Assembly: GCF_024362205.1 (NCBI RefSeq) | Contig: NZ_CP101462.1 | Location: 276,501 to 340,500, forward strand | Source of the DNA: Exiguobacterium aurantiacum | Lineage (GTDB): Bacteria; Bacillota; Bacilli; Exiguobacteriales; Exiguobacteriaceae | Reading direction: 5' to 3' | DNA length: 64,000 nucleotides | In this document: one piece after another, positions 1 to 64,000 of the stretch | Layout: each line of letters opens with the position of its first letter | Numbering within the stretch: position 1 is the first letter of the stretch | Notes under the pieces: model-generated | What the model saw: the letters and a program-made list of their open reading frames with translations, nothing else | What the model was told of the DNA's origin: nothing | Database searches by the model: none | Translations under genes and position numbers: made by a program

Positions 1-2
1 AT

Positions 3-1181
3 GCGGGGCCGGGCAGTCATCGCTATCCGGTCGGATTCTCGGGTGACACGTTGATTTCGTGGGCGTCTCTGGCCTTCCAACCGTACTTTACAGCGACGGC
101 GGCCAATATCGGTTACGGCTGGTGGAGCCATGACATCGGCGGCCATTATCGCGGTTCGAAAGACGACGAGCTCGCCGCACGCTGGGTCGCGTTCGGGGTG
201 TTCAGTCCAATCATGCGGCTGCACTCGACGTTGAGTACGTTCAACGGCAAAGAACCGTGGCGCTTCGGTCTCGAGGCGGAGCGGTCGATGAAGACGTTCT
301 TGCGTCTTCGTCATCAGTTAATTCCATACATTTATACGATGAACTGGCGCAATCATGCCGGCGCCTTGCCGCTCGTCTTACCGATGTACTATGAACATCC
401 GGACGAGGACCCGGCATATGAGGTGCCGAATGAGTACTACTTCGGCAGCGAGCTCATCGTCTCTCCAATCGTCGAGCCGATGAACAAACAACTTCATGTC
501 GCAGCGGCGAACGTCTGGTTGCCGAAAGGCGACTGGTTCGACTTCTTTACCGGTCATCGCTATGCGGGCGAAAAATCGATTCGGGCGTTCCGTGGACTCA
601 ACGAACAGGCCGTGTTCGCCAAAGCCGGGGCCATCATCCCGATGGCGCGCCATTACTCGGGCCGGAACGATACGGATAATCCAGTCGATTTGGAAGTGCT
701 CGTCTTCCCGGGCGCATCGAACACGTTCACGCTTTATGAAGATAACGGGTCGGACCGTGACTATGAGACGGGTGCTTACGCTGAGACGACGTTCACGCTC
801 GATTGGGAAGAGCGAAGCCTTCACGTCCAAGTGACAGGAGACCGATCAGTGTTGCCGGTGGACCGCAATGTCACGTTACTCCTTCGAGGTGTGACCGGTT
901 CTGGTGAATACAATCGAGAGACCCAGACACTGCGCCTCGAACTCGGTCCGATTGACGAGGAGATGACGGTGTCACTCCCGGTCGAACTGACGACGAACGA
1001 TCACCGGCTCGATCGCTTGTATCGCTTCTTGGACCGCGCCGAGATTTCCTACGATTTGAAAGACCGCCTGTATCGATCTGCTGCCGCGAAGACACGGCTT
1101 GAGGCATGGCTGTTCGACTTGCATGCGCTCGAGCTCGACCGCGACCTGCAAGACGCGATCATGGAATTGATGCTCGACTGA
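3..1181 (+). CDS. Glycoside hydrolase family 31 (alpha-glucosidase type), 5' end missing
   Basis: The reading frame is open from base 3, so the gene begins before the window. The visible part starts just before the motif GFSGDT, where the aspartate is the expected GH31 acid/base, followed by FQPYFTATAANIGYGWWSHD and the HDIGGH element typical of this family. The rest holds the end of the (beta/alpha)8 barrel and the beta-sandwich region that includes WLPKGDWFDFFTG. Family members release terminal glucose or xylose from alpha-linked sugars, usually in the cytoplasm. The last 60 residues are a helical, charged extension not essential to the catalytic fold. A rho-independent terminator follows at once. 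Exact substrate cannot be told from this fragment. Confidence 0.93.
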   Translation, partial: AGPGSHRYPVGFSGDTLISWASLAFQPYFTATAANIGYGWWSHDIGGHYRGSKDDELAARWVAFGVFSPIMRLHSTLSTFNGKEPWRFGLEAERSMKTFLRLRHQLIPYIYTMNWRNHAGALPLVLPMYYEHPDEDPAYEVPNEYYFGSELIVSPIVEPMNKQLHVAAANVWLPKGDWFDFFTGHRYAGEKSIRAFRGLNEQAVFAKAGAIIPMARHYSGRNDTDNPVDLEVLVFPGASNTFTLYEDNGSDRDYETGAYAETTFTLDWEERSLHVQVTGDRSVLPVDRNVTLLLRGVTGSGEYNRETQTLRLELGPIDEEMTVSLPVELTTNDHRLDRLYRFLDRAEISYDLKDRLYRSAAAKTRLEAWLFDLHALELDRDLQDAIMELMLD

Positions 1182-1196
1182 ATAACGTGCTGTGAC

Positions 1197-1228
1197 GAAG
1201 AGGGGCAGTTCATGCCCTTCTTTTTTTT
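1197..1228 (+). terminator. Terminator of the GH31 gene
   Basis: Inverted repeat GAAGaGGGGCA / TGCCCTTC with a short loop, followed by eight Ts. Confidence 0.8.
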
Positions 1229-1247
1229 GTCAGAAAATCGTCGGATT

Positions 1248-1281
1248 TTGTAAGCGTTTTCAATATGAATCCCGCTATACT
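1248..1281 (+). promoter_or_regulatory. CcpA cre site and -10 box ahead of the Crp/Fnr-type gene
   Basis: TTGTAAGCGTTTTCA at 1248-1262 fits the Bacillus cre consensus WTGNAANCGNWNNCW at every defined base. A -10 box TATACT lies at 1276-1281, so the cre covers the -35 area. This placement would give carbon catabolite repression of the regulator downstream. The site match is direct; CcpA binding is inferred. Confidence 0.65.
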
Positions 1282-1315
1282 TAGAGGAGAAGCAAGATGG
1301 ATTGGAGGGTTCGAC

Positions 1316-2005
1316 ATGAAACCAAAATGGACCGTAGACGACTTGCGACAGCTTGATGTGTTCGCCAAATGTGCCGCGCGCGAGCTCGAGGCGCTGTTGC
1401 CTCATGTCTATTGCCGCACGTATCGGAAAGGTCAGCTCTTATTTATGGAAGGCGACCCTCGGGAACGCGTCTACTTTTTAATCAGCGGTTATGTGAAGCT
1501 CGAACGCAACAATGAGACGGCGACCCATCAATATACAGACTACTTGAAACCGAAGCAACTGTTTCCGTATCGCGGTTTAATGACGGAACCGTATTATCAA
1601 CATTCGGCGGAGGCGTTGACCGACATCGAGGTCATTTATATGCCGACGGACCGATTCGAACAACTCGTCTCCCGGAACGCGTCGATGTTGCTCCATATCG
1701 TCGGGCAGATGAATCGAATTCTCGACTTGCACGAACGACGTGTCCAGGATATCATCACCCCGAGCGCGACCGACCGTGTGCTCAACACGATTCATTATTT
1801 GATTGAAGACCTCGGGGAACCGGAAGCGGCGGGCGTCCGCGTCCGTTGTCCGTTCACGACGGTTGAAATCTCACGTTTGTCCGGGACGTCACGAGAGACC
1901 GTGTCGAACATCTTGTCACGCTTGCGGAAAGAAGATGTGCTCCAATTCGACGCACGTGAATTGATGATTGGCCATCCGGAATATTTTGAACAGTCGACCG
2001 TATGA
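1316..2005 (+). CDS. Crp/Fnr family transcription regulator
   Basis: A 229-residue protein with the two-part Crp/Fnr plan: an N-terminal cyclic-nucleotide-type beta barrel at about residues 20-130 (motifs YRKGQLLFMEGDP and YFLISGYVKLE) and a C-terminal winged helix at about 155-220, with recognition helix SRETVSNILSRLRK. Cysteines near residues 19 and 32 do not form the four-cysteine FeS set of classic FNR, so oxygen sensing by a cluster is not supported; ArcR-like or redox-type function is possible. I chose ATG 1316 because GGAGGG lies six bases before it; an upstream ATG at 1265 lacks a ribosome site. A cre overlaps its promoter. The next genes, cydDC, carry a Crp/Fnr/Rex-type palindrome at their promoter, which this protein could recognise. 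Confidence 0.88.
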   Translation: MKPKWTVDDLRQLDVFAKCAARELEALLPHVYCRTYRKGQLLFMEGDPRERVYFLISGYVKLERNNETATHQYTDYLKPKQLFPYRGLMTEPYYQHSAEALTDIEVIYMPTDRFEQLVSRNASMLLHIVGQMNRILDLHERRVQDIITPSATDRVLNTIHYLIEDLGEPEAAGVRVRCPFTTVEISRLSGTSRETVSNILSRLRKEDVLQFDARELMIGHPEYFEQSTV

Positions 2006-2032
2006 CGCCACGTGATGCACGCGGCGTCTTTT
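2004..2032 (+). terminator. Weak terminator after the Crp/Fnr gene
   Basis: GACGCC / GGCGTC stem with a 13-base loop and a TTTTG tail that begins right at the stop codon. Confidence 0.5.
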
Positions 2033-2054
2033 GCATGTCTGACTAAGCGAAGCG

Positions 2055-2101
2055 TTCGCCATGGTCGGATGCATCAGTTATAATTAGTGAGAATCCTCAC
2101 A
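2055..2101 (+). promoter_or_regulatory. cydDC promoter with GTGA-N6-TCAC palindrome
   Basis: A perfect -10 box TATAAT lies at 2079-2084 with a weak -35 TTCGCC at 2055-2060. Directly downstream, AGTGAGAATCCTCACA at 2086-2101 is a palindrome of the form GTGA-N6-TCAC, the core shared by Crp/Fnr and Rex operators. Its place over the start point suggests repression. The same core with the same flanking A bases recurs at the hmp promoter (58851-58866). Confidence 0.6.
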
Positions 2102-2138
2102 AAGAAAAGTTTTGGATAGTATAGAAAGGATGAACGCA

Positions 2139-3854
2139 GTGAAACGACTGCAAGCTCTCGCTTTAGCTGAAAAACGCCACATTGTCGGGCTCGTCATCGC
2201 CGCAGTGATGATCGGGTTATCGATTTTGGCGCAGGCGTATTTAATCGTCGACATTGTCGATCAAGTCTTTTTAAAGAATGCATCGTTTGAAAGCATCGTT
2301 CCGACGCTCGGCTGGCTCATCCTTGCGCTCGTCACCCGTGCCTTGTTCGGGTACATGTCAGGACGAATCGGTGCGAGTCTATCGGAGAAGGCGAAACGGT
2401 CGCTCCGATTGCAATTGCTCGACCGCTATACGTCGAACCCGATCGAGACTTCTTTGTCCGGCCAATCGGGAAAGAAAGTCAGCGTCTACATGGACGCGGT
2501 CGATGAGGTCGACGCCTACTTCAGTCAATATTGGCCGCAAGTCATTCAAACGTCGATCATTCCGCTGCTCATTCTCGTCGTCGTCTTCAGCCAACATTGG
2601 ATCTCGGGCGTCATCATGATGGTGACGGCTCCGTTCATCCCGATTTTTTTCATCATCATCGGGATTGCGACACAGAAGAAGTCGGAAGAACAGATGGAGA
2701 AGATGAATCAGTTCTCCGGGAAGTTTCTGGACGTGCTGCAAGGACTGACGACGTTGAAACTATACGGTCGGACCGAACGCGAGGCAGAAGCCATCGAGAA
2801 GAGCAGTCTCGACTTCCGTGACGCGACGATGGTCGTCTTGAAGACGGCGTTCCTGTCGGGTCTCATGCTCGAGTTCATCTCGATGCTCAGCACAGGGGTT
2901 GTGGCACTCGAAGTGGCGCTACAAATGGTCGTTTGGCAGAACTTGACGTTCTTCTCCGGCTTTTTGATTCTCGTCTTGGCCCCGGAATATTATTTGGCCA
3001 TCAAAGACCTCGGCGGTGCGTTCCATACCGGACGCGGCAGCATGGGGGCCGCCGATCGTATTTTCGAGGCGCTCGACGCACCGGATGAACGCTTGAAATG
3101 GGGCGACCGGACGTTGACGAGCCGGACACCCGAACTCGAGCTCGAAGCCGTGTCGTTCGCTTACGAAGGTGGACGCTTCACGCTTCAGCCTGTAAGCGGC
3201 GTGATTCCTGCCAGGGCCCACGTGGCACTCGTCGGGGCGAGCGGGTCCGGGAAGACGACCGTCTTGAACGTGTTGTCCGGCCTCGTCAAACCGGACAGTG
3301 GGCGTGTCCTCGTCGACGGCGAACCGCTCGAGACGTATACCGATTCGTCATGGTATGACACGATCGGTTATATCTCACAAAATCCGTATTTGTTCGCCGG
3401 CGCCGTTGCTGATAATATCGCCCTCGGGGAAGCGGCGGATGAAGCGAGCATCCTCGAAGCGGTGAACGCGGCCGGACTGACTGATGTCATCGCCCAATTG
3501 CCGAACGGACTCGATACCGAGCTCGGTGAAGGGGGTTACGGCTTGTCTGGAGGCGAACGGCAACGGCTCGCCTTGGCACGTGCCTTCTTGAAACGTCCCG
3601 GCATCATCTTGTTCGATGAGCCGACGACGGGCCTTGATTTAGTGACCGAGCAAATCGTCCGCCGCTCAATCGATGAGTTGTCGCGTGATGCGACGCTCGT
3701 CACGGTCGCGCATCGATTGCATACGATCAAGCAGGCGGATGCGATTTGGTTCATGGAAGATGGTAAGCTCCTCGCCCAAGGCACGCATGATGAACTGCTG
3801 AGTGTCCCGCAGTATGCCGACTTGTTCACGTTGCAGAAAGGAGTGAGAGGATGA
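2139..3854 (+). CDS. cydD: CydD, thiol/heme exporter subunit (ABC permease-ATPase)
   Basis: Half-transporter with six membrane helices in residues ~1-310 and an ABC ATPase domain at ~330-570. Walker A is GASGSGKTT, the signature is LSGGERQR and Walker B is ILFDEP, with an H-loop in VTVAHR. With CydC it forms a heterodimer that in E. coli and Bacillus is needed for assembly of cytochrome bd; exported or bound substrates in the literature are glutathione/cysteine and heme. GTG 2139 is preferred because AAAGG at 2124-2128 sits ten bases before it; TTG 2112 and ATG 2130 are alternatives. It overlaps cydC by four bases (ATGA). The oxidase genes cydAB are not next to it, which differs from the B. 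subtilis cydABCD layout. Confidence 0.9.
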   Translation: MKRLQALALAEKRHIVGLVIAAVMIGLSILAQAYLIVDIVDQVFLKNASFESIVPTLGWLILALVTRALFGYMSGRIGASLSEKAKRSLRLQLLDRYTSNPIETSLSGQSGKKVSVYMDAVDEVDAYFSQYWPQVIQTSIIPLLILVVVFSQHWISGVIMMVTAPFIPIFFIIIGIATQKKSEEQMEKMNQFSGKFLDVLQGLTTLKLYGRTEREAEAIEKSSLDFRDATMVVLKTAFLSGLMLEFISMLSTGVVALEVALQMVVWQNLTFFSGFLILVLAPEYYLAIKDLGGAFHTGRGSMGAADRIFEALDAPDERLKWGDRTLTSRTPELELEAVSFAYEGGRFTLQPVSGVIPARAHVALVGASGSGKTTVLNVLSGLVKPDSGRVLVDGEPLETYTDSSWYDTIGYISQNPYLFAGAVADNIALGEAADEASILEAVNAAGLTDVIAQLPNGLDTELGEGGYGLSGGERQRLALARAFLKRPGIILFDEPTTGLDLVTEQIVRRSIDELSRDATLVTVAHRLHTIKQADAIWFMEDGKLLAQGTHDELLSVPQYADLFTLQKGVRG

Positions 3855-5566
3855 ATTCCCTTTGGACGATCACAAAATGGATGATGCGAGAGAAGAAAGA
3901 TATCGTCCTCTCGATCTTCTTTGGCTACGTGGCCGGTATCGCGGCCGTCGCCTTGTTCGCGGCGAGCGGCTATCTCGTCTCACGGGCCGGTCTCGTACCG
4001 CCGCTTTACGCGCTGATGGTGCCTGTCGTCTTGATTAAATTGTTCGGTGTGATTCGGGCGAGTGCGCGTTATCAAGAGCGCCTCGCCTCACACCGGGCGA
4101 CGTTCACAATTTTGAGCGAGCTACGGGTCCGGTTTTATCGTCAACTCGAGCCGCTCGTTCCGAGCATCTTTGCCAAGTATCGCAGCGGGGACTTGCTCGC
4201 TCGCGTCGTCGGTGACGTCGAGAGCTTGCAGAACTACTTTTTACGGGTGTTCTACCCGCCAATCATCTTGGTGCTCGTTTTCTTGAGCACGATTTTCTTC
4301 GTCACGTACTTCTCGGTCTGGGTCAGCATCTGGATTTTGTTCGGCGTCTTCGTGACGGGCTTTTTGATTCCGGCATTTTTCGCCCGTGTCCGTGCCAAAC
4401 ATGACCGAGAACTCCGTACCTTGCGAGGAGACCTGTCGAGTGGGATGACGGAGATGATGTACGGCTACCGGGACCTCTTGTTGCACCATCGGCTCGGTCA
4501 AACGCGCAACGAACTGCTTGAGCAGAGCGACCGCTACGCCGCTGCCCAGAAACGAGACGTGACGAACCAATTCTTCAACTCCTCACTCGTCGTGGCAGCG
4601 TCCTTGCTCGTCTCTTGGGGTGTTCTGGCCATCGGGGCCTATCTCGTCGTCGATGGGGAATTGAATGGCCTCTTCTTGGCCATGCTCATCATGATGTCGC
4701 TCACCGCGTTTGAGAACGCGACGCCGATGGCGGTCTTCCCAGGTCACTTTGCCGACAGCAAGCAAGCGGCCGACCGTTTGCTTGAAGTGGTCGAGCCAAG
4801 TGAAGCGATTGTCGCGGCAGAATCGTCCCGTACCGACATGGTGCTTGAGTCAGCGCCGGACGTATCGTTCGAGCGCGTCAGCTATCGCTATCCGGACACA
4901 TTCCGGGACGTATTGAGCGACGTCGACGTGACGTTGCGAAGCGGCTCGAAGACCGTCATCGTCGGACCGAGTGGTTCCGGAAAATCGACGTTGCTGCAAC
5001 TATTGCTCGCCTTTGTCAGACCCGATTCTGGTGAGATCCGATTGAATGGACAGCGGTTGGACGATGTGAGCCAAGCATCGGTCTGGCGTGAAGCCAGCGT
5101 CGTCCTTCAAGAGAATCACTTCTTCTTCGGGACGGTGCGGGAGAACTTGGCGCTCGCCGGAGATTTCGAAGACGCTGAGATGGAAGCGGCGCTCGCGAGT
5201 GTCCGCCTCGGCTTCGCACTCGACGAGCCCGTCCTTGAAAAAGGAGCGAACTTATCGGGCGGGGAACGGCAACGTCTCGCCATCGCTCGCGCAATGCTGA
5301 AGAACGGGGTGCTTTGGATTCTTGATGAAGCGACGTCGGCGCTCGATGCGCGGACCGAGGCGGACGTGTTCGCCGAGATTTCTCGCCTCGCTGAGTCATC
5401 GACGCTCGTCATGGTCAGTCATCGATTGACCGGGCTCGAGCGTTTCGATCACATTATCGTCATGGAAGGTGGTCGCGTCGTCGAGACGGGATCGTATGAT
5501 GAACTGATGCGGTCCCAGGGCGTGTTCTACGGATTGAAACAAATCGAACAAGATATCTTTGCATGA
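3851..5566 (+). CDS. cydC: CydC, thiol/heme exporter subunit (ABC permease-ATPase)
   Basis: Second half of the CydDC exporter, 571 residues. About six membrane helices fill residues 20-300, followed by an ATPase domain at ~340-570 with Walker A GPSGSGKST, signature LSGGERQR, Walker B WILDEATSALD and H-loop MVSHR. ATG 3851 overlaps the cydD stop, so the two subunits are translationally coupled. The product acts in the cytoplasmic membrane together with CydD. The strong terminator right after it ends the operon. Best distinguished from generic MsbA-type exporters by its pairing with cydD and by the near-equal subunit length. Confidence 0.9.
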   Translation: MNSLWTITKWMMREKKDIVLSIFFGYVAGIAAVALFAASGYLVSRAGLVPPLYALMVPVVLIKLFGVIRASARYQERLASHRATFTILSELRVRFYRQLEPLVPSIFAKYRSGDLLARVVGDVESLQNYFLRVFYPPIILVLVFLSTIFFVTYFSVWVSIWILFGVFVTGFLIPAFFARVRAKHDRELRTLRGDLSSGMTEMMYGYRDLLLHHRLGQTRNELLEQSDRYAAAQKRDVTNQFFNSSLVVAASLLVSWGVLAIGAYLVVDGELNGLFLAMLIMMSLTAFENATPMAVFPGHFADSKQAADRLLEVVEPSEAIVAAESSRTDMVLESAPDVSFERVSYRYPDTFRDVLSDVDVTLRSGSKTVIVGPSGSGKSTLLQLLLAFVRPDSGEIRLNGQRLDDVSQASVWREASVVLQENHFFFGTVRENLALAGDFEDAEMEAALASVRLGFALDEPVLEKGANLSGGERQRLAIARAMLKNGVLWILDEATSALDARTEADVFAEISRLAESSTLVMVSHRLTGLERFDHIIVMEGGRVVETGSYDELMRSQGVFYGLKQIEQDIFA

Positions 5567-5728
5567 AAAAAACGAGCGGCTCCGTCGGAGAGCCGCTCGT
5601 TTTTTGGATGGCAAATTTGGGTGCAACAAATGGGGGTTGTCGCATTGCTTTCAAAAAGAGTGTCGTGGAGGGGAATCCACGTGACGTAATGGTTTGGGGA
5701 ACGGTTACGTCAAGCTTTTGGGAGCTAC
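5565..5728 (-). ncRNA. Candidate Fur-controlled C-rich small RNA (FsrA-like)
   Basis: A strong minus-strand promoter (5735-5764) with a Fur box in its spacer faces about 160 bases that hold no plausible gene and end in the strong hairpin plus U run at 5571-5605. The RNA would carry several C runs: CCCC at 5699-5696, CCCCTCC at 5673-5667 and CCCCC at 5636-5632. CCCCTCC is the exact complement of a GGAGGGG ribosome site. Four of the Cs lie in the loop of a hairpin, stem CGTGGA/TCCACG with loop TTCCCC (5664-5681). These are the hallmarks of FsrA-type iron-sparing RNAs, which pair with Shine-Dalgarno sites through C-rich stretches. The class assignment is inference; sequence homology to FsrA was not tested. 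Confidence 0.6.
5571..5605. terminator. Bidirectional terminator (cydC and minus-strand RNA)
   Basis: Perfect 12-bp stem AACGAGCGGCTC / GAGCCGCTCGTT with a 7-base loop, T run on the plus side and seven As (U run on the minus side) on the other. It can end cydC and the minus-strand transcript from 5728. Confidence 0.9.
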
Positions 5729-5734
5729 ATCTTG

Positions 5735-5764
5735 AGTATAGGTGATAACGATTCTCATTGTCAA
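5735..5764 (-). promoter_or_regulatory. Minus-strand promoter with Fur box in the spacer
   Basis: On the minus strand: -35 TTGACA (5764-5759), 18-base spacer, -10 TATACT (5740-5735). On the plus strand GATAACGATTCTCATTGTC at 5744-5762 matches the 19-base Fur box GATAATGATAATCATTATC at 15 positions and fills the spacer. Nothing on the plus strand downstream could use it, since the next gene ends convergently at 5815. Confidence 0.75.
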
Positions 5765-5778
5765 TTAGAAAATGATAC

Positions 5779-5808
5779 AAAAAAACCACAACCGGTTCGG
5801 GTTGCGGT
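5779..5808 (-). terminator. Terminator of the membrane protein gene at 5815
   Basis: On the minus strand ACCGCAACC / GGTTGTGGT (one wobble pair) with six-base loop, then a run of seven Us. Confidence 0.8.
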
Positions 5809-5814
5809 CGTTCG

Positions 5815-6339
5815 TCAGCTTGATGGCACGCCCTTGCGGAACGTGAAGCGAAGCAAGCTGAACAAGTAACGCGTATAGAAGAGCGCGAACGCATAAAATA
5901 CGGCGATGGCGGCTGCGCCGAGTTCGACACCTGGAATGTTCATCAAGAACTCGAGGATGAGAATCGACAGCAAGAAGATGTAGAGGCCAGCGTCGAGATA
6001 GAGCGGCATCAACTTGCCGCGCTGATGCCAGAACGTCCGGACGAGCGGGGCAACGATCATCCCAATGATGCGTTCCGCGAACCCGATGCTGAGCACGGAG
6101 ATCATGAATGCGGCGACGGTCTCGAACGATACGAGTTCCGAGAAGGCGAACATGGAGATGAGCAGGAGCGGGCCGATAAATATCATCATCGAGAGGGACG
6201 TGCGTAAAAAGATAAACAAGTTCCGTTTCAACGTGTCGACTCCCCCGAAGAGTGACTGCCGGAACGTCTTGCCACGTTGATAGTCGAGGATAAACGACCC
6301 CACGAACATCAAACCGAATAGTGATAACAATACTGTCAT
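5815..6339 (-). CDS. Unknown integral membrane protein, 174 residues
   Basis: Five hydrophobic stretches can be seen: about residues 3-22, 47-67, 72-92, 117-133 and 138-158, with short positively charged loops (DYQRGKTFRQ, RFTFRKG at the end). No catalytic or binding motif is recognised. The start ATG 6339 follows GGGGAAACAC at usual distance. It stands alone, convergent with the candidate Fur-controlled RNA region, and has its own terminator. Function unknown. Confidence 0.75.
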   Translation of the reverse strand: MTVLLSLFGLMFVGSFILDYQRGKTFRQSLFGGVDTLKRNLFIFLRTSLSMMIFIGPLLLISMFAFSELVSFETVAAFMISVLSIGFAERIIGMIVAPLVRTFWHQRGKLMPLYLDAGLYIFLLSILILEFLMNIPGVELGAAAIAVFYAFALFYTRYLFSLLRFTFRKGVPSS

Positions 6340-6485
6340 GAAATGTGTTTCCCCTTTTTCTGTCCAAATCTATGATCACTGTAAGGATAGTCGAATCAAA
6401 GTCTAGCCTAGTGTACCGATTCACTAGTTGAAAGTAAAGCGGGAAAACTGTGGAAAACCGCAATCTTTTGCGAACGTTTCGCCGA

Positions 6486-7067
6486 TTATGACGCCAAGAT
6501 GAAGCGATTTCGACCGGATTCCTTAGCGTGGTATAACGCTTCGTCGGCATGCTTCAACACACTGTCGACTTCGATGTCGTTCGAATGGCATGCGCCGAGC
6601 GAGACGGTGATATGTAACGTCCCGGCGCTCGTCTCGAATGGGAACGTCGAGACCTTTTCTCGTATAGATTCGGCGAGGCGGGTCACTTCATCTCGATTGG
6701 CGTTCGGCATGATGATTAAAAATTCTTCTCCGCCGAAGCGGCCGACGAGATGACGTTCTTCACTCTCGGCGACGAGCAGCATGCCGAGCTCACGCAACAC
6801 GTCGTCACCGACGTCATGTCCGTACGTGTCGTTCACACGTTTGAAATGGTCGATGTCGACGAGAATCAAGGCGTACTCTTTCGCTTCGACGTTCAAGTTG
6901 GCCATCGCCTCGTTCAACAAGCGTCGGTTGGCGATGCCGGTCAATGCGTCCGTCCGGGCGAGCTGTTGCTGGTGCTGGACGTTCTCAAAGTGACGGCGCA
7001 ATTCGTGGAGCAATCGGTAGGCGGCACAAGCGCCCGCGTATGCCATCACGATATATGATGAATTATA
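6486..7067 (-). pseudogene. C-terminal part of a diguanylate cyclase (GGDEF) cut by an IS
   Basis: The frame runs from the left end of the IS30-type element and encodes NSSYIVMAYAGACAAYRLL, a last membrane helix and coiled linker, then a full GGDEF domain at roughly 160 residues. The active-site loop reads GRFGGEEF, preceded by DALTGIANRR and the metal-binding DIDHFKRVNDTYGHDVGD. All catalytic residues for making cyclic di-GMP are present. An internal GTG at 7049 could still allow translation, but the sensory half is lost. Its N-terminal half lies at 8104-8618 on the other side of the insertion. Confidence 0.88.
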
Positions 7068-8103
7068 AAATTAAGTGCAACACCCAAAAGTGAACACAAA
7101 AAAAGCCCACAGCGACGTCCTCGTGTAGAATGAAGTCACCACAACACACATTCAGACGGAGGAATCGCTATGAGCTACACCCATCTTACCACAACGGAAC
7201 GCGTGAAAATAGAGACGTATCTGGAGCTCGGGATGTCCATCCGGTCCATCGCGAGACGGATCGGGCGACAGCCATCGACCGTCTCGCGGGAGATCAGACG
7301 GAACCCCGGCTACGAATCGGGACGTGCCCAGAAACGCTACGAGAAGGCGAAGACCAACTGTGGCGCCAAGACGAAACTCGACGACACGATGCGCCGGACG
7401 ATCGTCGAGAAGCTGCGTGCGACCTGGTCCCCGGAACAGATCGTGGGACGGCTCTTCAACGGAAAGCTCGCCTTCTCCACCATCTACCGTTGGATCTATG
7501 CGGGACGGATCGACGTGCCCCTGACCGTGCTCCGCCAGAAAGGGAAACGTCAAAAGCCGACCGAGACGCGCGGACGCATCAACGTCGGACTCTCCATCTC
7601 GCAACGACCGCCAGAGGTCAGGGGGCGCCGGACGTTCGGGCACTGGGAGCTCGACACCGTCGTCTCCGGACGAGGGAAGTCGAAGGCGTGCGTCGCGACG
7701 TTCATCGAGCGGAAGAGCCGGTTCTATCTCGCCCTGCCGATCGCGGACCGCACCGCGGCCTCGATGGAGGGGGCGATCCATGCGGTGCACGTCGCCTTCC
7801 CGGACGGCACGTTCGAGACGGCGACGACGGACCGGGGCAAGGAGTTCAGCGGTCACGAGCGCATCCAGGCGTCACTCGGTGTGCCGATGTATTTCGCCGA
7901 CCCGTACGCATCGTGGCAACGGGGAAGCAACGAGAACGCCAACGGGCTCCTGCGCGAGTTCTTCCCGAAAGGAACGGACTTCGCGCAGGTGGCGCATGAC
8001 GAACTCGCGGACGCGCTCACCAAGATCAACGGGCGGCCGAGAAAATGCCTGAACTGGAAAACCGCACACGAGGCCTTCACCGAGGAAGTGTTGCGCTTAA
8101 TTT
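7068..8103 (+). mobile_element. IS30-family insertion sequence, 1036 bp
   Basis: Terminal inverted repeats AAATTAAGTGCAACAC (7068-7083) and GTGTTGCGCTTAATTT (8088-8103) match at 15 of 16 positions. One transposase gene fills the inside. The element interrupts a diguanylate cyclase gene lying on the other strand. I see no clear target duplication at the ends. The G+C content and codon use inside look higher than in the host gene on each side, in line with recent arrival. Confidence 0.88.
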
Positions 8104-8105
8104 GA
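7170..8105 (+). CDS. IS30-family transposase
   Basis: A 311-residue transposase. The N-terminus holds the IS30 helix-turn-helix (TTTERVKIETYLELGMSIRS, IARRIGRQPSTVSREIRRNPG). The DDE core follows: GHWELDTVVSGRGKSKACV carries the first aspartate, TATTDRGKEFSGHERI the second, and NENANGLLREFFPKGTDF the glutamate in the IS30 pattern. It is full length and shows no frameshift, so the element may be active. The TGA stop begins with the last base of the right repeat and is completed by host bases, so termination depends on the flanking DNA. Confidence 0.93.
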   Translation: MSYTHLTTTERVKIETYLELGMSIRSIARRIGRQPSTVSREIRRNPGYESGRAQKRYEKAKTNCGAKTKLDDTMRRTIVEKLRATWSPEQIVGRLFNGKLAFSTIYRWIYAGRIDVPLTVLRQKGKRQKPTETRGRINVGLSISQRPPEVRGRRTFGHWELDTVVSGRGKSKACVATFIERKSRFYLALPIADRTAASMEGAIHAVHVAFPDGTFETATTDRGKEFSGHERIQASLGVPMYFADPYASWQRGSNENANGLLREFFPKGTDFAQVAHDELADALTKINGRPRKCLNWKTAHEAFTEEVLRLI

Positions 8106-8618
8106 CAAACCGTCATATACAAATAGGATTGGATAAAATAGCTCAAGTGGCAAAGCGTAATAAAGAGCCGATCCAAAGACGACAACACCGATTGTTGTAA
8201 AAATGAGTAGTGTATTTCGCGTGTTGTCTAGTTTCAAGCGTAATATACTGGTCGGGACGACAAGGCTAATCATTGTCAGGACAGCCAAATAAAAACCGAC
8301 ATATTCACCATCCGTAATCATGAAGAATCGGCCAATCAAAAAGATGATTCCGGCAACGGCTCCACTGACCCAACCTCCGAATAGAACGGCGAGTGAGATC
8401 GGGATGGCACGTAAATCAATCAGGACACCTTCCAAATGGAGGGCATTCGCCAATAAAATCAAGGCGACAAATCCACTTTGGACACCAAGGAGAATTCGAC
8501 TTTTGACTGCGGACTTCGGCGTCAGTCTAGGCCGATTGCGAAAAGGTAGGAAGGAAATCGTAAACAGCGTAAACAAGATGCATAAATCGATGAAAAACGA
8601 GTTAATGATTGTAAGCAT
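8104..8618 (-). pseudogene. N-terminal membrane half (5TM-LYT type) of the split diguanylate cyclase
   Basis: From ATG 8618, with AGGGG nine bases upstream, the frame codes about 170 residues with five to six membrane helices. The stretch LRAIPISLAVLFGGWVSGAV, followed by IIFLIGRFFMITDGE, resembles the 5TM-5TMR_LYT sensor region found in LytS and in several Bacillales diguanylate cyclases. The frame ends in a stop inside the IS end (8097-8099). Joined to the GGDEF half at 6486-7067 it would rebuild a protein of about 360 residues. The host gene is therefore broken. Confidence 0.85.
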
Positions 8619-8708
8619 GACCGCATCCCCTAACGTGAAATGGAAATAATTAGTTTTAGTTTAGCACATTCAAACCAGATTGACGCCAGAGGGATGGGAG
8701 GAATGTGT

Positions 8709-9044
8709 TCACCATTCGCGCCATTCTTCTGTCACGTCTTCTGTCGTCTCATAACCGGCTAGTGCGACCCCGGCTTGGATGAAGTCGTACAACTCCTCGC
8801 GCTCTATCGTCTCGATGAAATGGTCGTGCTCCTCATCGAGTTCGTTCAAGCGCAGCACGACATCTCGGACAGCCGCTAAGATGCTTACTTCCGTTTCGCC
8901 TGCATGTGTCAGGGCGGTCACGTACCGTCGGAGTGCGGCATCAACGGCAAAGATAATTTCGACGGTATATATGTCATCGCCCTCGTTCATTCGGTCTTCC
9001 CACAACAGTGTCGGGCGATTGGCCCATAATTGTTCAACTTCCAT
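8709..9044 (-). CDS. Unknown acidic small protein, 111 residues
   Basis: Starts at ATG 9044 with a perfect AAAGGAGGT site eight to nine bases upstream. The protein is rich in Glu and Asp, predicted all-helical and soluble (VEIIFAVDAALRRYVTAL, LRLNELDEEHDHFIETIERE). No signal peptide, membrane helix or known motif is seen. It stands alone between the broken cyclase and the small membrane gene at 9133, in opposite orientation to the latter. Not recognised. Confidence 0.75.
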   Translation of the reverse strand: MEVEQLWANRPTLLWEDRMNEGDDIYTVEIIFAVDAALRRYVTALTHAGETEVSILAAVRDVVLRLNELDEEHDHFIETIEREELYDFIQAGVALAGYETTEDVTEEWREW

Positions 9045-9132
9045 ACGAGATACCTCCTTTGAATTGGAACATCATCTTCCACTCTATCTTAGCAAATAAG
9101 TTTGGTATGATAGAGAAAAAGGGGGACTGTCT

Positions 9133-9315
9133 GTGCGGTATTGGGATCATTTCAAACGAGCCTTCATTCCGATTGCGCTTATCTTGATCGGGTTAGCCAT
9201 CTTTTATACATTATCGGCTCGAGGCAACCTGGCGTTGACTGTTCTCGGGGCGGCCATCGTCGGTGTCATCTTATTTTTAGTGATGCGACATATGAATCGG
9301 GTCGAAGAAGACTAA
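9133..9315 (+). CDS. Small membrane protein, 60 residues
   Basis: GTG start at 9133 preceded by AAAAGGGGG. Two hydrophobic segments (FIPIALILIGLAIFYTLSA and LALTVLGAAIVGVILFLVM) are separated by a short polar turn, and the ends are charged (MRYWDHFKRA, RHMNRVEED). No family recognised. The stop codon lies at the base of a strong terminator. Confidence 0.7.
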   Translation: MRYWDHFKRAFIPIALILIGLAIFYTLSARGNLALTVLGAAIVGVILFLVMRHMNRVEED

Positions 9316-9345
9316 CGAGAACACGTTCGCGGTTCTCGTTTTTTG
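9314..9345 (+). terminator. Terminator of the 60-residue membrane protein gene
   Basis: AACGAGAAC / GTTCTCGTT stem, 9-base loop, then a T run. Confidence 0.85.
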
Positions 9346-9394
9346 TTGTCCGTGAGATTTTTTGGGTACACTACATAGTAAGGAGGGATTTATT

Positions 9395-10345
9395 ATGGCA
9401 AAAGCTACATTTGCGGGAGGCTGTTTTTGGTGCATGGTCAAACCGTTTCATAAATATGAGGGGGTCGAGCGCGTCATTTCCGGCTACACGGGCGGTCACG
9501 TCGACAACCCGACTTATCAACAAGTCTGTTCGGAGACGACCGGTCACTTAGAGGCGATTGAAGTCACGTTTGACCCGGAAGTCATCTCATACGAGGAACT
9601 GTTGCGCATCTATTGGCGTCAAATCGACCCGACCGATGGCGGCGGGCAATTCAACGACCGCGGCGAGTCGTATCGTCCGGCCATCTTCTATCATTCGGAA
9701 GAGCAGCGCACGGCGGCTGAACGCTCAAAACAAGAGGTTGAGGACTCGGGCCGATTCGACCAATCGATCAAAGTCGAGATTCGTCCGGCGAAGACGTTCT
9801 GGGAAGCAGAAGACTACCATCAAGACTACTATAAGAAAAATCCGTTCCGTTACGAGATGTACCGGGTCGGTTCTGGCCGGGCCAAGTTCGTGAAAGAGGC
9901 GTGGAGTGACAAGAAGATTCAGAAAGAACTGAAAGATCGTCTGACGCCGATCCAATATAAAGTCACACAAGAGAACGGCACCGAACCCCCGTTCCAAAAT
10001 GAGTATTGGGACGAGGAACGGGAAGGATTGTATGTCGATGTGATCGATGGCACACCGCTTTTCACGTCACGCGATAAATTCCAATCGAATTGCGGCTGGC
10101 CGAGTTTCGCCCGACCAATCGAAGAGAAGCGCATCGACATGAACATGGACACGACGCACCATATGGTCCGGACCGAAGTCCGTTCGAAACGGGCCGACAG
10201 TCACTTAGGCCACTTATTCGATGACGGTCCGAAAGAGCTCGGCGGCTTGCGCTACTGCATCAACTCGGCAGCGCTCCGTTTCATTCCAAAAGAAGAACTT
10301 GAGTCTGCAGGTTATGGAGAGTACAAGCACTTATTCGATGCGTGA
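9395..10345 (+). CDS. msrAB: Fused peptide methionine sulfoxide reductase MsrA/MsrB
   Basis: The N-terminal ~170 residues are MsrA, with active-site GGCFWCMV and the pattern VISGYTGGH, reducing methionine-S-sulfoxide. The C-terminal ~130 residues are MsrB ([24 protein letters not shown], and catalytic Cys in [11 protein letters not shown]), reducing the R form. The MsrB half has no CxxC pair ahead of or within the usual zinc positions ([11 protein letters not shown] replaces a CVVCG-type segment), so it belongs to the zinc-free type. ATG 9395 follows AAGGAGGG. DUF2252 gene 10359 follows after 13 bases and is probably co-transcribed. Cytosolic repair of oxidised protein is the expected role. 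Confidence 0.94.
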
Positions 10346-10358
10346 AGGAGAGACAGTC

Positions 10359-11654
10359 ATGTTCACATCCGTCAAACAACAAATCCGTCGTGAGACGCTC
10401 GCGACCGTCTTGGATTACTACGACAAATCGATTCGCAATTTATCGGAAACGGCCAGAGATGAGAAGTACAACAAGATGAGCGCGACCCCGTTCTCGTTTT
10501 TCCGCGGAAGTTCACACTTGTTCTATTACGATTTTGCAAAAGTGCCGCTCGCGTTCGATACCGATGCCTCCCATCCGACGTTCATTCAAGGAGACCTTCA
10601 CTTTGAAAATTTCGGTGTGTTCGAGGACGGCGCCGGGACGATCATTTACGACGTGAACGACTTCGACGAGGCGTATCTCGGATCTTATTTGTTTGATGTC
10701 CTGCGCATGGCCATCTCGGTCGATTTGTTCGCCGCGGAGTCGGGCTTTGACGCGACACGGGCCATCGAGACGTATGCGGAAACATACGCGCTCGCCATCG
10801 ACCGCTATGCGAAAGGGAAAGATGAGGACGTGCAGTTCACGAAAGCGAACACGTGCAAAGCCATCAAAAAAGTGATTAAAAAAGCAGAGAAGAAGAAAGA
10901 CGCGTTCATGGCCGAGCGGACGGAAGTGCGGGACGAAGAGCGCTACTTTGCGACAAGTGACGATCTCGTCCCGGTCAGTCCGAAAACCGCTGAGCACATC
11001 AAACAGGCATGGCCGGACTATTTGGCGTCCTTGTCAGAGAAGCATCGCCATCACGCCGACCATTACGAGATTAAGGATATCGCCATCAAGCGCGAGAGCG
11101 GGACGGCTTCGATCGGGCTCGAACGGTATTACATCTTGATTGAAGGCGCGGATGCGGAGCATGACGAGGACCTCATCCTCGAGATGAAGCAGGCCCAGTC
11201 GGCCGTCCCGTCGCTCTTCTTGCCGACGCATCCGTTGTTCGAGGACGGCTTGTCCCATCAAGGGGCCCGGGTCATCGCGGCCCAGCGCGCCATGGTGCAT
11301 AGCCAAGATCCGTATCTCGGCTATTTGACCATCGACGGGAATGAGTACTATATCCGTCAACGGTCGCCGTATAAGCGGAAAGTGAAGGCGAAACATATTA
11401 AAAATGACGAATCGCTCGTTGAGACGTTGAAAGTGCAGGCGGAAATCACGGCTAAAATTCATGCCCGGGCGGATGCGGATGCGAATGTACTCGATTACGA
11501 GGCGAGTGAACGGATTGCGGCAGCCATCGGGGCGTCGCACCCGCTATTCATTCGTCAAATCACACGCTGGTCGCAATTTTACGCCAATCAAGTCCGCTTC
11601 GACTTCGAGGCGTTCCAATCCTGGCTCAAGACGCGTGAGGAGACACGGGTCTGA
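10359..11654 (+). CDS. DUF2252 family protein
   Basis: A 431-residue soluble protein that matches the DUF2252 pattern: FFRGSSHLFYYDF near residue 50, then PTFIQGDLHFENFG and YDVNDFDEAYLGSYLFDVLR, which resemble the catalytic and metal-binding loops of aminoglycoside-phosphotransferase-like kinases. YYIRQRSPYKRKVK lies further along. The enzyme function of the family is unknown; a small-molecule kinase is a reasonable guess. ATG 10359 has AAGGAG nine bases upstream; the longer frame from 10221 runs inside msrAB and is not used. Likely in one transcript with msrAB, suggesting a link to oxidative stress. Confidence 0.85.
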   Translation: MFTSVKQQIRRETLATVLDYYDKSIRNLSETARDEKYNKMSATPFSFFRGSSHLFYYDFAKVPLAFDTDASHPTFIQGDLHFENFGVFEDGAGTIIYDVNDFDEAYLGSYLFDVLRMAISVDLFAAESGFDATRAIETYAETYALAIDRYAKGKDEDVQFTKANTCKAIKKVIKKAEKKKDAFMAERTEVRDEERYFATSDDLVPVSPKTAEHIKQAWPDYLASLSEKHRHHADHYEIKDIAIKRESGTASIGLERYYILIEGADAEHDEDLILEMKQAQSAVPSLFLPTHPLFEDGLSHQGARVIAAQRAMVHSQDPYLGYLTIDGNEYYIRQRSPYKRKVKAKHIKNDESLVETLKVQAEITAKIHARADADANVLDYEASERIAAAIGASHPLFIRQITRWSQFYANQVRFDFEAFQSWLKTREETRV

Positions 11655-11722
11655 CGAGCATCGGACTTGCGGCCAGGCCCTCATTTGCCTCAGAATGGAA
11701 CGGTAAAGGATGTGTGCGACGT

Positions 11723-11995
11723 ATGATTACAGAACAGCAGGTCATCCTGCAGATGAAGCAAGTGATGACACAAATCGAACAGTCGAGCGGAGAGACCCAG
11801 AAGCGTCACTTGGCCAAGCTGATGGGCTATTGCGAGCTGTTGCTCGCTGATTCGGCACCGACGCAGCCTACTGTGGCGCCCTTGGCCCAACCGACCGAGG
11901 CGAAACCGCCGCTCGATCGGCAGATGGCAGCGTTTCTCGGGATTCCTTTAGAAGAGGAAGACAAACCGAAAACCGATTCATTGCTCGACTTTTAA
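11723..11995 (+). CDS. YwdI-like protein (DUF5327)
   Basis: 90 residues: an N-terminal helix pair (QQVILQMKQVMTQIEQSSGE and LAKLMGYCELLL), a Pro/Ala/Thr-rich linker and a short conserved tail with LDRQMAAFLGIPLEEEDKPK. This matches the plan of YwdI of Bacillus, whose function is unknown. ATG 11723 lies 12 bases after AAAGGA; GTG 11714 is an alternative too close to that site. A terminator follows directly. Soluble, no motif for an enzyme. Confidence 0.7.
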   Translation: MITEQQVILQMKQVMTQIEQSSGETQKRHLAKLMGYCELLLADSAPTQPTVAPLAQPTEAKPPLDRQMAAFLGIPLEEEDKPKTDSLLDF

Positions 11996-12023
11996 GCTGT
12001 GCCCTTGTGGCGCAGCTTTTTTT
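11994..12023 (+). terminator. Terminator of the YwdI-like gene
   Basis: AAGCTGTGC / GCGCAGCTT stem with one wobble pair, followed by T run; starts in the stop codon. Confidence 0.8.
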
Positions 12024-12037
12024 GTGAGGCGTTCACG

Positions 12038-12065
12038 TTGACTTATATACCTTAGGGGGTATAAT
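12038..12065 (+). promoter_or_regulatory. Rhodanese promoter with CsoR/CstR-like operator
   Basis: -35 TTGACT (12038-12043), 16-base spacer, -10 TATAAT (12060-12065). Between them and over the -10 lies TATACCTTAGGGGGTATA (12046-12063), with arms TATACC and GGTATA around a G-rich centre. This is the shape of operators bound by the CsoR/CstR repressors; CstR senses persulfide and controls rhodanese and sulfide-handling genes. No cstR gene is in the window. Confidence 0.65.
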
Positions 12066-12101
12066 AAGGTTAACTAAACTATACGTAACGGAGGCGTGCA
12101 C

Positions 12102-12467
12102 ATGCTTGATTTCTTGTTTGTCGCAGTAGTGATGGGATTGATTTATTTTTGGTGGTCGAAGCGGAACAGCACGAAAACAGTTTCGACGGACGAACTGAAA
12201 CGGAAGATTGCCGAAGAGCGAAACATTCAATTGCTCGATGTTCGCGAGCCGCACGAATACCGCGGTGGGCATATCAAGCAAGCGAAGAACGTACCATTAT
12301 CCGGGTTCGGGAATGCGAGCGCCCAATATCCGAAAGATAAAGAACGTCCGGTCTACGTCATCTGTCAGAGTGGGATGCGGAGCCAACGGGCCGCGGCCAT
12401 GTTGAAGAGCGCAGGCTACACGGACGTCTATTCCGTCAAAGGCGGCATGAGTTTCTGGCGCGGCTAA
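12102..12467 (+). CDS. Membrane-anchored rhodanese (sulfurtransferase)
   Basis: 121 residues. One N-terminal membrane helix (LDFLFVAVVMGLIYFWWSK) places the rhodanese domain (residues ~28-121) on the inner face. Domain motifs: LLDVREPHEYRGGHIKQAKN and the active-site loop CQSGMRS with the persulfide-carrying Cys, then VKGGMSFWRG. It resembles YqhL/YtwF-type single-domain rhodaneses. ATG 12102 has GGAGG seven bases upstream. The promoter carries a CstR-like operator, so a role in handling persulfide sulfur is likely. A perfect hairpin terminator follows. Confidence 0.88.
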   Translation: MLDFLFVAVVMGLIYFWWSKRNSTKTVSTDELKRKIAEERNIQLLDVREPHEYRGGHIKQAKNVPLSGFGNASAQYPKDKERPVYVICQSGMRSQRAAAMLKSAGYTDVYSVKGGMSFWRG

Positions 12468-12480
12468 TACGAGATGGAGG

Positions 12481-12507
12481 CGGTTGAACACATGTTCAAC
12501 CGTTTTT
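12481..12507 (+). terminator. Terminator of the rhodanese gene
   Basis: CGGTTGAAC / GTTCAACCG perfect stem, ACAT loop, five Ts. Confidence 0.85.
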
Positions 12508-12626
12508 GTATGGTCTTCGATAAGTTTCACTTTTAGAGGTGAGACTTGCCGTGTGATGTTTCCGCTTTCGGATTTCAGGGGATTCTGCTACGGTAGGAAC
12601 ATAGGAAAGAGAGAGGGGATACCAAC

Positions 12627-13259
12627 ATGGCAGTCATTTTATTTGATATCGATGGGACGCTCGTCGACACGACCGGACCGATGACACAAGCAATCCACGA
12701 GGCGTTAGAGCAACTTCCACATTTACCGAAACCGAGTGAGGATGCGGTCCGATCGGGGTACGGATTGGCCGGTAACGCGTTCTGGGAGCACGTCATCCCA
12801 GAGGCGACAATCGAGGAGATTCACCAAATCCGCAAGCTCCGCCACGAGACGCTCGAACGGGCGATGGAAGGCCAGCACGTCTTGTTCGACGGGATTTACG
12901 AGATGCTCGAGGCGCTCCATGCGAACGGGCATACGTTGACGACCGCGAGCAACTGCGGCGTCCATTACTTGAACCTCATGCTCGACACACAAAATATCCG
13001 CCAGTTCATGACGGCACCCGAATGTCTCGAATCCGTGAACGGCGAGAAGAAAGCCGACATTTTGACGGCGCATCGTCTCCGTCACGGTGAGAACGACTAC
13101 GTGATGGTTGGGGACCGGAAATCCGATGTCGAAGCAGCTCGGGCCCACGACTTCCCTGTCGTCTTGACTGGTTTCGGCTTCGGCAACGAAGACGAGTGGG
13201 CGCTCGCAGATCATGTGATTGCGACACCGAACGATTTGATCGCCTATATCGAAGCATAA
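12627..13259 (+). CDS. HAD-superfamily hydrolase (phosphoglycolate phosphatase-like)
   Basis: 210 residues with HAD motif I DIDGTLVD at residues ~6-13, motif II in TTASNCG, motif III Lys in NGEKKAD and motif IV GDRKSDVEAA. A helical cap at about 16-85 makes it a subclass I enzyme of the Gph/PpaX kind. Such enzymes remove phosphate from small metabolites in the cytosol; substrate unknown here. ATG 12627 follows AGAGAGGGG. It is monocistronic and shares a terminator with the convergent dehydrogenase gene. Confidence 0.85.
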   Translation: MAVILFDIDGTLVDTTGPMTQAIHEALEQLPHLPKPSEDAVRSGYGLAGNAFWEHVIPEATIEEIHQIRKLRHETLERAMEGQHVLFDGIYEMLEALHANGHTLTTASNCGVHYLNLMLDTQNIRQFMTAPECLESVNGEKKADILTAHRLRHGENDYVMVGDRKSDVEAARAHDFPVVLTGFGFGNEDEWALADHVIATPNDLIAYIEA

Positions 13260-13260
13260 A

Positions 13261-13299
13261 AAAAATCCGGTTGAACATGATGTTCAACCGGATTTTTTT
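13261..13299. terminator. Bidirectional terminator between HAD gene and gabD-like gene
   Basis: AATCCGGTTGAACAT / ATGTTCAACCGGATT, a near-perfect 15-bp stem with A and T runs on both sides. Confidence 0.9.
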
Positions 13300-14710
13300 A
13301 TAGCCCGAGCGAGATGTATTTCACTTCTAAAAACTCTTCGATGCCGTGGTGGCCGCCTTCGCGGCCGAGACCGCTCTGTTTCCACCCGCCGAACGGGGCT
13401 TGCGGCGTCGACGGGAGACCATCATTGACGCCGACGATGCCGTATTCGAGCGCTTCGGCCAAATAGAGGGCCTCGTTGATGTCTTGCGTGAACACATAGG
13501 CAGCAAGCCCGAACGGCGTCGCGTTCGCCCGTTCGATCACTTCCTCGAGAGTATCGAACGACGCAATCGGGGCGACAGGACCGAACGTCTCCTCGTTCAT
13601 GCACAGCATATCCTCATTCGCATAGCGAACGACGGCCGGACGGACGAACAGGCCATCGAGCTGCTCTCCGCCCGTGATCTCGCCACCGCGGATTTGAGCG
13701 TCTTCCAAGTGCTTCATCACTTTCTCGACCGCGGCCTCGTCGATGAGCGGACCGATATCGGTCCCTTCGTCGAGCCCGTTGCCGACTTTGAGCGCTGCGA
13801 CGGCCTCGATGAATTTTTCGGCGAACGCATCGACGATGGATTGCTCAACATAAATCCGGTTGGCACAGACACACGTCTGTCCGCCGTTACGGAACTTCGT
13901 CGCGACGGCTTGGGGCACGGCCTTGTCGAGATCTGCCTGCGCTGTGACGATGAGCGGAGCGTGACCACCGAGCTCGAGTGAGATTTTCTTCATCGTATCG
14001 GCGGCGCCGCGCATGAGCGTCTTGCCGACCTCGGTCGAACCGGTGAACGTCAGTTTGCGGACACGGGGATCGTGTTGCCACGCATTCACGATGTCAGAAG
14101 CTTTGCCGGTGACGAGATTGATGACACCGGGTGGAAAACCGGCTTTCTCGGCCAGCTTGACGAGTTCGATGGCCGTCAGTGGTGTCGCAGATGCCGGTTT
14201 TAGGACGACGGTGCAACCTGCGGCCAGAGCCGGTGCGAGCTTCCGGGTGATCATCGCCGCCGGGAAATTCCACGGGGTGATGGCGGCGACGACGCCGACC
14301 GGTTGTTTGATGGCGAAGATGCGTTTCTTGTTCGACGAGGCCGGGATGGTCTCGCCGTACACGCGTCTTCCTTCAGCGGCATACCACTCGATGAAGCCGT
14401 TCGCGTAACGTACTTCGCCGATGGCTTCTTGGAGCGGCTTGCCTTGCTCTTCGACCATCGTCCGAGCGATGGCTTCCGTATGTTCATCAATCAGGCGATT
14501 CCATTCGAGTAGCAGGGCACCCCGTTCTTCGGCTGTCTTCTCTTGCCAGTCCTTCAAGGCGTCGTGGGCGGCATCGACAGCCTGTTTCGCTTCGGCCGTG
14601 TCACTCTTTGTCACCGTGGCCATGATGTTGCCGGTCGCGGGATTCCGCACCTCGATCGTGTCCGATGTATCAATCCATTCTCCATTGATGAAATTGTTCT
14701 CCACTCGCAT
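13298..14710 (-). CDS. gabD: NAD(P)-dependent aldehyde dehydrogenase, succinate-semialdehyde type
   Basis: 470 residues, full length. Rossmann and catalytic motifs in order: ITPWNFPAAMITRKLAPALA, FTGSTEVGK, the catalytic Glu in LELGGHAP and the nucleophile in GGQTCVCANR (two Cys spaced by one residue as in GabD). C-terminal EETFGPVAPI and the FGGWKQSGLGREGG end are typical of succinate-semialdehyde dehydrogenases, which feed succinate into the TCA cycle. ATG 14710 is preceded by GGGGAAATC. No GABA aminotransferase is adjacent, so another semialdehyde may be the substrate. Transcribed alone. Confidence 0.85.
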   Translation of the reverse strand: MRVENNFINGEWIDTSDTIEVRNPATGNIMATVTKSDTAEAKQAVDAAHDALKDWQEKTAEERGALLLEWNRLIDEHTEAIARTMVEEQGKPLQEAIGEVRYANGFIEWYAAEGRRVYGETIPASSNKKRIFAIKQPVGVVAAITPWNFPAAMITRKLAPALAAGCTVVLKPASATPLTAIELVKLAEKAGFPPGVINLVTGKASDIVNAWQHDPRVRKLTFTGSTEVGKTLMRGAADTMKKISLELGGHAPLIVTAQADLDKAVPQAVATKFRNGGQTCVCANRIYVEQSIVDAFAEKFIEAVAALKVGNGLDEGTDIGPLIDEAAVEKVMKHLEDAQIRGGEITGGEQLDGLFVRPAVVRYANEDMLCMNEETFGPVAPIASFDTLEEVIERANATPFGLAAYVFTQDINEALYLAEALEYGIVGVNDGLPSTPQAPFGGWKQSGLGREGGHHGIEEFLEVKYISLGL

Positions 14711-14795
14711 CTTGATTTCCCCTTTCGTCTAGGTCACATTGTAAAAGTACCCGTTTTCAAAAATCATACACAATTTTACAAAGGGAGGGTTCATC

Positions 14796-15311
14796 ATGTG
14801 GGTCATTATCGTGGGGTATTTTGTCGGCAGCATCCTGGGCGGGCGCTTATACGGTATGTGGAGTGGTCAACACCTGGCTACGATCGGATCGGGAAACACA
14901 GGTGCCCGCAATGCGTTACGAATCGGCGGAAAGCAGGCCTTCTTATTCGTCTATGGGTTTGACATCTTGAAGACGGTGCTCGTGTTGTCGATCAGTGGTC
15001 CATACTTCTTTGAGACCGGGCTCGCTTTGACAATCGGTCACATTTATCCGATTTGGCATATTCGTTCCGGAGGGAAGGGGTACGCCGTATTTTCTGGAAT
15101 TATATTAGCGTACAGCCCGCTATGGTTTATAGCAGGACTTTCCACGTTGCTCTTGCTCATCAAACTGACGGGGAACTCACGTGAGACCGGGCTCGTCATG
15201 CTCGTGCTCCTTCCGCTCGCCGCGTGGGGCGACGCAACAGATGTCGGTGTGGCCAGTTTGACGATGATTTTGATCATGTACCATCATATAAGGGGGAAAC
15301 AACGTGCTTGA
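14796..15311 (+). CDS. PlsY-like glycerol-3-phosphate acyltransferase family protein
   Basis: 171 residues with five likely membrane helices. PlsY motifs are recognisable: GSGNTGARN (PlsY usually GSGNTGATN), FDILKTVLVL, and GHIYPIWHIRSGGKGYAV, the equivalents of the acyl-phosphate and phosphate-binding loops. It is shorter than housekeeping PlsY (~190-200). ATG 14796 has GGGAGGG upstream. Its 3' end overlaps the next gene by eight bases, so the acyltransferase and the GNAT-aminotransferase fusion are co-translated. It is probably a second, specialised PlsY paralogue acting in the membrane on an acyl-phosphate and an unknown acceptor. Confidence 0.75.
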   Translation: MWVIIVGYFVGSILGGRLYGMWSGQHLATIGSGNTGARNALRIGGKQAFLFVYGFDILKTVLVLSISGPYFFETGLALTIGHIYPIWHIRSGGKGYAVFSGIILAYSPLWFIAGLSTLLLLIKLTGNSRETGLVMLVLLPLAAWGDATDVGVASLTMILIMYHHIRGKQRA

Positions 15312-16896
15312 ATTTCGAAGAGCGACGCCGGGGGATGCGGAAGCGATTCATCGATTGAACTATGAGACGTTTGTCGAAGAAATCCCGCAACACCATTCGA
15401 ATGCGGAGCGACGACTCGTCGATCGCTTCCATGATACGAATACATACTGGATTGGATTGGCGGACGGACAGCTTGTCGCGATGTGTGCCATCCGCGACGA
15501 GCACCCGTTCTCACTTGAACAAAAAGGTGTGACGCTACCGCCGGGAGAATGGATTGAAGTGCGGCTACTGGCTGTGACGCCCGCCTATCGGAACACGAGG
15601 ACATTTGCCGGACTCATGCGAGCGATGCTTATGGAGGCAACAGAACGAGGCGTGGAAGGGATTGTCATCAGTGGGACCATACGCGAACAGAAGCTGTATC
15701 GACGCTTCGGATTTACCCCGTTCGCAGAAGCGGTTGGGACGGCGGAGGCGTTATACGTGCCGATGCAGTTGACTCGATCTGGATTTATGCAGTCAGAGAC
15801 CGCTCGAATATTGCGTCCGAAGCTACTCCTCGCCGGTCCCGTCGAGCTGTCATCCCAAGTGCGGTCTACTTTGGCCGTGCAGCCGTTATCGCACCGGTCC
15901 GCCGAAGCCAGCCGTTTGCTCCATTCTGTCCAATCGAAGTTGAGCGACCTCGTCAAGTTGCCCCATGTCTACACGTTACTCGGCAGCGGGACGATCGCGA
16001 ACGACGCTGTCGCCGCCCAGTTGATCGGACGTGGCGTGATCATCGACACTGGGGAGTTTGGGCACCGCCTGATCGACCATGCCGAGCGGGCTGGTCTTGA
16101 ATTTGATGTCGTCCCGCTTTCGGGCGGACGTCGTCTCGACCTGGAGCAAATCGAACAACACGAACCGGATTGGATTTGGACGGTCCATTGCGAGACATCG
16201 ACGGGGAGAATGGTCGACCTTGAAGCGTTGCGTCACTATACACGCAAGTATGGAACGATGATCGCGATTGATGCAATCAGTGCAGTCGGTACGAAACTGA
16301 CCGACTATTCGTTCGCGCACTTTGTGACATTCGTTTCTGGGAAGGCGCTACGCAATGCACCAGGGTTGGCGTTTGTCGCGATGAAACATCGAGCCGTTCC
16401 GAACCCATCGATTCCGCGCTATTTGGACTTGGCTGGCTATGACCCGATCGCCTTCACGCAATCGGTCCCGCTCATTCAAGCGATGGACATCGCGTTGACC
16501 GAACTGACAGACGTGGAGATTGCGACACATCAATCAAAACTCGATGTGTTCGTGAATGAACTTCTGCGTCGGGGCGTACCGCTTGAGATTGGAGACGACC
16601 AAGCGCCCGGCATTTTTTCAATCACGCTCCCGGAGAACCTTTCCTCGCTTGAACTAGGACTTCAGTTGACGTTCCATGGCTATCAAGTGCAATATGAGAG
16701 CTCTTATTTACGGCGTGCGAACTGTCTCCAAGTCTCGACGATGGGATGGACGACCGAACGGGATATGCAACAAGTCGCCACCTATATCGGGACATGGCTC
16801 CAGAAAAAAACCGCCACTCGAGAGAGTGACGGGGTCAGACACGGAAATCTTGGCGGGCCAAATGACGAATCTTTCGACCGAGGCGTCTTGAATTGA
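15304..16896 (+). CDS. GNAT acyltransferase fused to class V aminotransferase
   Basis: 530 residues, two domains. Residues 1-~155 are a GNAT fold (FRRATPGDAEAIHRLNYETF, LLAVTPAYRNTRTFAGLMRA, LYRRFGFTPF). Residues ~170-510 are a PLP-dependent class V aminotransferase close to the alanine-glyoxylate/aminoethylphosphonate branch: LAGPVELSSQV, GSGTIANDAV, HCETSTGRMV, the Asp in DAISAVG and the PLP lysine in FVSGKALRNAPG. GTG 15304 overlaps the PlsY-like gene. The last 20 residues (after TWLQKK) overlap the convergent aarF-type gene by 62 bases and look like a tail without conservation. The fusion plus PlsY-like partner suggests making an acylated amino compound, perhaps an aminolipid; this is inference. 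Confidence 0.8.
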   Translation: MLEFRRATPGDAEAIHRLNYETFVEEIPQHHSNAERRLVDRFHDTNTYWIGLADGQLVAMCAIRDEHPFSLEQKGVTLPPGEWIEVRLLAVTPAYRNTRTFAGLMRAMLMEATERGVEGIVISGTIREQKLYRRFGFTPFAEAVGTAEALYVPMQLTRSGFMQSETARILRPKLLLAGPVELSSQVRSTLAVQPLSHRSAEASRLLHSVQSKLSDLVKLPHVYTLLGSGTIANDAVAAQLIGRGVIIDTGEFGHRLIDHAERAGLEFDVVPLSGGRRLDLEQIEQHEPDWIWTVHCETSTGRMVDLEALRHYTRKYGTMIAIDAISAVGTKLTDYSFAHFVTFVSGKALRNAPGLAFVAMKHRAVPNPSIPRYLDLAGYDPIAFTQSVPLIQAMDIALTELTDVEIATHQSKLDVFVNELLRRGVPLEIGDDQAPGIFSITLPENLSSLELGLQLTFHGYQVQYESSYLRRANCLQVSTMGWTTERDMQQVATYIGTWLQKKTATRESDGVRHGNLGGPNDESFDRGVLN

Positions 16897-18472
16897 AGTA
16901 GGCGACGACGGCGACGACGCCACCTGACCAAAACAGCCACTCGTCAGGTCGGACATAGCCGAACAGGCCGACGAGCAGTCCAAGGATGATGACACCTGAG
17001 TTGAACGTCTGGCGGTGGAGCAGTTCCTTGGACTCGAGGTCGCGTTGGAACATCGCCTGCTCGGACAGTCGCTTCCGGGTCGGTTCTTTCAAGTAGTTAT
17101 CGAGCAACGGCGGGACGTTCAGTAACTTCTTCCCGTAGTTGAGCGCCGTCATGACATAACGGTTCTGAATCGTCGTCCCATCTGACTCGAGCCATTGGAT
17201 GACGATCGGTTTACCGAGCGTGAACAAATCGATTTTCGGGTCGAGGATTTGCAGAATCCCGAGCAGCGTCGAAGCGGCCCGACCGAAGAAGGCGAACTCG
17301 GCCGGTAATTGGATCGGCTCGTTCTTTACGAGCAGTTGGATGTCTTGTAGCACTTTCTCAATCAACTTCGTATCGACCGTATCGATATCGGTCTCTAAGT
17401 AGAACGTGACCGCCTTCTCGAGCGCTTGGCGAATATTATGTTTGTTCGCCGTCGGCAACAAGAAACGCAAATCTTCAAGTCCGTCGACGACTCCGTCATA
17501 ATCGAGCGAGATGAACGCCTGCAAGATTTTCCGAATCGTCGCCATGTCCTGGGCAGTCGATGACCCGACCATCCCGAAATCGAGCAGGATGATCGTCCCG
17601 TCGGCCCGGATTTGGACATTTCCGGGGTGGGGGTCGGCGTGGAATTGTCCGCCGAACAGCAGTTGCTCGGCTGCCATCGTGAACAAGCGTTCGGCAAGCG
17701 CGGAGCGGTCGATGTTGTTTTCTTTTAAGAAGGCGAGATCGGTGATGCGGCGGGCATCGACCCAATCCATCGTCAACACCCGGTTCGTGCACAGATGGTC
17801 GTAATAGTCCGGAATGTACACATCGGGGTTGTCAGCGTATTTCGCTTTGAAATAATGGGCGTTCTTCAATTCGGTTTGGAAATTTAACTCGTCCCCGATG
17901 ACAAAAATCATTTGGCGATATAAGCTATCTAAGTCGGTCGATTTTGCCAGCGAGGTCCGTTTGAGCATCGTCGTGACGATTCGCATCGCTTTAAAGTCGG
18001 TCCGAATGATTTTTTCTATATCCGGACGCTGGATTTTTAGGGCGACACGCTTCCCGGTTTCCAGGAGTGTGGCGCCGTACACTTCCCCGATCGAAGCAGA
18101 GGCGACGGCGTCGATGCCGACGTCTTTCACGACTTGGGTGTAGGGGACGCCCCATTCTGCTTCGAGGATGGCGCGGGATTTGTCCCAGCCTGAAGTCGGG
18201 ACGCGGTCGACGAGCTCAGATAACTCGTTCAATACGGACGGAGGCAACAAGTCGGCCCGAATCGATAGAAATTGTCCAAGCTTGATCAGCAGTCCTTCGA
18301 GCCGGAGTGCGTTTCGCTTATACTCGCGGGCGAGGTTCAACATGAGCGCCTCATACTCTTCGGTCGACGCGAGACCTTGCTGCTGTTTGCGGGAGAATGC
18401 ATAAATTTTAATGATGAATCGGGCGAACATCGTGACGATAATCCATATGCGGAACAAGGCGATTCGTTTCAT
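16835..18472 (-). CDS. AarF/UbiB/ABC1-family atypical kinase
   Basis: 545 residues. UbiB signature KLGQFLSIRADLLP (KxGQ motif) at about residue 60, the Ala-rich nucleotide loop ASIGEVYGA, the lysine in VALKIQRP, HADPHPGNVQ and DFGMVG. The C-terminus has two membrane helices (FNSGVIILGLLVGLFGYV, EWLFWSGGVVAVVAYF). UbiB proteins are ATPases tied to the metabolism of quinone and other isoprenoid lipids at the membrane. ATG 18472 begins MKRIALFRIWIIV; AAAGGA lies 13 bases upstream, which is long. The 5' extension to 18796 overlaps the divergent gene at 18567 and is rejected. Its 3' end overlaps the convergent fusion gene by 62 bases. Confidence 0.88.
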   Translation of the reverse strand: MKRIALFRIWIIVTMFARFIIKIYAFSRKQQQGLASTEEYEALMLNLAREYKRNALRLEGLLIKLGQFLSIRADLLPPSVLNELSELVDRVPTSGWDKSRAILEAEWGVPYTQVVKDVGIDAVASASIGEVYGATLLETGKRVALKIQRPDIEKIIRTDFKAMRIVTTMLKRTSLAKSTDLDSLYRQMIFVIGDELNFQTELKNAHYFKAKYADNPDVYIPDYYDHLCTNRVLTMDWVDARRITDLAFLKENNIDRSALAERLFTMAAEQLLFGGQFHADPHPGNVQIRADGTIILLDFGMVGSSTAQDMATIRKILQAFISLDYDGVVDGLEDLRFLLPTANKHNIRQALEKAVTFYLETDIDTVDTKLIEKVLQDIQLLVKNEPIQLPAEFAFFGRAASTLLGILQILDPKIDLFTLGKPIVIQWLESDGTTIQNRYVMTALNYGKKLLNVPPLLDNYLKEPTRKRLSEQAMFQRDLESKELLHRQTFNSGVIILGLLVGLFGYVRPDEWLFWSGGVVAVVAYFNSRRLGRKIRHLARQDFRV

Positions 18473-18566
18473 AAAAGTACCGACATCCTTTACAAGCAGT
18501 CGCTCGACTGATCTGATTTTTTGTATCTTAACTTTACCACAGAATGCTTTGAAGAAAGGGCAAGGG

Positions 18567-19172
18567 ATGTTTATGGAGTGGGAATTACTCAACGTCGTCG
18601 GAACGATTGCGTTCGCGGCGAGCGGTGCCATCATCGCGATGGACGAGAAATATGATATTTTTGGGGTGTGGTTGCTCGCTTTCACGACAGCTTTCGGTGG
18701 CGGGGCCATCCGAAACGTCTTGCTCGGAAACCCCGTCAGCTTGATTTGGCAACAAAACGACCTCTTCATCCTTTGTTTTCTTGTCGCGTTGCTCATCTTC
18801 CTGCTGCCGAACGTCGTCTTGCCTCATTGGGAGCGCTGGGGCGTCATCGTGGACGCCATCGGGCTCGTCGCTTTTGCGTTTCAAGGCGCACAAGTCGCCA
18901 TCAAGCTGGATTTACCGTTATCGGCGGCCATCGCTGCGGCGGTGCTGACAGGTGTCGGCGGTGGGGTCGTCCGTGATTTATTGGCCGGTCGGAAACCGCT
19001 TGTCCTCCAGTCGGAAGTGTATGCGATGTGGGCGATCATCATCGCGGTCGTCACGTATTATTTCCGGCTGGAAGGTGGACTTCCCGTCTACACGTTACTC
19101 ATTGTCGTTGCGGCGCTTCGAGTGATATCCTACTATCGAAAGTGGAATTTACCTGCACGGAAAGTGCGATAA
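18567..19172 (+). CDS. TRIC-type (UPF0126) membrane channel protein
   Basis: About 201 residues, two repeats of three helices plus a seventh. Each repeat carries the glycine-rich UPF0126/TRIC motif: FAASGAIIAMDEKYDIFGVW then GGGAIRNVLLGNP, and FAFQGAQVAIK then GVGGGVVRDLLAGRKP. Bacterial members form trimeric cation channels or related carriers in the cytoplasmic membrane. ATG 18567 follows AAAGGG by six bases; ATG 18573 with AAGGG is equally possible. DUF423 gene follows after 14 bases, so the two are probably co-transcribed. Confidence 0.85.
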   Translation: MFMEWELLNVVGTIAFAASGAIIAMDEKYDIFGVWLLAFTTAFGGGAIRNVLLGNPVSLIWQQNDLFILCFLVALLIFLLPNVVLPHWERWGVIVDAIGLVAFAFQGAQVAIKLDLPLSAAIAAAVLTGVGGGVVRDLLAGRKPLVLQSEVYAMWAIIIAVVTYYFRLEGGLPVYTLLIVVAALRVISYYRKWNLPARKVR

Positions 19173-19186
19173 GGGGGAAAACTTGT

Positions 19187-19552
19187 ATGAAACTATTGCT
19201 TATCATTGGCGCTGCCTTAATGGCGCTTGGCGTCGCCCTAGGCGCTTTCGGGGCCCATGCCTTGAAAGAACGTCTGACACCGAACATGCTTGCCAACTGG
19301 CAGACGGGCGTGCTCTATCATATGATTCACGCCATCGGGATTATCGCCTTAGCGAGCATTTTGATGAAAGTGAGCATCAGCCAGTTCAACACGGCAGGCT
19401 GGCTCATGTTTGCCGGAATTCTCTTTTTCTCAGGCAGCCTATACGTCATGGCGTTGACCGGAATCACGAAGCTCGGGGCGGTCACGCCGATTGGTGGCGT
19501 CTTGTTTATCGCAGCTTGGATGTTCGTCATCATCGGCGCGCTCAAACTGTAA
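19187..19552 (+). CDS. DUF423 membrane protein (YwdK-like)
   Basis: 121 residues with four membrane helices. The N-terminus GAALMALGVALGAFGAHALK and the loop NWQTGVLYHMIHAIG are the DUF423 fingerprint; the end ALTGITKLGAVTPIGGVLF is equally typical. Function unknown in the family. ATG 19187 has AAGGGGG seven bases upstream. Second gene of a pair with the TRIC-type protein, followed by a long terminator hairpin. Confidence 0.85.
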   Translation: MKLLLIIGAALMALGVALGAFGAHALKERLTPNMLANWQTGVLYHMIHAIGIIALASILMKVSISQFNTAGWLMFAGILFFSGSLYVMALTGITKLGAVTPIGGVLFIAAWMFVIIGALKL

Positions 19553-19634
19553 TCAAACGTTAACGTGTGATTAACAGTCATCGTGTAACATTCTAAGTGT
19601 GAGACCCCTCGTCTTCACACGACAACGAACAATT

Positions 19635-19685
19635 GGCCCAGTTGGCCTCTTCGCTTTGAGCGAGAGACCAGCCGGGCCCTTTTTA
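19635..19685 (+). terminator. Long terminator hairpin after the DUF423 gene
   Basis: GGCCC / GGGCC base pairs continue through GTTGG / CCAGC and CTCTTCGC / GCGAGAG, then TTTTT. Confidence 0.75.
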
Positions 19686-20021
19686 CGTTTTTTGGGAATG
19701 GTTAGACTTAGAAAAACGACTGGATGATGTTATTTAAATATAAGGTCAATGATTTCCTATTTTCAACTATTGTTACAAAAGTGTTTCGAGAAAAGAAAAG
19801 TGAAAAAATGTTGAAATATAAAGGGGTGAGGAGCTACATAAGGTTTCGGCTTCATCAGTCGTAATAAAAGTGAAATATAACTTTAACAGGAAAACATTCG
19901 ACACTTCGATATAATTAGTCGTGTTGAAACTAAAAAATTAATCGTTTTTGTTACATAGCAAAACGACTGACCTTAAATAGAACGTGAACCCCGACCCCGT
20001 CATATAGAAAGGATGTCCCCA
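19686..20021 (+). promoter_or_regulatory. AT-rich leader of the CwlO-like gene with WalR-like box
   Basis: This 336-base gap holds no gene. TGTTACAAAAGTGTTTC at 19771-19787 matches the WalR direct repeat TGTWAH-N5-TGTWAH with one mismatch in the second half. WalR controls cwlO in B. subtilis, so the site fits the gene downstream. A candidate -10 TATAAT lies at 19911-19916. The rest is A/T-rich leader with no recognised riboswitch. Confidence 0.45.
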
Positions 20022-21566
20022 TTGATCAATTGGAAACGCACCGTCTCGACACTTACGCTTAGCGCGCTTCTTCTTGGGACGCACTCGGTGGCTGATGCCT
20101 CGACGTCAATCAAGGAGAAACAAGAACAGCAGAAAAAAGTGCAAGAGAAACGAAATAACGTCAAACAAAACCAATCGAACACGTCTTCGAAAATCAAGCA
20201 AAACAAAAATGAAATCTCGAAAGTTCAAACTGAAGTCAACAAGATGGACGCCCAGCTTCAAGACATCATTAACGATGTCGCGGCAAAACGCCAAGAAATC
20301 AAGCGCACCGAGTTGAAGATTGAAGACCTCGAGAAAGATATTAAAGGTTACGAGAAAAAGATGAAGGCTCAAGAAGAAATGATGAAAGAGCGCATGGCCG
20401 CGATGCAAACGAACGGCGGCGGCTCGATCAACTGGGCTGAATTCATCTTCGGATCGAAAAACTTCTCGGATTTGATCACGCGCATGATCACGGCCGGAAC
20501 GATTCAACGGAGCGACCAAGAGTTGTTCGAAGACTACGAAGCGACGCGTCAATCGTTACAAGAAGCGCAAGCGTCACTGAAAGAAGAGCGGGCCTCGCTC
20601 TTAACGCAACAAAAGGCGCTTGAAGTGCGCCAAGCTCAACTCGAGAAGAAGATGAAAGAGCGCGAAGCTCGCATCAAAGAGCTCGAGGATAAGAATATCG
20701 AATTCGAATCGCAAATCTTCGACCTTCAAGAAATCGAAGCGACGTTAATCGCCCAAGAAGAAGCGATTGCGGCTGAGATTGAAGCCCAGCGTCGCGAGGA
20801 AGAAGAAGCACGTCGTCGCGCTGAAGAGGCGGCTCGTCAAGAAGCAGCACGTAAGGCTGAAGAAGCTCGTCAAGCGGAAGCGGCCCAAGCGGCAGCAGCG
20901 GCCCGTCAAGCAGAAGCAGAACGTGCGGCAGCGGCTAAAGCCGAGGCAGAACGAGCAGCAGCTCAGAAACAGCAGAACAATAACAATAATACCCAGTCAT
21001 CTGCGTCTTCAAACCAGACGGCTCAAAATAATACACCAGCTCCAAAACCGGCTGCACCAGCACCTAAACCAGCACCGGCACCTAAACCAGCGCCAGCACC
21101 AGCGCCTAAACCGGCACCGACGGCACCGACAACTTCGACGCCAGCACCATCGGGCGCGATGTTCATTCAACCGGCGGCAGGACGTTATACGCAAGGTTTT
21201 GGACCGGCAAGCGGTCAATTCGGCTACACGTTCCATAACGGTGTCGACATCGCCGGACCTGTCGGGACGCCAATCCGTGCCTCGGCAACCGGAACGGTCA
21301 TCCGTGCCGGCTGGGGTGGCGCTTACGGGAATCACGTCATGATCGCCCACGTCATCAACGGACAAGTATGGACAACGGTCTATGCCCACTTAAACTCGGT
21401 CTCGGTCAGTGCCGGCCAACGTGTGACGCAAGGGTCGAACATCGGTGGACTCGGGAACACGGGTAACTCTTCAGGCCCGCACCTTCACTTCGAGATCCAC
21501 AAAGGCAGCTACTCGTACTCGTCATCGAGCGCGGGCAGCACGGTCAACCCACGTCAGTTCTTCTGA
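20022..21566 (+). CDS. CwlO/PcsB-like coiled-coil peptidoglycan hydrolase, M23 catalytic domain
   Basis: 514 residues. A signal peptide ends near SVADAS; a long coiled coil (residues ~30-290) carries the CwlO-like hinge INWAEFIFGSKNFSDLITRM and an Ala/Arg/Glu-rich helix. A Pro/Ala/Lys linker with repeated PAPKP units follows, and then an M23 (LytM) domain: the metal ligands lie in HNGVDIAG, and HLHFEIHKG supplies the HxH pair. B. subtilis CwlO has the same coiled coil but an NlpC/P60 catalytic end, so here the catalytic part is exchanged, as in EnvC-type proteins. These work outside the membrane and are activated by FtsEX. TTG 20022 has GAAAGG nine bases before it; ATG 20013 is too close. Confidence 0.85.
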   Translation: MINWKRTVSTLTLSALLLGTHSVADASTSIKEKQEQQKKVQEKRNNVKQNQSNTSSKIKQNKNEISKVQTEVNKMDAQLQDIINDVAAKRQEIKRTELKIEDLEKDIKGYEKKMKAQEEMMKERMAAMQTNGGGSINWAEFIFGSKNFSDLITRMITAGTIQRSDQELFEDYEATRQSLQEAQASLKEERASLLTQQKALEVRQAQLEKKMKEREARIKELEDKNIEFESQIFDLQEIEATLIAQEEAIAAEIEAQRREEEEARRRAEEAARQEAARKAEEARQAEAAQAAAAARQAEAERAAAAKAEAERAAAQKQQNNNNNTQSSASSNQTAQNNTPAPKPAAPAPKPAPAPKPAPAPAPKPAPTAPTTSTPAPSGAMFIQPAAGRYTQGFGPASGQFGYTFHNGVDIAGPVGTPIRASATGTVIRAGWGGAYGNHVMIAHVINGQVWTTVYAHLNSVSVSAGQRVTQGSNIGGLGNTGNSSGPHLHFEIHKGSYSYSSSSAGSTVNPRQFF

Positions 21567-21573
21567 TTTTCCA

Positions 21574-21606
21574 CGAGCACCCGTCAATCGTGACAGGTGC
21601 TCGTTT
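21574..21606 (+). terminator. Terminator of the CwlO-like gene
   Basis: CGAGCACC / GGTGCTCG stem with an inner GTCA/TGAC pair, then TTT. Confidence 0.75.
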
Positions 21607-21630
21607 CAATGTGCCTGAAGAGCGAACAAC

Positions 21631-21662
21631 AAGCGCCTATCCGTATCGGATAGGCGCTTGTT
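21631..21662. terminator. Terminator of the permease gene (possibly bidirectional)
   Basis: AAGCGCCTATCCG / CGGATAGGCGCTT perfect 13-bp stem, GTTT on the plus side and GTTGTT on the minus side. Confidence 0.75.
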
Positions 21663-23024
21663 TCAGTTGGCTTGTTCGATGTCGTCCGATTGAGCGTTTG
21701 CTTTACGGAAGCGCTCGCGGACGAGATAGATGATGGTCAATCCGACCAACCATGGAATCCCGAACTTGAGCAAAATGTTGAAATCGGTGAACCATGTCGT
21801 GATCATCAGACTGAGCAACAGCAAGGCACCGAGTAACGGTAGGAACGGATAACCGATCATGCGGACCGGCAATTTGCGCCCTGTCCATTTTTTGCGGAAG
21901 AACAAATGCGAGACGAACACCATGAACCATGTGAAGATGGCTCCGAACATCGAAATCCCCATGAGGAACGGATACGATGTTTCCATGAACACTTGAAGCA
22001 GCGCCGCGAGAATGATTCCGCCTGTCGAGACGAGCAATGCGGACATTGGAATCCCGCTACCGCTGACCTTTTTAAAGATACGCGGAGCATCGCCGGCTTC
22101 GGCGAGGGAATACATCATCCGCGTCGATGCGTAGAGTTGGGCGTTCATCGCCGACAAGGCGGCGATCAAGATGACAAAGTTTAAAATGCCGGCTGCGCCA
22201 GGCACGTCGAATTGTTGCATGACGAGAACGAAGGGGCTTTGATCGATGCCCGCTTCCTGCCATGGGATGAGCATAAGCATGATGGCGATTGTGACGAGAT
22301 AAAAGAACGTCAACCGGAATACGGTCGCACGCAACGCTTTCGGTACGGCGCGGTCCGGGTCTTTCGCTTCGCCGGCCGTGACGGCGACGAGCTCGGTCCC
22401 GAGGAAACTGAAGAGGGAGATGAAAATCGTCACCCACATCCCATAAAACCCGAAGGCGAAGAAACCTTCGTCACCGGTCGTGATCGATTCGATTGGTGAA
22501 CCGGGTTGACCGAACAGCGAGGCGGCCCCGAGGACGATAAAGAGAATGATGGCAGTCACTTTGATAAACGATAACCAGTATTCGGTCGTCCCGAACGTAT
22601 GGACGTGCCGGGCGTTCACATAAATAAGCAAACCGCCGAAGAGGGCGACCCAGACGAATCCGTTCACATCAGGGAACCAGTACCGCATATAGATGGCGAT
22701 CGCGCTCACTTCGACGCCGATGGCGAGGACGTTAGCGACCCAGTACGAGTAGCGGACCAAAAAACCGGCGAGCGGATGGACATACCGTTCGGCGATCGTG
22801 CCGAACGAGCCAGAGGTCGGATGGGCGACCGTCATTTCGGCGAGACAGCCCATCAGTAAGAGGACGATGAACGCCCCGATGGCGTAACTGACGAGCACGC
22901 TCGGTCCTGCCGTTTGAATGGCGAGCCCGCTTCCGAGGAAGAGGCCCGTCCCGATGGCACTACCGAGCGAAATCATCGTCAACTGTCGCGTGGACAGTTC
23001 ACGTTTTAATTTGCTAGTTTCCAA
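21663..23024 (-). CDS. Amino-acid permease (APC superfamily, AAT family)
   Basis: 453 residues with twelve membrane helices. The N-terminal MISLGSAIGTGLFLGSGLAI is the substrate and sodium/proton-site motif of APC carriers; GTELVAVTAGEAKDPDRAVP on helix 6 and the loop after it are characteristic of the AAT family (GabP, ProY, AroP relatives). It imports an amino acid by proton symport; the substrate cannot be read from sequence. ATG 23024 follows AAGGAGAATT. Monocistronic. Its promoter faces the Trp T-box promoter across a 140-base gap, which makes an aromatic amino acid tempting, but no T-box lies on its side. Confidence 0.85.
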   Translation of the reverse strand: METSKLKRELSTRQLTMISLGSAIGTGLFLGSGLAIQTAGPSVLVSYAIGAFIVLLLMGCLAEMTVAHPTSGSFGTIAERYVHPLAGFLVRYSYWVANVLAIGVEVSAIAIYMRYWFPDVNGFVWVALFGGLLIYVNARHVHTFGTTEYWLSFIKVTAIILFIVLGAASLFGQPGSPIESITTGDEGFFAFGFYGMWVTIFISLFSFLGTELVAVTAGEAKDPDRAVPKALRATVFRLTFFYLVTIAIMLMLIPWQEAGIDQSPFVLVMQQFDVPGAAGILNFVILIAALSAMNAQLYASTRMMYSLAEAGDAPRIFKKVSGSGIPMSALLVSTGGIILAALLQVFMETSYPFLMGISMFGAIFTWFMVFVSHLFFRKKWTGRKLPVRMIGYPFLPLLGALLLLSLMITTWFTDFNILLKFGIPWLVGLTIIYLVRERFRKANAQSDDIEQAN

Positions 23025-23167
23025 AGTTAATTCTCCTTTAGTTGAGTGAAGTGTTGTTGGGGACGACTATAGCAGACAAAAAAATCGGGTGTCAACTCGC
23101 GAAATCGTAAAAGACGGTATCGATTTGACCGCACCTATAGAAGCAAAGTTTTTTTGCACGCTTTTGT

Positions 23168-23196
23168 TTGACAGGAGGTTTCCCGCCCTGTATAGT
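23168..23196 (+). promoter_or_regulatory. trp operon promoter
   Basis: -35 TTGACA (23168-23173), 17-base spacer, -10 TATAGT (23191-23196). Transcript would start near 23203 and run into two T-box leaders. Confidence 0.8.
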
Positions 23197-23219
23197 ACGA
23201 GTTAACTTAACTGAAACGA

Positions 23220-23487
23220 ATAAAGGCGTCGACGAAGAGAAGTAACGATGGTCCCCGTATGACAGAGAGCTGATGGTTGGTGTGAATCAGTATGCGGGAC
23301 GTCGCGAATGGACTTCCGAGCTCTAAACCGAAACTTTTAGTAGGCTTTAGCGGGTCACCCACCGTTACCATGGGAAAGCGGATGATTGTCCGTGAAGTGG
23401 GTTCTACGGAACCAACGAAGGTGGCACCACGGGGTTACTCGTCCTTCTCATAGCGTAAGCTATGAGAAGGGCGGGTAACCCTTTTTC
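23220..23487 (+). ncRNA. First Trp T-box leader with terminator
   Basis: Stem I contains the AG-bulge/GNUG features (AGAGAGCTGATGGTTGGTG) and a specifier loop GCGAATGGACTTCCGAGC with the codon TGG (23309-23311) for tryptophan. The conserved T-box AACGAAGGTGGCACCAC lies at 23414-23430. It is followed by a terminator stem GGGTTAC..CCTTCTCATAGC / GCTATGAGAAGG..GGTAACCC and TTTTT (23432-23487). Uncharged tRNA-Trp would favour the antiterminator. Confidence 0.9.
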
Positions 23488-23499
23488 GTTTCAATGCAT

Positions 23500-23751
23500 A
23501 GTAAATCAGTGATTGAGAAGAGTAGCGTGGACAAGTCTCGTCAAGAGAGCCGGGGGTGGTGGGATCCTGGCCGAGACATTTACGTGAATGGGCTCATGAG
23601 AGCATGGCTGAATCAAGTAGGTCATGACGGCTTCCTCCGTTATCGGGATACGATGTGATAGCATCGGAAAGTGGGATCGATCGATCCAACGAGAGGTGGC
23701 ACCGCGGTCCAAACCGTCCTCCATACGACAGACGTCGTATGGAGTTTTTTT
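23500..23751 (+). ncRNA. Second Trp T-box leader with terminator
   Basis: A second complete unit: stem I with AGAGAGCCGGGGGTGGTGGG, specifier loop ACGTGAATGGGCTCATGAG with TGG at 23589-23591, T-box AACGAGAGGTGGCACCGCGG near 23688-23707, and terminator CTCCATACGAC / GTCGTATGGAG (23719-23744) with seven Ts. Tandem units give a steeper response to tryptophan shortage. Confidence 0.9.
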
Positions 23752-23780
23752 ATACCCAAAATGCTTGAGGAGGAACGGAC

Positions 23781-24770
23781 ATGTTAACACGACTATTGAC
23801 GAACCCATTGACGACGAACGAAATGAAACTGGCGGCGGCCGAGCTGTTCCAAGCTGACGAAGCGCAAATCGCCGAGGTGTTACTCGCCATGAAAGCGCGT
23901 GGTGAGACGGCCGAGGAGATGGCTGGACTCGCTGATTACATCCGTGAGGCGGCAACGTTCCCCGAGACGTCGCTTCCTGTGCTCGACGTCTGTGGCACGG
24001 GCGGGGACGGGGCGAACACGTTCAACATCAGCTCGACGGTCGCGTTCGTCTTGGCGGGGCTCAACATCCCGGTCGCCAAACATGGGAATCGCAGCGTGTC
24101 GAGCCGATCCGGCAGTGCCGACGTCCTCGAGTCATTGAATATCCCCATCGTCCAAAGTCATGAGGCGATGCTCGCCGACCTCGAGCGGACGAACTTGAGC
24201 TTCTTGTTTGCCCAACATATCCATCCGGTCATGAAACATGTCATGCCGGTCCGGAAACGACTGGCGACGGCGACCATCTTCAATCAAATCGGTCCGTTGA
24301 CGAACCCGCTCAAACCGAAACGCCAATTGATTGGCGTGTACCATCCATCGCTCATCGAGAAGATGGCGACGGCGATGCGCCATCTCGGCGTCGAGCGCGG
24401 CATGGTCGTCCATGGGGCAGGGGGCCTCGATGAAGCGAGTCTCGCCGGCAGAAACGATGTCTTGTTCTTCAATGGCGACAAAGTGGCCCGCTACACCGTC
24501 GACCCGCGCGATGTCGGATTGATGCGAGCGCCACTTTCGGCTCTCCAAGGCGGGACACCAGCTGAGAACGCTGCGACGCTCCTAGCCGTCTTGAACGGAG
24601 AGAAGGGACCGGCACGGGATGTCGTCTTATTGAACGCCGCGCTCGCCCTTTGTACGTACGGAAGCGTCCAGAGGCTTCGCGACGGGGTCGCCTTAGCTGC
24701 AGCGAGCATCGATGAAGGAAACGCCATCCGCGTGCTCAAACAATTACAACGAACGGAGGTTGGAGCATGA
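23781..24770 (+). CDS. trpD: Anthranilate phosphoribosyltransferase
   Basis: 329 residues. Motifs: CGTGGDGANTFNIS (PRPP loop), KHGNRSVSSRSGSADVLE, and the KPKRQLIGV and VVHGAGGLDE segments of the family. It joins anthranilate to PRPP, step two of tryptophan synthesis, in the cytosol. ATG 23781 follows GAGGAGG. First gene of trpDCFBA; trpE and trpG, which normally come first, are missing, so anthranilate must come from genes elsewhere. Stop overlaps trpC by four bases. Confidence 0.95.
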   Translation: MLTRLLTNPLTTNEMKLAAAELFQADEAQIAEVLLAMKARGETAEEMAGLADYIREAATFPETSLPVLDVCGTGGDGANTFNISSTVAFVLAGLNIPVAKHGNRSVSSRSGSADVLESLNIPIVQSHEAMLADLERTNLSFLFAQHIHPVMKHVMPVRKRLATATIFNQIGPLTNPLKPKRQLIGVYHPSLIEKMATAMRHLGVERGMVVHGAGGLDEASLAGRNDVLFFNGDKVARYTVDPRDVGLMRAPLSALQGGTPAENAATLLAVLNGEKGPARDVVLLNAALALCTYGSVQRLRDGVALAAASIDEGNAIRVLKQLQRTEVGA

Positions 24771-25528
24771 GCTACTTGACGAAAATCATCGGCACGAAAA
24801 TCGAAGAGGTCAATCAACTAGAAGAGATCGAGGTGACAAGAACAGCACCCATCTCATTACCACGTTTAATGGAGGAAGGGTTTCATGTCATCGCCGAGAT
24901 TAAACGGGCCTCCCCATCCAAAGGGTTGATTCGCGGCGAAGTGGACGTCGCGAGCCGGGCCCGGACGTATGAGCGGGCAGGAGCGACAATGATTTCCGTA
25001 TTGACGGACGCGACGTATTTTCAAGGCTCGTTCGACGACTTGCGCGCCGTCGCGGCCGCCGTCGATATCCCGGTCCTTTGTAAAGATTTCATCATCGACG
25101 AACGACAACTCGACCGGGCCAAGGCGGCCGGGGCGAGTGCGGCACTGTTGATCGTCGCGGCGCTTCATCCGAGCCGGCTACACGCCTTGAAGACGTATGC
25201 CCAATCAATCGGTCTCGACGTCCTTGTCGAAGTGCACGACGAGGACGAGCTCAAGACGGCACTCGAACTCGGAGACGTCTTGATCGGCATCAATAATCGT
25301 AACTTGAAGACGTTCGAGGTCTCGCTCGATACATCGGTCGACTTGATGACGAAATATCCCGACGTCGCGTTCGTCAGCGAGAGCGGTGTCAGCACAGGAG
25401 CGGCGGCCCGTCGGCTACAGACAGCCGGGGCTCGAGCGATTCTCGTCGGGGAGGCGCTCATGCGACAGGACGACCCGACAGCCTTGATCGAGGAGTTGAC
25501 ATCATGTTCGTTAAAATATGTGGACTGA
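24767..25528 (+). CDS. trpC: Indole-3-glycerol-phosphate synthase
   Basis: 253 residues, single (beta/alpha)8 barrel. Family motifs are VIAEIKRASPSKGLI (catalytic Lys), VLTDATYFQGSFDDL, PVLCKDFIIDERQL (second Lys), LVEVHDEDEL, GINNRNLKTFEV and VSESGVST. It closes the ring of carboxyphenylaminodeoxyribulose phosphate to indole-glycerol phosphate. Start ATG 24767 overlaps trpD; its 3' end overlaps trpF by 25 bases, giving tight coupling in the order of the pathway. Confidence 0.95.
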   Translation: MSYLTKIIGTKIEEVNQLEEIEVTRTAPISLPRLMEEGFHVIAEIKRASPSKGLIRGEVDVASRARTYERAGATMISVLTDATYFQGSFDDLRAVAAAVDIPVLCKDFIIDERQLDRAKAAGASAALLIVAALHPSRLHALKTYAQSIGLDVLVEVHDEDELKTALELGDVLIGINNRNLKTFEVSLDTSVDLMTKYPDVAFVSESGVSTGAAARRLQTAGARAILVGEALMRQDDPTALIEELTSCSLKYVD

Positions 25529-26076
25529 CGACTGAGGCCAGTGTCGTCACAGCGGTAGAGGCGGGAGCGGATGCCATCGGGTTCGTGTTTGCGGACAGTC
25601 CGCGACAGGTCGATATCGAAACGGCGCAACGATTGCGACAGTTGATTCCTGACGGGGTTCGGGTCGTCGGCGTGTTTCTCGACCCGACAGTCAAAGAAGT
25701 CGAAGCTGCCGTCGCTTGCGGCTTGACCGACATTCAATTGCACCGTCGGACGCGCCCGCTTGAAGCGTTCCGTCAGTTCGGGCTTCCGCTCATCGAAGCG
25801 GATCGCCTGTCAGAGGCTGATGTTATCTTACTCGACGCCCCGACACCGGGCAGTGGTCAGACGCTCGATTGGGGAACGCTTGAGCGGCCGGAGCGAACGT
25901 TCTGGCTCGCCGGTGGATTGACCGTCGACAATGTCGGCGCGGCGATTCGCGCCATGCGACCGGACGGCGTCGACGTCTCGAGCGGTGTGGAAACAAATAA
26001 ACAGAAGGATCATGATAAAATTCGCGCGTTCATCCGACGCGCCAAGGAGGAAACACCATGTATACACAACCAGTGA
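25504..26076 (+). CDS. trpF: Phosphoribosylanthranilate isomerase
   Basis: 190 residues, slightly short of the usual ~200. N-terminal [12 protein letters not shown] carries the catalytic Cys, and the general-acid Asp lies in [29 protein letters not shown] and DVSSGVET form the phosphate-binding end. It makes CdRP, the substrate of TrpC. Note [10 protein letters not shown] where most members have QLHG; the His after QL is retained as QLHRR. ATG 25504 lies within the end of trpC and trpB starts 18 bases before its stop. Confidence 0.93.
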
Positions 26077-27239
26077 ACGGAAAGTTTGGCCCATACGGTG
26101 GGAAATATATCCCTGAGACGCTCATGCAAGCGGTCGAAGAGCTCGAAGTGGCTTACGAGGAAGCGAAACAAGACCTTGAGTTCCAAGAACGGTTCAATGA
26201 TCTTCTCAGCGAGTATGTCGGTCGTGAGACGCCGCTCTATTATGCGGAGAACATGAGCCGCCGCCTCGGAACGAACGTCTATTTGAAACGAGAAGACTTG
26301 AATCATACCGGTGCCCACAAAATCAACAATACGATTGGCCAGGCGCTTCTCGCCAAACGAATGGGCAAACGAAAAGTTGTCGCCGAAACAGGGGCTGGAC
26401 AGCACGGTGTTGCCACGGCGACGGTGTGCGCACTCCTCAATCTCGAGTGCACCATTTTCATGGGTGAGGTCGACGTCGAGCGTCAAGAATTGAACGTGTT
26501 TCGGATGGAACTGCTCGGTGCGACCGTCGTTCCCGTCAAGTCGGGGAGCCGGACATTGAAAGATGCCGTCAACGAGGCGCTCCGTTACTGGGTGAAACAC
26601 GTCGATGACACGCATTACGTGATGGGATCGGTGCTCGGACCGCACCCGTTCCCGACGATGGTACGCGATTTCCAAAGCGTCATCGGGACAGAGACGCGCC
26701 GCCAAGTGCTCGAGAAGACAGGTCGTCTGCCTGACGCGGTCGTCGCCTGTGTCGGTGGCGGTAGCAATGCAATGGGCATGTTCTACCCGTTCTTGAATGA
26801 CGAAACGGTCGCCTTATACGGTGTCGAGGCGGCAGGAGGCGGTGTTGATACGGACAAGCATGCGGCGACGCTCACGAAAGGCGAGGTCGGGGTGCTCCAC
26901 GGTTCGCTCATGTATGTTTTGCAAGACGCGGCCGGACAAATCCAGGAAGCGCACTCGATTTCGGCCGGGCTCGATTATCCAGGCGTCGGACCAGAGCACA
27001 GCTTCTTAAAAGATATCGAACGGGTCCGCTACGCGGCGGTCACGGACGAGGACGCACTCGCGGCCTGCATGACACTTAGTCGCCAAGAAGGCATCATTCC
27101 GGCGCTTGAGTCATCGCACGCGCTCGCCTATGCGGAAACGCTCGCCCAAACAATGGACGCGGACGAAGTGCTCGTCATCTGTCTATCTGGCCGCGGGGAT
27201 AAGGATGTTCATACGATTCGAGAAAGGGTGACCCAATGA
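26058..27239 (+). CDS. trpB: Tryptophan synthase beta chain
   Basis: 393 residues. The PLP lysine lies in [24 protein letters not shown] is the N-terminal signature, [13 protein letters not shown] and the phosphate loop [10 protein letters not shown] are intact, and the end [10 protein letters not shown] is typical. It condenses indole with serine, paired with TrpA. ATG 26058 has AAGGAGG upstream and overlaps trpF by 19 bases; the stop overlaps trpA (ATGATG). This is the canonical TrpB1 type. Confidence 0.97.
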
Positions 27240-28015
27240 TGAGATTAGATGAAGCGATTCGACAGCGGAGTGAAGGGACGGCGTTCGTCCCTTACATCAT
27301 GGCCGGGGACGGCGGACTCGATCACTTGATTCCGACGATTGAACGGCTAGAAGCGATGGGGGCGACGGCAATCGAGCTCGGTATCCCGTTCTCTGATCCG
27401 GTCGCAGACGGTCCCATCATCGAGGCGGCCGGAATGCGCGCCCTCGAACACGGTGTGACGTTGACGGACGTGTTGGACCGTTTAATAGAAGGAACGGGTC
27501 GTTTTTCGGTGCCAATCGTCCTGATGACGTACTTGAATCCGGTGTTCCGGTTCGGGGTTGAGCGCTTCTTCGAGCGAGCGGCAGCGTCTGGGGTCAGCGG
27601 CGTCATCATTCCCGATTTGCCGTTTGAAGAGAGCCTCGATTTGTTCGCCGGCATCGATCGTCACGGAGTCGCGGTCGTACCGCTCGTCACGTTGACGAGC
27701 AGTCAGACGCGAATCGATACGATTTTGAGCCAGGCGGAAGGATTCGTCTATGCGGTGACGCTCAAAGGGACGACCGGGAAGACGGACGTGTTCCCTGATG
27801 AGTTACTGGATCACTTGCGGTCATTGACGGAACGGTCGCCGGTACCGGTGCTTGCTGGTTTCGGTGTCCATCGCACCGATCAGGTTCGGACACTCGGGTC
27901 GGCCTGTGACGGGGTCGTCGTCGGGAGTTTCATCGTTGAGGCGCTCCATGCGGGACGTGTTCAGGACGTGGCCACGTTGATTGCATCGGCGCGGACGGTC
28001 GGCGTAAAAAAATAA
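27236..28015 (+). CDS. trpA: Tryptophan synthase alpha chain
   Basis: 259 residues, TIM barrel. Catalytic Glu in [16 protein letters not shown] and Asp in [10 protein letters not shown], plus [13 protein letters not shown] and [10 protein letters not shown]. It cleaves indole-glycerol phosphate and channels indole to TrpB. ATG 27236 overlaps the trpB stop. Last gene of the operon; the TAA stop sits in the 5' arm of the terminator. Confidence 0.95.
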
Positions 28016-28045
28016 GGATCGTGCCGAGGCACGACCCTTATTTAT
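28010..28045. terminator. Terminator shared by trpA and hsp20 gene
   Basis: AATAAGGATCGTGCC / GGCACGACCCTTATT stem with a short GA-type loop and T-rich tail on both sides. Confidence 0.85.
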
Positions 28046-28485
28046 TCTTCGATTTCGATCGTGCGGGTGCTCGAACCGTCATCGGCTTTCGGTACGGTCA
28101 AGTGGAGTACGCCGTCTGAGAGTTTTGCTTTGATGGCATCTTCTTTCACGTTCGGCAGATAGAGTGAACGTTGCATCGATGTGACGCGGCGTTCCCGATA
28201 GACGTAGTCCTTGTCTTCTTCCTTCTCTTCACGTTGGTCGACCGAGAGGACAAGGTAGTCTTTATCGTAGCGGATGTGGATGTTGTCTTTTTTGATGCCG
28301 GGCATCTCCGCCTCGATGACGTATTGGCCGTCTTGGTCCCGGACGTCGAGCTTGAACGAGTCGAGGAACGACGTCGCCCCGTCTTTTGGGTCGAACAGTT
28401 GATTCATCCGATCGAAGACATCGCCGAACAAGTCTTTGCGCAATCGATCGAGTTCATTCTTTCGGAATGGCGTCAAATCGAACAT
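28042..28485 (-). CDS. Small heat shock protein, Hsp20/alpha-crystallin family
   Basis: 147 residues. A helical N-terminus (FDRMNQLFDP) precedes the alpha-crystallin beta sandwich at about residues 42-135, with IEAEMPGIKKDNIHI, RYDKDYLVLSVDQRE, RRVTSMQRSLYLP and the end motif DGVLHLTVPK. The C-terminal IEIEE stands in place of the IXI anchor. It acts as an ATP-independent holdase for unfolding proteins. ATG 28485 has AAGGAGGG upstream, and a strong hairpin lies in the leader right before that site. Confidence 0.93.
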   Translation of the reverse strand: MFDLTPFRKNELDRLRKDLFGDVFDRMNQLFDPKDGATSFLDSFKLDVRDQDGQYVIEAEMPGIKKDNIHIRYDKDYLVLSVDQREEKEEDKDYVYRERRVTSMQRSLYLPNVKEDAIKAKLSDGVLHLTVPKADDGSSTRTIEIEE

Positions 28486-28503
28486 AAGAATCCCTCCTTA
28501 TAC

Positions 28504-28551
28504 AAACGGACAGGCTAGAAGTGTTGTCACTTCTAATCTGTCCGTTTTTTT
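28504..28551. other. Hairpin between the antiporter gene and hsp20
   Basis: AAACGGACAG..TAGAAGTG / CACTTCTA..CTGTCCGTTT with a TTGT loop. On the plus strand it is followed by seven Ts, although no plus-strand gene needs it; on the minus strand it ends the antiporter transcript weakly (TTTGT) and would stand just upstream of the hsp20 ribosome site. Confidence 0.6.
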
Positions 28552-28598
28552 AAAGGATTAAACTCGGAAATCGTGACAGTTCGATGAAAAAACGAGAG

Positions 28599-30095
28599 TC
28601 ACAATTCGACGCGCTCCAACCCGTCCTCCCCGAATTTTCGGTCGAGTTGGTCGTGGCGATATGTCGAGGCGAGGACGTATAACAAGTCACCTGGCTCGAT
28701 TTTCGTCTGGCCCGTCGGTGGGATGAGGTAGTCTTGGCGGACAATCGCATTCACGACCGTGTTCGGCGGCAAGGTGATATCGGCGAGCGTCTTGCCAATC
28801 ATTGATGACTCTTCGGTCGCCACGTAAGGGACGAGCTGATGTTGCGATTGTTTGCTCGAGACGAGCGCGATCGTATACGGCGAACGGATCTTATCCGGTC
28901 CAAGCAAGTCGAGTTTCGCCGCGAGCGGTGTCAGTGTCGTTCCTTGAATCAAGGCGCTTGTCACGACGACGAAGAAGACGGCATTGAAGATGAGTTGGCT
29001 GTTGTCGATGCCCGCGATGAGCGGGAATGTGGCGAGGACGATTGGCACGGCGCCTTTCAGTCCGGCCCACGAGATGAACAGCTTCTCTTTGTGTGTGAAC
29101 GCCATGTTGATCGTCGATAAATAGACGGCGATCGGGCGGGCGATGAACATCAAGATGAACGAAATGAGCAAGCCTTTCCAGATGAGCTCAGGGTCGAGCA
29201 ACTGTCTCGGGAAGACGAGCAATCCGAGAATGACGAACATGATGATTTGCATAATCCAGGCGAGCGCCTCGGAAAATTGAACGATGGTCACTTCATGGGC
29301 CGTATGCGCATTCCCGACAATCATCGCGGCAAGATAGACGGCGAGCAGTCCGCTGCCGGCAAAGTAGGCGGCGACACCATACGTCATAAAGGCCATCGAG
29401 ATCATCAAGACAGCATGCAAGCCGCTCGACTCGAGTCGCAAGTGGTTGAGCATGAGTCGGGACAAGTTCCCGAGCATATAACCGACGAACGCCCCGACGA
29501 GGAGTTGGAGGATGAACATCCAAAGACCGTCCCAAATCGTCGTGTCAGGCTTTAACATAAAGTCGAGGGCGAGAATCGTCAAGAACATCGCCATCGGGTC
29601 ATTCGTGCCGGACTCGGCTTCGAGTGTCGAACCAACTTTCGGTGAGATATTCTTCCCTTTAAAGGCGGCGAAGACGGCGGCCGCATCGGTCGAGCCGATG
29701 ATGGCGCCAAATAGGAAAGATTCCACCCAGTCGAAGCCAAATACGAAACGAACGGCCACTGCGATGAGCCCGGTCGTCAACAAGACACCAATTGTGGCGA
29801 GTGAAGCGGACGGGGCGAGGACGCTCCGGATCGACGACCATTTCGTCTGTAAGCCACCTTCGAACAAAATGACGACGAGTGCGGCGACCCCAATCATTTG
29901 AGCGAGATCGGTATCGTCGAAGAAAATCAGACCGGTGATATCGCTGCCCATCAGCATACCGATGCCCATAAACAGGATCAAGGCGGGCAGACCAAAACGA
30001 GTCGATACGCGTGTGGCCAATACGCCGGCGACAAGGAGCAGACCGAATAATAGAATCAAAATATCAGTACTCAAAATCGGTGCGGTCAAACACAT
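28599..30095 (-). CDS. Cation/proton antiporter, CPA1 NhaP2/CvrA type with TrkA-C domain
   Basis: 498 residues. Twelve to thirteen membrane helices cover residues ~5-395; motifs include LILFMGIGMLMGSD, ILFEGGLQTKW, GSTDAAAVFAAFKG (ion-site Asp), LEAESGTNDPMAMF and SWAGLKGAVPIVLATFP. The last ~85 residues form a TrkA-C domain (SSMIGKTLADITLPPNTVV, GDLLYVLAS), which binds small ligands. The layout is that of K+/H+ antiporters of the NhaP2/CvrA group. ATG 30095 follows AAAGGAAGTG; a longer frame to 30140 lacks a ribosome site. Some Bacillota members are controlled by cyclic di-AMP through this domain; not shown here. Confidence 0.88.
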   Translation of the reverse strand: MCLTAPILSTDILILLFGLLLVAGVLATRVSTRFGLPALILFMGIGMLMGSDITGLIFFDDTDLAQMIGVAALVVILFEGGLQTKWSSIRSVLAPSASLATIGVLLTTGLIAVAVRFVFGFDWVESFLFGAIIGSTDAAAVFAAFKGKNISPKVGSTLEAESGTNDPMAMFLTILALDFMLKPDTTIWDGLWMFILQLLVGAFVGYMLGNLSRLMLNHLRLESSGLHAVLMISMAFMTYGVAAYFAGSGLLAVYLAAMIVGNAHTAHEVTIVQFSEALAWIMQIIMFVILGLLVFPRQLLDPELIWKGLLISFILMFIARPIAVYLSTINMAFTHKEKLFISWAGLKGAVPIVLATFPLIAGIDNSQLIFNAVFFVVVTSALIQGTTLTPLAAKLDLLGPDKIRSPYTIALVSSKQSQHQLVPYVATEESSMIGKTLADITLPPNTVVNAIVRQDYLIPPTGQTKIEPGDLLYVLASTYRHDQLDRKFGEDGLERVEL

Positions 30096-30249
30096 CACTT
30101 CCTTTTTCACGTTGATATTTACATGTATTATTAAGTTCATTATACCATGAAATGGTTATGAATTAAGAATCAACGCATCGTTAATTATGCACATTGGAAT
30201 AATCAGATATAGATGTGGTAAAGTAGGGGAAATCAAAAGGGGGATTCAC

Positions 30250-31185
30250 ATGGCTAAAATTCACGTGCTCCATGAAAACAATGAATGGACGAACCATCTC
30301 GTCCGACGACTCGAGGAATTGTCACTTCCTTATGAACTGTGGCATCTCGACCAAGGCATCATTGATATCACGGCCGAACCGCCAGAAGGCGTCTTCTATA
30401 ATCGGATGAGCGCTTCGTCGCATACGCGGGGGCACCGGTACGCGCCGGAGTTGACGGAAGGGGTGCTCGCTTGGCTCGAGGCGAACGGGCGGACCGTCTT
30501 CAACGGCACGCGCGCGATTCGGCTCGAAGTGAGCAAAGTCAATCAATATACGGCGCTCCGTCAAGAAGGGATTCGAGTGCCGAAGACGATTGCGGCCGTC
30601 GGGAAAGCCCAAATAATCGAGGCGGCCGAGACGCTCGGGATGACGCCGTTCATCACGAAACACAACCGGGCTGGCAAAGGACTCGGGGTGCAACTGTTTC
30701 ATTCCATCGATGCATTGGAAGCATACGTGAACGGCCCGACGTTCGAGGAGTCGATCGACGGGATCACACTCATCCAGCAGTATATCGAGGCGCCGAAACC
30801 GTTCATCACCCGCTGTGAGTTCATCGGCGGCAAGTTCGTTTACGCGGTGCGCGTCGATACATCAGACGGCTTCGAACTCTGCCCCGCCGACGCTTGCTCG
30901 ATTGAAGACCAGTTTTGCCCGGTCGGCGAGACGCCACCGGCGAAGTTTGAAATCGTCGAAGGATTCAATGACCCGATTATCAAGCAGCTAGAGGCGTTTC
31001 TAAAGAACAATCAAATTGCTGTTGCTGGAATTGAGATCATCGAAGACGCGGACGGGAACGTCTACGCGTATGACGTCAACACGAACACGAACTACAACTC
31101 GGACGCCGAAGCGAAAGCAGGGCAGTACGGCATGCTCGAACTGGCGACGTTCCTCGGTGACGCCTTGACGGTCACGTCGAAATAA
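30250..31185 (+). CDS. RimK-like ATP-grasp ligase
   Basis: 311 residues in the ATP-grasp fold. The pre-ATP domain holds YNRMSASSHTRGHRYAPELT; the ATP-grasp core has FITKHNRAGKGLGVQLFHS (nucleotide lysines and Gly loop), LIQQYIEAPKPFITRCEFIG, and metal-binding AGIEIIEDADGNVYAYDVNTNTNYN. RimK-like enzymes join a carboxylate to an amine with ATP, for example adding glutamate to proteins or small molecules. Substrate unknown. ATG 30250 has AAGGGGG upstream. Transcribed alone; its terminator was the target of the IS1182-type insertion. Confidence 0.8.
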   Translation: MAKIHVLHENNEWTNHLVRRLEELSLPYELWHLDQGIIDITAEPPEGVFYNRMSASSHTRGHRYAPELTEGVLAWLEANGRTVFNGTRAIRLEVSKVNQYTALRQEGIRVPKTIAAVGKAQIIEAAETLGMTPFITKHNRAGKGLGVQLFHSIDALEAYVNGPTFEESIDGITLIQQYIEAPKPFITRCEFIGGKFVYAVRVDTSDGFELCPADACSIEDQFCPVGETPPAKFEIVEGFNDPIIKQLEAFLKNNQIAVAGIEIIEDADGNVYAYDVNTNTNYNSDAEAKAGQYGMLELATFLGDALTVTSK

Positions 31186-31195
31186 ACGCGAAGAA

Positions 31196-31219
31196 AGGGT
31201 CAGGCTTTTGCCTGACCCT
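31196..31219. terminator. Terminator hairpin of the ATP-grasp gene; left copy of a 24-bp IS-flanking repeat
   Basis: AGGGTCAGGC TTTT GCCTGACCCT is a complete palindrome of 24 bases. The identical 24 bases stand at 32917-32940, directly on the other side of the insertion element. Confidence 0.88.
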
Positions 31220-32916
31220 CAGATTGTAGACAAAGTCACGTTTCAGGCGAACTGAAACGTGATTTTGTCGTTTTCGGGCCTTTAGGCGCTCTGCCCGATC
31301 CCCTTTTCAGGCGGGCTGGGCGTTCTTCCATGCCCAGCCCGCCATCTTCTTGAGATTGAGGGCAGCAAAAGTAAGCATCGCCTGCATTGAAACTTTTTCA
31401 AGTCCCCGATAACGGGTCCAACGCATGCCATGCTTCTCTTTTGCGTCCGCGAACACGCGCTCGACCGTCTGTTTACGACGGTCATAGATGTTGCGGTTCA
31501 ATTCCGTGTGGCGGAGGTCTTCGACCTCGTCCATATAGGGTTGCCAGAGGTGTCGCTCGATTATCCGCTGGTGCTTCTGGCTCTTCGTGCACTGCTCGAG
31601 CAGCGGGCAGTTCACACAAACCGCGGGATTCGAGACGTACTTGCGTTTCCCCTCGCGCATCGTCGTGCTGTACGTTAATAACTCGTTGTTTGGGCAGATG
31701 TAGACGTCATGGTGCTCGTCGTAGATGAAATCCTTGGTCTTGAAGGCGCCCTTCTTACCCTTCGGGCGGGTGTATGGGAAGACCGGCAGGATCCCACGGT
31801 CAATCAGCAGCTTGGCAATGGCCGGATTTTTATAGGCGGAGTCGGCGGCGACGGCGAACGGTTGAATCAGGCGGTCGGAGACCTTGTCGAGCAGATTGGG
31901 GAACGCTACACTATCGTGCACGTTACCCGGTGTGACGATAGCACCGAGCACGAACCCATGGGCGTCGCTCGCCGCATGGACCGAGTAAGCGAACTGCTTC
32001 TCACGCTCACCTTTTACGTAATATCCACTCTCAGGGTCTGTCGTGCTGACCTTGATTTCCTTCGTCTCCTCCGCCTGATTCTTTTTTGGCCCTAAGGGCT
32101 TCTTTCCACTTTCTTCGCGGTCTCGCTCGACCTCGGCATCGAGTTGTTCCTGATAGTGCTTCACCTCTTGCCGGACGGTCTTCTTGACGAGCTTCCGCTT
32201 GTTTGCGTTCGCTTTGACGTGTGTCGAGTCGACGAATAGGACGGCGCGATCGATGAACCCTGCGTCCGCAGCCTGTTCAAGGATATGATAGAAGATGTCG
32301 TCGAACAAGCTCGTGTACTGGAACCGACGCACATAGTTCTTCCCGAACGTCGAGAAATGTGGCACCTTGTCCGTGAATCCGAACCCGAGAAACCAACGGT
32401 ATGCGACGTTCGTCTCGATCTCACGAATTGTCTGTCGCATGGATCGGATACCGAACAGGTACTGAAGAAAGGCCATCTTGATCAGGACGACAGGGTCGAC
32501 GCTTGGCCGGCCACGATCCTCAGAATATAAGTCCTCCACGAGCGGATAGATGAACTCAAAGTCGATCACCGCCTCGATTTTTCGGACCAGATGGTCCGCT
32601 GGCACAAGCTCGTCGAGCGTGACCATCTCCAGTTGTGTCCGATTGGTTTCCGATTCTGTTGATTTCCTGATCATCCGATTCGCCTCCATAACTGTTTCTA
32701 TATCTCTCATTATAAAAAAGCGACGACGGTACGAAAAGAGGGATTGATGCGTGGGCCGACTGCGGGCACGGCGAGACTTCCAGGGGATTAGCAAGCAAAG
32801 GGAGACCCAGCAGCGACAAAGTCGCGATGCGGCTCCCTGCTTGCCCCCAGAAAAGCGAGCTGTGCCCGGTCGGGCAAATAAAAAAAGACTGCAGACAATG
32901 TTTTGTCTACAGTCTG
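31220..32916 (-). mobile_element. IS1182-family insertion sequence, 1697 bp
   Basis: Terminal repeats CAGATTGTAGACAAA (31220-31234) and TTTGTCTACAGTCTG (32902-32916) match at 14 of 15 positions. Both outer borders touch the same 24-base terminator palindrome. A hairpin TCACGTTTCAG / CTGAAACGTGA at 31236-31262 probably ends the transposase transcript, and the right end can fold as AGACTGCAGACAA / TTTGTCTACAGTCT. Long, variable target duplications are known for this family. The transposase is intact. Confidence 0.88.
31307..32674 (-). CDS. IS1182-family transposase
   Basis: 455 residues from ATG 32674, which has GGAGG eight bases upstream. The N-terminal domain (LVPADHLVRKIEAVIDFEFI, DPVVLIKMAFLQYLFGIRSM) is typical of the family. 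The DDE core follows: LFVDSTHVKANANKRKLVKK holds the first Asp, VAADSAYKNPAIAKLL the second, and RKQTVERVFADAKEKHGMRW the Glu. A zinc-finger-like CVNCPLLEQC and the YICPNNELL segment match IS1182 members. The frame is open to 32794, and ATG 32710 is an alternative start without a good ribosome site. Full length and likely functional. Confidence 0.93.
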   Translation of the reverse strand: MIRKSTESETNRTQLEMVTLDELVPADHLVRKIEAVIDFEFIYPLVEDLYSEDRGRPSVDPVVLIKMAFLQYLFGIRSMRQTIREIETNVAYRWFLGFGFTDKVPHFSTFGKNYVRRFQYTSLFDDIFYHILEQAADAGFIDRAVLFVDSTHVKANANKRKLVKKTVRQEVKHYQEQLDAEVERDREESGKKPLGPKKNQAEETKEIKVSTTDPESGYYVKGEREKQFAYSVHAASDAHGFVLGAIVTPGNVHDSVAFPNLLDKVSDRLIQPFAVAADSAYKNPAIAKLLIDRGILPVFPYTRPKGKKGAFKTKDFIYDEHHDVYICPNNELLTYSTTMREGKRKYVSNPAVCVNCPLLEQCTKSQKHQRIIERHLWQPYMDEVEDLRHTELNRNIYDRRKQTVERVFADAKEKHGMRWTRYRGLEKVSMQAMLTFAALNLKKMAGWAWKNAQPA

Positions 32917-32940
32917 AGGGTCAGGCTTTTGCCTGACCCT
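32917..32940. repeat. Right copy of the 24-bp hairpin flanking the IS; terminator of the 48-residue gene
   Basis: Identical to 31196-31219. In the state before insertion one hairpin would have served both the ATP-grasp gene and the convergent small gene. Confidence 0.88.
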
Positions 32941-33067
32941 TTCGCTGTGTATGTTGTAATTGCTGTTCAAATCGAAGTTGGACTAGTTCTGCCGTCGGTG
33001 CCATTCGTTCGATGAACGAATCTAAACGTTTCGCCGTGTCTCGATCTGATTCCTTGAACACGCGCAT
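32921..33067 (-). CDS. Small unknown protein, 48 residues
   Basis: ATG 33067 has GAGGTG six to seven bases upstream. The product begins MRVFKESDRDTAKRLDSFIE and continues as a charged amphipathic helix rich in Arg, Glu and Gln, ending RKGQAKA. The TGA stop lies inside the terminator palindrome (32921-32923), so the last codons and the hairpin coincide. No family recognised. The good ribosome site, coding bias and dedicated terminator support it as a real gene; it is convergent with the ATP-grasp gene across the IS. Confidence 0.6.
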   Translation of the reverse strand: MRVFKESDRDTAKRLDSFIERMAPTAELVQLRFEQQLQHTQRKGQAKA

Positions 33068-33144
33068 CGTTGTTCACCTCATTGATCATTGTTATGTTGC
33101 TTCTACAACAATGATTCCCGAGGGCGTGATGGCGTAAACCTCGT

Positions 33145-33924
33145 TCAGCCGAGGAATGTGCCAAGTTCTTCTTTAGGCAAGATGTTCCCGACGTAAAAGT
33201 CGCCGAACTCGCCATATTTGGCACTGACTTCGTCAAAGCGCATCTCATAGACAATTTTCTTAAACTGGAGCGAGTCTTCAGCGAACAACGTGACGCCCCA
33301 TTCCCAACCGTCGAAACCGGTCGAGCCGCCGATGAACTGTTGAATCTTACCGGCATAGCTGCGGCCGATCATGCTGTGGCGATACATGAGCTCTTTACGC
33401 TCATCCATCGACAACGAATACCAGTTGTCTCCGTCACGGCGCGCCTTGCTCATCGGATAGAAGCAGATGTGGGCCGCTTTCGGGAGCGTCGGATAGAGAC
33501 GGGCCCGGATGTGCGGGTTCTCGTACGGGTCGCCGTCCCCTGAACCGCGGTACATGCCGAGTTCGATGACAGAGACATACGAATAGCTTGGAATCATATA
33601 ATCGTACAATTTCGTCTTGCGGAGGGCGAGTTCGACTTGCTCGAGCTCTTTGAACGTCGGACGAAGGACCATCAAGACGACGTCCGCTTTTTGGCCAAGG
33701 ATCGAATAGAAGGCGTGACTCCCTTCACCACGTGTCTCGACATCTTCGAGTGAGCCGAGGAAAGCGACGAACTCGTCAATCATCTCTTGACGCGCGGTTG
33801 GGTCGACTGTTTTTAAACGAGTCCAATCGATGGAGCGGAAATCATGGAGCGTATACCAACCGTCTAACGTGGCGGCTGCGTGTTGCGTATCGGTTGTCGG
33901 TGTTGGTGCTGGACGTTCTGACAT
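33145..33924 (-). CDS. hemQ: Coproheme decarboxylase / HemQ (chlorite-dismutase family)
   Basis: 259 residues, the usual length for Gram-positive HemQ, which turns coproheme III into heme b with peroxide as the last step of heme synthesis. Recognised segments: [13 protein letters not shown] at the start, [47 protein letters not shown], the [20 protein letters not shown] loop (coproheme propionate contacts, catalytic Tyr region) and [23 protein letters not shown] 33924 follows AAAGGAG. hemQ next to pta in divergent order is the standard Bacillales arrangement and supports the call. Confidence 0.95.
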
Positions 33925-34054
33925 TAAAAAAACTCCTTTCGAGACTAGGCTTCGCTGACTATTTTACCATACACGATTGACCGCCTGGCAAATTTGGGGC
34001 TGCTGTGAGGCTAGTCACACTTCGAGCCGGGTAAAGAGGTAGAGAACAGGTTTT

Positions 34055-34069
34055 ATGAAAACGGCTTCA
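34055..34069. promoter_or_regulatory. Candidate cre site upstream of pta
   Basis: ATGAAAACGGCTTCA fits WTGNAANCGNWNNCW with one mismatch. CcpA activates pta in Bacillus. A candidate promoter with TTTATT (34158-34163) and TATAAT (34181-34186, 17-base spacing) lies about 90 bases downstream, which is farther than in B. subtilis. Confidence 0.45.
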
Positions 34070-34262
34070 CAACAGCCTGTATCAGTCGATAAGATCAAAC
34101 TGTTCTATCCATATAATGATTGATTTCAAGCGATTTATGACGAAATGGGCAGAATAGTTTATTTTAAAAAACGTACTGTGTATAATAAAACTCGCATATG
34201 GACGAGAGCGTCCGAGAGAGAAAAAATCCGATTTCTTCTAATCGAAAAGGAGTTCATTCACT

Positions 34263-35252
34263 ATGAAACTATTTGACACGTTGAAACAAAAAGTCAGCCC
34301 GATTCGCCCGACCATCGTCTTCCCAGAAGGCGTTGACGAGCGCGTCCTCGGCGCCGCGGTTCGTTTGAAGAATGACGGCATGGTCGAACCGATCGTCATC
34401 GGACCAAAAGCTGAGCTTGAAGCGGTCGCTGCGAAGCACGGCTTTGACATCTCAGGTTTGACGCAATACGACCCAGCGACGTACGAAGACATCGACACAC
34501 TCGTCGAGTCATTCGTCGAACGCCGTAAAGGTAAAGCGACACCGGAACAGGCACGTGAATTATTATCGTCAGACGTGAACTACTTCGGTACGATGCTCGT
34601 CCACACAGGAAAAGCAGAAGGTCTTGTCTCAGGCGCGATGCATGCGACAGCCGACACGGTTCGTCCGGCCCTTCAAATCATCAAGATGCAAACAGGCATC
34701 AAAAAGACGTCAGGCGTCTTCATCATGGTACGTGACGACGAGCAGTACGTCTTCTCGGACTGCGCAATCAACATCGCACCGGACGCGGCTGACCTCGCCG
34801 AAAACGCCTACTTGTCAGCGTTGACAGCGAAGACGTTCGGCATCGAGCCACAAGTCGCGCTCCTCAGCTTCTCGACAAAAGGTTCAGCGAAATCGCCAGA
34901 GACGGAGAAAGTCATCGAAGCGACACGTCTCGCCAAAGAGAAGGCACCAAACCTTCCAATCGACGGCGAACTTCAATTCGATGCGGCGTTCGTACCGAGC
35001 GTGGCGGCGAAGAAAGCACCAGGCTCTGAAGTAGCCGGGAATGCGAACGTCTTCGTCTTCCCAAGCCTCGAAGCCGGAAACATCGGCTACAAGATGGTTC
35101 AACGTTTCGGCGGATTCGAAGCGATTGGACCGATCCTTCAAGGCCTCAACAAGCCGGTCAACGACTTGTCGCGTGGCTGTAACGAAGAGGACGTCTACAA
35201 ATTGACGCTCATCACAGCGGCACAAGCCATCGACGAGCGCAACGAAGCGTAA
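34263..35252 (+). CDS. pta: Phosphate acetyltransferase
   Basis: 329 residues, the short single-domain Pta type of Bacillota. Motifs: IVFPEGVDERVLGAAVRL, GTMLVHTGKAEGLVSGAMHA, FIMVRDDEQYVFSDCAINI, LSFSTKGSAKSPETEKVIEA, DGELQFDAAFVP, NVFVFPSLEAGNIGYK and the end GPILQGLNKPVNDLSRGC. It interconverts acetyl-CoA and acetyl phosphate in overflow metabolism. ATG 34263 follows AAAAGGAG. Its codon use is strongly biased to common codons, in line with high expression. Confidence 0.97.
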   Translation: MKLFDTLKQKVSPIRPTIVFPEGVDERVLGAAVRLKNDGMVEPIVIGPKAELEAVAAKHGFDISGLTQYDPATYEDIDTLVESFVERRKGKATPEQARELLSSDVNYFGTMLVHTGKAEGLVSGAMHATADTVRPALQIIKMQTGIKKTSGVFIMVRDDEQYVFSDCAINIAPDAADLAENAYLSALTAKTFGIEPQVALLSFSTKGSAKSPETEKVIEATRLAKEKAPNLPIDGELQFDAAFVPSVAAKKAPGSEVAGNANVFVFPSLEAGNIGYKMVQRFGGFEAIGPILQGLNKPVNDLSRGCNEEDVYKLTLITAAQAIDERNEA

Positions 35253-35255
35253 GTC

Positions 35256-35288
35256 AAAAGCATCCTTCCTGAGCGGTGGATGCTTTTT
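35256..35288 (+). terminator. Terminator of pta
   Basis: AAAAGCATCC / GGATGCTTTT stem with a 12-base loop and T run. Confidence 0.85.
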
Positions 35289-35329
35289 TTGTGGTCACAT
35301 TGTAAACTATTGGAAAAGGGGGCGAGGAA

Positions 35330-36049
35330 ATGGACGAAGTGGAAGACATCATCACATTGCCGGAAGGGCATCGGTACGCCATGTTCGGTGGCGGAGATGA
35401 TTATCCGATCAAAACGTATTACGAAGGGGTGTTTGAAACGGTATTCGTCGTGTTTCATCCGTTTCTAGTCCCGAAAAACGACCCGACAGCGGTTGACCGT
35501 TATGTCGAGATGGATAAAAACGAGGTCGAACAGCAATTTCGGGCCATCACCTGGGCTGATATGCGTCGCCGACTTGGTTTCGATGACATCAAACGCATCG
35601 ATCACGCGCTCCGGACGATGATTGGAGCGCTGAAACCGCACGCCGAAGATCAAGAAGGTGCGAATCGAATCATCGAATCTTGCGATCGCGAGAACGTACT
35701 TCCACCGGGCGAAGGGGAACTGTCTAATCTTTTAGAGAATCAGGTGTTACGAGCACTTCTTGAGATGGGAGAAAAGTGGATGTGGAGCGGGGACGAGTTC
35801 TGCACGGAACGGCATCTCATCAACATTCGGGAGACGCTAACCTCTGATACGTGGGGGGTGCGTCATCGGACGTTCTTCGGACATCAACATGATTGGCTCA
35901 TCGTACCGCCTTGGGATAGCCATTTCACGTTGATTTGTGGCAGCCGAGATTGGGTCGAACAGATGGTGAAACGTTGTGAGTTGGAAGGCTTTTATTGTCA
36001 GGACGACACGACAATCAATTGGAGTTTGTTTGACGCGAAACTGAGGTAA
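35330..36049 (+). CDS. Unknown soluble protein, 239 residues (resembles DUF2711)
   Basis: ATG 35330 has GGGGGCGAGG upstream. The protein begins acidic and contains FVVFHPFLVPKN, the helix DDIKRIDHALRTMIGALKP and a C-terminal stretch VRHRTFFGHQHDWLIVPPWD followed by SHFTLICGSRD and DDTTINWSLFD. The HDW..PPWDSHFT segment brings to mind the DUF2711 family of Bacillales, but I could not confirm this. No signal peptide or membrane helix. The rhodanese gene follows after 36 bases and may be on the same transcript. Confidence 0.75.
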   Translation: MDEVEDIITLPEGHRYAMFGGGDDYPIKTYYEGVFETVFVVFHPFLVPKNDPTAVDRYVEMDKNEVEQQFRAITWADMRRRLGFDDIKRIDHALRTMIGALKPHAEDQEGANRIIESCDRENVLPPGEGELSNLLENQVLRALLEMGEKWMWSGDEFCTERHLINIRETLTSDTWGVRHRTFFGHQHDWLIVPPWDSHFTLICGSRDWVEQMVKRCELEGFYCQDDTTINWSLFDAKLR

Positions 36050-36085
36050 ACTAGTAGGGGACAACACTTTGAAGGGGGAACCACC

Positions 36086-36385
36086 ATGCAAAACATCCAT
36101 GCAACCGAATTACGTGAAAAACTTGAGAACGGCGAATCACTCCACATCATCGACGTCCGTGAACAAGACGAGTACGATGCGGGTCACATTCCGAACGTAC
36201 CGCTCTATCCGCTGTCTGAATTTCCTGGCGTCACGGACAAGCTCGCGAAAGACAACGTCTATCACGTCATCTGCCGCTCAGGCGGCCGCAGTGTGACGGC
36301 ATGCGATTATTTGGAGTCAGAAGGCTACAAGGTTATCAACGTCGAAGGCGGCATGCTCGCTTGGGACGGTGACGTCGAAGCGTGA
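36086..36385 (+). CDS. Single-domain rhodanese
   Basis: 99 residues, cytosolic. Rhodanese motifs: HIIDVREQDEYDAGHIPNV near the start and the active-site loop CRSGGRS with the persulfide Cys, followed by INVEGGMLAW. It transfers sulfane sulfur to cyanide, thiols or proteins. ATG 36086 follows AAGGGGG. No CstR-like operator was seen here, unlike the membrane rhodanese at 12102. Its stop overlaps the start of a 54-residue membrane peptide gene (TGATG). Confidence 0.9.
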   Translation: MQNIHATELREKLENGESLHIIDVREQDEYDAGHIPNVPLYPLSEFPGVTDKLAKDNVYHVICRSGGRSVTACDYLESEGYKVINVEGGMLAWDGDVEA

Positions 36386-36549
36386 TGCTCGATAATCCAT
36401 GGGTCGCCATCCCGCTGTTGATTGCGCTTTATTTGACCGTCTATACGTTCGTCAAGCGAGTCGATGGGGACAAGTGGCGGCTCGTCTGGGCGGTCTGGAT
36501 CATCGTCATCGTCATGCTGTTGACGATTCGGCTCGTCCAAAGTCTATAG
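36385..36549 (+). CDS. Small membrane protein, 54 residues, coupled to the rhodanese
   Basis: ATG 36385 uses the A of the rhodanese TGA stop, so translation is probably coupled; no separate ribosome site is needed. The product starts MLDNPWVAIPLLIALYLTVY, a first membrane helix, then a charged turn VKRVDGDKW and a second helix RLVWAVWIIVIVMLLTIRLV. Not recognised. It ends three bases before a strong terminator, which is what a true last gene of an operon would do. It might anchor or aid the rhodanese at the membrane; inference only. Confidence 0.65.
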   Translation: MLDNPWVAIPLLIALYLTVYTFVKRVDGDKWRLVWAVWIIVIVMLLTIRLVQSL

Positions 36550-36550
36550 A

Positions 36551-36588
36551 AAAACGAGTGAAGCCCGCAGAGGCTTCACTCGTTTTTT
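36551..36588. terminator. Bidirectional terminator, rhodanese operon and folE2
   Basis: AAAACGAGTGAAGCC / GGCTTCACTCGTTTT perfect 15-bp stem with T and A runs. Confidence 0.92.
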
Positions 36589-37495
36589 AGTTATCGCGTT
36601 TATCGAATGTGATCGAAGCGATCGCATCGTGTTGGTGAATCGACTCTTCGTTGCGGCATTCGACGAAGAAGTTGACGACTTGTTTCATTTCGTACAAGTC
36701 AGCCGCGATCAAACGGACCATATCTTCAACGAAACGCGGGTTCTCGTACGCGATTTCCGTCGCACGCTTCTCATCCGGACGTTTGAGGACAGGATGAAGC
36801 GGGGCCGATGCGTTCGACTCGGCTGCCTCAAGAAGCGCGAGACGCCAGTCGAAACCGTCGAGCGAAGTTTCATCGAGACCTGCTTCAATCGTGATGTAGC
36901 CGCGTTGGTTATGGGCGCTGTACTCACTGATTTCTTTCGAGCATGGGCAAAGTGTTGTCACGTTGATGACGAGCCCGACCGTTACGCTCGCCATACCAGT
37001 CTCTAAGTTGTACGTCACGTTGTGCATGACGTCCGCGTTCATGAGACCGCTGAGACCTGTGGCTGGTGCTTTCCGGCTGAAGAACCATGGGTAACGGACC
37101 GTCAATTGACCTTCCGTCTGTTCCATACGCTCGGCGAGTTCTTGCGCGAACTCGATGAGTGAGCGGTTCGATAACGTCCAACCTTGTGTGTGGTACGCGT
37201 CGAGCTGTTCTGTCAGACGCGACATGTTGATCCCTTTACGGTCTTGGACGAGCGAAGTCGTCAACTCGAACGTAGCGACCGTCGCTTGGATACCGTCTGG
37301 CGTCTCGATGTTGACGGGGTGTTTGACGTTTGAGATGCCGACGCTGTCGAGCGCGAACAAGAAGTTTTTTGGTGTGTTTTGTAGATCGACCATTTTATCT
37401 TTTTCAGTTGGCTTCGTGCCTTTGATCGGCGGGACCGAACCGAATAATTTATGTCGTTCTGCTTTAGTAGGTAAAGCGACATGGCTTGTAGACAT
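36587..37495 (-). CDS. folE2: GTP cyclohydrolase IB (FolE2 type)
   Basis: 302 residues. FolE2 motifs: LTVRYPWFFSRKAPATGLSG, VTTLCPCSKEISEYSAHNQR with the metal-binding Cys, and VEDMVRLIAADLYEMKQVVN toward the end, with HDAIAS at the C-terminus. It makes 7,8-dihydroneopterin triphosphate, the entry to folate and queuosine, and unlike FolE does not depend on zinc alone. ATG 37495 is preceded by AAAGGAGAA. FolE2 is often kept under zinc-responsive Zur control, yet no Zur palindrome stands upstream. Monocistronic. Confidence 0.94.
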   Translation of the reverse strand: MSTSHVALPTKAERHKLFGSVPPIKGTKPTEKDKMVDLQNTPKNFLFALDSVGISNVKHPVNIETPDGIQATVATFELTTSLVQDRKGINMSRLTEQLDAYHTQGWTLSNRSLIEFAQELAERMEQTEGQLTVRYPWFFSRKAPATGLSGLMNADVMHNVTYNLETGMASVTVGLVINVTTLCPCSKEISEYSAHNQRGYITIEAGLDETSLDGFDWRLALLEAAESNASAPLHPVLKRPDEKRATEIAYENPRFVEDMVRLIAADLYEMKQVVNFFVECRNEESIHQHDAIASITFDKRDN

Positions 37496-37751
37496 AATCG
37501 GATTCTCCTTTTTTGAGAGGGCAAATGACTGCCACTCGTTCTTGTTAGGATTTTATCACGAAATGTACATCGACCGGGTACCATTTTGCTCTTTGAACAT
37601 GCTTTGAACGTGCTGACAAATTAAAAAACTTCAGCAATCGAAGAAAAGAAGATTGATTTCGATATGAATCGGGAATAAAATGTTCCTGTGAACTTAAAAA
37701 ATAGATCACTATTAAATATGAAGGAACACAACAAAAAAGGGGATGTTTTTA
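37496..37751. other. Divergent intergenic region, folE2 / TerC gene
   Basis: A/T-rich gap of about 250 bases. I see no Zur box, no preQ1 element and no yybP-ykoY manganese riboswitch. An imperfect repeat AAGAAAAGAAGATTGATTTCG lies at about 37640-37660. Promoters for both genes must be here but none is clear. Confidence 0.4.
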
Positions 37752-38582
37752 ATGGATTGGCAGTTAATCCTGCAGTACGCCTGGATCATCGTCGTACTCG
37801 TCGGTCTCGAGGGGCTACTTTCTGCAGACAACGCGCTCGTCTTGGCGGTCATGGTCAAGCACTTGCCGCGGACAGAACAGAAGAAGGCACTATTTTACGG
37901 ATTACTCGGAGCGTTCGTTTTCCGCTTCATCGCATTGTTCTTGATTTCATTCTTGATTAACGTCTGGCAAGTCCAGGCGCTCGGTGCGCTTTACTTGATT
38001 GGAATGAGTGCGCGGCACCTGTATATGACCTATAAAGCCCGTAAGATGGATCCGAAACAAGATCTCGCCGCTGAGGCGAAAGAAGAGACGGCCATCACGG
38101 AGAAGCCGGTCACGAAGAAAGAGTTCTGGTGGACGGTCGCCAAAGTCGAGTTCGCCGATATCGCCTTCGCGGTCGATTCGATTCTTGCGGCGGTCGCACT
38201 TGCGGTCAGCTTGCCGCCGCTCGGTCTCGGTGAGATTGGTGGCATCGACTCAGGTCAGTTCTTCGTCGTCTTGACAGGTGGACTCATCGGGGTCATCTTG
38301 ATGCGTTTCGCTGCTCGAGTTTTCGTCAAGCTGTTGCATCAACGTCCGACACTCGAAACGGCCGCCTTCATCATCGTCGGCTGGGTCGGTGTGAAATTGA
38401 CGGTGCTCGTTCTCGAACACCCTGGCTTCAAGGAATTGATTGCCGGTACACCGTTCGCGTTCATGGGTCTTCCGGACGGATTCGTCCACTCGACGGCATG
38501 GACCGTGTTCTTCTGGTCGGTCATGGTCGGTATCGCGGTATGGGGTTGGTTCTCTTCAAAACCGACAGCGGTCAAACATTAA
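37752..38582 (+). CDS. TerC-family membrane protein (YceF/YkoY type)
   Basis: 276 residues, seven to eight membrane helices. TerC motifs: GLEGLLSADNALVLAVMVKH at the start with conserved acidic residues, and KVEFADIAFAVDSILAAVAL in the middle, mirrored by ETAAFIIVGWVGVKLTVLVL. B. subtilis YceF and YkoY export manganese and help metalate secreted enzymes. ATG 37752 lies nine bases after AAAAGGGG; ATG 37743 is too close to it. Manganese-riboswitch control known for ykoY is absent here. Confidence 0.9.
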   Translation: MDWQLILQYAWIIVVLVGLEGLLSADNALVLAVMVKHLPRTEQKKALFYGLLGAFVFRFIALFLISFLINVWQVQALGALYLIGMSARHLYMTYKARKMDPKQDLAAEAKEETAITEKPVTKKEFWWTVAKVEFADIAFAVDSILAAVALAVSLPPLGLGEIGGIDSGQFFVVLTGGLIGVILMRFAARVFVKLLHQRPTLETAAFIIVGWVGVKLTVLVLEHPGFKELIAGTPFAFMGLPDGFVHSTAWTVFFWSVMVGIAVWGWFSSKPTAVKH

Positions 38583-38620
38583 AAAATGGTCTCTCGCCTT
38601 TATGCGAGAGACCATTTTTC
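38581..38620. terminator. Bidirectional terminator, TerC gene and mtnD
   Basis: AAAATGGTCTCTCGC / GCGAGAGACCATTTT perfect stem, six-base loop. Confidence 0.92.
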
Positions 38621-39152
38621 ATGCCGTGACGTCTTGTTTCTCGTAAATCGGCACCCAGCCCTCTGTCGTCACGAAAATGCGGACGGCGACGACTTTGCGG
38701 TCGTCTTGGAGCGTGAAGTAGTGGCGCGTGTTCACCGGCACCGAGATGAGGTCGCCCGGGTTGAGCTCGATGTTGAAGTAGCCGCGCTCGGCGTCATCGA
38801 TGGCGAAGATGCCATGGCCGCTGACGATGAAGCGGACCTCGTCATCCGTGTGGTGGTGTTCTTTTTGGAAGTTGACGAGCAGTTCGTCCAAGTTCGGCGT
38901 CGCATCCGACAACGAGATGACGTCTGCCGTCTCGTAGCCGCGGCGCTCCGATACGTCGCGAATTTCGTAACGGAACGTCGTCAAGATCGCTTGTTTGTCC
39001 TCGTCCGTCAACTGATAGTTCTCTTGCAGGTTTTCCGGGAGCTTTGTGATATCCCACTGCTCGTACAAAATCCCGCGAGACTCTAAAAAGGCACTCACTT
39101 CAGTTTGATCGACGTAACGCTCTTCGGTTTGTTGGAAATAGACAGTTGCCAT
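38619..39152 (-). CDS. mtnD: Acireductone dioxygenase
   Basis: 177 residues, cupin fold. The metal site is seen in KEHHHTDDEVRFIVSGHG (HxH and Glu) and the second His in VNTRHYF. It cleaves acireductone to the keto-acid precursor of methionine plus formate (Fe form), the late step of methionine salvage. ATG 39152 has GGAGGAACC upstream. Last gene of mtnWXBD on this strand, 13 bases after mtnB. Confidence 0.95.
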   Translation of the reverse strand: MATVYFQQTEERYVDQTEVSAFLESRGILYEQWDITKLPENLQENYQLTDEDKQAILTTFRYEIRDVSERRGYETADVISLSDATPNLDELLVNFQKEHHHTDDEVRFIVSGHGIFAIDDAERGYFNIELNPGDLISVPVNTRHYFTLQDDRKVVAVRIFVTTEGWVPIYEKQDVTA

Positions 39153-39165
39153 GGTTGGTTCCTCC

Positions 39166-39783
39166 TTATGAATGGACGCCTAGGGCGCGTAGTTTTAACG
39201 TATAGCTGAACAAGAACTCGTAAGCCTCTAAATAGCGTTTGGCCGCGGCCGGGGTCTCGCCCCAGACGGTGATGCCGTGATTGCGGATGAGGACGGCACC
39301 GGCGTTTGCCCGGATATGAGAGGCGAAAGCGGCCGCGAGCGTCGGGATGTCCGCATCGTTCTCGATAATCGGTACGCGGACGACCGCATCCTCGTCCCAA
39401 AAGCCGAGCGCCTTGATGATTTCTTGACCAGTAAAGACGACTTCGCCGGTGGCGGCATGGAGCTCGGAGATGACGTTATTGTCGACCGTATGGACGTGAA
39501 GCGAACACGTCGCGTCCGTCCGATTGAACACTTCGACGTGGAGCAGCGTCTCGGCGGATGGACGACCGTTCTGTTCGCCAATCAAGCGTCCGGCCGCGTC
39601 GACGTGAACAAAGTCGTCCGGCGTTCGTTTTCGTTTATCGCGTCCGCTCGCCGTGACGAGAAATTCGAGCGGGTCGTCGGACACGCGAATCGCCAAATTC
39701 CCACTCGTTCCGGGGAACCAGTCGCGGGCGGCGAGTTCGTCTTTAATGTCGGCGAGTTCAAGCCAACGTGCCGCAAGGCTCAT
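39166..39783 (-). CDS. mtnB: Methylthioribulose-1-phosphate dehydratase
   Basis: 205 residues, class II aldolase fold. Zinc ligands appear in [12 protein letters not shown] (HxH) and in [23 protein letters not shown] and [11 protein letters not shown] form the phosphate pocket; [10 protein letters not shown] is the tail. It dehydrates methylthioribulose-1-phosphate made by MtnA. The start overlaps the mtnX stop by four bases. Confidence 0.95.
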
Positions 39784-40430
39784 ACGGCCACCTCCTTCAA
39801 GTGATGGGTGATGTCGTCAAACGTCTCGAACGGGGCGTAACGGATGCCTGCGTCTTCGCAGAGCGTGATGAGTTGACCTCGGGCGTAGACGAAGTCGGCA
39901 CGCTTCGCGACCTCGAAGTCGGTCACTGAGTCGCCGATGACGATTAAGCGGTCGGCGGGATTGACGATGCGGCGAGCGAGCGTCGGTTTGCAACAGCCGC
40001 AATCGTTTGTACACTGTTCGTCGCAAGCGTGCGGCCAAGCGACGCCTACCGTCTCGTCGGAGAAGTCGGCGACGTTGCAGTAGATGTGCTCGGGATCGAC
40101 GTAGCCTGCTAAAATCGGCTGGACGAAAAAGTCCATCCCGCCGCTGACGACGTCAAACTTCCAGCCGTGGGCCCGAACCTGTTCTAAAAATGACGGGAAC
40201 CCTTGGCGGAGCGTGATCCGCTCCAACAAATAATCGCGGTAAGCCGGGGCGGCCTCGCTCGGCAATAGTTGAAACATTTGACCGACGCCGGAGCGAATGG
40301 AGATCCGTTGCTCGAGGACCGCATCTTTCAACTCGACCCAAGCCGGAGGCGCGAACGCCTTCATCAACGCGATGATATTGTCTTCGGCCGTGATCGTCCC
40401 ATCGAAGTCGCACAGGATATGGACCGTCAT
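39780..40430 (-). CDS. mtnX: 2-Hydroxy-3-keto-5-methylthiopentenyl-1-phosphate phosphatase
   Basis: 216 residues, HAD fold: nucleophile motif [11 protein letters not shown], motif II in VVSGGMDFF and motif [14 protein letters not shown] Cys-rich insert [14 protein letters not shown] is typical of Bacillus MtnX. It removes phosphate after MtnW, giving acireductone. ATG 40430 overlaps the mtnW stop (ATGA), which decides the start over GTG 40442. Confidence 0.94.
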
Positions 40431-41584
40431 CGGGGCGCCCACGCCTTCAACGCGGTATCGAGTTCGTCCGTCTGGCCTTCGGTTTGACCGAGGACGTGAG
40501 TGATCGCTTGTCGGAACGCACGAGCCCCGGCGGCTGCGCCGTCCGGATGACCGTGAATCCCACCGCCGGCGTTGATGACGACATCCGTTCCAAAATCACG
40601 GATGATATCGGCGACGAGTCCCGGATGAATCCCAGCTGACGGGACCGGTAAAATCGGTTTCGACCAATGTGGTTCGGTGCTCAGGTCACGAATCGCGAAC
40701 GCCTCGTCCCGCGGTGTCGCAAGGGAGCCGTACGGTGACGGGAAGAGCGTCAAATCGGCCCCCGCGAGGCGTGGGAGTTTACCGAGCAAGAGCGAATGAC
40801 TGATTGACCCGGTCAAGGCGCCGGCGAAGGCCGGATGTGCCAAGATGGGGACACGGATATCTGGGTCGTTCGCAAGTTCGCGCAGTGCGTCAAGACCGTA
40901 CGTATAGACGTTGAATAAGAGCGCCGTCGCACCGGCCTCGATGAGACGGAGCGCTTGGTCACGCAGACCGAACACGGGGCCGCTCAGCGTGATGGCATAG
41001 AGGACACGCTTCCCGGTTGCCTCGAAGTGGGCTTGAATGACATCCGCTCCGACCCGGGCCCGTTCAAGCGACGGGGTGAGCGGGTTGTCGTATAAAATCT
41101 CGTCGTCTTTGACGATATCGATGCCTCCGGCGAACTGATCGCGGAGTTGTTGCTCGAGAAACGCGAGGTCACGGCCGATGACACCTTTGAAGATGCTCAT
41201 GACGAGCGGGCGATCATGGACACCGAGTAAATCGCGAATCCCGTCGACGCCGAACTTGGCGCCTTTGAAATGGGGGGCGAGTGTCTCGGGCAACGTCAAA
41301 TCGATTAACCGAATCGAATCGTCGAGGGACAGTTTCCCGAACGTCGTCGTCAAGATGGATGAAAAGTCAGGGCTGACATTATGTAACGGATAGCGAATCG
41401 TGAAGCGGCTCGTCGTGTCCGTATGGGTAGTCGACACGACCTCACCCCGGTACGTCTGTAACTGCTCTTGCTCTAAGTGAGGCAGCTCCGTCCATGTGCC
41501 GACGGTCAGCTCGAGGGCGATTTTGTCGGCGACGGTCGCGACCGCGTCCGTTCGTTTGATTTCATATGTGGCAGTGATACTCAT
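40427..41584 (-). CDS. mtnW: RuBisCO-like 2,3-diketo-5-methylthiopentyl-1-phosphate enolase
   Basis: 385 residues, type IV RuBisCO. The loop GGIDIVKDDEILYDNP carries the lysine that is carbamylated in B. subtilis MtnW, with GIHPGLVADIIRDFG and NAGGGIHGHPDGAAAGARAF forming the phosphate end. It enolises the diketo phosphate. ATG 41584 has GGAGGAACC upstream; the frame to 41632 runs into the riboswitch terminator. First gene of the minus-strand operon behind a SAM-I riboswitch. Confidence 0.95.
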   Translation of the reverse strand: MSITATYEIKRTDAVATVADKIALELTVGTWTELPHLEQEQLQTYRGEVVSTTHTDTTSRFTIRYPLHNVSPDFSSILTTTFGKLSLDDSIRLIDLTLPETLAPHFKGAKFGVDGIRDLLGVHDRPLVMSIFKGVIGRDLAFLEQQLRDQFAGGIDIVKDDEILYDNPLTPSLERARVGADVIQAHFEATGKRVLYAITLSGPVFGLRDQALRLIEAGATALLFNVYTYGLDALRELANDPDIRVPILAHPAFAGALTGSISHSLLLGKLPRLAGADLTLFPSPYGSLATPRDEAFAIRDLSTEPHWSKPILPVPSAGIHPGLVADIIRDFGTDVVINAGGGIHGHPDGAAAGARAFRQAITHVLGQTEGQTDELDTALKAWAPR

Positions 41585-41607
41585 ATGGTTCCTCCTTCCA
41601 GGCAAAC

Positions 41608-41755
41608 AAAAAATGACCCCATGCCGAGGCAAGAGGTCATCATAAAAAATGAACTCTTATCTCTCAGCTTTCGCTGCAAGAATTAGCACCGTGCCATCTC
41701 TGGTCGGTTGCTGCGACATCATCGGGCTCGTCCCTCCGTCTGCTCTTGATAAGAA
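41608..41755 (-). ncRNA. SAM-I riboswitch of the mtnWXBD operon
   Basis: On the minus strand: P1 arms TCTTATC (41755) and GATAAGA (41655), core GGAGGGACGAGCCCGATGA, GCAGCAACCGACC, CACGGTGCTAATTC and GCTGAGAGATAAG, all SAM-I consensus elements. The terminator ATGACCTCTTGCC / GGCATGGGGTCAT with U run follows (41640-41608). Methionine or SAM excess would stop the operon. Confidence 0.93.
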
Positions 41756-41897
41756 TGTGATTTGAAGTTGTGAAATTTAATTGAATTTTTGCATAGATTC
41801 GTCACGTCGTCAATTCCTTTTTTTCCAAAAAAAATATTCTGGGAAGTTGTTTCCATATATGCACAAAAAAAGACGGAGGTGCACCGAGAAAATGACG

Positions 41898-41927
41898 TTG
41901 ACAATTGTGACATCGAGTCCGTAATAT
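41898..41927 (+). promoter_or_regulatory. Promoter of the mtnK operon
   Basis: -35 TTGACA (41898-41903), 18-base spacer, -10 TAATAT (41922-41927), about 35 bases before the SAM-I aptamer. Confidence 0.65.
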
Positions 41928-41961
41928 TCATCACATAAGTTCACCGAATCGAATAATACAC

Positions 41962-42115
41962 TCTTATCGCGAGTTGGCAGAGGGAATTGGCCCGATGACG
42001 CCGCAGCAACCGACCACTAGGCACGGTGCTACATCCACCAGACGAATGTCTGACAGATGAGAGGAACAACCATTTTGGCTGTGCCTCTTTCTCGCGGAGA
42101 AAGGGGCTTTTTTTG
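41962..42115 (+). ncRNA. SAM-I riboswitch of the mtnKA-transporter operon
   Basis: P1 arms CTCTTATC (41962) and GATGAGAG (42057-42064), core GGCAGAGGGAATTGGCCCGA, CGCAGCAACCGACC, GGCACGGTGCTACATCC. Terminator GCCTCTTTCTC / GAGAAAGGGGC (42084-42108) with seven Ts. Same ligand logic as the divergent operon. Confidence 0.93.
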
Positions 42116-42144
42116 TGGGCAACGTACAGGAAGGGGAAAACATC

Positions 42145-43296
42145 ATGTCATATCAACCATTTACAGAACAGACCGTCGTCGAGCACGTCCGTCAGTTAGG
42201 ATACTTGCAAGAAGGAATCGCCGAGTGCGAGGAGATCGGGGACGGCAACTTGAATCTCGTGTTTCGGATTCGCCAAGGCGAACAAAGCCTGATCGTCAAA
42301 CAGGCGCTCCCATACGCCAAAGTCGTCGGCGAGAGCTGGCCGCTCACGCTCGAACGGGCATGGATTGAACAGTTGGCACTCCGTGAATTTGCGACGGTCG
42401 CGCCGCGGTTCGTCCCGGCCGTCCTCGGCAGCGATCGGACACTCGCCTACACGATTATAGAAGATTTGTCTGATTATGAGATTGTCCGCACCGGCTATTT
42501 GAACGGGGAGAGCTACCCGGAACTCGCCCGTCATGTCGGTGAATTTTTAGGCGAGACGCTGTTCGCGACGTCGGACTACGCGGCGGGACCGATCGCGAAG
42601 AAACGGATTGAACGTGACTATTACAACCCGGAACTGTGTGACATCACCGAGAAGCTCATCTTCACCGACCCGTTCAAAGACGCGGAGTCGAACAACATCG
42701 AGGCGGCGCTTCAAGAAGATGTCGAACGCCTCTGGCAAGACCAGGCGTTAAAGGTCGAGGTGACGAAACTGAAAGTTGGGTTTGTCACGAAACATGAGGC
42801 GCTCCTGCACGGGGACTTACATACGGGCAGCATCTTCGCGACCCAGCAAGAGACGAAAATCATCGATCCAGAGTTCGCGTTTTACGGACCGTTCGGCTTC
42901 GACCTCGGCCAAATCATCGCCCATTTGACGTTGTCGACGTTCCATGACCCGCTCAAACGCTTCGAGCGTTTCACGGACGCCTTGACGGTGTGGGAGACGT
43001 TTGAGAAGACGTTCCGGGCCAACTTTGAGCGTGCCGTCGAGCCATTTAACACAGACGGCTTCGTCGACGAGTTGTTGCGGACGATCTTCAGCGACACGAT
43101 CGGCTACGCCGGTTGCGAGCTCATTCGCCGTGCCGTCGGACTGGCCGGTGTCGCAGATCTCGAGACGTTGCCGGAAGCGACGCGGCTCGAACGAAAACGT
43201 GATGCGCTCGCCCTCGGGACGGCGCTCATTAAAGAACGCCACAGCGTCGAGTCGATTGACGATTTGGTGACGCTCTTGTCGGGGGTGCGCGTATGA
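42145..43296 (+). CDS. mtnK: Methylthioribose kinase
   Basis: 383 residues, choline-kinase-like fold. Motifs: EIGDGNLNLVFRIRQGEQSL, catalytic HGDLHTGSIF and metal-binding IDPEFAFYGPFGFDLG. It phosphorylates methylthioribose to start salvage through MtnA. ATG 42145 follows GGAAGGGG. First gene of a five-gene operon; overlaps mtnA by four bases. Confidence 0.95.
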   Translation: MSYQPFTEQTVVEHVRQLGYLQEGIAECEEIGDGNLNLVFRIRQGEQSLIVKQALPYAKVVGESWPLTLERAWIEQLALREFATVAPRFVPAVLGSDRTLAYTIIEDLSDYEIVRTGYLNGESYPELARHVGEFLGETLFATSDYAAGPIAKKRIERDYYNPELCDITEKLIFTDPFKDAESNNIEAALQEDVERLWQDQALKVEVTKLKVGFVTKHEALLHGDLHTGSIFATQQETKIIDPEFAFYGPFGFDLGQIIAHLTLSTFHDPLKRFERFTDALTVWETFEKTFRANFERAVEPFNTDGFVDELLRTIFSDTIGYAGCELIRRAVGLAGVADLETLPEATRLERKRDALALGTALIKERHSVESIDDLVTLLSGVRV

Positions 43297-44327
43297 CGGT
43301 TCAAAACATCCGTTTCCATCCGCCGACGGACGAACTCATCGTATTGGATCAGACGTTGTTGCCGCATGAAGAGCGCTACGTGACGATTGAGACGCTCGAA
43401 CAGGCCGAACATGCCATCGAGACGCTCCAAGTCCGAGGGGCCCCGGCCATCGCATACTTCGGGGCGTTCGTCCTCGCCAAAGAGGCGGGCCGGTTAGTCG
43501 ATGACCCGGACTTCACGCGTCGGCTCGACCTCGTCGGACGCCGCTTGATCGCGACCCGGCCGACGGCGGTCAATCTACAAAACGTGATCGAATCGCTCCT
43601 TGATTTAAATGTCGGGGACGACTTTGAGGCGATTGCCGAGGAAATCAAACGCCGCGCCATCGCCCTGTACGACCGTGACGTCGATACGTATCGGGCCATC
43701 GGAGAACATGCACTGACGGTGTTGCCGGCCGGAGGGAACGTGTTGACGATCTGCAACGCCGGTGCCATCGCGACATCGCGTTACGGCACGGCGCTCGCGC
43801 CGTTTTACGTTGGAAAAGAACGCGGCGTATCCTTCAACGTCTTCGCCTGTGAGACGCGGCCGCTCCTGCAAGGGGCACGCCTCACCGTCTGGGAGCTCGA
43901 CCGGGCCGATATCGACGTGACGCTCATCACCGACAATATGGCGGCTTGGACGATTCAGTCAAAACGAGTCGATGCCATCATCGTCGGAGCCGACCGCATC
44001 ACACGGACGGGGCACGTCGCCAATAAAATCGGGACGTTGCAGCTCGCCGTCCTCGCCAAGCATTACGGCATTCCGTTCTATGTCGCGGCACCGCATTCGA
44101 CGTTCGATTTGACGGCGGACGACACGATTGAAATCGAGGAGCGGAACCCGTCAGAAGTGACACATATCGGTGGTCACCCGACGGCACCCGTCGGCATCAC
44201 CGTCTTCAATCCGGCGTTCGACGTCACCACACCGAACCTCATCACCGGACTCATCACCGAGGCGGGTGTGTTCGAACCGACAGAAGCTGCCATCACACAT
44301 CATGTAGGGGGAACGATTCATGTCTAA
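43293..44327 (+). CDS. mtnA: Methylthioribose-1-phosphate isomerase
   Basis: 344 residues, eIF2B-like fold. VRGAPAIAYFGAF, ICNAGAIATSRYGTAL (catalytic Cys) and IIVGADRITRTGHVANKIGT (catalytic Asp) are present, with FNPAFDVTTPNLITGLITEA at the end. It isomerises the aldose phosphate to methylthioribulose-1-phosphate. Overlaps mtnK at its start and the lipoprotein gene by eight bases at its end. Confidence 0.95.
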   Translation: MTVQNIRFHPPTDELIVLDQTLLPHEERYVTIETLEQAEHAIETLQVRGAPAIAYFGAFVLAKEAGRLVDDPDFTRRLDLVGRRLIATRPTAVNLQNVIESLLDLNVGDDFEAIAEEIKRRAIALYDRDVDTYRAIGEHALTVLPAGGNVLTICNAGAIATSRYGTALAPFYVGKERGVSFNVFACETRPLLQGARLTVWELDRADIDVTLITDNMAAWTIQSKRVDAIIVGADRITRTGHVANKIGTLQLAVLAKHYGIPFYVAAPHSTFDLTADDTIEIEERNPSEVTHIGGHPTAPVGITVFNPAFDVTTPNLITGLITEAGVFEPTEAAITHHVGGTIHV

Positions 44328-45396
44328 AAAACTATTGATTTTGTTATTCACATTCGTCTTGGCGCTCGTCGGTTGCACGAACGAGCAAGCGGCACCATCG
44401 AAGCCGGCCGAGAAGACGGCAGAGACGAAACCCGTCTCGGTCTCGAACGGGACGTTGCCGAAGGATATCGACGTCGCCTTGATCATGCAGATGTCGATTG
44501 GGACGTTCTCGTCGCAGTATATTAACGGGGTGACGGAACAAGTCGAATCGTTCGGCGGCAACGTGAAAGTGTACAACGCCGACAACGATCTGTCGAAGAT
44601 GGCGAGCTACGTCGACACGGCGACGACGCAAGGCGTCGATGTCATCTTGATTGACCATGGCCGCGCCGATGCGTTGAAAGAACCGGTCCAACGCGCACTC
44701 GACAAAGGCATCAAAGTCGTCGCGTTCGACAACGATTTGACGAACGACGGGGTGACCGTCATCGACCAAGACGACTATTCGCTCGCCTGGCGTTCTCTCA
44801 AGGCACTCGCCGAAGATTTGGACGGCGAAGGCAACATCGTCACGATTTGGGTCGGTGGCTTCACGCCGATGGAACGACGCCACACGATTTATGATGCGTT
44901 CTTGAAACGCTACCCGGGCATCACGGAAGTCGCCAAATTCGGTTCGGCGACGAACAATACGGCGCTCGACACACAGAGCCAGATGGAAGCGATTTTGAAG
45001 AAGTATCCGGAAGGCGAGATTGATGCCGTATTCGCGATGTGGGACGAGTTCGCCAAAGGGGCGAGCCGTGCCATCAAACAAGCCGGACGCGATGAAATCG
45101 CCGTCTATGGTATCGATTTGAGTGACGAAGACCTGCAGCTCATGCAAGAGGACGGTAGCCCGTGGAAAGTGACGGCGGCGACCGACCCGGCTGAAATCGG
45201 ACGGATTCAAGTCCGGTACGCGTATCAAAAATTAGTGGGCGAAGAGACACCGTCGATTCATTCGGTCGACCCGTACCTCGTCGATCGTGACGTCTTGCCG
45301 GACGAGAAAGTGACGATGGACGACCTTGGCCAATACGTCCCGAACTGGGGCGCATCAGACGCGGCCTGGTCGGACTGGATGAAAGGGACGGACTGA
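44320..45396 (+). CDS. Sugar-type ABC transporter binding lipoprotein (probable methylthioribose)
   Basis: 358 residues. A lipoprotein signal with lipobox LALVGC puts Cys at about residue 20. The mature part is a type I periplasmic binding protein of the RbsB/LsrB group (DVALIMQMSIGTFSSQYING, DVILIDHGRADALKEPVQRA, AVYGIDLSDEDLQLM). Its place in an operon with mtnK and mtnA, under one SAM-I riboswitch, points to uptake of methylthioribose or a close analogue. Substrate is inferred from context only. Codon overlap with mtnA and the one-base overlap with the ATPase gene show tight coupling. Confidence 0.85.
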   Translation: MSKKLLILLFTFVLALVGCTNEQAAPSKPAEKTAETKPVSVSNGTLPKDIDVALIMQMSIGTFSSQYINGVTEQVESFGGNVKVYNADNDLSKMASYVDTATTQGVDVILIDHGRADALKEPVQRALDKGIKVVAFDNDLTNDGVTVIDQDDYSLAWRSLKALAEDLDGEGNIVTIWVGGFTPMERRHTIYDAFLKRYPGITEVAKFGSATNNTALDTQSQMEAILKKYPEGEIDAVFAMWDEFAKGASRAIKQAGRDEIAVYGIDLSDEDLQLMQEDGSPWKVTAATDPAEIGRIQVRYAYQKLVGEETPSIHSVDPYLVDRDVLPDEKVTMDDLGQYVPNWGASDAAWSDWMKGTD

Positions 45397-46769
45397 TGTT
45401 GCGGCTTGAACGCGTCACGAAACGCTATGGCGACGTCACGGTGCTCGCCGCTGTCAGCTTCACGCTCCGACGTGGCGAGATTCATGGATTGCTCGGGTTG
45501 AACGGGGCCGGAAAGAGTACGCTCGTGAAGCTGTTGAGCGGCGCCATCACCCCGACGTCCGGGACGGTCGAGCTCGACGAGGCGGCGGTCACACTCACAC
45601 CGGCCGAGGCGATTCGCCGCGGGGTCATCACGGTGTCGCAAGAAGTCGATGACGCCCTCTACCTCGATTTACCGGTTTATGAGAACGTCGTACCGTGGCA
45701 GACGATTGAACGAATTCGTCCTCGCGAACTAAAACGGCGAGCGGCTACCTATTTGGAACGTGTCGGGCTAGAGATTGACGTGACCGAACCGGTCGGGCGT
45801 TTCCCGCTCAGTGTCAAACAACGTGTCTTGATTGCCCGGGCACTTGCGAGTGATGCGGCCTATCTCTTGCTCGACGAACCGACTGCCGCACTGTCGACAG
45901 ATGATGCGGCAGCACTGCTTACATTATTGCAATCGCTCGCAGAGGACGGTGTCGGCATTCTTCTCATCACTCACCGGTCAGATGAACTGTCGTGCGTCAC
46001 CACGACGACGACGTTCCTCCGGGACGGGCGCATCGCTTACGAAGGGCCATTTCAGGCATTGTCAGAACAGGAGATCCATACGTATTTGAGCGGATCCGAC
46101 ATGGCAGAAGCGTTAGAGAAAGCCGTTCCGGAAACCGAGATGCGGATTCAGGCAGACCTCACGTTACCGACGTTCGGGACGAAGCTTTCGTTCACGGCGT
46201 ATAAAGGTGAAGTCGTCGGCATCGGCGGCGTCACTGGGAGCGGGAAGACGGAGCTGATTGAGGCGCTATTCGGTCTCTCCGGTGTCGAACAACAAGTGAC
46301 GTTGGACGGGAAACCGCTCAAGATTCGTGAACCGCGTCAGGCGGTCCGGTCCGGGTTTGCCCTCGTACCAGAAGAACGCCGGAAACAGGGGCTTTTCCTC
46401 GACGATTCGATTGAACGGAACGTCCTCGCGATTGAAGGGAAGGCGAACGCGATCACAAGCGTATTGGTCTCCCTGCGAGTGAAATACGACCAGGTCGGGC
46501 AACCGGTCCGGGAGCTGAGCGGGGGGAATCAACAAAAAGTCGTCCTCAGCAAATGGCTCCTCGAGGACCGGGACGTCTATCTGCTCGACGAACCGACGAA
46601 AGGCGTCGACGTGACGGCGAAACGGGATATTTATGAACTCGTCACCCGCCTCGCGAAAAGTGGAAAGACTGTCATCTTTACGTCGAGTGAACCGCATGAA
46701 CTAGAATTGGTCGCCAACCGGACGCTTTGGCTCGACCGCGGCCGTTGGCAACAGAAAGGAGGCGTCTAA
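45396..46769 (+). CDS. Sugar-type ABC transporter ATPase, duplicated (RbsA-like)
   Basis: 457 residues with two ABC domains. First: Walker A GLNGAGKST, Walker B YLLLDEPTAALS, but the signature reads FPLSVKQRVLIARAL. Second: Walker A region GVTGSGKTELIEALFG (degenerate, as usual in RbsA types), signature LSGGNQQKVVLSKWL and Walker B VYLLDEPTKGVD. It is shorter than RbsA (~500). It would energise the permease at 46771 with the lipoprotein at 44320. ATG 45396 shares one base with the upstream stop. Confidence 0.88.
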   Translation: MLRLERVTKRYGDVTVLAAVSFTLRRGEIHGLLGLNGAGKSTLVKLLSGAITPTSGTVELDEAAVTLTPAEAIRRGVITVSQEVDDALYLDLPVYENVVPWQTIERIRPRELKRRAATYLERVGLEIDVTEPVGRFPLSVKQRVLIARALASDAAYLLLDEPTAALSTDDAAALLTLLQSLAEDGVGILLITHRSDELSCVTTTTTFLRDGRIAYEGPFQALSEQEIHTYLSGSDMAEALEKAVPETEMRIQADLTLPTFGTKLSFTAYKGEVVGIGGVTGSGKTELIEALFGLSGVEQQVTLDGKPLKIREPRQAVRSGFALVPEERRKQGLFLDDSIERNVLAIEGKANAITSVLVSLRVKYDQVGQPVRELSGGNQQKVVLSKWLLEDRDVYLLDEPTKGVDVTAKRDIYELVTRLAKSGKTVIFTSSEPHELELVANRTLWLDRGRWQQKGGV

Positions 46770-46770
46770 C

Positions 46771-47772
46771 ATGGCCCAACTCGTCATCAAACAACGCACG
46801 AAACGCTTCAGTGGCATCGGTCAATACGGGACGCTGTTCGCGATTCTCGCACTCATCGCCGTCTTCGGCGTGACGAACGACCAGTTTTTGACGTACGCGA
46901 ACTTTAGCGACATCATCAAATCCGTATCGATCGTCTCACTGCTCGCCCTCGGGGTGACATTCTCACTCATCGTCGGCGGATTCGACTTATCGGTCGGTTC
47001 GACGGCGAGTCTCGCGACAATTGGTGCGGCATCGAGCCTCGTGTTACATAGTCAAGAACTGCTCGTCGCTTTGCTCGTCCCGATTGCCCTCGGCGTGCTT
47101 GTCGGGCTGTTGAACGCGCTCGTGACGATCAAGTTCCGGTTGCCGGATTTGCTCGCGACGCTCGCCATCATGTACGTCATCAATGGGGTCCAATTGACGT
47201 ATACAAAAGGATTCTCGATTTACGACAACATGCCGATTGAAGGAGGGACGGCACCGGGACGCTTCATCCCGTCGTTCCTCTTCATCGGCCAAGGCTCGAT
47301 TGGTCCCGTTCCATTCGTCGCCATCTTGATGATTCTTTTCTTCGCCGGGGCGCATCTGTTTTTGACATATTCGAAGACAGGACGTGAGTTTTATTACGTC
47401 GGCTCGAACGTCGAGGCGGCTCGCCGTTCCGGCATCGCCGTCACGCGTATCAAGCTGTACGCGTACGTGTTGAGTGGTCTGTTCGCCGCCATCGGCGGGA
47501 TCATCTTGGCGTCACGCATCGGTACCGGACAAGTATCGGCCGGGGCACCGCTGTTGATGGACGCTGTCGCGGCCGCCTATATCGGTTACGCCGTCTTCGG
47601 CACCGGACGACCGAACGTCGTCGGCACGTTAATCGGTGCCGTCTTGATTGGGATTTTGTTGAACGGGCTGACGATGTGGGACGTGCCGTATTACGCACAA
47701 GACATCGTCAAAGGCGCAATTTTGATTGCGGCGCTCGGCTTGTCGTACATCCAAAAGAAACAGCTCACATAG
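46771..47772 (+). CDS. Sugar-type ABC transporter permease (RbsC-like)
   Basis: 333 residues, eight to ten membrane helices. The BPD_transp_2 family pattern is clear: VGGFDLSVGSTASLATIGAA, LPDLLATLAIMYVINGVQL, and the coupling region YYVGSNVEAARRSGIAVTRI followed by GLFAAIGGIILASRIGTGQ. Single permease, so it would act as a homodimer. Last gene of the operon; shared terminator follows in three bases. Confidence 0.9.
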   Translation: MAQLVIKQRTKRFSGIGQYGTLFAILALIAVFGVTNDQFLTYANFSDIIKSVSIVSLLALGVTFSLIVGGFDLSVGSTASLATIGAASSLVLHSQELLVALLVPIALGVLVGLLNALVTIKFRLPDLLATLAIMYVINGVQLTYTKGFSIYDNMPIEGGTAPGRFIPSFLFIGQGSIGPVPFVAILMILFFAGAHLFLTYSKTGREFYYVGSNVEAARRSGIAVTRIKLYAYVLSGLFAAIGGIILASRIGTGQVSAGAPLLMDAVAAAYIGYAVFGTGRPNVVGTLIGAVLIGILLNGLTMWDVPYYAQDIVKGAILIAALGLSYIQKKQLT

Positions 47773-47774
47773 AA

Positions 47775-47811
47775 AAAGTCCTCAGAACGCTTGGTTCTGA
47801 GGACTTTCTTG
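47775..47811. terminator. Bidirectional terminator, transporter operon and GNAT gene
   Basis: AAAGTCCTCAGAAC / GTTCTGAGGACTTT perfect 14-bp stem. Confidence 0.9.
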
Positions 47812-48267
47812 ATGTTCCATCTGAATAAAAGTGAATATGCTTCCGTTCGTTGATTGTTGAAACGAACCGGTCTGCGTGAACCCGCACGTCTCATAGACAC
47901 GGATCGCACGCACATTGAAGGCGGCGACGGACAAGGTGATGCGATGGGGCGAGTACGTCACTTTGACGAAGTCGAGAATCGATGTGACGAACGTTCGCCC
48001 GCTCCCGTTCCCGGTCAAATCGGGTTTCATGCCGAGACCGATATCAACCGTCTCAGCATCCGGTTGCGTGACGCTCAAAAATCCGACGAGCTCACCGTCG
48101 GACGTGATGGCGAACACCGACTGTCCACGCTGTTCGGCGTTTAAAAATTCGGCTAAATCGTCCTTGTCGGCCTCCATATTATAAAAGGAATAATCCCCTT
48201 CATAGTGCCACGTGTAGGCGATCGTTTCGGCCTGTGGCTGGGTCAGGACAGCGAATTGATGGGTCAT
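47782..48267 (-). CDS. GNAT-family N-acetyltransferase
   Basis: 161 residues. GNAT core: AITSDGELVGFLSV, VDIGLGMKPDLTGNGSGRTF (acetyl-CoA loop, here DLTGNGSG rather than R/QxxGxG/A), and LSVAAFNVRAIRVYETCGFT with the typical C-terminal helix. Substrate unknown. Its last codons lie in the shared terminator hairpin. ATG 48267 with a purine-rich GAGGAAATT upstream. Confidence 0.85.
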   Translation of the reverse strand: MTHQFAVLTQPQAETIAYTWHYEGDYSFYNMEADKDDLAEFLNAEQRGQSVFAITSDGELVGFLSVTQPDAETVDIGLGMKPDLTGNGSGRTFVTSILDFVKVTYSPHRITLSVAAFNVRAIRVYETCGFTQTGSFQQSTNGSIFTFIQMEHQESPQNQAF

Positions 48268-48346
48268 TTGAATTTCCTCGTTTCACGAACAGGATGTAGT
48301 GCTACACTCATCATAGCACCACCAACTTGGAAAATGAGGTGATTAC

Positions 48347-48727
48347 ATGGGAATCAAGCTAGATATGATTGGCATCGTCGTCGAAGACATGAAACGGGCG
48401 CTCGATTTTTACCGTTTGCTCGGCCTGTCAATCCCGGAAGCAATGGATGGGGAAGCGCACGTCGAAATCGATGACGGCGGTGTCCGGCTCGCCTTCGATA
48501 CGGTCGAAGTGGCGGAGTCGGTGTATGGGGAATGGAAACCGGCGACGGGGCACCGGGTCGAACTCGCCTTCTTATGCGATAGTCGGGATGAGCTGGATGC
48601 GCGCTATGAAGCGATCGTCGGGCAGGGCCATGCCTCGCACCGCGAACCGTGGGATGCGTTTTGGGGACAACGTTACGCCATCGTCATCGATCCGGACGGA
48701 AACCTGATCAGCCTATTCGCAGCATGA
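48347..48727 (+). CDS. VOC-family (glyoxalase/dioxygenase fold) protein
   Basis: 126 residues, two beta-alpha-beta-beta-beta modules: LDMIGIVVEDMKRALDFYRL and HREPWDAFWGQRYAIVIDPD, ending GNLISLF. Metal-ligand positions of glyoxalase I are not all present, so it may be a binding rather than catalytic member. ATG 48347 follows ATGAGGTG. Monocistronic with its own terminator. Confidence 0.82.
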   Translation: MGIKLDMIGIVVEDMKRALDFYRLLGLSIPEAMDGEAHVEIDDGGVRLAFDTVEVAESVYGEWKPATGHRVELAFLCDSRDELDARYEAIVGQGHASHREPWDAFWGQRYAIVIDPDGNLISLFAA

Positions 48728-48729
48728 CA

Positions 48730-48762
48730 AAACCCGCGCCGGAGATTCGGCGCGGGTTTATT
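48730..48762. terminator. Bidirectional terminator, VOC gene and hxlR-type gene
   Basis: AAACCCGCGCCG / CGGCGCGGGTTT perfect stem with six-base loop. Confidence 0.9.
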
Positions 48763-49063
48763 CGTCGTGTGTCTCGCCCCAAGAGCAGAGCGCCTTCATG
48801 GCTGGTTGCAGGCTGAGTGCGCCCTCGGTGAGCGAGTATTCGACGTGAAGCTGTTTCTCGGTCGAATAGTCGATGCGGCGGACCATGCCAAGTTGTTCGA
48901 GTTCACGGAGTTGGTCGGTCAACACTTTACGGCTGACGTCGGGGATGGCGCGCTGAACCTCCGAGAAGCGGCGGGGGCCGTTCTCGAGCGTACAGTACAC
49001 TTGAGGCCGCCATTTACCGCCGATGATGTCGAGCGCCTTATTGACGGGGAACGGGGTCGTCAT
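48758..49063 (-). CDS. HxlR-family transcription regulator
   Basis: 101 residues, winged helix. ALDIIGGKWRPQVYCTLENG, RFSEVQRAIPDVSRKVLTDQ and LRELEQLGMVRRIDY are the HxlR fingerprint; the C-terminal helix has ALCSWGETHDE. Cys in VYCTLENG and in ALCSW could sense electrophiles as in YodB or HypR. ATG 49063 has GAGGCG eight bases upstream. It is divergent from a VOC/oxidoreductase pair, its likely target. Confidence 0.9.
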   Translation of the reverse strand: MTTPFPVNKALDIIGGKWRPQVYCTLENGPRRFSEVQRAIPDVSRKVLTDQLRELEQLGMVRRIDYSTEKQLHVEYSLTEGALSLQPAMKALCSWGETHDE

Positions 49064-49174
49064 GTTCAATTCGCCTCGCTTTCGGGTAGTTACTTGAATG
49101 TGCGTACTATTTTTCTTGCTTCGATGAAGGTATCGTATCGTTATCCAACAAATTGAGCAAACAAAAAGGAGCGG

Positions 49175-49672
49175 ATGACAGTGACTTATCCACGTACATT
49201 CTCACATATCGGACTATCGGTGCCGAGTGTGGCGGAAGCAGTGAAATTTTATGAGGACGTGATGGGCTGGTACACCATCATGCAACCATCGGACGTCGTC
49301 GAGGACGACTCGCCGATCGGTGTCATGTGCACGGACGTATTCGGACCGGGCTGGGGCAGCTTCAGAATCGCCCACATGTCGACGGGTGATAAGATTGGCA
49401 TCGAGCTGTTCGAGTTCCCAAATAATGAGAAGCCGGAGAATAATTTCGAGTTTTGGAAGACGGGTATTTTCCACTATTGTGTTCAAGACCCGGACATCGA
49501 AGGGCTCGTTGAGAAAATCGTCGCCCATGGCGGAAAACAACGGATGCCAATCCGGGAATATTACCCGGGCGATAAACCGTACCGGATGGTGTATTGTGAA
49601 GACCCGTTCGGCAACCTCGTCGAAATCTACTCGCATTCCTATGAACTGACATATTCGGAAGGAGCGTATTGA
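49175..49672 (+). CDS. VOC-family protein (lactoylglutathione lyase-like)
   Basis: 165 residues. TFSHIGLSVPSVAEAVKFYE and the His in IFHYCVQDPD, then Glu in FGNLVEIYSHSYE, resemble the metal-binding set of glyoxalase-type proteins. ATG 49175 follows AAAAGGAGCGG. It is followed after two bases by the oxidoreductase gene, so the two form an operon facing the HxlR regulator; together they fit aldehyde or quinone detoxification. Confidence 0.85.
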   Translation: MTVTYPRTFSHIGLSVPSVAEAVKFYEDVMGWYTIMQPSDVVEDDSPIGVMCTDVFGPGWGSFRIAHMSTGDKIGIELFEFPNNEKPENNFEFWKTGIFHYCVQDPDIEGLVEKIVAHGGKQRMPIREYYPGDKPYRMVYCEDPFGNLVEIYSHSYELTYSEGAY

Positions 49673-49674
49673 GC

Positions 49675-50655
49675 ATGAAGGCTTGGCTACTTGATCAACC
49701 TGGATTAGAACATCTACACATCGGTGAGGTGGAGCGACCGACACCAGATGCGGGCGAATTGCTCATCAAAGTCGAAGCGGTCGCGTTGAACCCGGTCGAC
49801 TATAAAGTCGGCACGAACGGCAACTCGAACTGGTCGTACCCGCACATCCTCGGGGTCGACCTCGTCGGGGAAGTCGTCGAAGTCGGCTCGAGCCTCGCCA
49901 ACATCATCACCGGTTCACGTGTCGCCGTCCATACGAGCCTCGGAAACAACGGTGGTTTCGCCGAGTATGCGGTCGTTGATGCGCGCGCCTGTGCCGTCGT
50001 TCCGCCTGACGTGAGCGATGAGGCGGCAGCGGCCATCCTCTGTGCCGGTATGACGGCATATGAGGCGGTCATGCAGAAGTTGAACACGCGCGACAAAGAG
50101 ACGATTCTCGTCCACGCCGGGGCGGGCGGAGTCGGCGGCTATGCGATCCAACTTGCGAAGAAACTTGGGCTTAAGGTGTTCACGACGGCGTCGCCTGACA
50201 ATTTTGACTGGGTGAAAGCGCTCGGTGCCGATATCGCCATCGACTATAACACGGAAGACGTGACGGAACGGATCATGGAAGAGACGGACGGCCGCGGTGT
50301 CGACCTCATCTTAAACACGGTCGGTCGTGACGTCGCGACAGCCGACCTCGACCGGCTCGCCTTCAGCGGACAGCTTGCCTACATCGCCGGTCCACCGGAT
50401 ACGTCGAACGTGAAAGGCTTTACGCTCTCGCCGTCCATCCATGAGGTCGCCCTCGGTGCGGCCCACGCGAGTGAGGATGAGCGCGCCATCCGCAACTTGG
50501 CGTATATGGCCGAAGAGTTGATGAAGCTGCTCGAGGCGGGCGAGTTGAACAATCTCGTCACGGACGTTTTGCCGTTCGATCGGTTGAAAGATGGTTTGGA
50601 ACAACTGCAAACACGAAAAGTACGCGGGAAATTGATTGTCCGGGTACGCGATTAA
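49675..50655 (+). CDS. Medium-chain zinc-type/quinone oxidoreductase
   Basis: 326 residues, MDR superfamily. N-terminal GroES-like part (LLIKVEAVALNPVDYKVG, YPHILGVDLVGEVVEVGS) and Rossmann domain with ILVHAGAGGVGGYAIQLAKK for NADPH. The structural-zinc Cys cluster is missing, so it is of the quinone reductase/enoyl reductase branch. ATG 49675 has GGAGC upstream and lies two bases after the VOC stop; TTG 49669 overlaps. A terminator follows. Confidence 0.88.
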   Translation: MKAWLLDQPGLEHLHIGEVERPTPDAGELLIKVEAVALNPVDYKVGTNGNSNWSYPHILGVDLVGEVVEVGSSLANIITGSRVAVHTSLGNNGGFAEYAVVDARACAVVPPDVSDEAAAAILCAGMTAYEAVMQKLNTRDKETILVHAGAGGVGGYAIQLAKKLGLKVFTTASPDNFDWVKALGADIAIDYNTEDVTERIMEETDGRGVDLILNTVGRDVATADLDRLAFSGQLAYIAGPPDTSNVKGFTLSPSIHEVALGAAHASEDERAIRNLAYMAEELMKLLEAGELNNLVTDVLPFDRLKDGLEQLQTRKVRGKLIVRVRD

Positions 50656-50658
50656 TGA

Positions 50659-50693
50659 TGGTGCCTCTTGTCTATGGACAAGGGGCCATTTTT
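50659..50693 (+). terminator. Terminator after the oxidoreductase gene
   Basis: TGGTGCCTCTTGTC / GACAAGGGGCCA stem, TATG loop, TTTTT tail that runs into the ribosome site of the next gene. Confidence 0.8.
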
Positions 50694-50705
50694 GGAGGGG
50701 ATGAC

Positions 50706-51764
50706 ATGAATTTACGAACATCGTATCAACAGACGTCGCATCAGTTGAGCGGTCACGGCAGACGGAACGTCGGCGTCTTGCAGCAGGCGTTCGCCGACGT
50801 TGACCCGAATCAGGCGAGCGATCATTACGGGACGGGCGAAGCGATTGAGCGGTTCGAGCAGAAACTGGCGCAAGAACTCGGCACGGAAGACGCCATCTTC
50901 TTCCCGAGCGGCACGATGGCGCAACAGATTGCGTTACGGATTTGGGCGGACGAGACCGGAAATCGAAACGTCGCTTATCATCCGCTCTGTCACTTGGAGA
51001 TTCATGAACAGGACGGGTTGAAGGAGTTGCATCACCTCGAGCCGATGTTGATTGGGGACGACAAGCGGTTGATGACGATCGACGAAGTGAAGGCGTTGCC
51101 GGACGTCGCCTGCCTGTTGATCGAGTTGCCGCAACGGGAGCTCGGAGGATATTTGCCGCCGTTCACCGAACTTGAGGCGATCAGTCATCATTGCCGAGAG
51201 CGAGGGATTCGTTTGCATCTCGACGGGGCACGTTTATTCGAGACACTCCCGTATTATGAGAAGACGGCAGCGGACGTATGTGCCTTGTTTGATAGCGTCT
51301 ACGTCTCATTCTACAAAGGTATCGGCGGCATCGCCGGAGCCATCTTGGCCGGACCGAAACCGTTCTGTACCGAGGCGAGAGTATGGAAACGGCGGTACGG
51401 CGGCGATTTGATCGGACTATATCCGTACATCATTCCGGCTGACTATTACTATGAGTTGCGAAAAGACCGGATGGGGACGTACTATGAACAGGCGAAGGAA
51501 CTGGCGCGTCGCTTCAATGCGCTTGACGGGGTGTGGACGACACCGGACGTACCGGTGACGAGCATGTTCCATCTTCATATGAACGGCAGTACGGAAGCTG
51601 TTTCAAGTTGGATCGAACGTGTCCAGACGGAGACAGGCATCGGCATCACCGGTTATGTCGTGCCGCATAACGGCTATTGTTCGACCGAAATCAGTGTCGG
51701 TGACGGGGTTGGGGAGATTGATGAATCTCAACTCGCTCGACTATTCGAACAATTAGAGCGATGA
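50706..51764 (+). CDS. PLP-dependent beta-eliminating lyase (threonine aldolase family)
   Basis: 352 residues, fold type I. FFPSGTMAQQIALRI (PLP phosphate loop), HLDGARLFE (Asp on the pyridine N) and the PLP lysine in SVYVSFYKGIGGIAGAIL. The family includes low-specificity threonine aldolases that split threonine to glycine and acetaldehyde. ATG 50706 follows GGAGGGG. The gene stands 51 bases after the oxidoreductase and 22 before the DUF202 gene. Exact substrate open. Confidence 0.85.
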   Translation: MNLRTSYQQTSHQLSGHGRRNVGVLQQAFADVDPNQASDHYGTGEAIERFEQKLAQELGTEDAIFFPSGTMAQQIALRIWADETGNRNVAYHPLCHLEIHEQDGLKELHHLEPMLIGDDKRLMTIDEVKALPDVACLLIELPQRELGGYLPPFTELEAISHHCRERGIRLHLDGARLFETLPYYEKTAADVCALFDSVYVSFYKGIGGIAGAILAGPKPFCTEARVWKRRYGGDLIGLYPYIIPADYYYELRKDRMGTYYEQAKELARRFNALDGVWTTPDVPVTSMFHLHMNGSTEAVSSWIERVQTETGIGITGYVVPHNGYCSTEISVGDGVGEIDESQLARLFEQLER

Positions 51765-51786
51765 TGGGCTAGAAAGAAGGGAAGTT

Positions 51787-52158
51787 ATGAAACTAGACTT
51801 AGAGAAGACGGTCGATTCGCAGTACATCCAGCAACATCTCGCGAATGAGCGGACATTCCTCGCTTGGATCCGGACGGCGATCACGGTCATCGGAATCGGT
51901 TTTCTCGTGACGAACTTTCATTACTATCGAAGCGAGAACTTGAGCGGGGCCGAGCATCAATTGATCACGGCGATCGGCATCTTGTCGATTATCTTCGGGA
52001 TTGCGACGATCCTCGTCGGGACCCGGTCGTATTTGAAAAAGGTCCATACAATCAACTCTCAGCAGTTCAAGTCGGCGAAGATGAGCCTCGTCGCGCTCGC
52101 CATCGGGATGGTGTTCATTTTCACCTTGATCTTGATTGTCAGCTACTTCTTATTTTAA
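51787..52158 (+). CDS. DUF202 membrane protein (YidH-like)
   Basis: 123 residues with three membrane helices. The DUF202 signature is HLANERTFLAWIRTAITVIG before helix one, followed by IGILSIIFGIATILVGTRSY and SLVALAIGMVFIFTLILIVS. Function unknown. ATG 51787 has AAGAAGGG upstream; likely co-transcribed with the lyase. Confidence 0.88.
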   Translation: MKLDLEKTVDSQYIQQHLANERTFLAWIRTAITVIGIGFLVTNFHYYRSENLSGAEHQLITAIGILSIIFGIATILVGTRSYLKKVHTINSQQFKSAKMSLVALAIGMVFIFTLILIVSYFLF

Positions 52159-52161
52159 TGA

Positions 52162-52200
52162 AACAAGCACCGTGCCTCGAGAGGGACGGTGCTTGTTGTT
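52162..52200. terminator. Bidirectional terminator, DUF202 gene and SRPBCC gene
   Basis: AACAAGCACCGT(G)CC / GG(G)ACGGTGCTTGTT stem with TCGAGA loop and T-rich ends. Confidence 0.85.
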
Positions 52201-52699
52201 ATCGCGAGATGATGGCGTCGAGCCGCTCGAGTTGCGAGGAGAAACCTTCGACGGCCCCCATCTCGACGACTTGCTGGAGCGACTCGGCGTCCGTGAATTC
52301 GGAGCGGCTGATGAACAACGTGCCGTTCGGGATATCAACGAACTCATTGGTGATCGTCATGACGGGGAGTTCTGGATTGACGTGCCCGTCTGCGTCCGAG
52401 AACGCATCCGTGTAGACGATTTTTCGATGCGAATCAATCTCGAGAAACGTCGATTTCCCCCATGACTCCATACCATAATAATCGCCTTGATCCTTGTCGA
52501 CACATGTCATTTTGTAATGCCACGTGCCCCCAGGTTCGAACTCGAACGTTCGAATCTCCGTCTTCCATCCGGCCGGCCCCCACCAGGATTCGAGGTGGGC
52601 CGGTGTCGAGAACGCCTCGAACACGAGCTCACGTGGTGCGTTGAAACTTCGTTCGACGACTAACGTGTTGCCTTCGACTTGAGATTTCACTTTTTCCAT
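52199..52699 (-). CDS. SRPBCC / AHSA1-domain protein
   Basis: 166 residues. RSFNAPRELVFEAFSTPAHL and ESWWGPAGWKT at the start, FEFEPGGTWHYKM in the middle and the long C-terminal helix define the AHSA1 branch of the START-like fold. Such proteins bind hydrophobic ligands or act as cochaperones; no catalytic residues known. ATG 52699 has GAAAGGGG upstream. Monocistronic. Confidence 0.9.
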   Translation of the reverse strand: MEKVKSQVEGNTLVVERSFNAPRELVFEAFSTPAHLESWWGPAGWKTEIRTFEFEPGGTWHYKMTCVDKDQGDYYGMESWGKSTFLEIDSHRKIVYTDAFSDADGHVNPELPVMTITNEFVDIPNGTLFISRSEFTDAESLQQVVEMGAVEGFSSQLERLDAIISR

Positions 52700-52776
52700 T
52701 GGAAAGACCCCTTTCTCGAGAAAGAAGATACATCTGTCTAATCAATGTAGTCTCTATTCCCGATTCATGGACCTCT

Positions 52777-55068
52777 TCAACCTCTTGCGTCAAATAACAA
52801 ATCGAGCACGGTCTCGCCGATTGGCCGTTCCTTGCCTTCATATGGGAAGGAGTGGATGTGGATGGCCGGATTGAAGTTCAGCTCGATGATGCCGTAGTCG
52901 ATGTCTCCATCCAGCGACGGAATCATCATATCGACGCCGCAAATCGTCGCACCGATTGCTTTTGCTGAATCGACCGCAATCTGTTTATAGAAGTCGGCGA
53001 TCCGGTCTGTATAGTCGATGCTGTCACCGCCCGTGCTGATGTTTGAGTTCTCACGAAGGAAGACGAGCTCACCATCCGCGAGGACGCTGTCCGGTGTCTT
53101 GCCTTGTGGACGAAGGAACGCCACGACGATGTCATCGATGTCAATCTTCTCGAGCGGTGTTTTATAGCCTTTGCCGCGGAGCGGGTCCTCATTTTTCTTG
53201 GTGACGAGTTCACGGATTGTCGACACGCCATCCCCGGTCACGTTCGCCGGGACACGGTGCAAAATGCCCGCGACCTCGTCTCCGATGACGAGGAAACGAT
53301 ACTCGTTCCCAGGCAGGAATGTCTCGAGCAGAACGACGTCGTCAAACGTACGGGCGTGACGGAACGCCTCTAGCGTCTCGTCGAACGTCGTGCCCTCCTT
53401 GAAGATGTGGATGCCGATTCCGAAGTTCGTCGATTTTGGTTTCAAGACGATTGATTGATTCGCGAACGTCGGCCAGGCGTTTTGTAAATCGGTTTCAGTG
53501 CGGAGTTCGACCCCGCTCGGTACACGGATGCCGTGTTCGGCGAGCACGTGTTTTGTCACCGTCTTGTTTTCCATCATGAGGACCGATACGTAGTTGTCTT
53601 TCGACGTCTTCGTCGCTTGTTTGACGTATTCGGTCTGGTTACCGTTCCGGATTCGGATGAACTGATCATCCCGGTCGATCACGTCGACGGCATAGCCGCG
53701 TTTCAGGGCCGCCTTCATCAAAATCTGCGTCGACAGCTCCATATCCGTGTAGCCGTGCATCCGGAATCGGTTGGCGTACGCGTCTTGATAGAACATTTCG
53801 GCTTGTCGGAGCGACCAGTCTGTATAACCTTCGCTCGTCATCGCGGTCGTCAGGCGTGATGCATACGTTGCCTCGACACGGTCAATCCGATCTCGGACGG
53901 AGGCGAAGACGTCATCGAACCCGAGAGTGTACCGTTCATTGAACGCTTCGACTTCATCGAGCAAATCGAGCGCATACGTCTGGAGCGCCATCGCCTCGCC
54001 GTCCCGCATGAGTGTAAGCGTCGGGGATAACCCTTCTTTCGCCACGCGTTGCTGGTTGTAAAACGCCTCGGCTTGCCAGTCCGCGAATCGTGTCTCGTCT
54101 TTCATCGTCAAGTAGAGCAAAAAGACGTGCAGGAACTTTAAGTCGGACAGCGCGATGCCGGTCTTCTCGAACGGATTGAGGTCGATGTTACGAATCTCAA
54201 TATAGTCGATGCCGTTCGCTTCGAGGCGTTCTAAGTCATTACCGCCCCGTGACGTCTTCAGTCGAATCGGAGAGTAGAGCTCGTTCGGGTTGGCGATATC
54301 GCCTTGCGCGATGAAACGGCGTACGCTAGCGGTGTAGTCCGAGAGTGTCGAATAATCCGGATAGAGCGGCTCGACGTTCGTATAGCCGCAATCACTATTC
54401 CGGTATGACAACGCCGTCGTATTCGAATATACATCCTCGCTGAGCGCCTGCATTTGACTGACGCAACGTTCTTCATAACTCGTATGGACGGCCGGTGTCC
54501 CGCCTAACAGATAGACGACGAGCCAACGTGTCCGTAAATAGTTGCGGACGAGTTTTAAATAAAGGTCGTTCTTGAAACGGTCGTAACGTTCCGGTGACCC
54601 TTCATAGAGGGAGGCGATCAACTCATCTGCGAACGAGAAGTTGAAATGGACGCCCGAGATAAGCTGTTTTTTCGCCCCGTATTTTTGGAGCAGGTGTTCA
54701 CGATAACGGCCGGCCTCAAGTCCGGAACTGCCAAAATCGGCAAGTGGAATGATGCCGCCTTCCGGGAGCGCACATGGCATCGACTGTGGCCAGAGCCGCT
54801 CGTCACCGATGTTCAGTGCCGTGATGTCGTAAAGTGTCTCTAAGAAATTGTGCGCCGCTTCGACGGTCGGAAACGTCGGGGTAATCAGTTCAATCTGACT
54901 TTCCGAGAAGTCGGTCGTGATATACGGGTGTGTCGCCTTGTCACCGAGCTTGGCTGGATGCTTTGTGACGGCGAGGGTCCCTTCAGGTGTCACGCGAAGC
55001 ATCTCACGCTCGATGGCGAAACGGCCGCGCAACAACTGGTTTGTAAGTTGATTAAATCGCTTCTGCAA
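52777..55068 (-). CDS. gshF: Bifunctional glutamate-cysteine ligase / glutathione synthetase
   Basis: 763 residues. The N-terminal ~450 are a gamma-glutamylcysteine ligase: FAIEREMLRVTPEGTLAV, TTDFSESQIELITP, GVHFNFSF and DYIEIRNIDLNPF. The C-terminal ~280 are an ATP-grasp glutathione synthetase: VLKPKSTNFGIGIHIF, LETFLPGNEYRFLVI, and IELNFNPAIHIHSFP for metal binding. It makes glutathione in two steps in one chain, a trait of some Bacillota such as Listeria and streptococci. ATG 55068 has AAGGG nine bases upstream, lying within the end of the MATE gene (17-base overlap), so it is co-transcribed with the exporter. Confidence 0.96.
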   Translation of the reverse strand: MQKRFNQLTNQLLRGRFAIEREMLRVTPEGTLAVTKHPAKLGDKATHPYITTDFSESQIELITPTFPTVEAAHNFLETLYDITALNIGDERLWPQSMPCALPEGGIIPLADFGSSGLEAGRYREHLLQKYGAKKQLISGVHFNFSFADELIASLYEGSPERYDRFKNDLYLKLVRNYLRTRWLVVYLLGGTPAVHTSYEERCVSQMQALSEDVYSNTTALSYRNSDCGYTNVEPLYPDYSTLSDYTASVRRFIAQGDIANPNELYSPIRLKTSRGGNDLERLEANGIDYIEIRNIDLNPFEKTGIALSDLKFLHVFLLYLTMKDETRFADWQAEAFYNQQRVAKEGLSPTLTLMRDGEAMALQTYALDLLDEVEAFNERYTLGFDDVFASVRDRIDRVEATYASRLTTAMTSEGYTDWSLRQAEMFYQDAYANRFRMHGYTDMELSTQILMKAALKRGYAVDVIDRDDQFIRIRNGNQTEYVKQATKTSKDNYVSVLMMENKTVTKHVLAEHGIRVPSGVELRTETDLQNAWPTFANQSIVLKPKSTNFGIGIHIFKEGTTFDETLEAFRHARTFDDVVLLETFLPGNEYRFLVIGDEVAGILHRVPANVTGDGVSTIRELVTKKNEDPLRGKGYKTPLEKIDIDDIVVAFLRPQGKTPDSVLADGELVFLRENSNISTGGDSIDYTDRIADFYKQIAVDSAKAIGATICGVDMMIPSLDGDIDYGIIELNFNPAIHIHSFPYEGKERPIGETVLDLLFDARG

Positions 55069-56380
55069 GGGAAGTCACTTCCTTTTTCATTAGTCGGACA
55101 TAGATGGCGGAGACGAGCCCTTTGACGATGCTTGATATGGCGATGCTCCACCAAATGGCATCGAGACCGAGATAGGGCTCGAGGGCAAGCGCGAGCGGGA
55201 TGCGGGCGACGGTGAAGACGATTGAGATCGTCGCTGGGATTTTCGGGAGTCCGAGCCCCGAGAAATAACCGTTCCCAATCATCTCGAAGGAGGCGAAGAT
55301 GAGCGAAATCCCGATGATGCGTAAATAACTCGCGCCGATTTCGATCGTTCTCGGATCATCGACGAACAGCCCGATCAGGACGTTCGGTACGAATAAAAAC
55401 ACGAGGGTGATCAGCCCGGTATACAAGACACCGAGCCGTGTCGTCACCCGGTAGCCTTCATGGACCCGGTCCACTTTGCGGGCGCCGAGATTTTGCCCCG
55501 TGTAACTCGCGATGGCACCGTTCAGTCCACCAATCATCATATAGGCGATCGACTCGATTTGAAGCCCGATGCGCTGGGCCGCGATCGCTTCGGTCCCGTA
55601 TGAGCCGATCATGCGAGCGAGGAAGATGCTGATGACCGTGAACAAGACGCGCTGGGTCGCCATCGGGAAACCGAGGCGAAGAATTTCTTTATAGTCCGTG
55701 CGATTTGGTTCGACCGTCTCCTCCCAATCGAACAAGGCGCGGGCCCGGTGCCAGAAGAAGCCGAACATGACGACGTTCGCGACGAGCGTCGCGAGACCGG
55801 CACCGACGACCCCGAGTCCGAGCGGATAGATGAAGAGCGGTGACAGGATCATATTGAGCGTGACCCCGGTCGCGTTGATACGCATTGCCGTCGTCGTATT
55901 GCCATAAGCACTGAACAGACGGGCGAACAGCAAGTTGAAGAACGAGAACACGAGCATCGGTGCACTGACGAGCAAATAGCTGTACGCCAACCGTTCGACG
56001 TCAGGGGCGTTCATATTCAAAAAGCCGATTAATGTCTGCCCGAACAGAATCAGGAGAACGACGAACAACAGTCCGATCCCGAGGTTCATTCGCCTCCCAG
56101 CCCGGACGTAGCGCTGAATCAACTCCTGATCCCGCCGCCCGACGGCTTGCGACACTTTGATGCCGGCGCCGACGACGATGAGCGATTGAATCGCCTGACC
56201 GAGCATGATATAAAAACTGGCCGCGCCGATGCTGGCGACGGCATCGCTACCGAGCGCGCCGACCCAGAACATATCGACGAGACTATAGGTGAACTGTAAA
56301 AGCGAACTGCCGACGAGCGGCAGGGCGAGCGCCACGATGACGCGTTGAACCTGACCGGTCGTCAAATCGATGGTTTTCAC
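55052..56380 (-). CDS. MATE-family efflux transporter
   Basis: 442 residues, twelve membrane helices in two halves. LALPLVGSSLLQFTYSLVDM and FWVGALGSDAVASIGAAS open the first half; GLNGAIASYTGQNLGARKVD is the matching loop of the second. These proteins export drugs or metabolites against H+ or Na+. GTG 56380 is nine bases after AAGGAG, which itself lies inside the longer frame from ATG 56401. It overlaps gshF by 17 bases. A perfect palindrome lies just upstream. Its pairing with gshF hints at export of glutathione-linked compounds, but this is inference. Confidence 0.88.
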   Translation of the reverse strand: MKTIDLTTGQVQRVIVALALPLVGSSLLQFTYSLVDMFWVGALGSDAVASIGAASFYIMLGQAIQSLIVVGAGIKVSQAVGRRDQELIQRYVRAGRRMNLGIGLLFVVLLILFGQTLIGFLNMNAPDVERLAYSYLLVSAPMLVFSFFNLLFARLFSAYGNTTTAMRINATGVTLNMILSPLFIYPLGLGVVGAGLATLVANVVMFGFFWHRARALFDWEETVEPNRTDYKEILRLGFPMATQRVLFTVISIFLARMIGSYGTEAIAAQRIGLQIESIAYMMIGGLNGAIASYTGQNLGARKVDRVHEGYRVTTRLGVLYTGLITLVFLFVPNVLIGLFVDDPRTIEIGASYLRIIGISLIFASFEMIGNGYFSGLGLPKIPATISIVFTVARIPLALALEPYLGLDAIWWSIAISSIVKGLVSAIYVRLMKKEVTSLAEAI

Positions 56381-56407
56381 GATGAAAGACTCCTTCAACA
56401 CATTTAG

Positions 56408-56429
56408 TATATAACCATTTAGTTATATA
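56408..56429. promoter_or_regulatory. Palindromic operator ahead of MATE-gshF
   Basis: TATATAAC-CATTTA-GTTATATA, an 8-bp perfect inverted repeat with a six-base centre, 28 bases before the MATE start. Size and AT content are those of MarR, TetR or PadR sites. No such regulator is adjacent. Confidence 0.55.
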
Positions 56430-56486
56430 TAAGCACGACGTGACCAAATTCGCAATCGTAGGGAACGACTCGACGAAAAATCGACA

Positions 56487-56515
56487 CAAAAAAAGGAATT
56501 CGAGGTGAATTCCTT
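56487..56515 (-). terminator. Terminator of the XRE/membrane protein pair
   Basis: Minus strand AAGGAATTC / GAATTCCTT with five-base loop then Us; begins at the stop codon. Confidence 0.85.
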
Positions 56516-56990
56516 ACTGGGTGTAGGCGCGGATCCAAGTCGTCATATAGACGAGCGTCGAGATGATCAGTGTCGAGGCGAGTGCGTAAATCGGATATGT
56601 CGGAAAAGCATCTTGGAACAACGGGTAGAACAGAAACGTCATCATCATGATAGGTACAGATATTCCGAAAGAAGTGTAACCATTTTTTGTTGATTTTTTC
56701 GTAATGAATCGTTCACGCTCATCTGTTTCTTCAAATTCGGTCATTCGGACGGACCACTGCCAAAATGACAGACTATGATCAGATCTCGTTTTGTAAGAGT
56801 AAATTGACCAGACTACACCGAATACGATAAGAGCAATCCAAGGTAAGGCATTCATTTCGAAAACAAGCGTACCTTCGTTTTGATAACTCGACATGGAATT
56901 GTAGACTCCTGAAGTAAACGAGCCAATAGACATGGCCATCAATACATACAAGATGATGCTTGAAAGGGATTGAACTATGACACGCTTCAT
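56514..56990 (-). CDS. Unknown membrane protein co-encoded with XRE regulator
   Basis: 158 residues with four membrane helices (about residues 7-27, 47-66, 106-126 and 131-150). The hydrophilic loop has FWQWSVRMTEFEETDERERF and ITKKSTKNGYTSFG; the DERE..I..K pattern recalls the DUF2178 family that often accompanies small XRE regulators. ATG 56990 overlaps the stop of the regulator gene by four bases, so the two are translated together. Function unknown. Confidence 0.75.
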   Translation of the reverse strand: MKRVIVQSLSSIILYVLMAMSIGSFTSGVYNSMSSYQNEGTLVFEMNALPWIALIVFGVVWSIYSYKTRSDHSLSFWQWSVRMTEFEETDERERFITKKSTKNGYTSFGISVPIMMMTFLFYPLFQDAFPTYPIYALASTLIISTLVYMTTWIRAYTQ

Positions 56991-57196
56991 TCTGTTTCCT
57001 CCTCAATTGTGAAAATGGATTCGACCGGCTCCTCGAACACGCGCGCGATTTGCATCGCCAGCAGAAGCGACGGCGTGTAGCTCCCTTTTTCGAGCGAGAT
57101 GATCGTCTGTCTCGTCACACCGACCTTGGCTGCCAAGTCGCCTTGGGTCAATTGATGCCGGGCCCGCAACTCTTTGACGCGATTGATTAATGGCAT
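56987..57196 (-). CDS. Small XRE-family repressor
   Basis: 69 residues, nearly all one helix-turn-helix: VKELRARHQLTQGDLAAKVG and VTRQTIISLEKGSYTPSLLL, as in YgzD-type or Cro/CI-like regulators. The short acidic tail EESIFTIEEETE-like end overlaps the membrane gene. ATG 57196 has a GAGGTGG site. Two similar palindromes 21 bases apart lie just upstream of its start, probable autoregulatory operators that also cover the promoter of the divergent dioxygenase gene. Confidence 0.9.
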   Translation of the reverse strand: MPLINRVKELRARHQLTQGDLAAKVGVTRQTIISLEKGSYTPSLLLAMQIARVFEEPVESIFTIEEETE

Positions 57197-57229
57197 GCCG
57201 CCACCTCATTTCTTGTTTCTACCTTCAGT

Positions 57230-57266
57230 GTAAAGTAAACTTCACTTAATGTAAAGCTAACTTTAC
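57230..57266. promoter_or_regulatory. Twin operators between XRE repressor and dioxygenase genes
   Basis: GTAAAGTAAACTTCAC (57230-57245) and GTAAAGCTAACTTTAC (57251-57266) share the pattern GTAAAG-N4-CTTTAC; the second is perfect. Their spacing of 21 bases equals two helical turns, so two repressor dimers would sit on one DNA face. Confidence 0.65.
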
Positions 57267-57315
57267 TCATTTGGAGGTGGTACAATGGAATCAATAATGA
57301 AAGGGGAGAAGTCGG

Positions 57316-58248
57316 ATGAAGGCGATTATAGGACAACACCACGTGTCGGCGATGACAGGGGACGCGTTGAAGAACTTGCGATTCTACACAGAGATACTCG
57401 GGATGCGACTCGTCAAAAAGACGGTCAACCAAGACGATCCGTCGATGTATCACTTGTTTTACGCGGATGAATCAGGGACGCCGGGAACGGATTTGACGTT
57501 CTTCGAGTTGCCGTTTCTCGGGCAGACGTATAAAGGATCGAGCAGCATCTCACGGACGGCGCTCCGGGTGCCGGACGGGTCGTTATCGTACTGGTTGGAA
57601 CGCTTTACCGCCTTTGGTGTGTTACATGATCCGGTCGAGGAAGTGCTCGGTCGGCCAACGCTTTACTTCGAGGACGAGGAGGGGCAACGGCTCTGTCTCG
57701 TCGAGGGCGGGTCAGGGACACCGTGGAATAACGGACCGGTGCCGGCAGACGTCGCCGTCTTCGGCCTCGGATTTAGCGAGTGGACGGTGCGGCGAATTGA
57801 GAAGACGGAGCGGGTGCTGACGGACGTGCTCGGTTATCGCTTCGCGTCTGAGTTCGAACGGAACGGTCAAACGGTTCGTGTGTTCGAGACGGGGGATGGC
57901 GGTGTAGCGACAGAGATTCATCTCGTCGACCGTGCTGATTTACCGTCGGAGCGCCCGGGCCGGGGCAGTGTCCATCACGTCGCGATCCGCGTCGAGGACG
58001 ATGACGAGATGGCGCGTTGGGTCGAGCGGCTCGATTCATTCGGAATCAGTCATTCGGGCCTAATCGACCGTTATTATTTCAAATCGATTTATTTTCGCGA
58101 ACCGAGTGGGATTTTGGTGGAACTTGCGACGGACGGACCTGGTTTTGCGACGGACGAACCGGTCGAGACGCTCGGGGAACGTTTGGCGCTGCCGCCGTTT
58201 CTCGAACCACGACGAGCCGAGATTGAGGCCAAATTGAAGCCGTTATAA
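57316..58248 (+). CDS. Ring-cleaving dioxygenase-like VOC protein (MhqO/MhqA type)
   Basis: 310 residues with two VOC modules. The first metal His lies in IIGQHHVSAMTGDALKNLRF, the second in GSVHHVAIRVEDDDEMARW and the Glu in FREPSGILVELATDGPGF. Length and motifs fit MhqO, MhqE and MhqA of B. subtilis, which deal with hydroquinones. ATG 57316 follows GGGGAGAAG. Transcribed divergently from the XRE/membrane pair across the twin operators. Confidence 0.88.
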   Translation: MKAIIGQHHVSAMTGDALKNLRFYTEILGMRLVKKTVNQDDPSMYHLFYADESGTPGTDLTFFELPFLGQTYKGSSSISRTALRVPDGSLSYWLERFTAFGVLHDPVEEVLGRPTLYFEDEEGQRLCLVEGGSGTPWNNGPVPADVAVFGLGFSEWTVRRIEKTERVLTDVLGYRFASEFERNGQTVRVFETGDGGVATEIHLVDRADLPSERPGRGSVHHVAIRVEDDDEMARWVERLDSFGISHSGLIDRYYFKSIYFREPSGILVELATDGPGFATDEPVETLGERLALPPFLEPRRAEIEAKLKPL

Positions 58249-58253
58249 CAGAC

Positions 58254-58287
58254 AAACCCGACAGACTATTTCAGTCCGTCGGGTTTT
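58254..58287. terminator. Bidirectional terminator, dioxygenase gene and nsrR
   Basis: AAACCCGAC..GACT / AGTC..GTCGGGTTT stem with ATTTC loop. Confidence 0.85.
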
Positions 58288-58711
58288 GTATGCCTAGCAA
58301 CATGGCCAGTTCGTTCGTCCGGTTGGCGACGAGGTCGGCAATCGTATAGCGGTCGAGCACGTGCAGGAAGGCGAGCATCGCCTCGTTCAAGACGCTCCGC
58401 AGATCGCACGCGGGCGCGATGACGCATCGGCCTTCGCCGAAACATTCGACGAGCTCGAACGGTTCCATCGTCCGAACGACGTCGCCGACGTTGATGTCTT
58501 CCATCGGTCGGGCGAGTCGGAAACCGCCGCCACGGCCGCGCACCGATTCGAGATATCCGTGCTTGCCGAGCTCATAGACGACTTTCATGACGTGGTTCTT
58601 TGAAATCTGATATTGATCCGCCACTTCTTGAATCGTCACGAGACGATGCGAGAACGTGGCGCTATACATGAGTGTTCGGAGTGCGTAATCGCACGTTTGC
58701 GTGAGCCGCAT
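58271..58711 (-). CDS. nsrR: NsrR, nitric-oxide-sensing Rrf2-family repressor
   Basis: 146 residues. Winged helix: VADQYQISKNHVMKVVYELG and ESVRGRGGGFRLARPMEDIN; the FeS ligands are the three Cys in ECFGEGRCVIAPACDLRSVL, at the same spacing as in Bacillus NsrR. The protein loses its 4Fe-4S cluster to NO and then releases flavohemoglobin genes. Divergent arrangement with hmp supports the call strongly. ATG 58711 has AAGAGGTG upstream. Confidence 0.93.
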   Translation of the reverse strand: MRLTQTCDYALRTLMYSATFSHRLVTIQEVADQYQISKNHVMKVVYELGKHGYLESVRGRGGGFRLARPMEDINVGDVVRTMEPFELVECFGEGRCVIAPACDLRSVLNEAMLAFLHVLDRYTIADLVANRTNELAMLLGIQNPTD

Positions 58712-58808
58712 GATGTTTCACCTCTTCATCCGTTCATTGTACAAGACATCTGACGAAAGCGCGACGATAGAAGATGTGAAAAAAGCGTGGCAGATTCAAG
58801 GCGAAAAG

Positions 58809-58866
58809 TTGAACTTACGTTTAAACAAGTATTTTATATATTGCTTTTGAAGTGACTTACCTCACA
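58809..58866 (+). promoter_or_regulatory. hmp promoter with NsrR-like and GTGA-N6-TCAC sites
   Basis: -35 TTGAAC (58809-58814) and -10 TATATA (58835-58840, spacer 20) or TTTATA (58833-58838, spacer 18). AAGTATTTTATATATTG (58827-58843) matches the B. subtilis NsrR pattern ATRTATYTTAAATATAT at 13 of 17 positions and covers the -10. Directly downstream, AGTGACTTACCTCACA (58851-58866) has the same GTGA-N6-TCAC core as the cydDC operator. Confidence 0.6.
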
Positions 58867-58901
58867 TAATGGACGTGTACTTTCAAAAAGGGGGAAACAA
58901 T

Positions 58902-60002
58902 ATGTTAGATCAACAAACGATGGATATCGTCAAAGCAACCGCACCAGTCTTGAAAGACCACGGTGTTGCCATCACGAGTCACTTCTATAAGCGCATGTTC
59001 GAAAATAACCCAGAAGTCCGCCACTTCTTCAACCATACGAACCAAAAACGCGGCCGTCAGCCAGAGGCGCTCGCCAACGCCGTCTACGCGGCAGCTGTCC
59101 ATATTGATCGTCTCGAAGCGATTCTCCCGGCCATCCAACCGGCGCTTCATAAACATAAGAGCTTAAACATCCGTCCGGAACATTATCCAATCGTCGGCGA
59201 GAACTTACTCGGCGCGATTCAAGACGTGCTCGGTGAAGCAGCTACGCCGGACATCATTGACGCGTGGGCGAAAGCATATGGTGTCATCGCCGACGTCTTC
59301 ATCTCACTCGAGAAACAGATGTATGCCGATGCGCCATGGATTGGTTTCAAACCGTTCACGGTCGCTGAAGTGATCGAAGACACACCGGAAGTGAAACGAT
59401 TCCGCCTTGTCGCGAACGATGGCATCGTCGGGACGGCCATCCCAGGTCAATACATCTCGGTCCAAGCCCGTATCGCTGGGGAAGACATCTTGCACCACCG
59501 TCAATATAGCGTCGTCGAGACGACAGAAGACGGTTACTGGATCGCTCCGAAGGCGGAAGGTCTCGTCTCAAACTGGCTCCATGAGCAGACGGTCGGCACG
59601 GAAATTCCGGTGAGTGCCCCAGCTGGCGAATTTGTCCTCGAAGAGACAGATCGTCCGCTCACACTCGTCGCTGGCGGGATCGGTATCACACCGCTCTTCA
59701 ACATGGCGAAAACGGCACTCGGCCAAGGGCGTTCAGTCACGTTATTGCACGCGGTCCGTAGCACGAACCTCCGTCCGCTCGGTGAAGAACTCGACGAACT
59801 CGTGAACGATGGCCTCCAGCTCATCACACACGTTGATGACGTATCAGGTTGCATGAATGCGACCCAACTCAAAGCACTCGATGTCGACGGCCATGACGTT
59901 TACACGTGCGGTCCGACCGCGATGATGGAGACGGTCGTCCAAACGATTCCACAAGCCCGTTACGAGTTCTTCGGTCCATCGGCCGTACTTGCACGCGCTT
60001 AA
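58902..60002 (+). CDS. hmp: Flavohemoglobin (nitric oxide dioxygenase)
   Basis: 366 residues; most Hmp are near 400. Globin domain (1-~140) with Tyr in TSHFYKRMF, distal Gln in GRQPEALANAV and proximal His in HKHKSLNIRPEHYPIVG. FAD domain (~150-260) with RQYSVVE, and NAD domain with LVAGGIGITPLFNM and VYTCGPTAMMETV. It turns NO plus oxygen into nitrate. ATG 58902 follows AAAGGGGG; the frame to 58869 overlaps the operator. Divergent from nsrR. Strong codon bias suggests high expression on induction. Confidence 0.95.
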   Translation: MLDQQTMDIVKATAPVLKDHGVAITSHFYKRMFENNPEVRHFFNHTNQKRGRQPEALANAVYAAAVHIDRLEAILPAIQPALHKHKSLNIRPEHYPIVGENLLGAIQDVLGEAATPDIIDAWAKAYGVIADVFISLEKQMYADAPWIGFKPFTVAEVIEDTPEVKRFRLVANDGIVGTAIPGQYISVQARIAGEDILHHRQYSVVETTEDGYWIAPKAEGLVSNWLHEQTVGTEIPVSAPAGEFVLEETDRPLTLVAGGIGITPLFNMAKTALGQGRSVTLLHAVRSTNLRPLGEELDELVNDGLQLITHVDDVSGCMNATQLKALDVDGHDVYTCGPTAMMETVVQTIPQARYEFFGPSAVLARA

Positions 60003-60027
60003 TATACCGTTTAGGAATAGAGAATAC

Positions 60028-60062
60028 AAAAACCGAAGACCGCGTTGGTCTTCGGTTTTTCA
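60028..60062. terminator. Bidirectional terminator, hmp and 60060 gene
   Basis: AAAACCGAAGACC / GGTCTTCGGTTTT perfect stem. Confidence 0.9.
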
Positions 60063-60572
60063 TAGGTCGATCGAGTCAATGACTTGTTCATTTTGGTCTA
60101 ACGTTTGAAGCGTCCAGTCGGATGTTGGCCGGTTTCGCAATTCGATGATGTGTGTGGCAGCATAATCATCTTCTTCAGGACGGTTGAGGACGTGTTGTTC
60201 TTGTATGCGTTCTCCGATGATACGAAGGTAGGCCACATTCTGAGGCTGCTTGTTCAAGCGAATCCCTATATAGTTATTGGACTCGTCACTAGAATAGATG
60301 TAGTCAAAGGGAGATGGATCGAGTATTTCTATGGTCCCATAACCGTATCCATCAGTGCTCATTTCAGCAATTCCGAGTAAATTCTCATCGTTGTTTGTGA
60401 AAAGGGCTAATGTCGCATCATCAGTTTTGAGATATTCGTATGCGTGAAAATCATTGTCTGCCAGGTAACGTTTCAATTGTTGCCGTTCATAAAAGTAACT
60501 TCCGATTCCGGAGAAGACGACAACGATTGCGATACAAATGAGCAAAGCCCCAATTAGTCTGCGTGTAGACAT
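60060..60572 (-). CDS. Unknown membrane-anchored protein, 170 residues
   Basis: ATG 60572 has AAAGGAGGAG upstream. One N-terminal membrane helix (IGALLICIAIVVVFSGIGSY) with Arg residues before it, so the ~145-residue rest, rich in Asp, Asn and Tyr, lies outside: FHAYEYLKTDDATLALFTNN, TDGYGYGTIEILDPSPFDYI, YIGIRLNKQPQNVAYLRIIG. The lower G+C and codon use differ from neighbours, suggesting acquired DNA. Not recognised. Monocistronic. Confidence 0.75.
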   Translation of the reverse strand: MSTRRLIGALLICIAIVVVFSGIGSYFYERQQLKRYLADNDFHAYEYLKTDDATLALFTNNDENLLGIAEMSTDGYGYGTIEILDPSPFDYIYSSDESNNYIGIRLNKQPQNVAYLRIIGERIQEQHVLNRPEEDDYAATHIIELRNRPTSDWTLQTLDQNEQVIDSIDL

Positions 60573-60591
60573 TCTGCTCCTCCTTTCGATA

Positions 60592-60627
60592 AAAACAGCC
60601 CATGCCTCAATCCTGAGCACATGGGCT
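60592..60627 (-). terminator. Terminator of the ATP-grasp/DUF350 operon
   Basis: Minus strand AGCCCATG / CATGGGCT with 15-base loop, then five Us. Confidence 0.8.
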
Positions 60628-60631
60628 TATT

Positions 60632-61045
60632 TCAGTACGTCAAGCTCGCGGCGACGATGATGCCGACGACGAGTGAGGCGGAGAACAGGCTGATCCCGAC
60701 GGCGAGGTTGCCGTTCTCGACTTCTTTCTCTAAGTTCACGCCTGGCGTCAGAACGTATTCGAACGTCCAGAAGGCGAGCACTTGGGCGAGAATGCCGACG
60801 AGTCCCCAGATGAAGGCGTCGAGTAAGTTAACACTGTTCGCCCACACCGTGTAGATGACGATGGCGAGTCCGATTGCTTTCCCCCAAAGTTTCAAGGCGA
60901 CGGCGACGTTGCCTTCTTTAATCAATTTACGTTCCGAATACTTCGTCGTGAGAGCGAAGACGACGAGTCCGCCTAAAATCAGGCCAAACCCTGTACCGAG
61001 GTGAGCGAGGAAGCTCAAGATGGAATCGAGCGTGATGAACGTCAT
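60632..61045 (-). CDS. DUF350 membrane protein (YjfL-like)
   Basis: 137 residues, four membrane helices: FLAHLGTGFGLILGGLVVFA, WGKAIGLAIVIYTVWANSVN, LDAFIWGLVGILAQVLAFWT and ISLFSASLVVGIIVAASLTY, the DUF350 repeat pattern. E. coli YjfL is similar and is encoded near a glutathionylspermidine-synthase-like gene, as here. Last of four genes joined by four-base overlaps (its ATG lies in the stop of the ligase gene). Role unknown. Confidence 0.88.
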   Translation of the reverse strand: MTFITLDSILSFLAHLGTGFGLILGGLVVFALTTKYSERKLIKEGNVAVALKLWGKAIGLAIVIYTVWANSVNLLDAFIWGLVGILAQVLAFWTFEYVLTPGVNLEKEVENGNLAVGISLFSASLVVGIIVAASLTY

Positions 61046-62265
61046 AAGTTATTCTCCTTTGTTGTGCCGATGGCTAAGTAGTAAGACTGGTTGTTCGTGA
61101 TCATGCTGCCGGCGCGGACGCCGAGGGCGGACGGATGGCCGTTCAAGCAAAAACAGCCGACCATGTAGTGTGTCTCGAGTGGGCCGTTGATCGTGTTCGT
61201 CAGACGGGTCGGCAACTCGATGAACTGTTGATACACCGCCGTCTCGTCGGCGTACGTTTGGAGCGTCTCTTTATGGAACGGGAAACCGTCTTGGTCATAG
61301 AGGATGACCGAGTCGCCTTCCCGTCCGAAAGCGGGTTTTTGCACGTACGCGCTCTGGCCGATAAACGGCTCGGCTTCGAGATACGTCGGTAAAAAATACG
61401 TTGTGATGATGGAACGCTCCGCTTCGTCAAAATATGTATCGGCCTCATACAGTTCCCAAATGAGCGCTTGGACGCCTTTGGACTGCATGAGGAAGGCCGA
61501 GAGCGGATTGAGCAGCGAGACGTGTTTGGCCGCGTTCAGTTCGAGCAGGCGGATGCCGATCAAATCTCCATCGGGTGCCCGGTCGTCGACCAAGTGTTCA
61601 ATCGGGTACGTCTGACGATACAAGACGTCGATCCGTTCCCCAGTCGGTGTGAACACGCCATCCGCCTCCACGAGTAACCGGTCGAGCGGGACGAACTCTG
61701 ACGGCAAGTCGAGCGTCTCTTGAAGGAAACGCGTCGTCCATTTGTCCTCGATGTTATCGTCGTGGGCCGTAAAAACGATTTTCGGTGTCCCGTCCCGGTC
61801 GAGTCGTTGCCACGCCGCGATGACGGCTTTTCGCAGCTCGGTCTTGAGCTCGTCGGTCGACGCCGCGTTTGGGTCGTCGAGTCCGAATTCTGTCGTCACA
61901 TAGCCGTTCACATCGAATAGTTCTTTGATGAATGTCGGCGTGTCGGCATTGAACTCCATCAGTTTGATCATGCCGTCTTTGACGATCCAGTCATAGCGAC
62001 CGATAATCGTCTCTTGCGGCAGCGCCTTGTCCCGGAGGAAAGGCAGGCTCGCCTCGGGATAGCCGAGCAAGCGGAGCGTGTCGTCCGGGAGCGTGCGCAA
62101 CAGGCGGTTCGTCTTGCGGAAAATCGCATCGACGTCACGTGTCGCTTCCCGAATCTGCCTCACCGCGTCCGTGGACATGGCGAGACAGTCGTAAAGGGCG
62201 TATTCCTCGTTGTTCAAGTCAGGCCAAAAGAAAGGGATTTGGCCGAACAATGCATCACGCTTCAT
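61042..62265 (-). CDS. Glutathionylspermidine-synthase-like ATP-grasp ligase
   Basis: 407 residues: only the synthetase half of the E. coli Gsp enzyme, with no amidase domain. Motifs: IIGRYDWIVKDGMIKLMEFN followed by ADTPT, RLLELNAAKHVSLLNPLSAF, and the nucleotide/metal part VQKPAFGREGDSVILYDQDG, ending GVRAGSMITNN. Such enzymes join a peptide carboxylate to an amine with ATP. In the YgiC/YjfC branch the substrates are unknown. Both ends overlap neighbours by four bases. The lipoprotein upstream, with its Gly/Ser tail, is a candidate target for modification. Confidence 0.9.
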   Translation of the reverse strand: MKRDALFGQIPFFWPDLNNEEYALYDCLAMSTDAVRQIREATRDVDAIFRKTNRLLRTLPDDTLRLLGYPEASLPFLRDKALPQETIIGRYDWIVKDGMIKLMEFNADTPTFIKELFDVNGYVTTEFGLDDPNAASTDELKTELRKAVIAAWQRLDRDGTPKIVFTAHDDNIEDKWTTRFLQETLDLPSEFVPLDRLLVEADGVFTPTGERIDVLYRQTYPIEHLVDDRAPDGDLIGIRLLELNAAKHVSLLNPLSAFLMQSKGVQALIWELYEADTYFDEAERSIITTYFLPTYLEAEPFIGQSAYVQKPAFGREGDSVILYDQDGFPFHKETLQTYADETAVYQQFIELPTRLTNTINGPLETHYMVGCFCLNGHPSALGVRAGSMITNNQSYYLAIGTTKENNL

Positions 62266-62627
62266 CCCCCGAAGCCGCCTTTTGAGCCGCTCCCGAGTCC
62301 CGAGTTGGAGCCTGAGTTTGATTTGTTAGGGGTGATGCTGCTGGCGCCACCGTTTGAACGGTAATTTTTATACGCCGATGAATTCTTCAATGCACTCTTC
62401 GAGTTGAATAAACTGCCGAGTAAGAAGAAGCTCCCGAAGTGAGGAGAGCGATCATCGTCACAGTAATATGACTCTGTCTCATCATCCCAATCCCAATCGT
62501 CGCACTCGTAGCCGGTCGGTTCTTCCGGTAACGTCGCTTGTTCTGTTTCGTCGGTACCGCAAGCCGCGAGCGACGCGGTCAAGACGGCGGCTGACAGACC
62601 GCTCAAGATTTTTTTGCTTGTCTTCAT
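62262..62627 (-). CDS. Small lipoprotein with acidic Cys region and Gly/Ser tail
   Basis: 121 residues. Signal with lipobox SLAAC; mature N-terminus near residue 23. Then YECDDWDWDDETESYYCDDD, a very acidic stretch with two Cys, a hydrophobic FGSFFLLGSLFN, and a C-terminal tail of Ser, Asn, Gly and Lys ending GLGSGSKGGFGG. The plan resembles DUF4247 or YgiB/YjfM-type lipoproteins that are encoded beside Gsp-like ligases. The Gly-rich end could be the carboxylate that the ligase joins to an amine; inference. Four-base overlaps on both sides. Confidence 0.78.
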   Translation of the reverse strand: MKTSKKILSGLSAAVLTASLAACGTDETEQATLPEEPTGYECDDWDWDDETESYYCDDDRSPHFGSFFLLGSLFNSKSALKNSSAYKNYRSNGGASSITPNKSNSGSNSGLGSGSKGGFGG

Positions 62628-63082
62628 GTTGATTCCTCCAATGTATAACCTGTAGGGGTGACGTAAATGACATAGACGCCACGATCTTCGTCCGTCTCGG
62701 CCGAGTCGCGTTCGTATTCTTTGCCGGCGACGTACAAGTATTGACTGCCGAGCATGGCGAGTGCGTCGAGATGCCGGTCGACGTAATACGCCTCGAGCAT
62801 CGGGTTGTCGAATCGGTCGTCGAGCGTGCGAATCTCGACTTTGATGTCGGTCGTCTCGTGCTTGTCGACGGGGCCTTCCGTGTAGCGGTCGACGTAAATC
62901 AAGAAGTATTGCTCGCCTTCAAGCGCGGACGAACGCTGTTTGTAAGTCATCCCGTCCTTGACGAAAAATTCGCATTCGCGGCGGGCGAGTACTTCATCGA
63001 GGCCGAGCGATGTATAATGGTAGAGCGGCTCGAATGAAAGTTCATTTTTATAGAGTCGATATTCTAAAACGATTGAGTTCAT
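62624..63082 (-). CDS. Unknown protein, first gene of the ATP-grasp operon
   Basis: 152 residues, soluble, beta-rich. It begins MNSIVLEYRLYKNELSFEPL and contains FFVKDGMTYKQRSSALEGEQ, YFLIYVDRYTE, KVEIRTLDDRFDNPMLEAYY and a C-terminal GVYVIYVTPTGYTLEE. No known motif. ATG 63082 follows AAAGAAAGGAC. It opens the coupled operon and is divergent from the K+ channel gene over 103 bases. Confidence 0.78.
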   Translation of the reverse strand: MNSIVLEYRLYKNELSFEPLYHYTSLGLDEVLARRECEFFVKDGMTYKQRSSALEGEQYFLIYVDRYTEGPVDKHETTDIKVEIRTLDDRFDNPMLEAYYVDRHLDALAMLGSQYLYVAGKEYERDSAETDEDRGVYVIYVTPTGYTLEEST

Positions 63083-63185
63083 GACGTCGTCCTTTCTTTT
63101 TTCTTTCTATACGGAACCGAACGTGAGGTGGTTTCGTAAAACAAGTAAGTTGTCTCTAGTATATAGGAAACGGAGGGGTTTTTCT

Positions 63186-64000
63186 GTGCATATCTTTTTT
63201 CGCGTCTGGCGCGGATTATCGAAATTATCGTTCCTGAACGTCGTCTTGGCGTCGCTCGTCATTATCTTGACCGGCACCGTCCTCGGATTCGTGCTCGAAC
63301 CGGAGACGTTCCCGTCGATGTTCGACTCGTTCTGGTGGACGATGACGACGCTCACGACCGTCGGGTACGGTGACTTTTTCCCGACGACGGTGGCGGGGCG
63401 ATGGCTCGGGATTTTCTTGTTTCTGTTCGGGATTGGGATTATCGGGGCGTTGATTGGAAAACTCGTTGAAGTCGGTGCGACATTTCAACGGTTAAAACGG
63501 GAGGGGAAGTTAGTGTATCGAGGAGAAGGGCATTACGTCTATATCGGCTGGTCGCCGAAGACAAAGAAAGCAATCGATGAAGTGCTCATCTACGAGCCGA
63601 AAGCGGAAATCGTTTTGATCGACCAATTGAAGGAAGAACCATATAATCACGACAACGTCCACTTCGTCCACGGTGACGCGTCGGATGAGACGGTCCTGTT
63701 ACAAGCTAATATTTTAAAGGCGCGCCGAATTGCCATCTTCGCGGATGCGCGCATCACCGAAACGCTTCTCGCCGATGGGAAGTCGCTTTTGATCGCGTCA
63801 GCGGTCGAGGCGCTGTCGTCCGAGCGCGGCGTTGACTTGCATACGGTCGTCGAGGTGTGCGAAGAACGAAACATCTCGAAATTCAAACACGTCCGGATCG
63901 ACGACTTTATTCTCGCGAACGACTCGGTGTCGTTGCTCATGGCGAAAGCGACGCTGCAGCCGGGGACGACATCGATTTTCCGTCAGCTGCTCAGCAAACA
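63186..64000 (+). CDS. Two-helix potassium channel with RCK (TrkA-N) domain, 3' end missing
   Basis: GTG 63186 follows GGAGGGG by seven bases; the frame stays open to the window end (271 residues seen). Helix one is LNVVLASLVIILTGTVLGFV; the pore helix and filter FWWTMTTLTTVGYGDFFPTT carry TVGYGD, the K+ selectivity filter; helix two is WLGIFLFLFGIGIIGALIGK. An RCK domain starts near residue 115 (HYVYIGWSPKTKKAIDEVLI, VHFVHGDASDETVL), with the usual GxGxxG loop changed to GWSPKT. It resembles YugO of B. subtilis. Divergent to the lipoprotein/ATP-grasp operon, a linkage known for this class of gene neighbourhoods. Confidence 0.92.
   Translation, partial: MHIFFRVWRGLSKLSFLNVVLASLVIILTGTVLGFVLEPETFPSMFDSFWWTMTTLTTVGYGDFFPTTVAGRWLGIFLFLFGIGIIGALIGKLVEVGATFQRLKREGKLVYRGEGHYVYIGWSPKTKKAIDEVLIYEPKAEIVLIDQLKEEPYNHDNVHFVHGDASDETVLLQANILKARRIAIFADARITETLLADGKSLLIASAVEALSSERGVDLHTVVEVCEERNISKFKHVRIDDFILANDSVSLLMAKATLQPGTTSIFRQLLSK

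Follow-up and report, generated by a model that had tools for sequence, protein, structure and literature searches.

A non-coding transcription unit convergent with cydC in Exiguobacterium aurantiacum very likely encodes a Fur-repressed, trans-acting, iron-sparing small RNA that pairs through a short linker with the acnA, lipA and hmp mRNAs. The unit lies within the 64,000-nucleotide stretch of contig NZ_CP101462.1 that we analyzed (the window), and all positions below are window positions unless stated otherwise. Judging from its sequence, the RNA would act as follows. While iron is present, Fur would cover the promoter. When iron becomes scarce, Fur would leave the promoter, and an RNA of about 163 nt, ending at a terminator held in common with cydC, would be made. 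Its linker, CUCUUUUUGAAAGC, would bind the acnA, lipA and hmp mRNAs at CUUUCAAAAAGGG, in their ribosome-binding sites, and this pairing would block translation and so spare the iron otherwise taken up by AcnA, LipA and Hmp. The C-rich loops of the RNA would probably reach further G-rich ribosome sites.

Promoter, Fur box and limits of the transcription unit

The minus strand carries a sigma-A-type promoter at 5735..5764, with TTGACA at 5764-5759 and TATACT at 5740-5735 separated by an 18-nt spacer. The initial annotation of this DNA had read the same hexamers and spacer. The promoter matches at 11 of 12 positions and is the one promoter-like site between 5000 and 6300, where shuffled sequence has a mean of 0.5. 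A Fur box, GACAATGAGAATCGTTATC, occupies 5744..5762 on the same strand and agrees with 16 of the 19 positions of the 19-bp Fur consensus GATAATGATAATCATTATC. The box had been noted before, although with 15 matches and as lying inside the spacer, whereas it also overlaps the -35 hexamer. A search of the host genome with the 15-bp core of the motif, TGATAATNATTATCA, allowing up to two mismatches, returns 26 sites, compared to seven for the reversed pattern; the box described here has two mismatches to this core. All six host sites with at most one mismatch adjoin genes of iron-uptake type or flavodoxin genes (for FecCD, an ABC ATPase, Peripla_BP_2 binding proteins, flavodoxin or an extracellular binding protein), suggesting that the core motif is the working Fur box in this genome. 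The combined promoter and Fur box pattern is found without mismatch in all 19 genomes of the host clade, while its reversed control has no match in 38 genomes.

With transcription start guessed from the position of the -10 hexamer, the putative small RNA is about 163 nt long (5566..5728, minus strand). An inverted repeat at approximately 5566-5606 ends 163 nt past the predicted start and shows compensatory changes among related genomes, which agrees with the strong bidirectional hairpin that had been placed some 160 bases downstream of the promoter. By reading, the minus strand holds no gene of its own before the convergent cydC, as also stated previously. On the minus strand, hairpin 3 of the RNA (5664-5681) and the T run that follows it also resemble a terminator by score, and transcription might therefore stop early to give an RNA of about 80 nt.

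The neighboring genes are those named in the initial annotation. The cydC gene (3851..5566, plus strand) matches TIGR02868 with 415.6 bits against a cut-off of 329.05, and cydD (2112..3854, plus strand) matches TIGR02857 with 544.5 bits against a cut-off of 435. The neighborhood itself, to which the initial annotation had drawn attention, appears incidental, since the two transcription units converge and have their terminator in common. Elsewhere in the window are a tandem pair of T-box leaders on the plus strand (23220-23449 and 23500-23724; 132.7 and 135.9 bits), two divergent SAM riboswitches (41654-41755 on the minus strand and 41961-42063 on the plus strand) and a transposase-like ORF (7170-8105, plus strand) that by eye we presume to be IS30-like.

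Conservation, distribution and predicted structure

We compared 19 genomes of the host genus clade, the host included, with 19 genomes of a sister genus from its family. All 19 host-clade genomes contain the unit by BLAST, and a covariance model built for the RNA, the search proposed in the initial annotation, matches each of them with an E value of 3.1e-44 or better. In the 19 sister-clade genomes the same model gives only weak matches, the best at E 1.7e-5 and many confined to the terminator. A pattern search among genomes with assigned names places the element in Exiguobacterium: it returns 19 stretches, 15 of them from this genus (E. aurantiacum, E. profundum, E. aestuarii, E. chiriqhucha and others); the other four belong to single unrelated taxa and look like chance matches.

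BLAST, the covariance model and a reading of individual loci yield no convincing copy of the unit in the 19 sister-clade genomes. In 17 of 18 sister-clade genomes, and in a single genome from a different family, the BLAST match is confined to the promoter, and the 11 such loci that we read (10 from the sister clade and L020 from the other family) are without such an RNA. Nine of the 10 sister-clade promoters stand directly before an ORF that we take by eye to be nitroreductase-like, and at the tenth, L021, the ORF lies about 300 nt further on. The promoter at the former loci (L022-L030) is a near-identical Fur-box promoter, TTGACAATGATAATCGTTATCA, which in two genomes (G025 and G029) is located about 15 kb from cydC. 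The regions downstream of cydC in 11 of the 19 sister-clade genomes contain nothing that resembles the small RNA by eye. Nine weak model matches, eight from the sister clade and one from the host clade, were also read and have no Fur-like box. Three sister-clade loci with a weak model match and no Fur box (L341, L342 and L345) hold a common stretch with CGTTTCCCCAAAC and CACCTCC, which probably represents the start of a gene on the opposite strand.

Between the host and seven other species, identity is 77-93% in the RNA and 87-97% in the promoter; it falls to 37-54% among the fourfold sites of cydC and to 41-70% in the DNA upstream of the -35 hexamer. In the most distant genome (G001) the RNA, at 77%, is slightly above cydC as a whole, at 73%. 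The slowest-changing parts are loop 2 (100%), hairpins 3 and 4 (99%) and the linker (98%), so the conservation of the C-rich loop that had been expected in related species is indeed found. In the stem of hairpin 2 identity drops to 77-78%, with covariation between the paired bases. In one genome (G002, locus L007), an insertion of about 1.46 kb with inverted-repeat ends splits the terminator, so that the RNA may end elsewhere there; because of this insertion the alignment comprises the other 18 of the 19 clade sequences. With this exception, the sequences present an independent, conserved, non-coding unit with its own Fur-box promoter and terminator.

The predicted minimum free energy of the whole RNA is -57.2 kcal/mol (z -9.3), and that of the RNA minus its terminator is -30.0 kcal/mol (z -6.0); in each case none of 200 shuffled sequences folds as well. 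The consensus structure has 42 pairs, eight of which show compensatory change, four in hairpin 2 and four in the terminator. Hairpin 2 (5682..5712, minus strand, as are all elements of the RNA) contains the invariant CGUUCCCCAAAC. It is followed by hairpin 3 (CGUGGA-UUCCCC-UCCACG), by the linker (5647..5660) and by hairpin 4 (5622..5644), whose loop is CCCCCAU. Hairpins 3 and 4 vary hardly at all and therefore give no covariation evidence. Stretches rich in C occupy the loops of hairpins 2, 3 and 4, the vicinity of the 5' end and the region after hairpin 4. The initial annotation correctly placed a CCCC run in the loop of the CGTGGA/TCCACG hairpin (UUCCCC, 5675-5670), but it counted three C runs where we count five of at least three C. 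The predicted fold also pairs part of the linker with the 5' end of the RNA, and the U run of the linker is unpaired with a probability of about 0.5.

Predicted pairing with iron-protein mRNAs

Candidate targets were sought among 1618 genes in 1.66 Mb of the 3.15-Mb host genome using a home-made gene caller that mis-started at least atpB and hmp; the hmp start was corrected by hand for the helix-energy and linker-shuffle tests. Helix energies were computed from stacking energies, and iron proteins were defined by PROSITE-like motifs. Two known targets of iron small RNAs, aconitase and SdhC, both of them targets of FsrA, were chosen in advance, and a qcrA-like Rieske-type protein was picked for its energy rank of 14. 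The acnA, sdhC and qcrA-like leaders were each read in all 19 clade genomes. Since the aconitase mRNA is targeted by all of the iron small RNAs discussed in PMC9410917, acnA provides a fair prior test.

The linker can form 14 bp, one of them G-U, with the Shine-Dalgarno region of acnA, GCUUUCAAAAAGGG, and 13 bp at lipA and at hmp. The acnA leader has TTTCAAAAAGGGGG ahead of the start codon in 18 of the 19 genomes, with one substitution in the remaining genome (G011). When each leader is set against the RNA of its own genome, an exact Watson-Crick complement of 12 nt exists in 17 of 19 cases; the exceptions are G009, where it measures 9 nt because the linker has lost a U, and G011, where it measures 7 nt. 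Among the 1618 sampled host leaders, two reach a 12-nt complement with any part of the RNA, namely those of the mis-started atpB and of an ABC transporter gene with a Fur box. The atpB match is discarded as a leader target, because the start was called too late and the site lies inside the gene. In the other gene, which encodes an ABC transporter ATPase and has its own Fur box (L066, ~1501-1547; host C1:2462443), the 12 nt exactly complementary to hairpin 3 (AGGGGAATCCAC) lie immediately ahead of the start codon. This complement is seen in the host alone and hints at a possible feedback on iron uptake. Ranked by helix energy, acnA is 22nd of 1619, a result that six of 300 shuffled RNAs also reach. 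These comparisons leave acnA well supported as a predicted target of the RNA.

A search of the whole host genome with the pattern TTTCAAAAAGNGG returns three sites, located 8-9 nt before the start codons of acnA, lipA and hmp, so that all three matches precede iron-protein genes. Because the pattern was designed after acnA and lipA had been seen, hmp is the sole fully new host match. The identity of lipA is given by TIGR00510 above its cut-off. The predicted hmp site, CTTTCAAAAAGGG, covers the Shine-Dalgarno sequence at 58880..58892 on the plus strand, ahead of a gene (58902..60002, plus strand) whose hmp-like flavohaemoprotein product matches the NO-inducible flavohaemoprotein model NF009805 below its cut-off (E 1.8e-108; 363 bits, cut-off 432). 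Across the 19 clade genomes the pattern has 68 matches, compared to 12 for the reversed pattern. Thirty-eight of the 68 are at acnA, lipA or hmp, three of these being assigned by position alone, and 30 are elsewhere. The eight of these 30 that we read (L296, L297, L300, L301, L307, L308, L309 and L311) are followed by no recognized iron gene, with L300, L309 and L311 standing shortly before some ORF.

About half of the 19 genomes have exact lipA and hmp sites. At hmp the site is exact in nine genomes read and, by position alone, in G014, and it is altered in eight; in G003 no hmp gene was found. At lipA it is exact in eight genomes read and, by position alone, in G010 and G014, and it is altered in seven; it was not seen in G006 and G015. 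One genome, G011, has no exact site at acnA, lipA or hmp, and the clade genomes compared show no compensatory change between the linker and its predicted targets. With an 11-nt exact complement, the real linker reaches exactly two sampled leaders, those of lipA and hmp, and one of 300 mononucleotide shuffles of the linker likewise reaches two. By single-target helix energy, the lipA result is also reached by 53 of 300 shuffled RNAs and the hmp result by 38 of 300. The case for lipA and hmp as predicted targets is supported, mainly by the exact-match search.

It is possible, although unlikely, that the RNA is Fur-controlled but recognizes G-rich Shine-Dalgarno sequences generally by means of its C-rich loops, with the linker match being incidental. 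The near-invariance of loop 2 and of hairpins 3 and 4 would suit such a mode of action, as would the qcrA-like leader GGGGAACG and the sdhC leader GGGGGAAC, each present in 18 of 19 genomes and complementary to loop 2. An accessibility-weighted screen ranks the qcrA-like gene 14th of 1617, followed by lutC-like (20th), ctaC-like (48th) and lutB-like (96th) genes; the names lutB, lutC, ctaC and qcrA are our assignments by eye, the lutC-like protein having no family in a library scan and the qcrA-like protein matching Rieske models below their cut-offs. Nevertheless, leaders with strong helices are in no clear excess (107, compared to 88 ± 27 for shuffled RNAs), and the complementarity at sdhC and qcrA is no better than that of shuffled RNAs. 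Shuffled RNAs do as well in 107 of 300 cases for qcrA, 109 for ctaC-like, 142 for lutC-like, 162 for sdhC and 209 for lutB-like, as well as in 23 of 300 for acnA and sdhC jointly and in 40 of 300 for a five-target rank statistic. The energy list is headed by rnhB, the mis-started atpB, a DUF4097/HAAS protein and others; among 20 top-ranked proteins scanned, 10 per library, there is one recognized iron protein, of Rieske type, and motif-defined iron proteins are not enriched among the predicted targets (p 0.30). A BLAST search of the host genome for complements to the whole RNA returns the small RNA locus alone. Moreover, the linker is conserved to a similar degree as the loops, and the leaders of three iron-protein genes carry its exact complement. 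Thus, the earlier suggestion of FsrA-type pairing holds insofar as the RNA is complementary to mRNAs of iron enzymes, but the best-supported pairing involves the A/U-rich linker rather than a C-rich CCCCTCC loop.

Several similar C-rich loops could also serve to titrate another RNA or a protein, and a sponge of RoxS has been described in B. subtilis (PMC8216469). Such a role is very improbable for this RNA, as it would leave the match of the linker to three iron-protein leaders unexplained. Least probable of all is a messenger for a Fur-controlled small protein: a regulated promoter, a terminator and short frames on both strands are present, but single-base indels at several alignment sites shift the frames, on which ground we reject a small protein at this locus, and the conserved parts are the hairpins, loops and linker. 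The Fur-controlled non-coding RNA of the initial annotation, conserved across the clade, is supported by sequence.

Relation to known iron-sparing small RNAs

Iron-sparing small RNAs appear to have arisen several times, as discussed in PMC9410917. We lean somewhat towards regarding the Exiguobacterium RNA as a further independently evolved example in the Bacilli, confined to one Exiguobacterium clade, with an A/U-rich linker as its main seed and an acnA, lipA and hmp regulon in which lipA and hmp were gained or lost between subclades. If so, it would offer a compact case, in an environmental genus, for the study of small RNA origin and of target gain and loss, being present throughout one clade, with no convincing copy in its sister, and having three nameable targets. 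These bacteria would then be predicted to curb lipoate synthesis and NO detoxification when starved of iron. None of the titles and abstracts searched on Exiguobacterium small RNAs describes this RNA, and a genus-wide study (PMC10837837) gives predicted small RNA numbers.

The initial annotation had looked for an equivalent of FsrA. Homology to FsrA is not borne out: with stricter filters, the covariance model RF02273 has no match in any of 37 genomes of the Exiguobacterium family, while the B. subtilis control is positive, as is a further genome from the class. Nor does any Rfam family, RoxS/RsaE included, match the locus at gathering score, the best sub-threshold match reaching 24.9 bits where 55 are needed. 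The likeness to FsrA of Bacillus subtilis lies instead in control by Fur, in C-rich single-stranded parts and in aconitase as a predicted target; the targets of FsrA include citB, sdhC, lutABC and others (PMC12871923). The two RNAs differ in length (163 nt here and 84 nt for FsrA) and in that the best pairing here is made by an A/U-rich linker.

The RNA shares with the RyhB and PrrF class the same iron-sparing logic, the latter being Hfq-dependent RNAs of proteobacteria (PMC9410917). Like IsrR of Staphylococcus, as characterized in PMC9410917 and PMC11257911, it is Fur-controlled, conserved genus-wide and of similar length (174 nt for IsrR), with C-rich regions partly in hairpin loops, its own terminator and aconitase as a target, here a predicted one. 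LipA and Hmp are not mentioned in the main text of either paper. IsrR, in the same accounts, has two Fur boxes, one of them just downstream of the start, whereas one is seen here: no second site near the promoter lies within two mismatches of the core, and flanking boxes of the IsrR type are absent at that threshold. We therefore file the RNA as its own sequence family within the functional kind represented by FsrA and IsrR, with one visible Fur box where IsrR has two.
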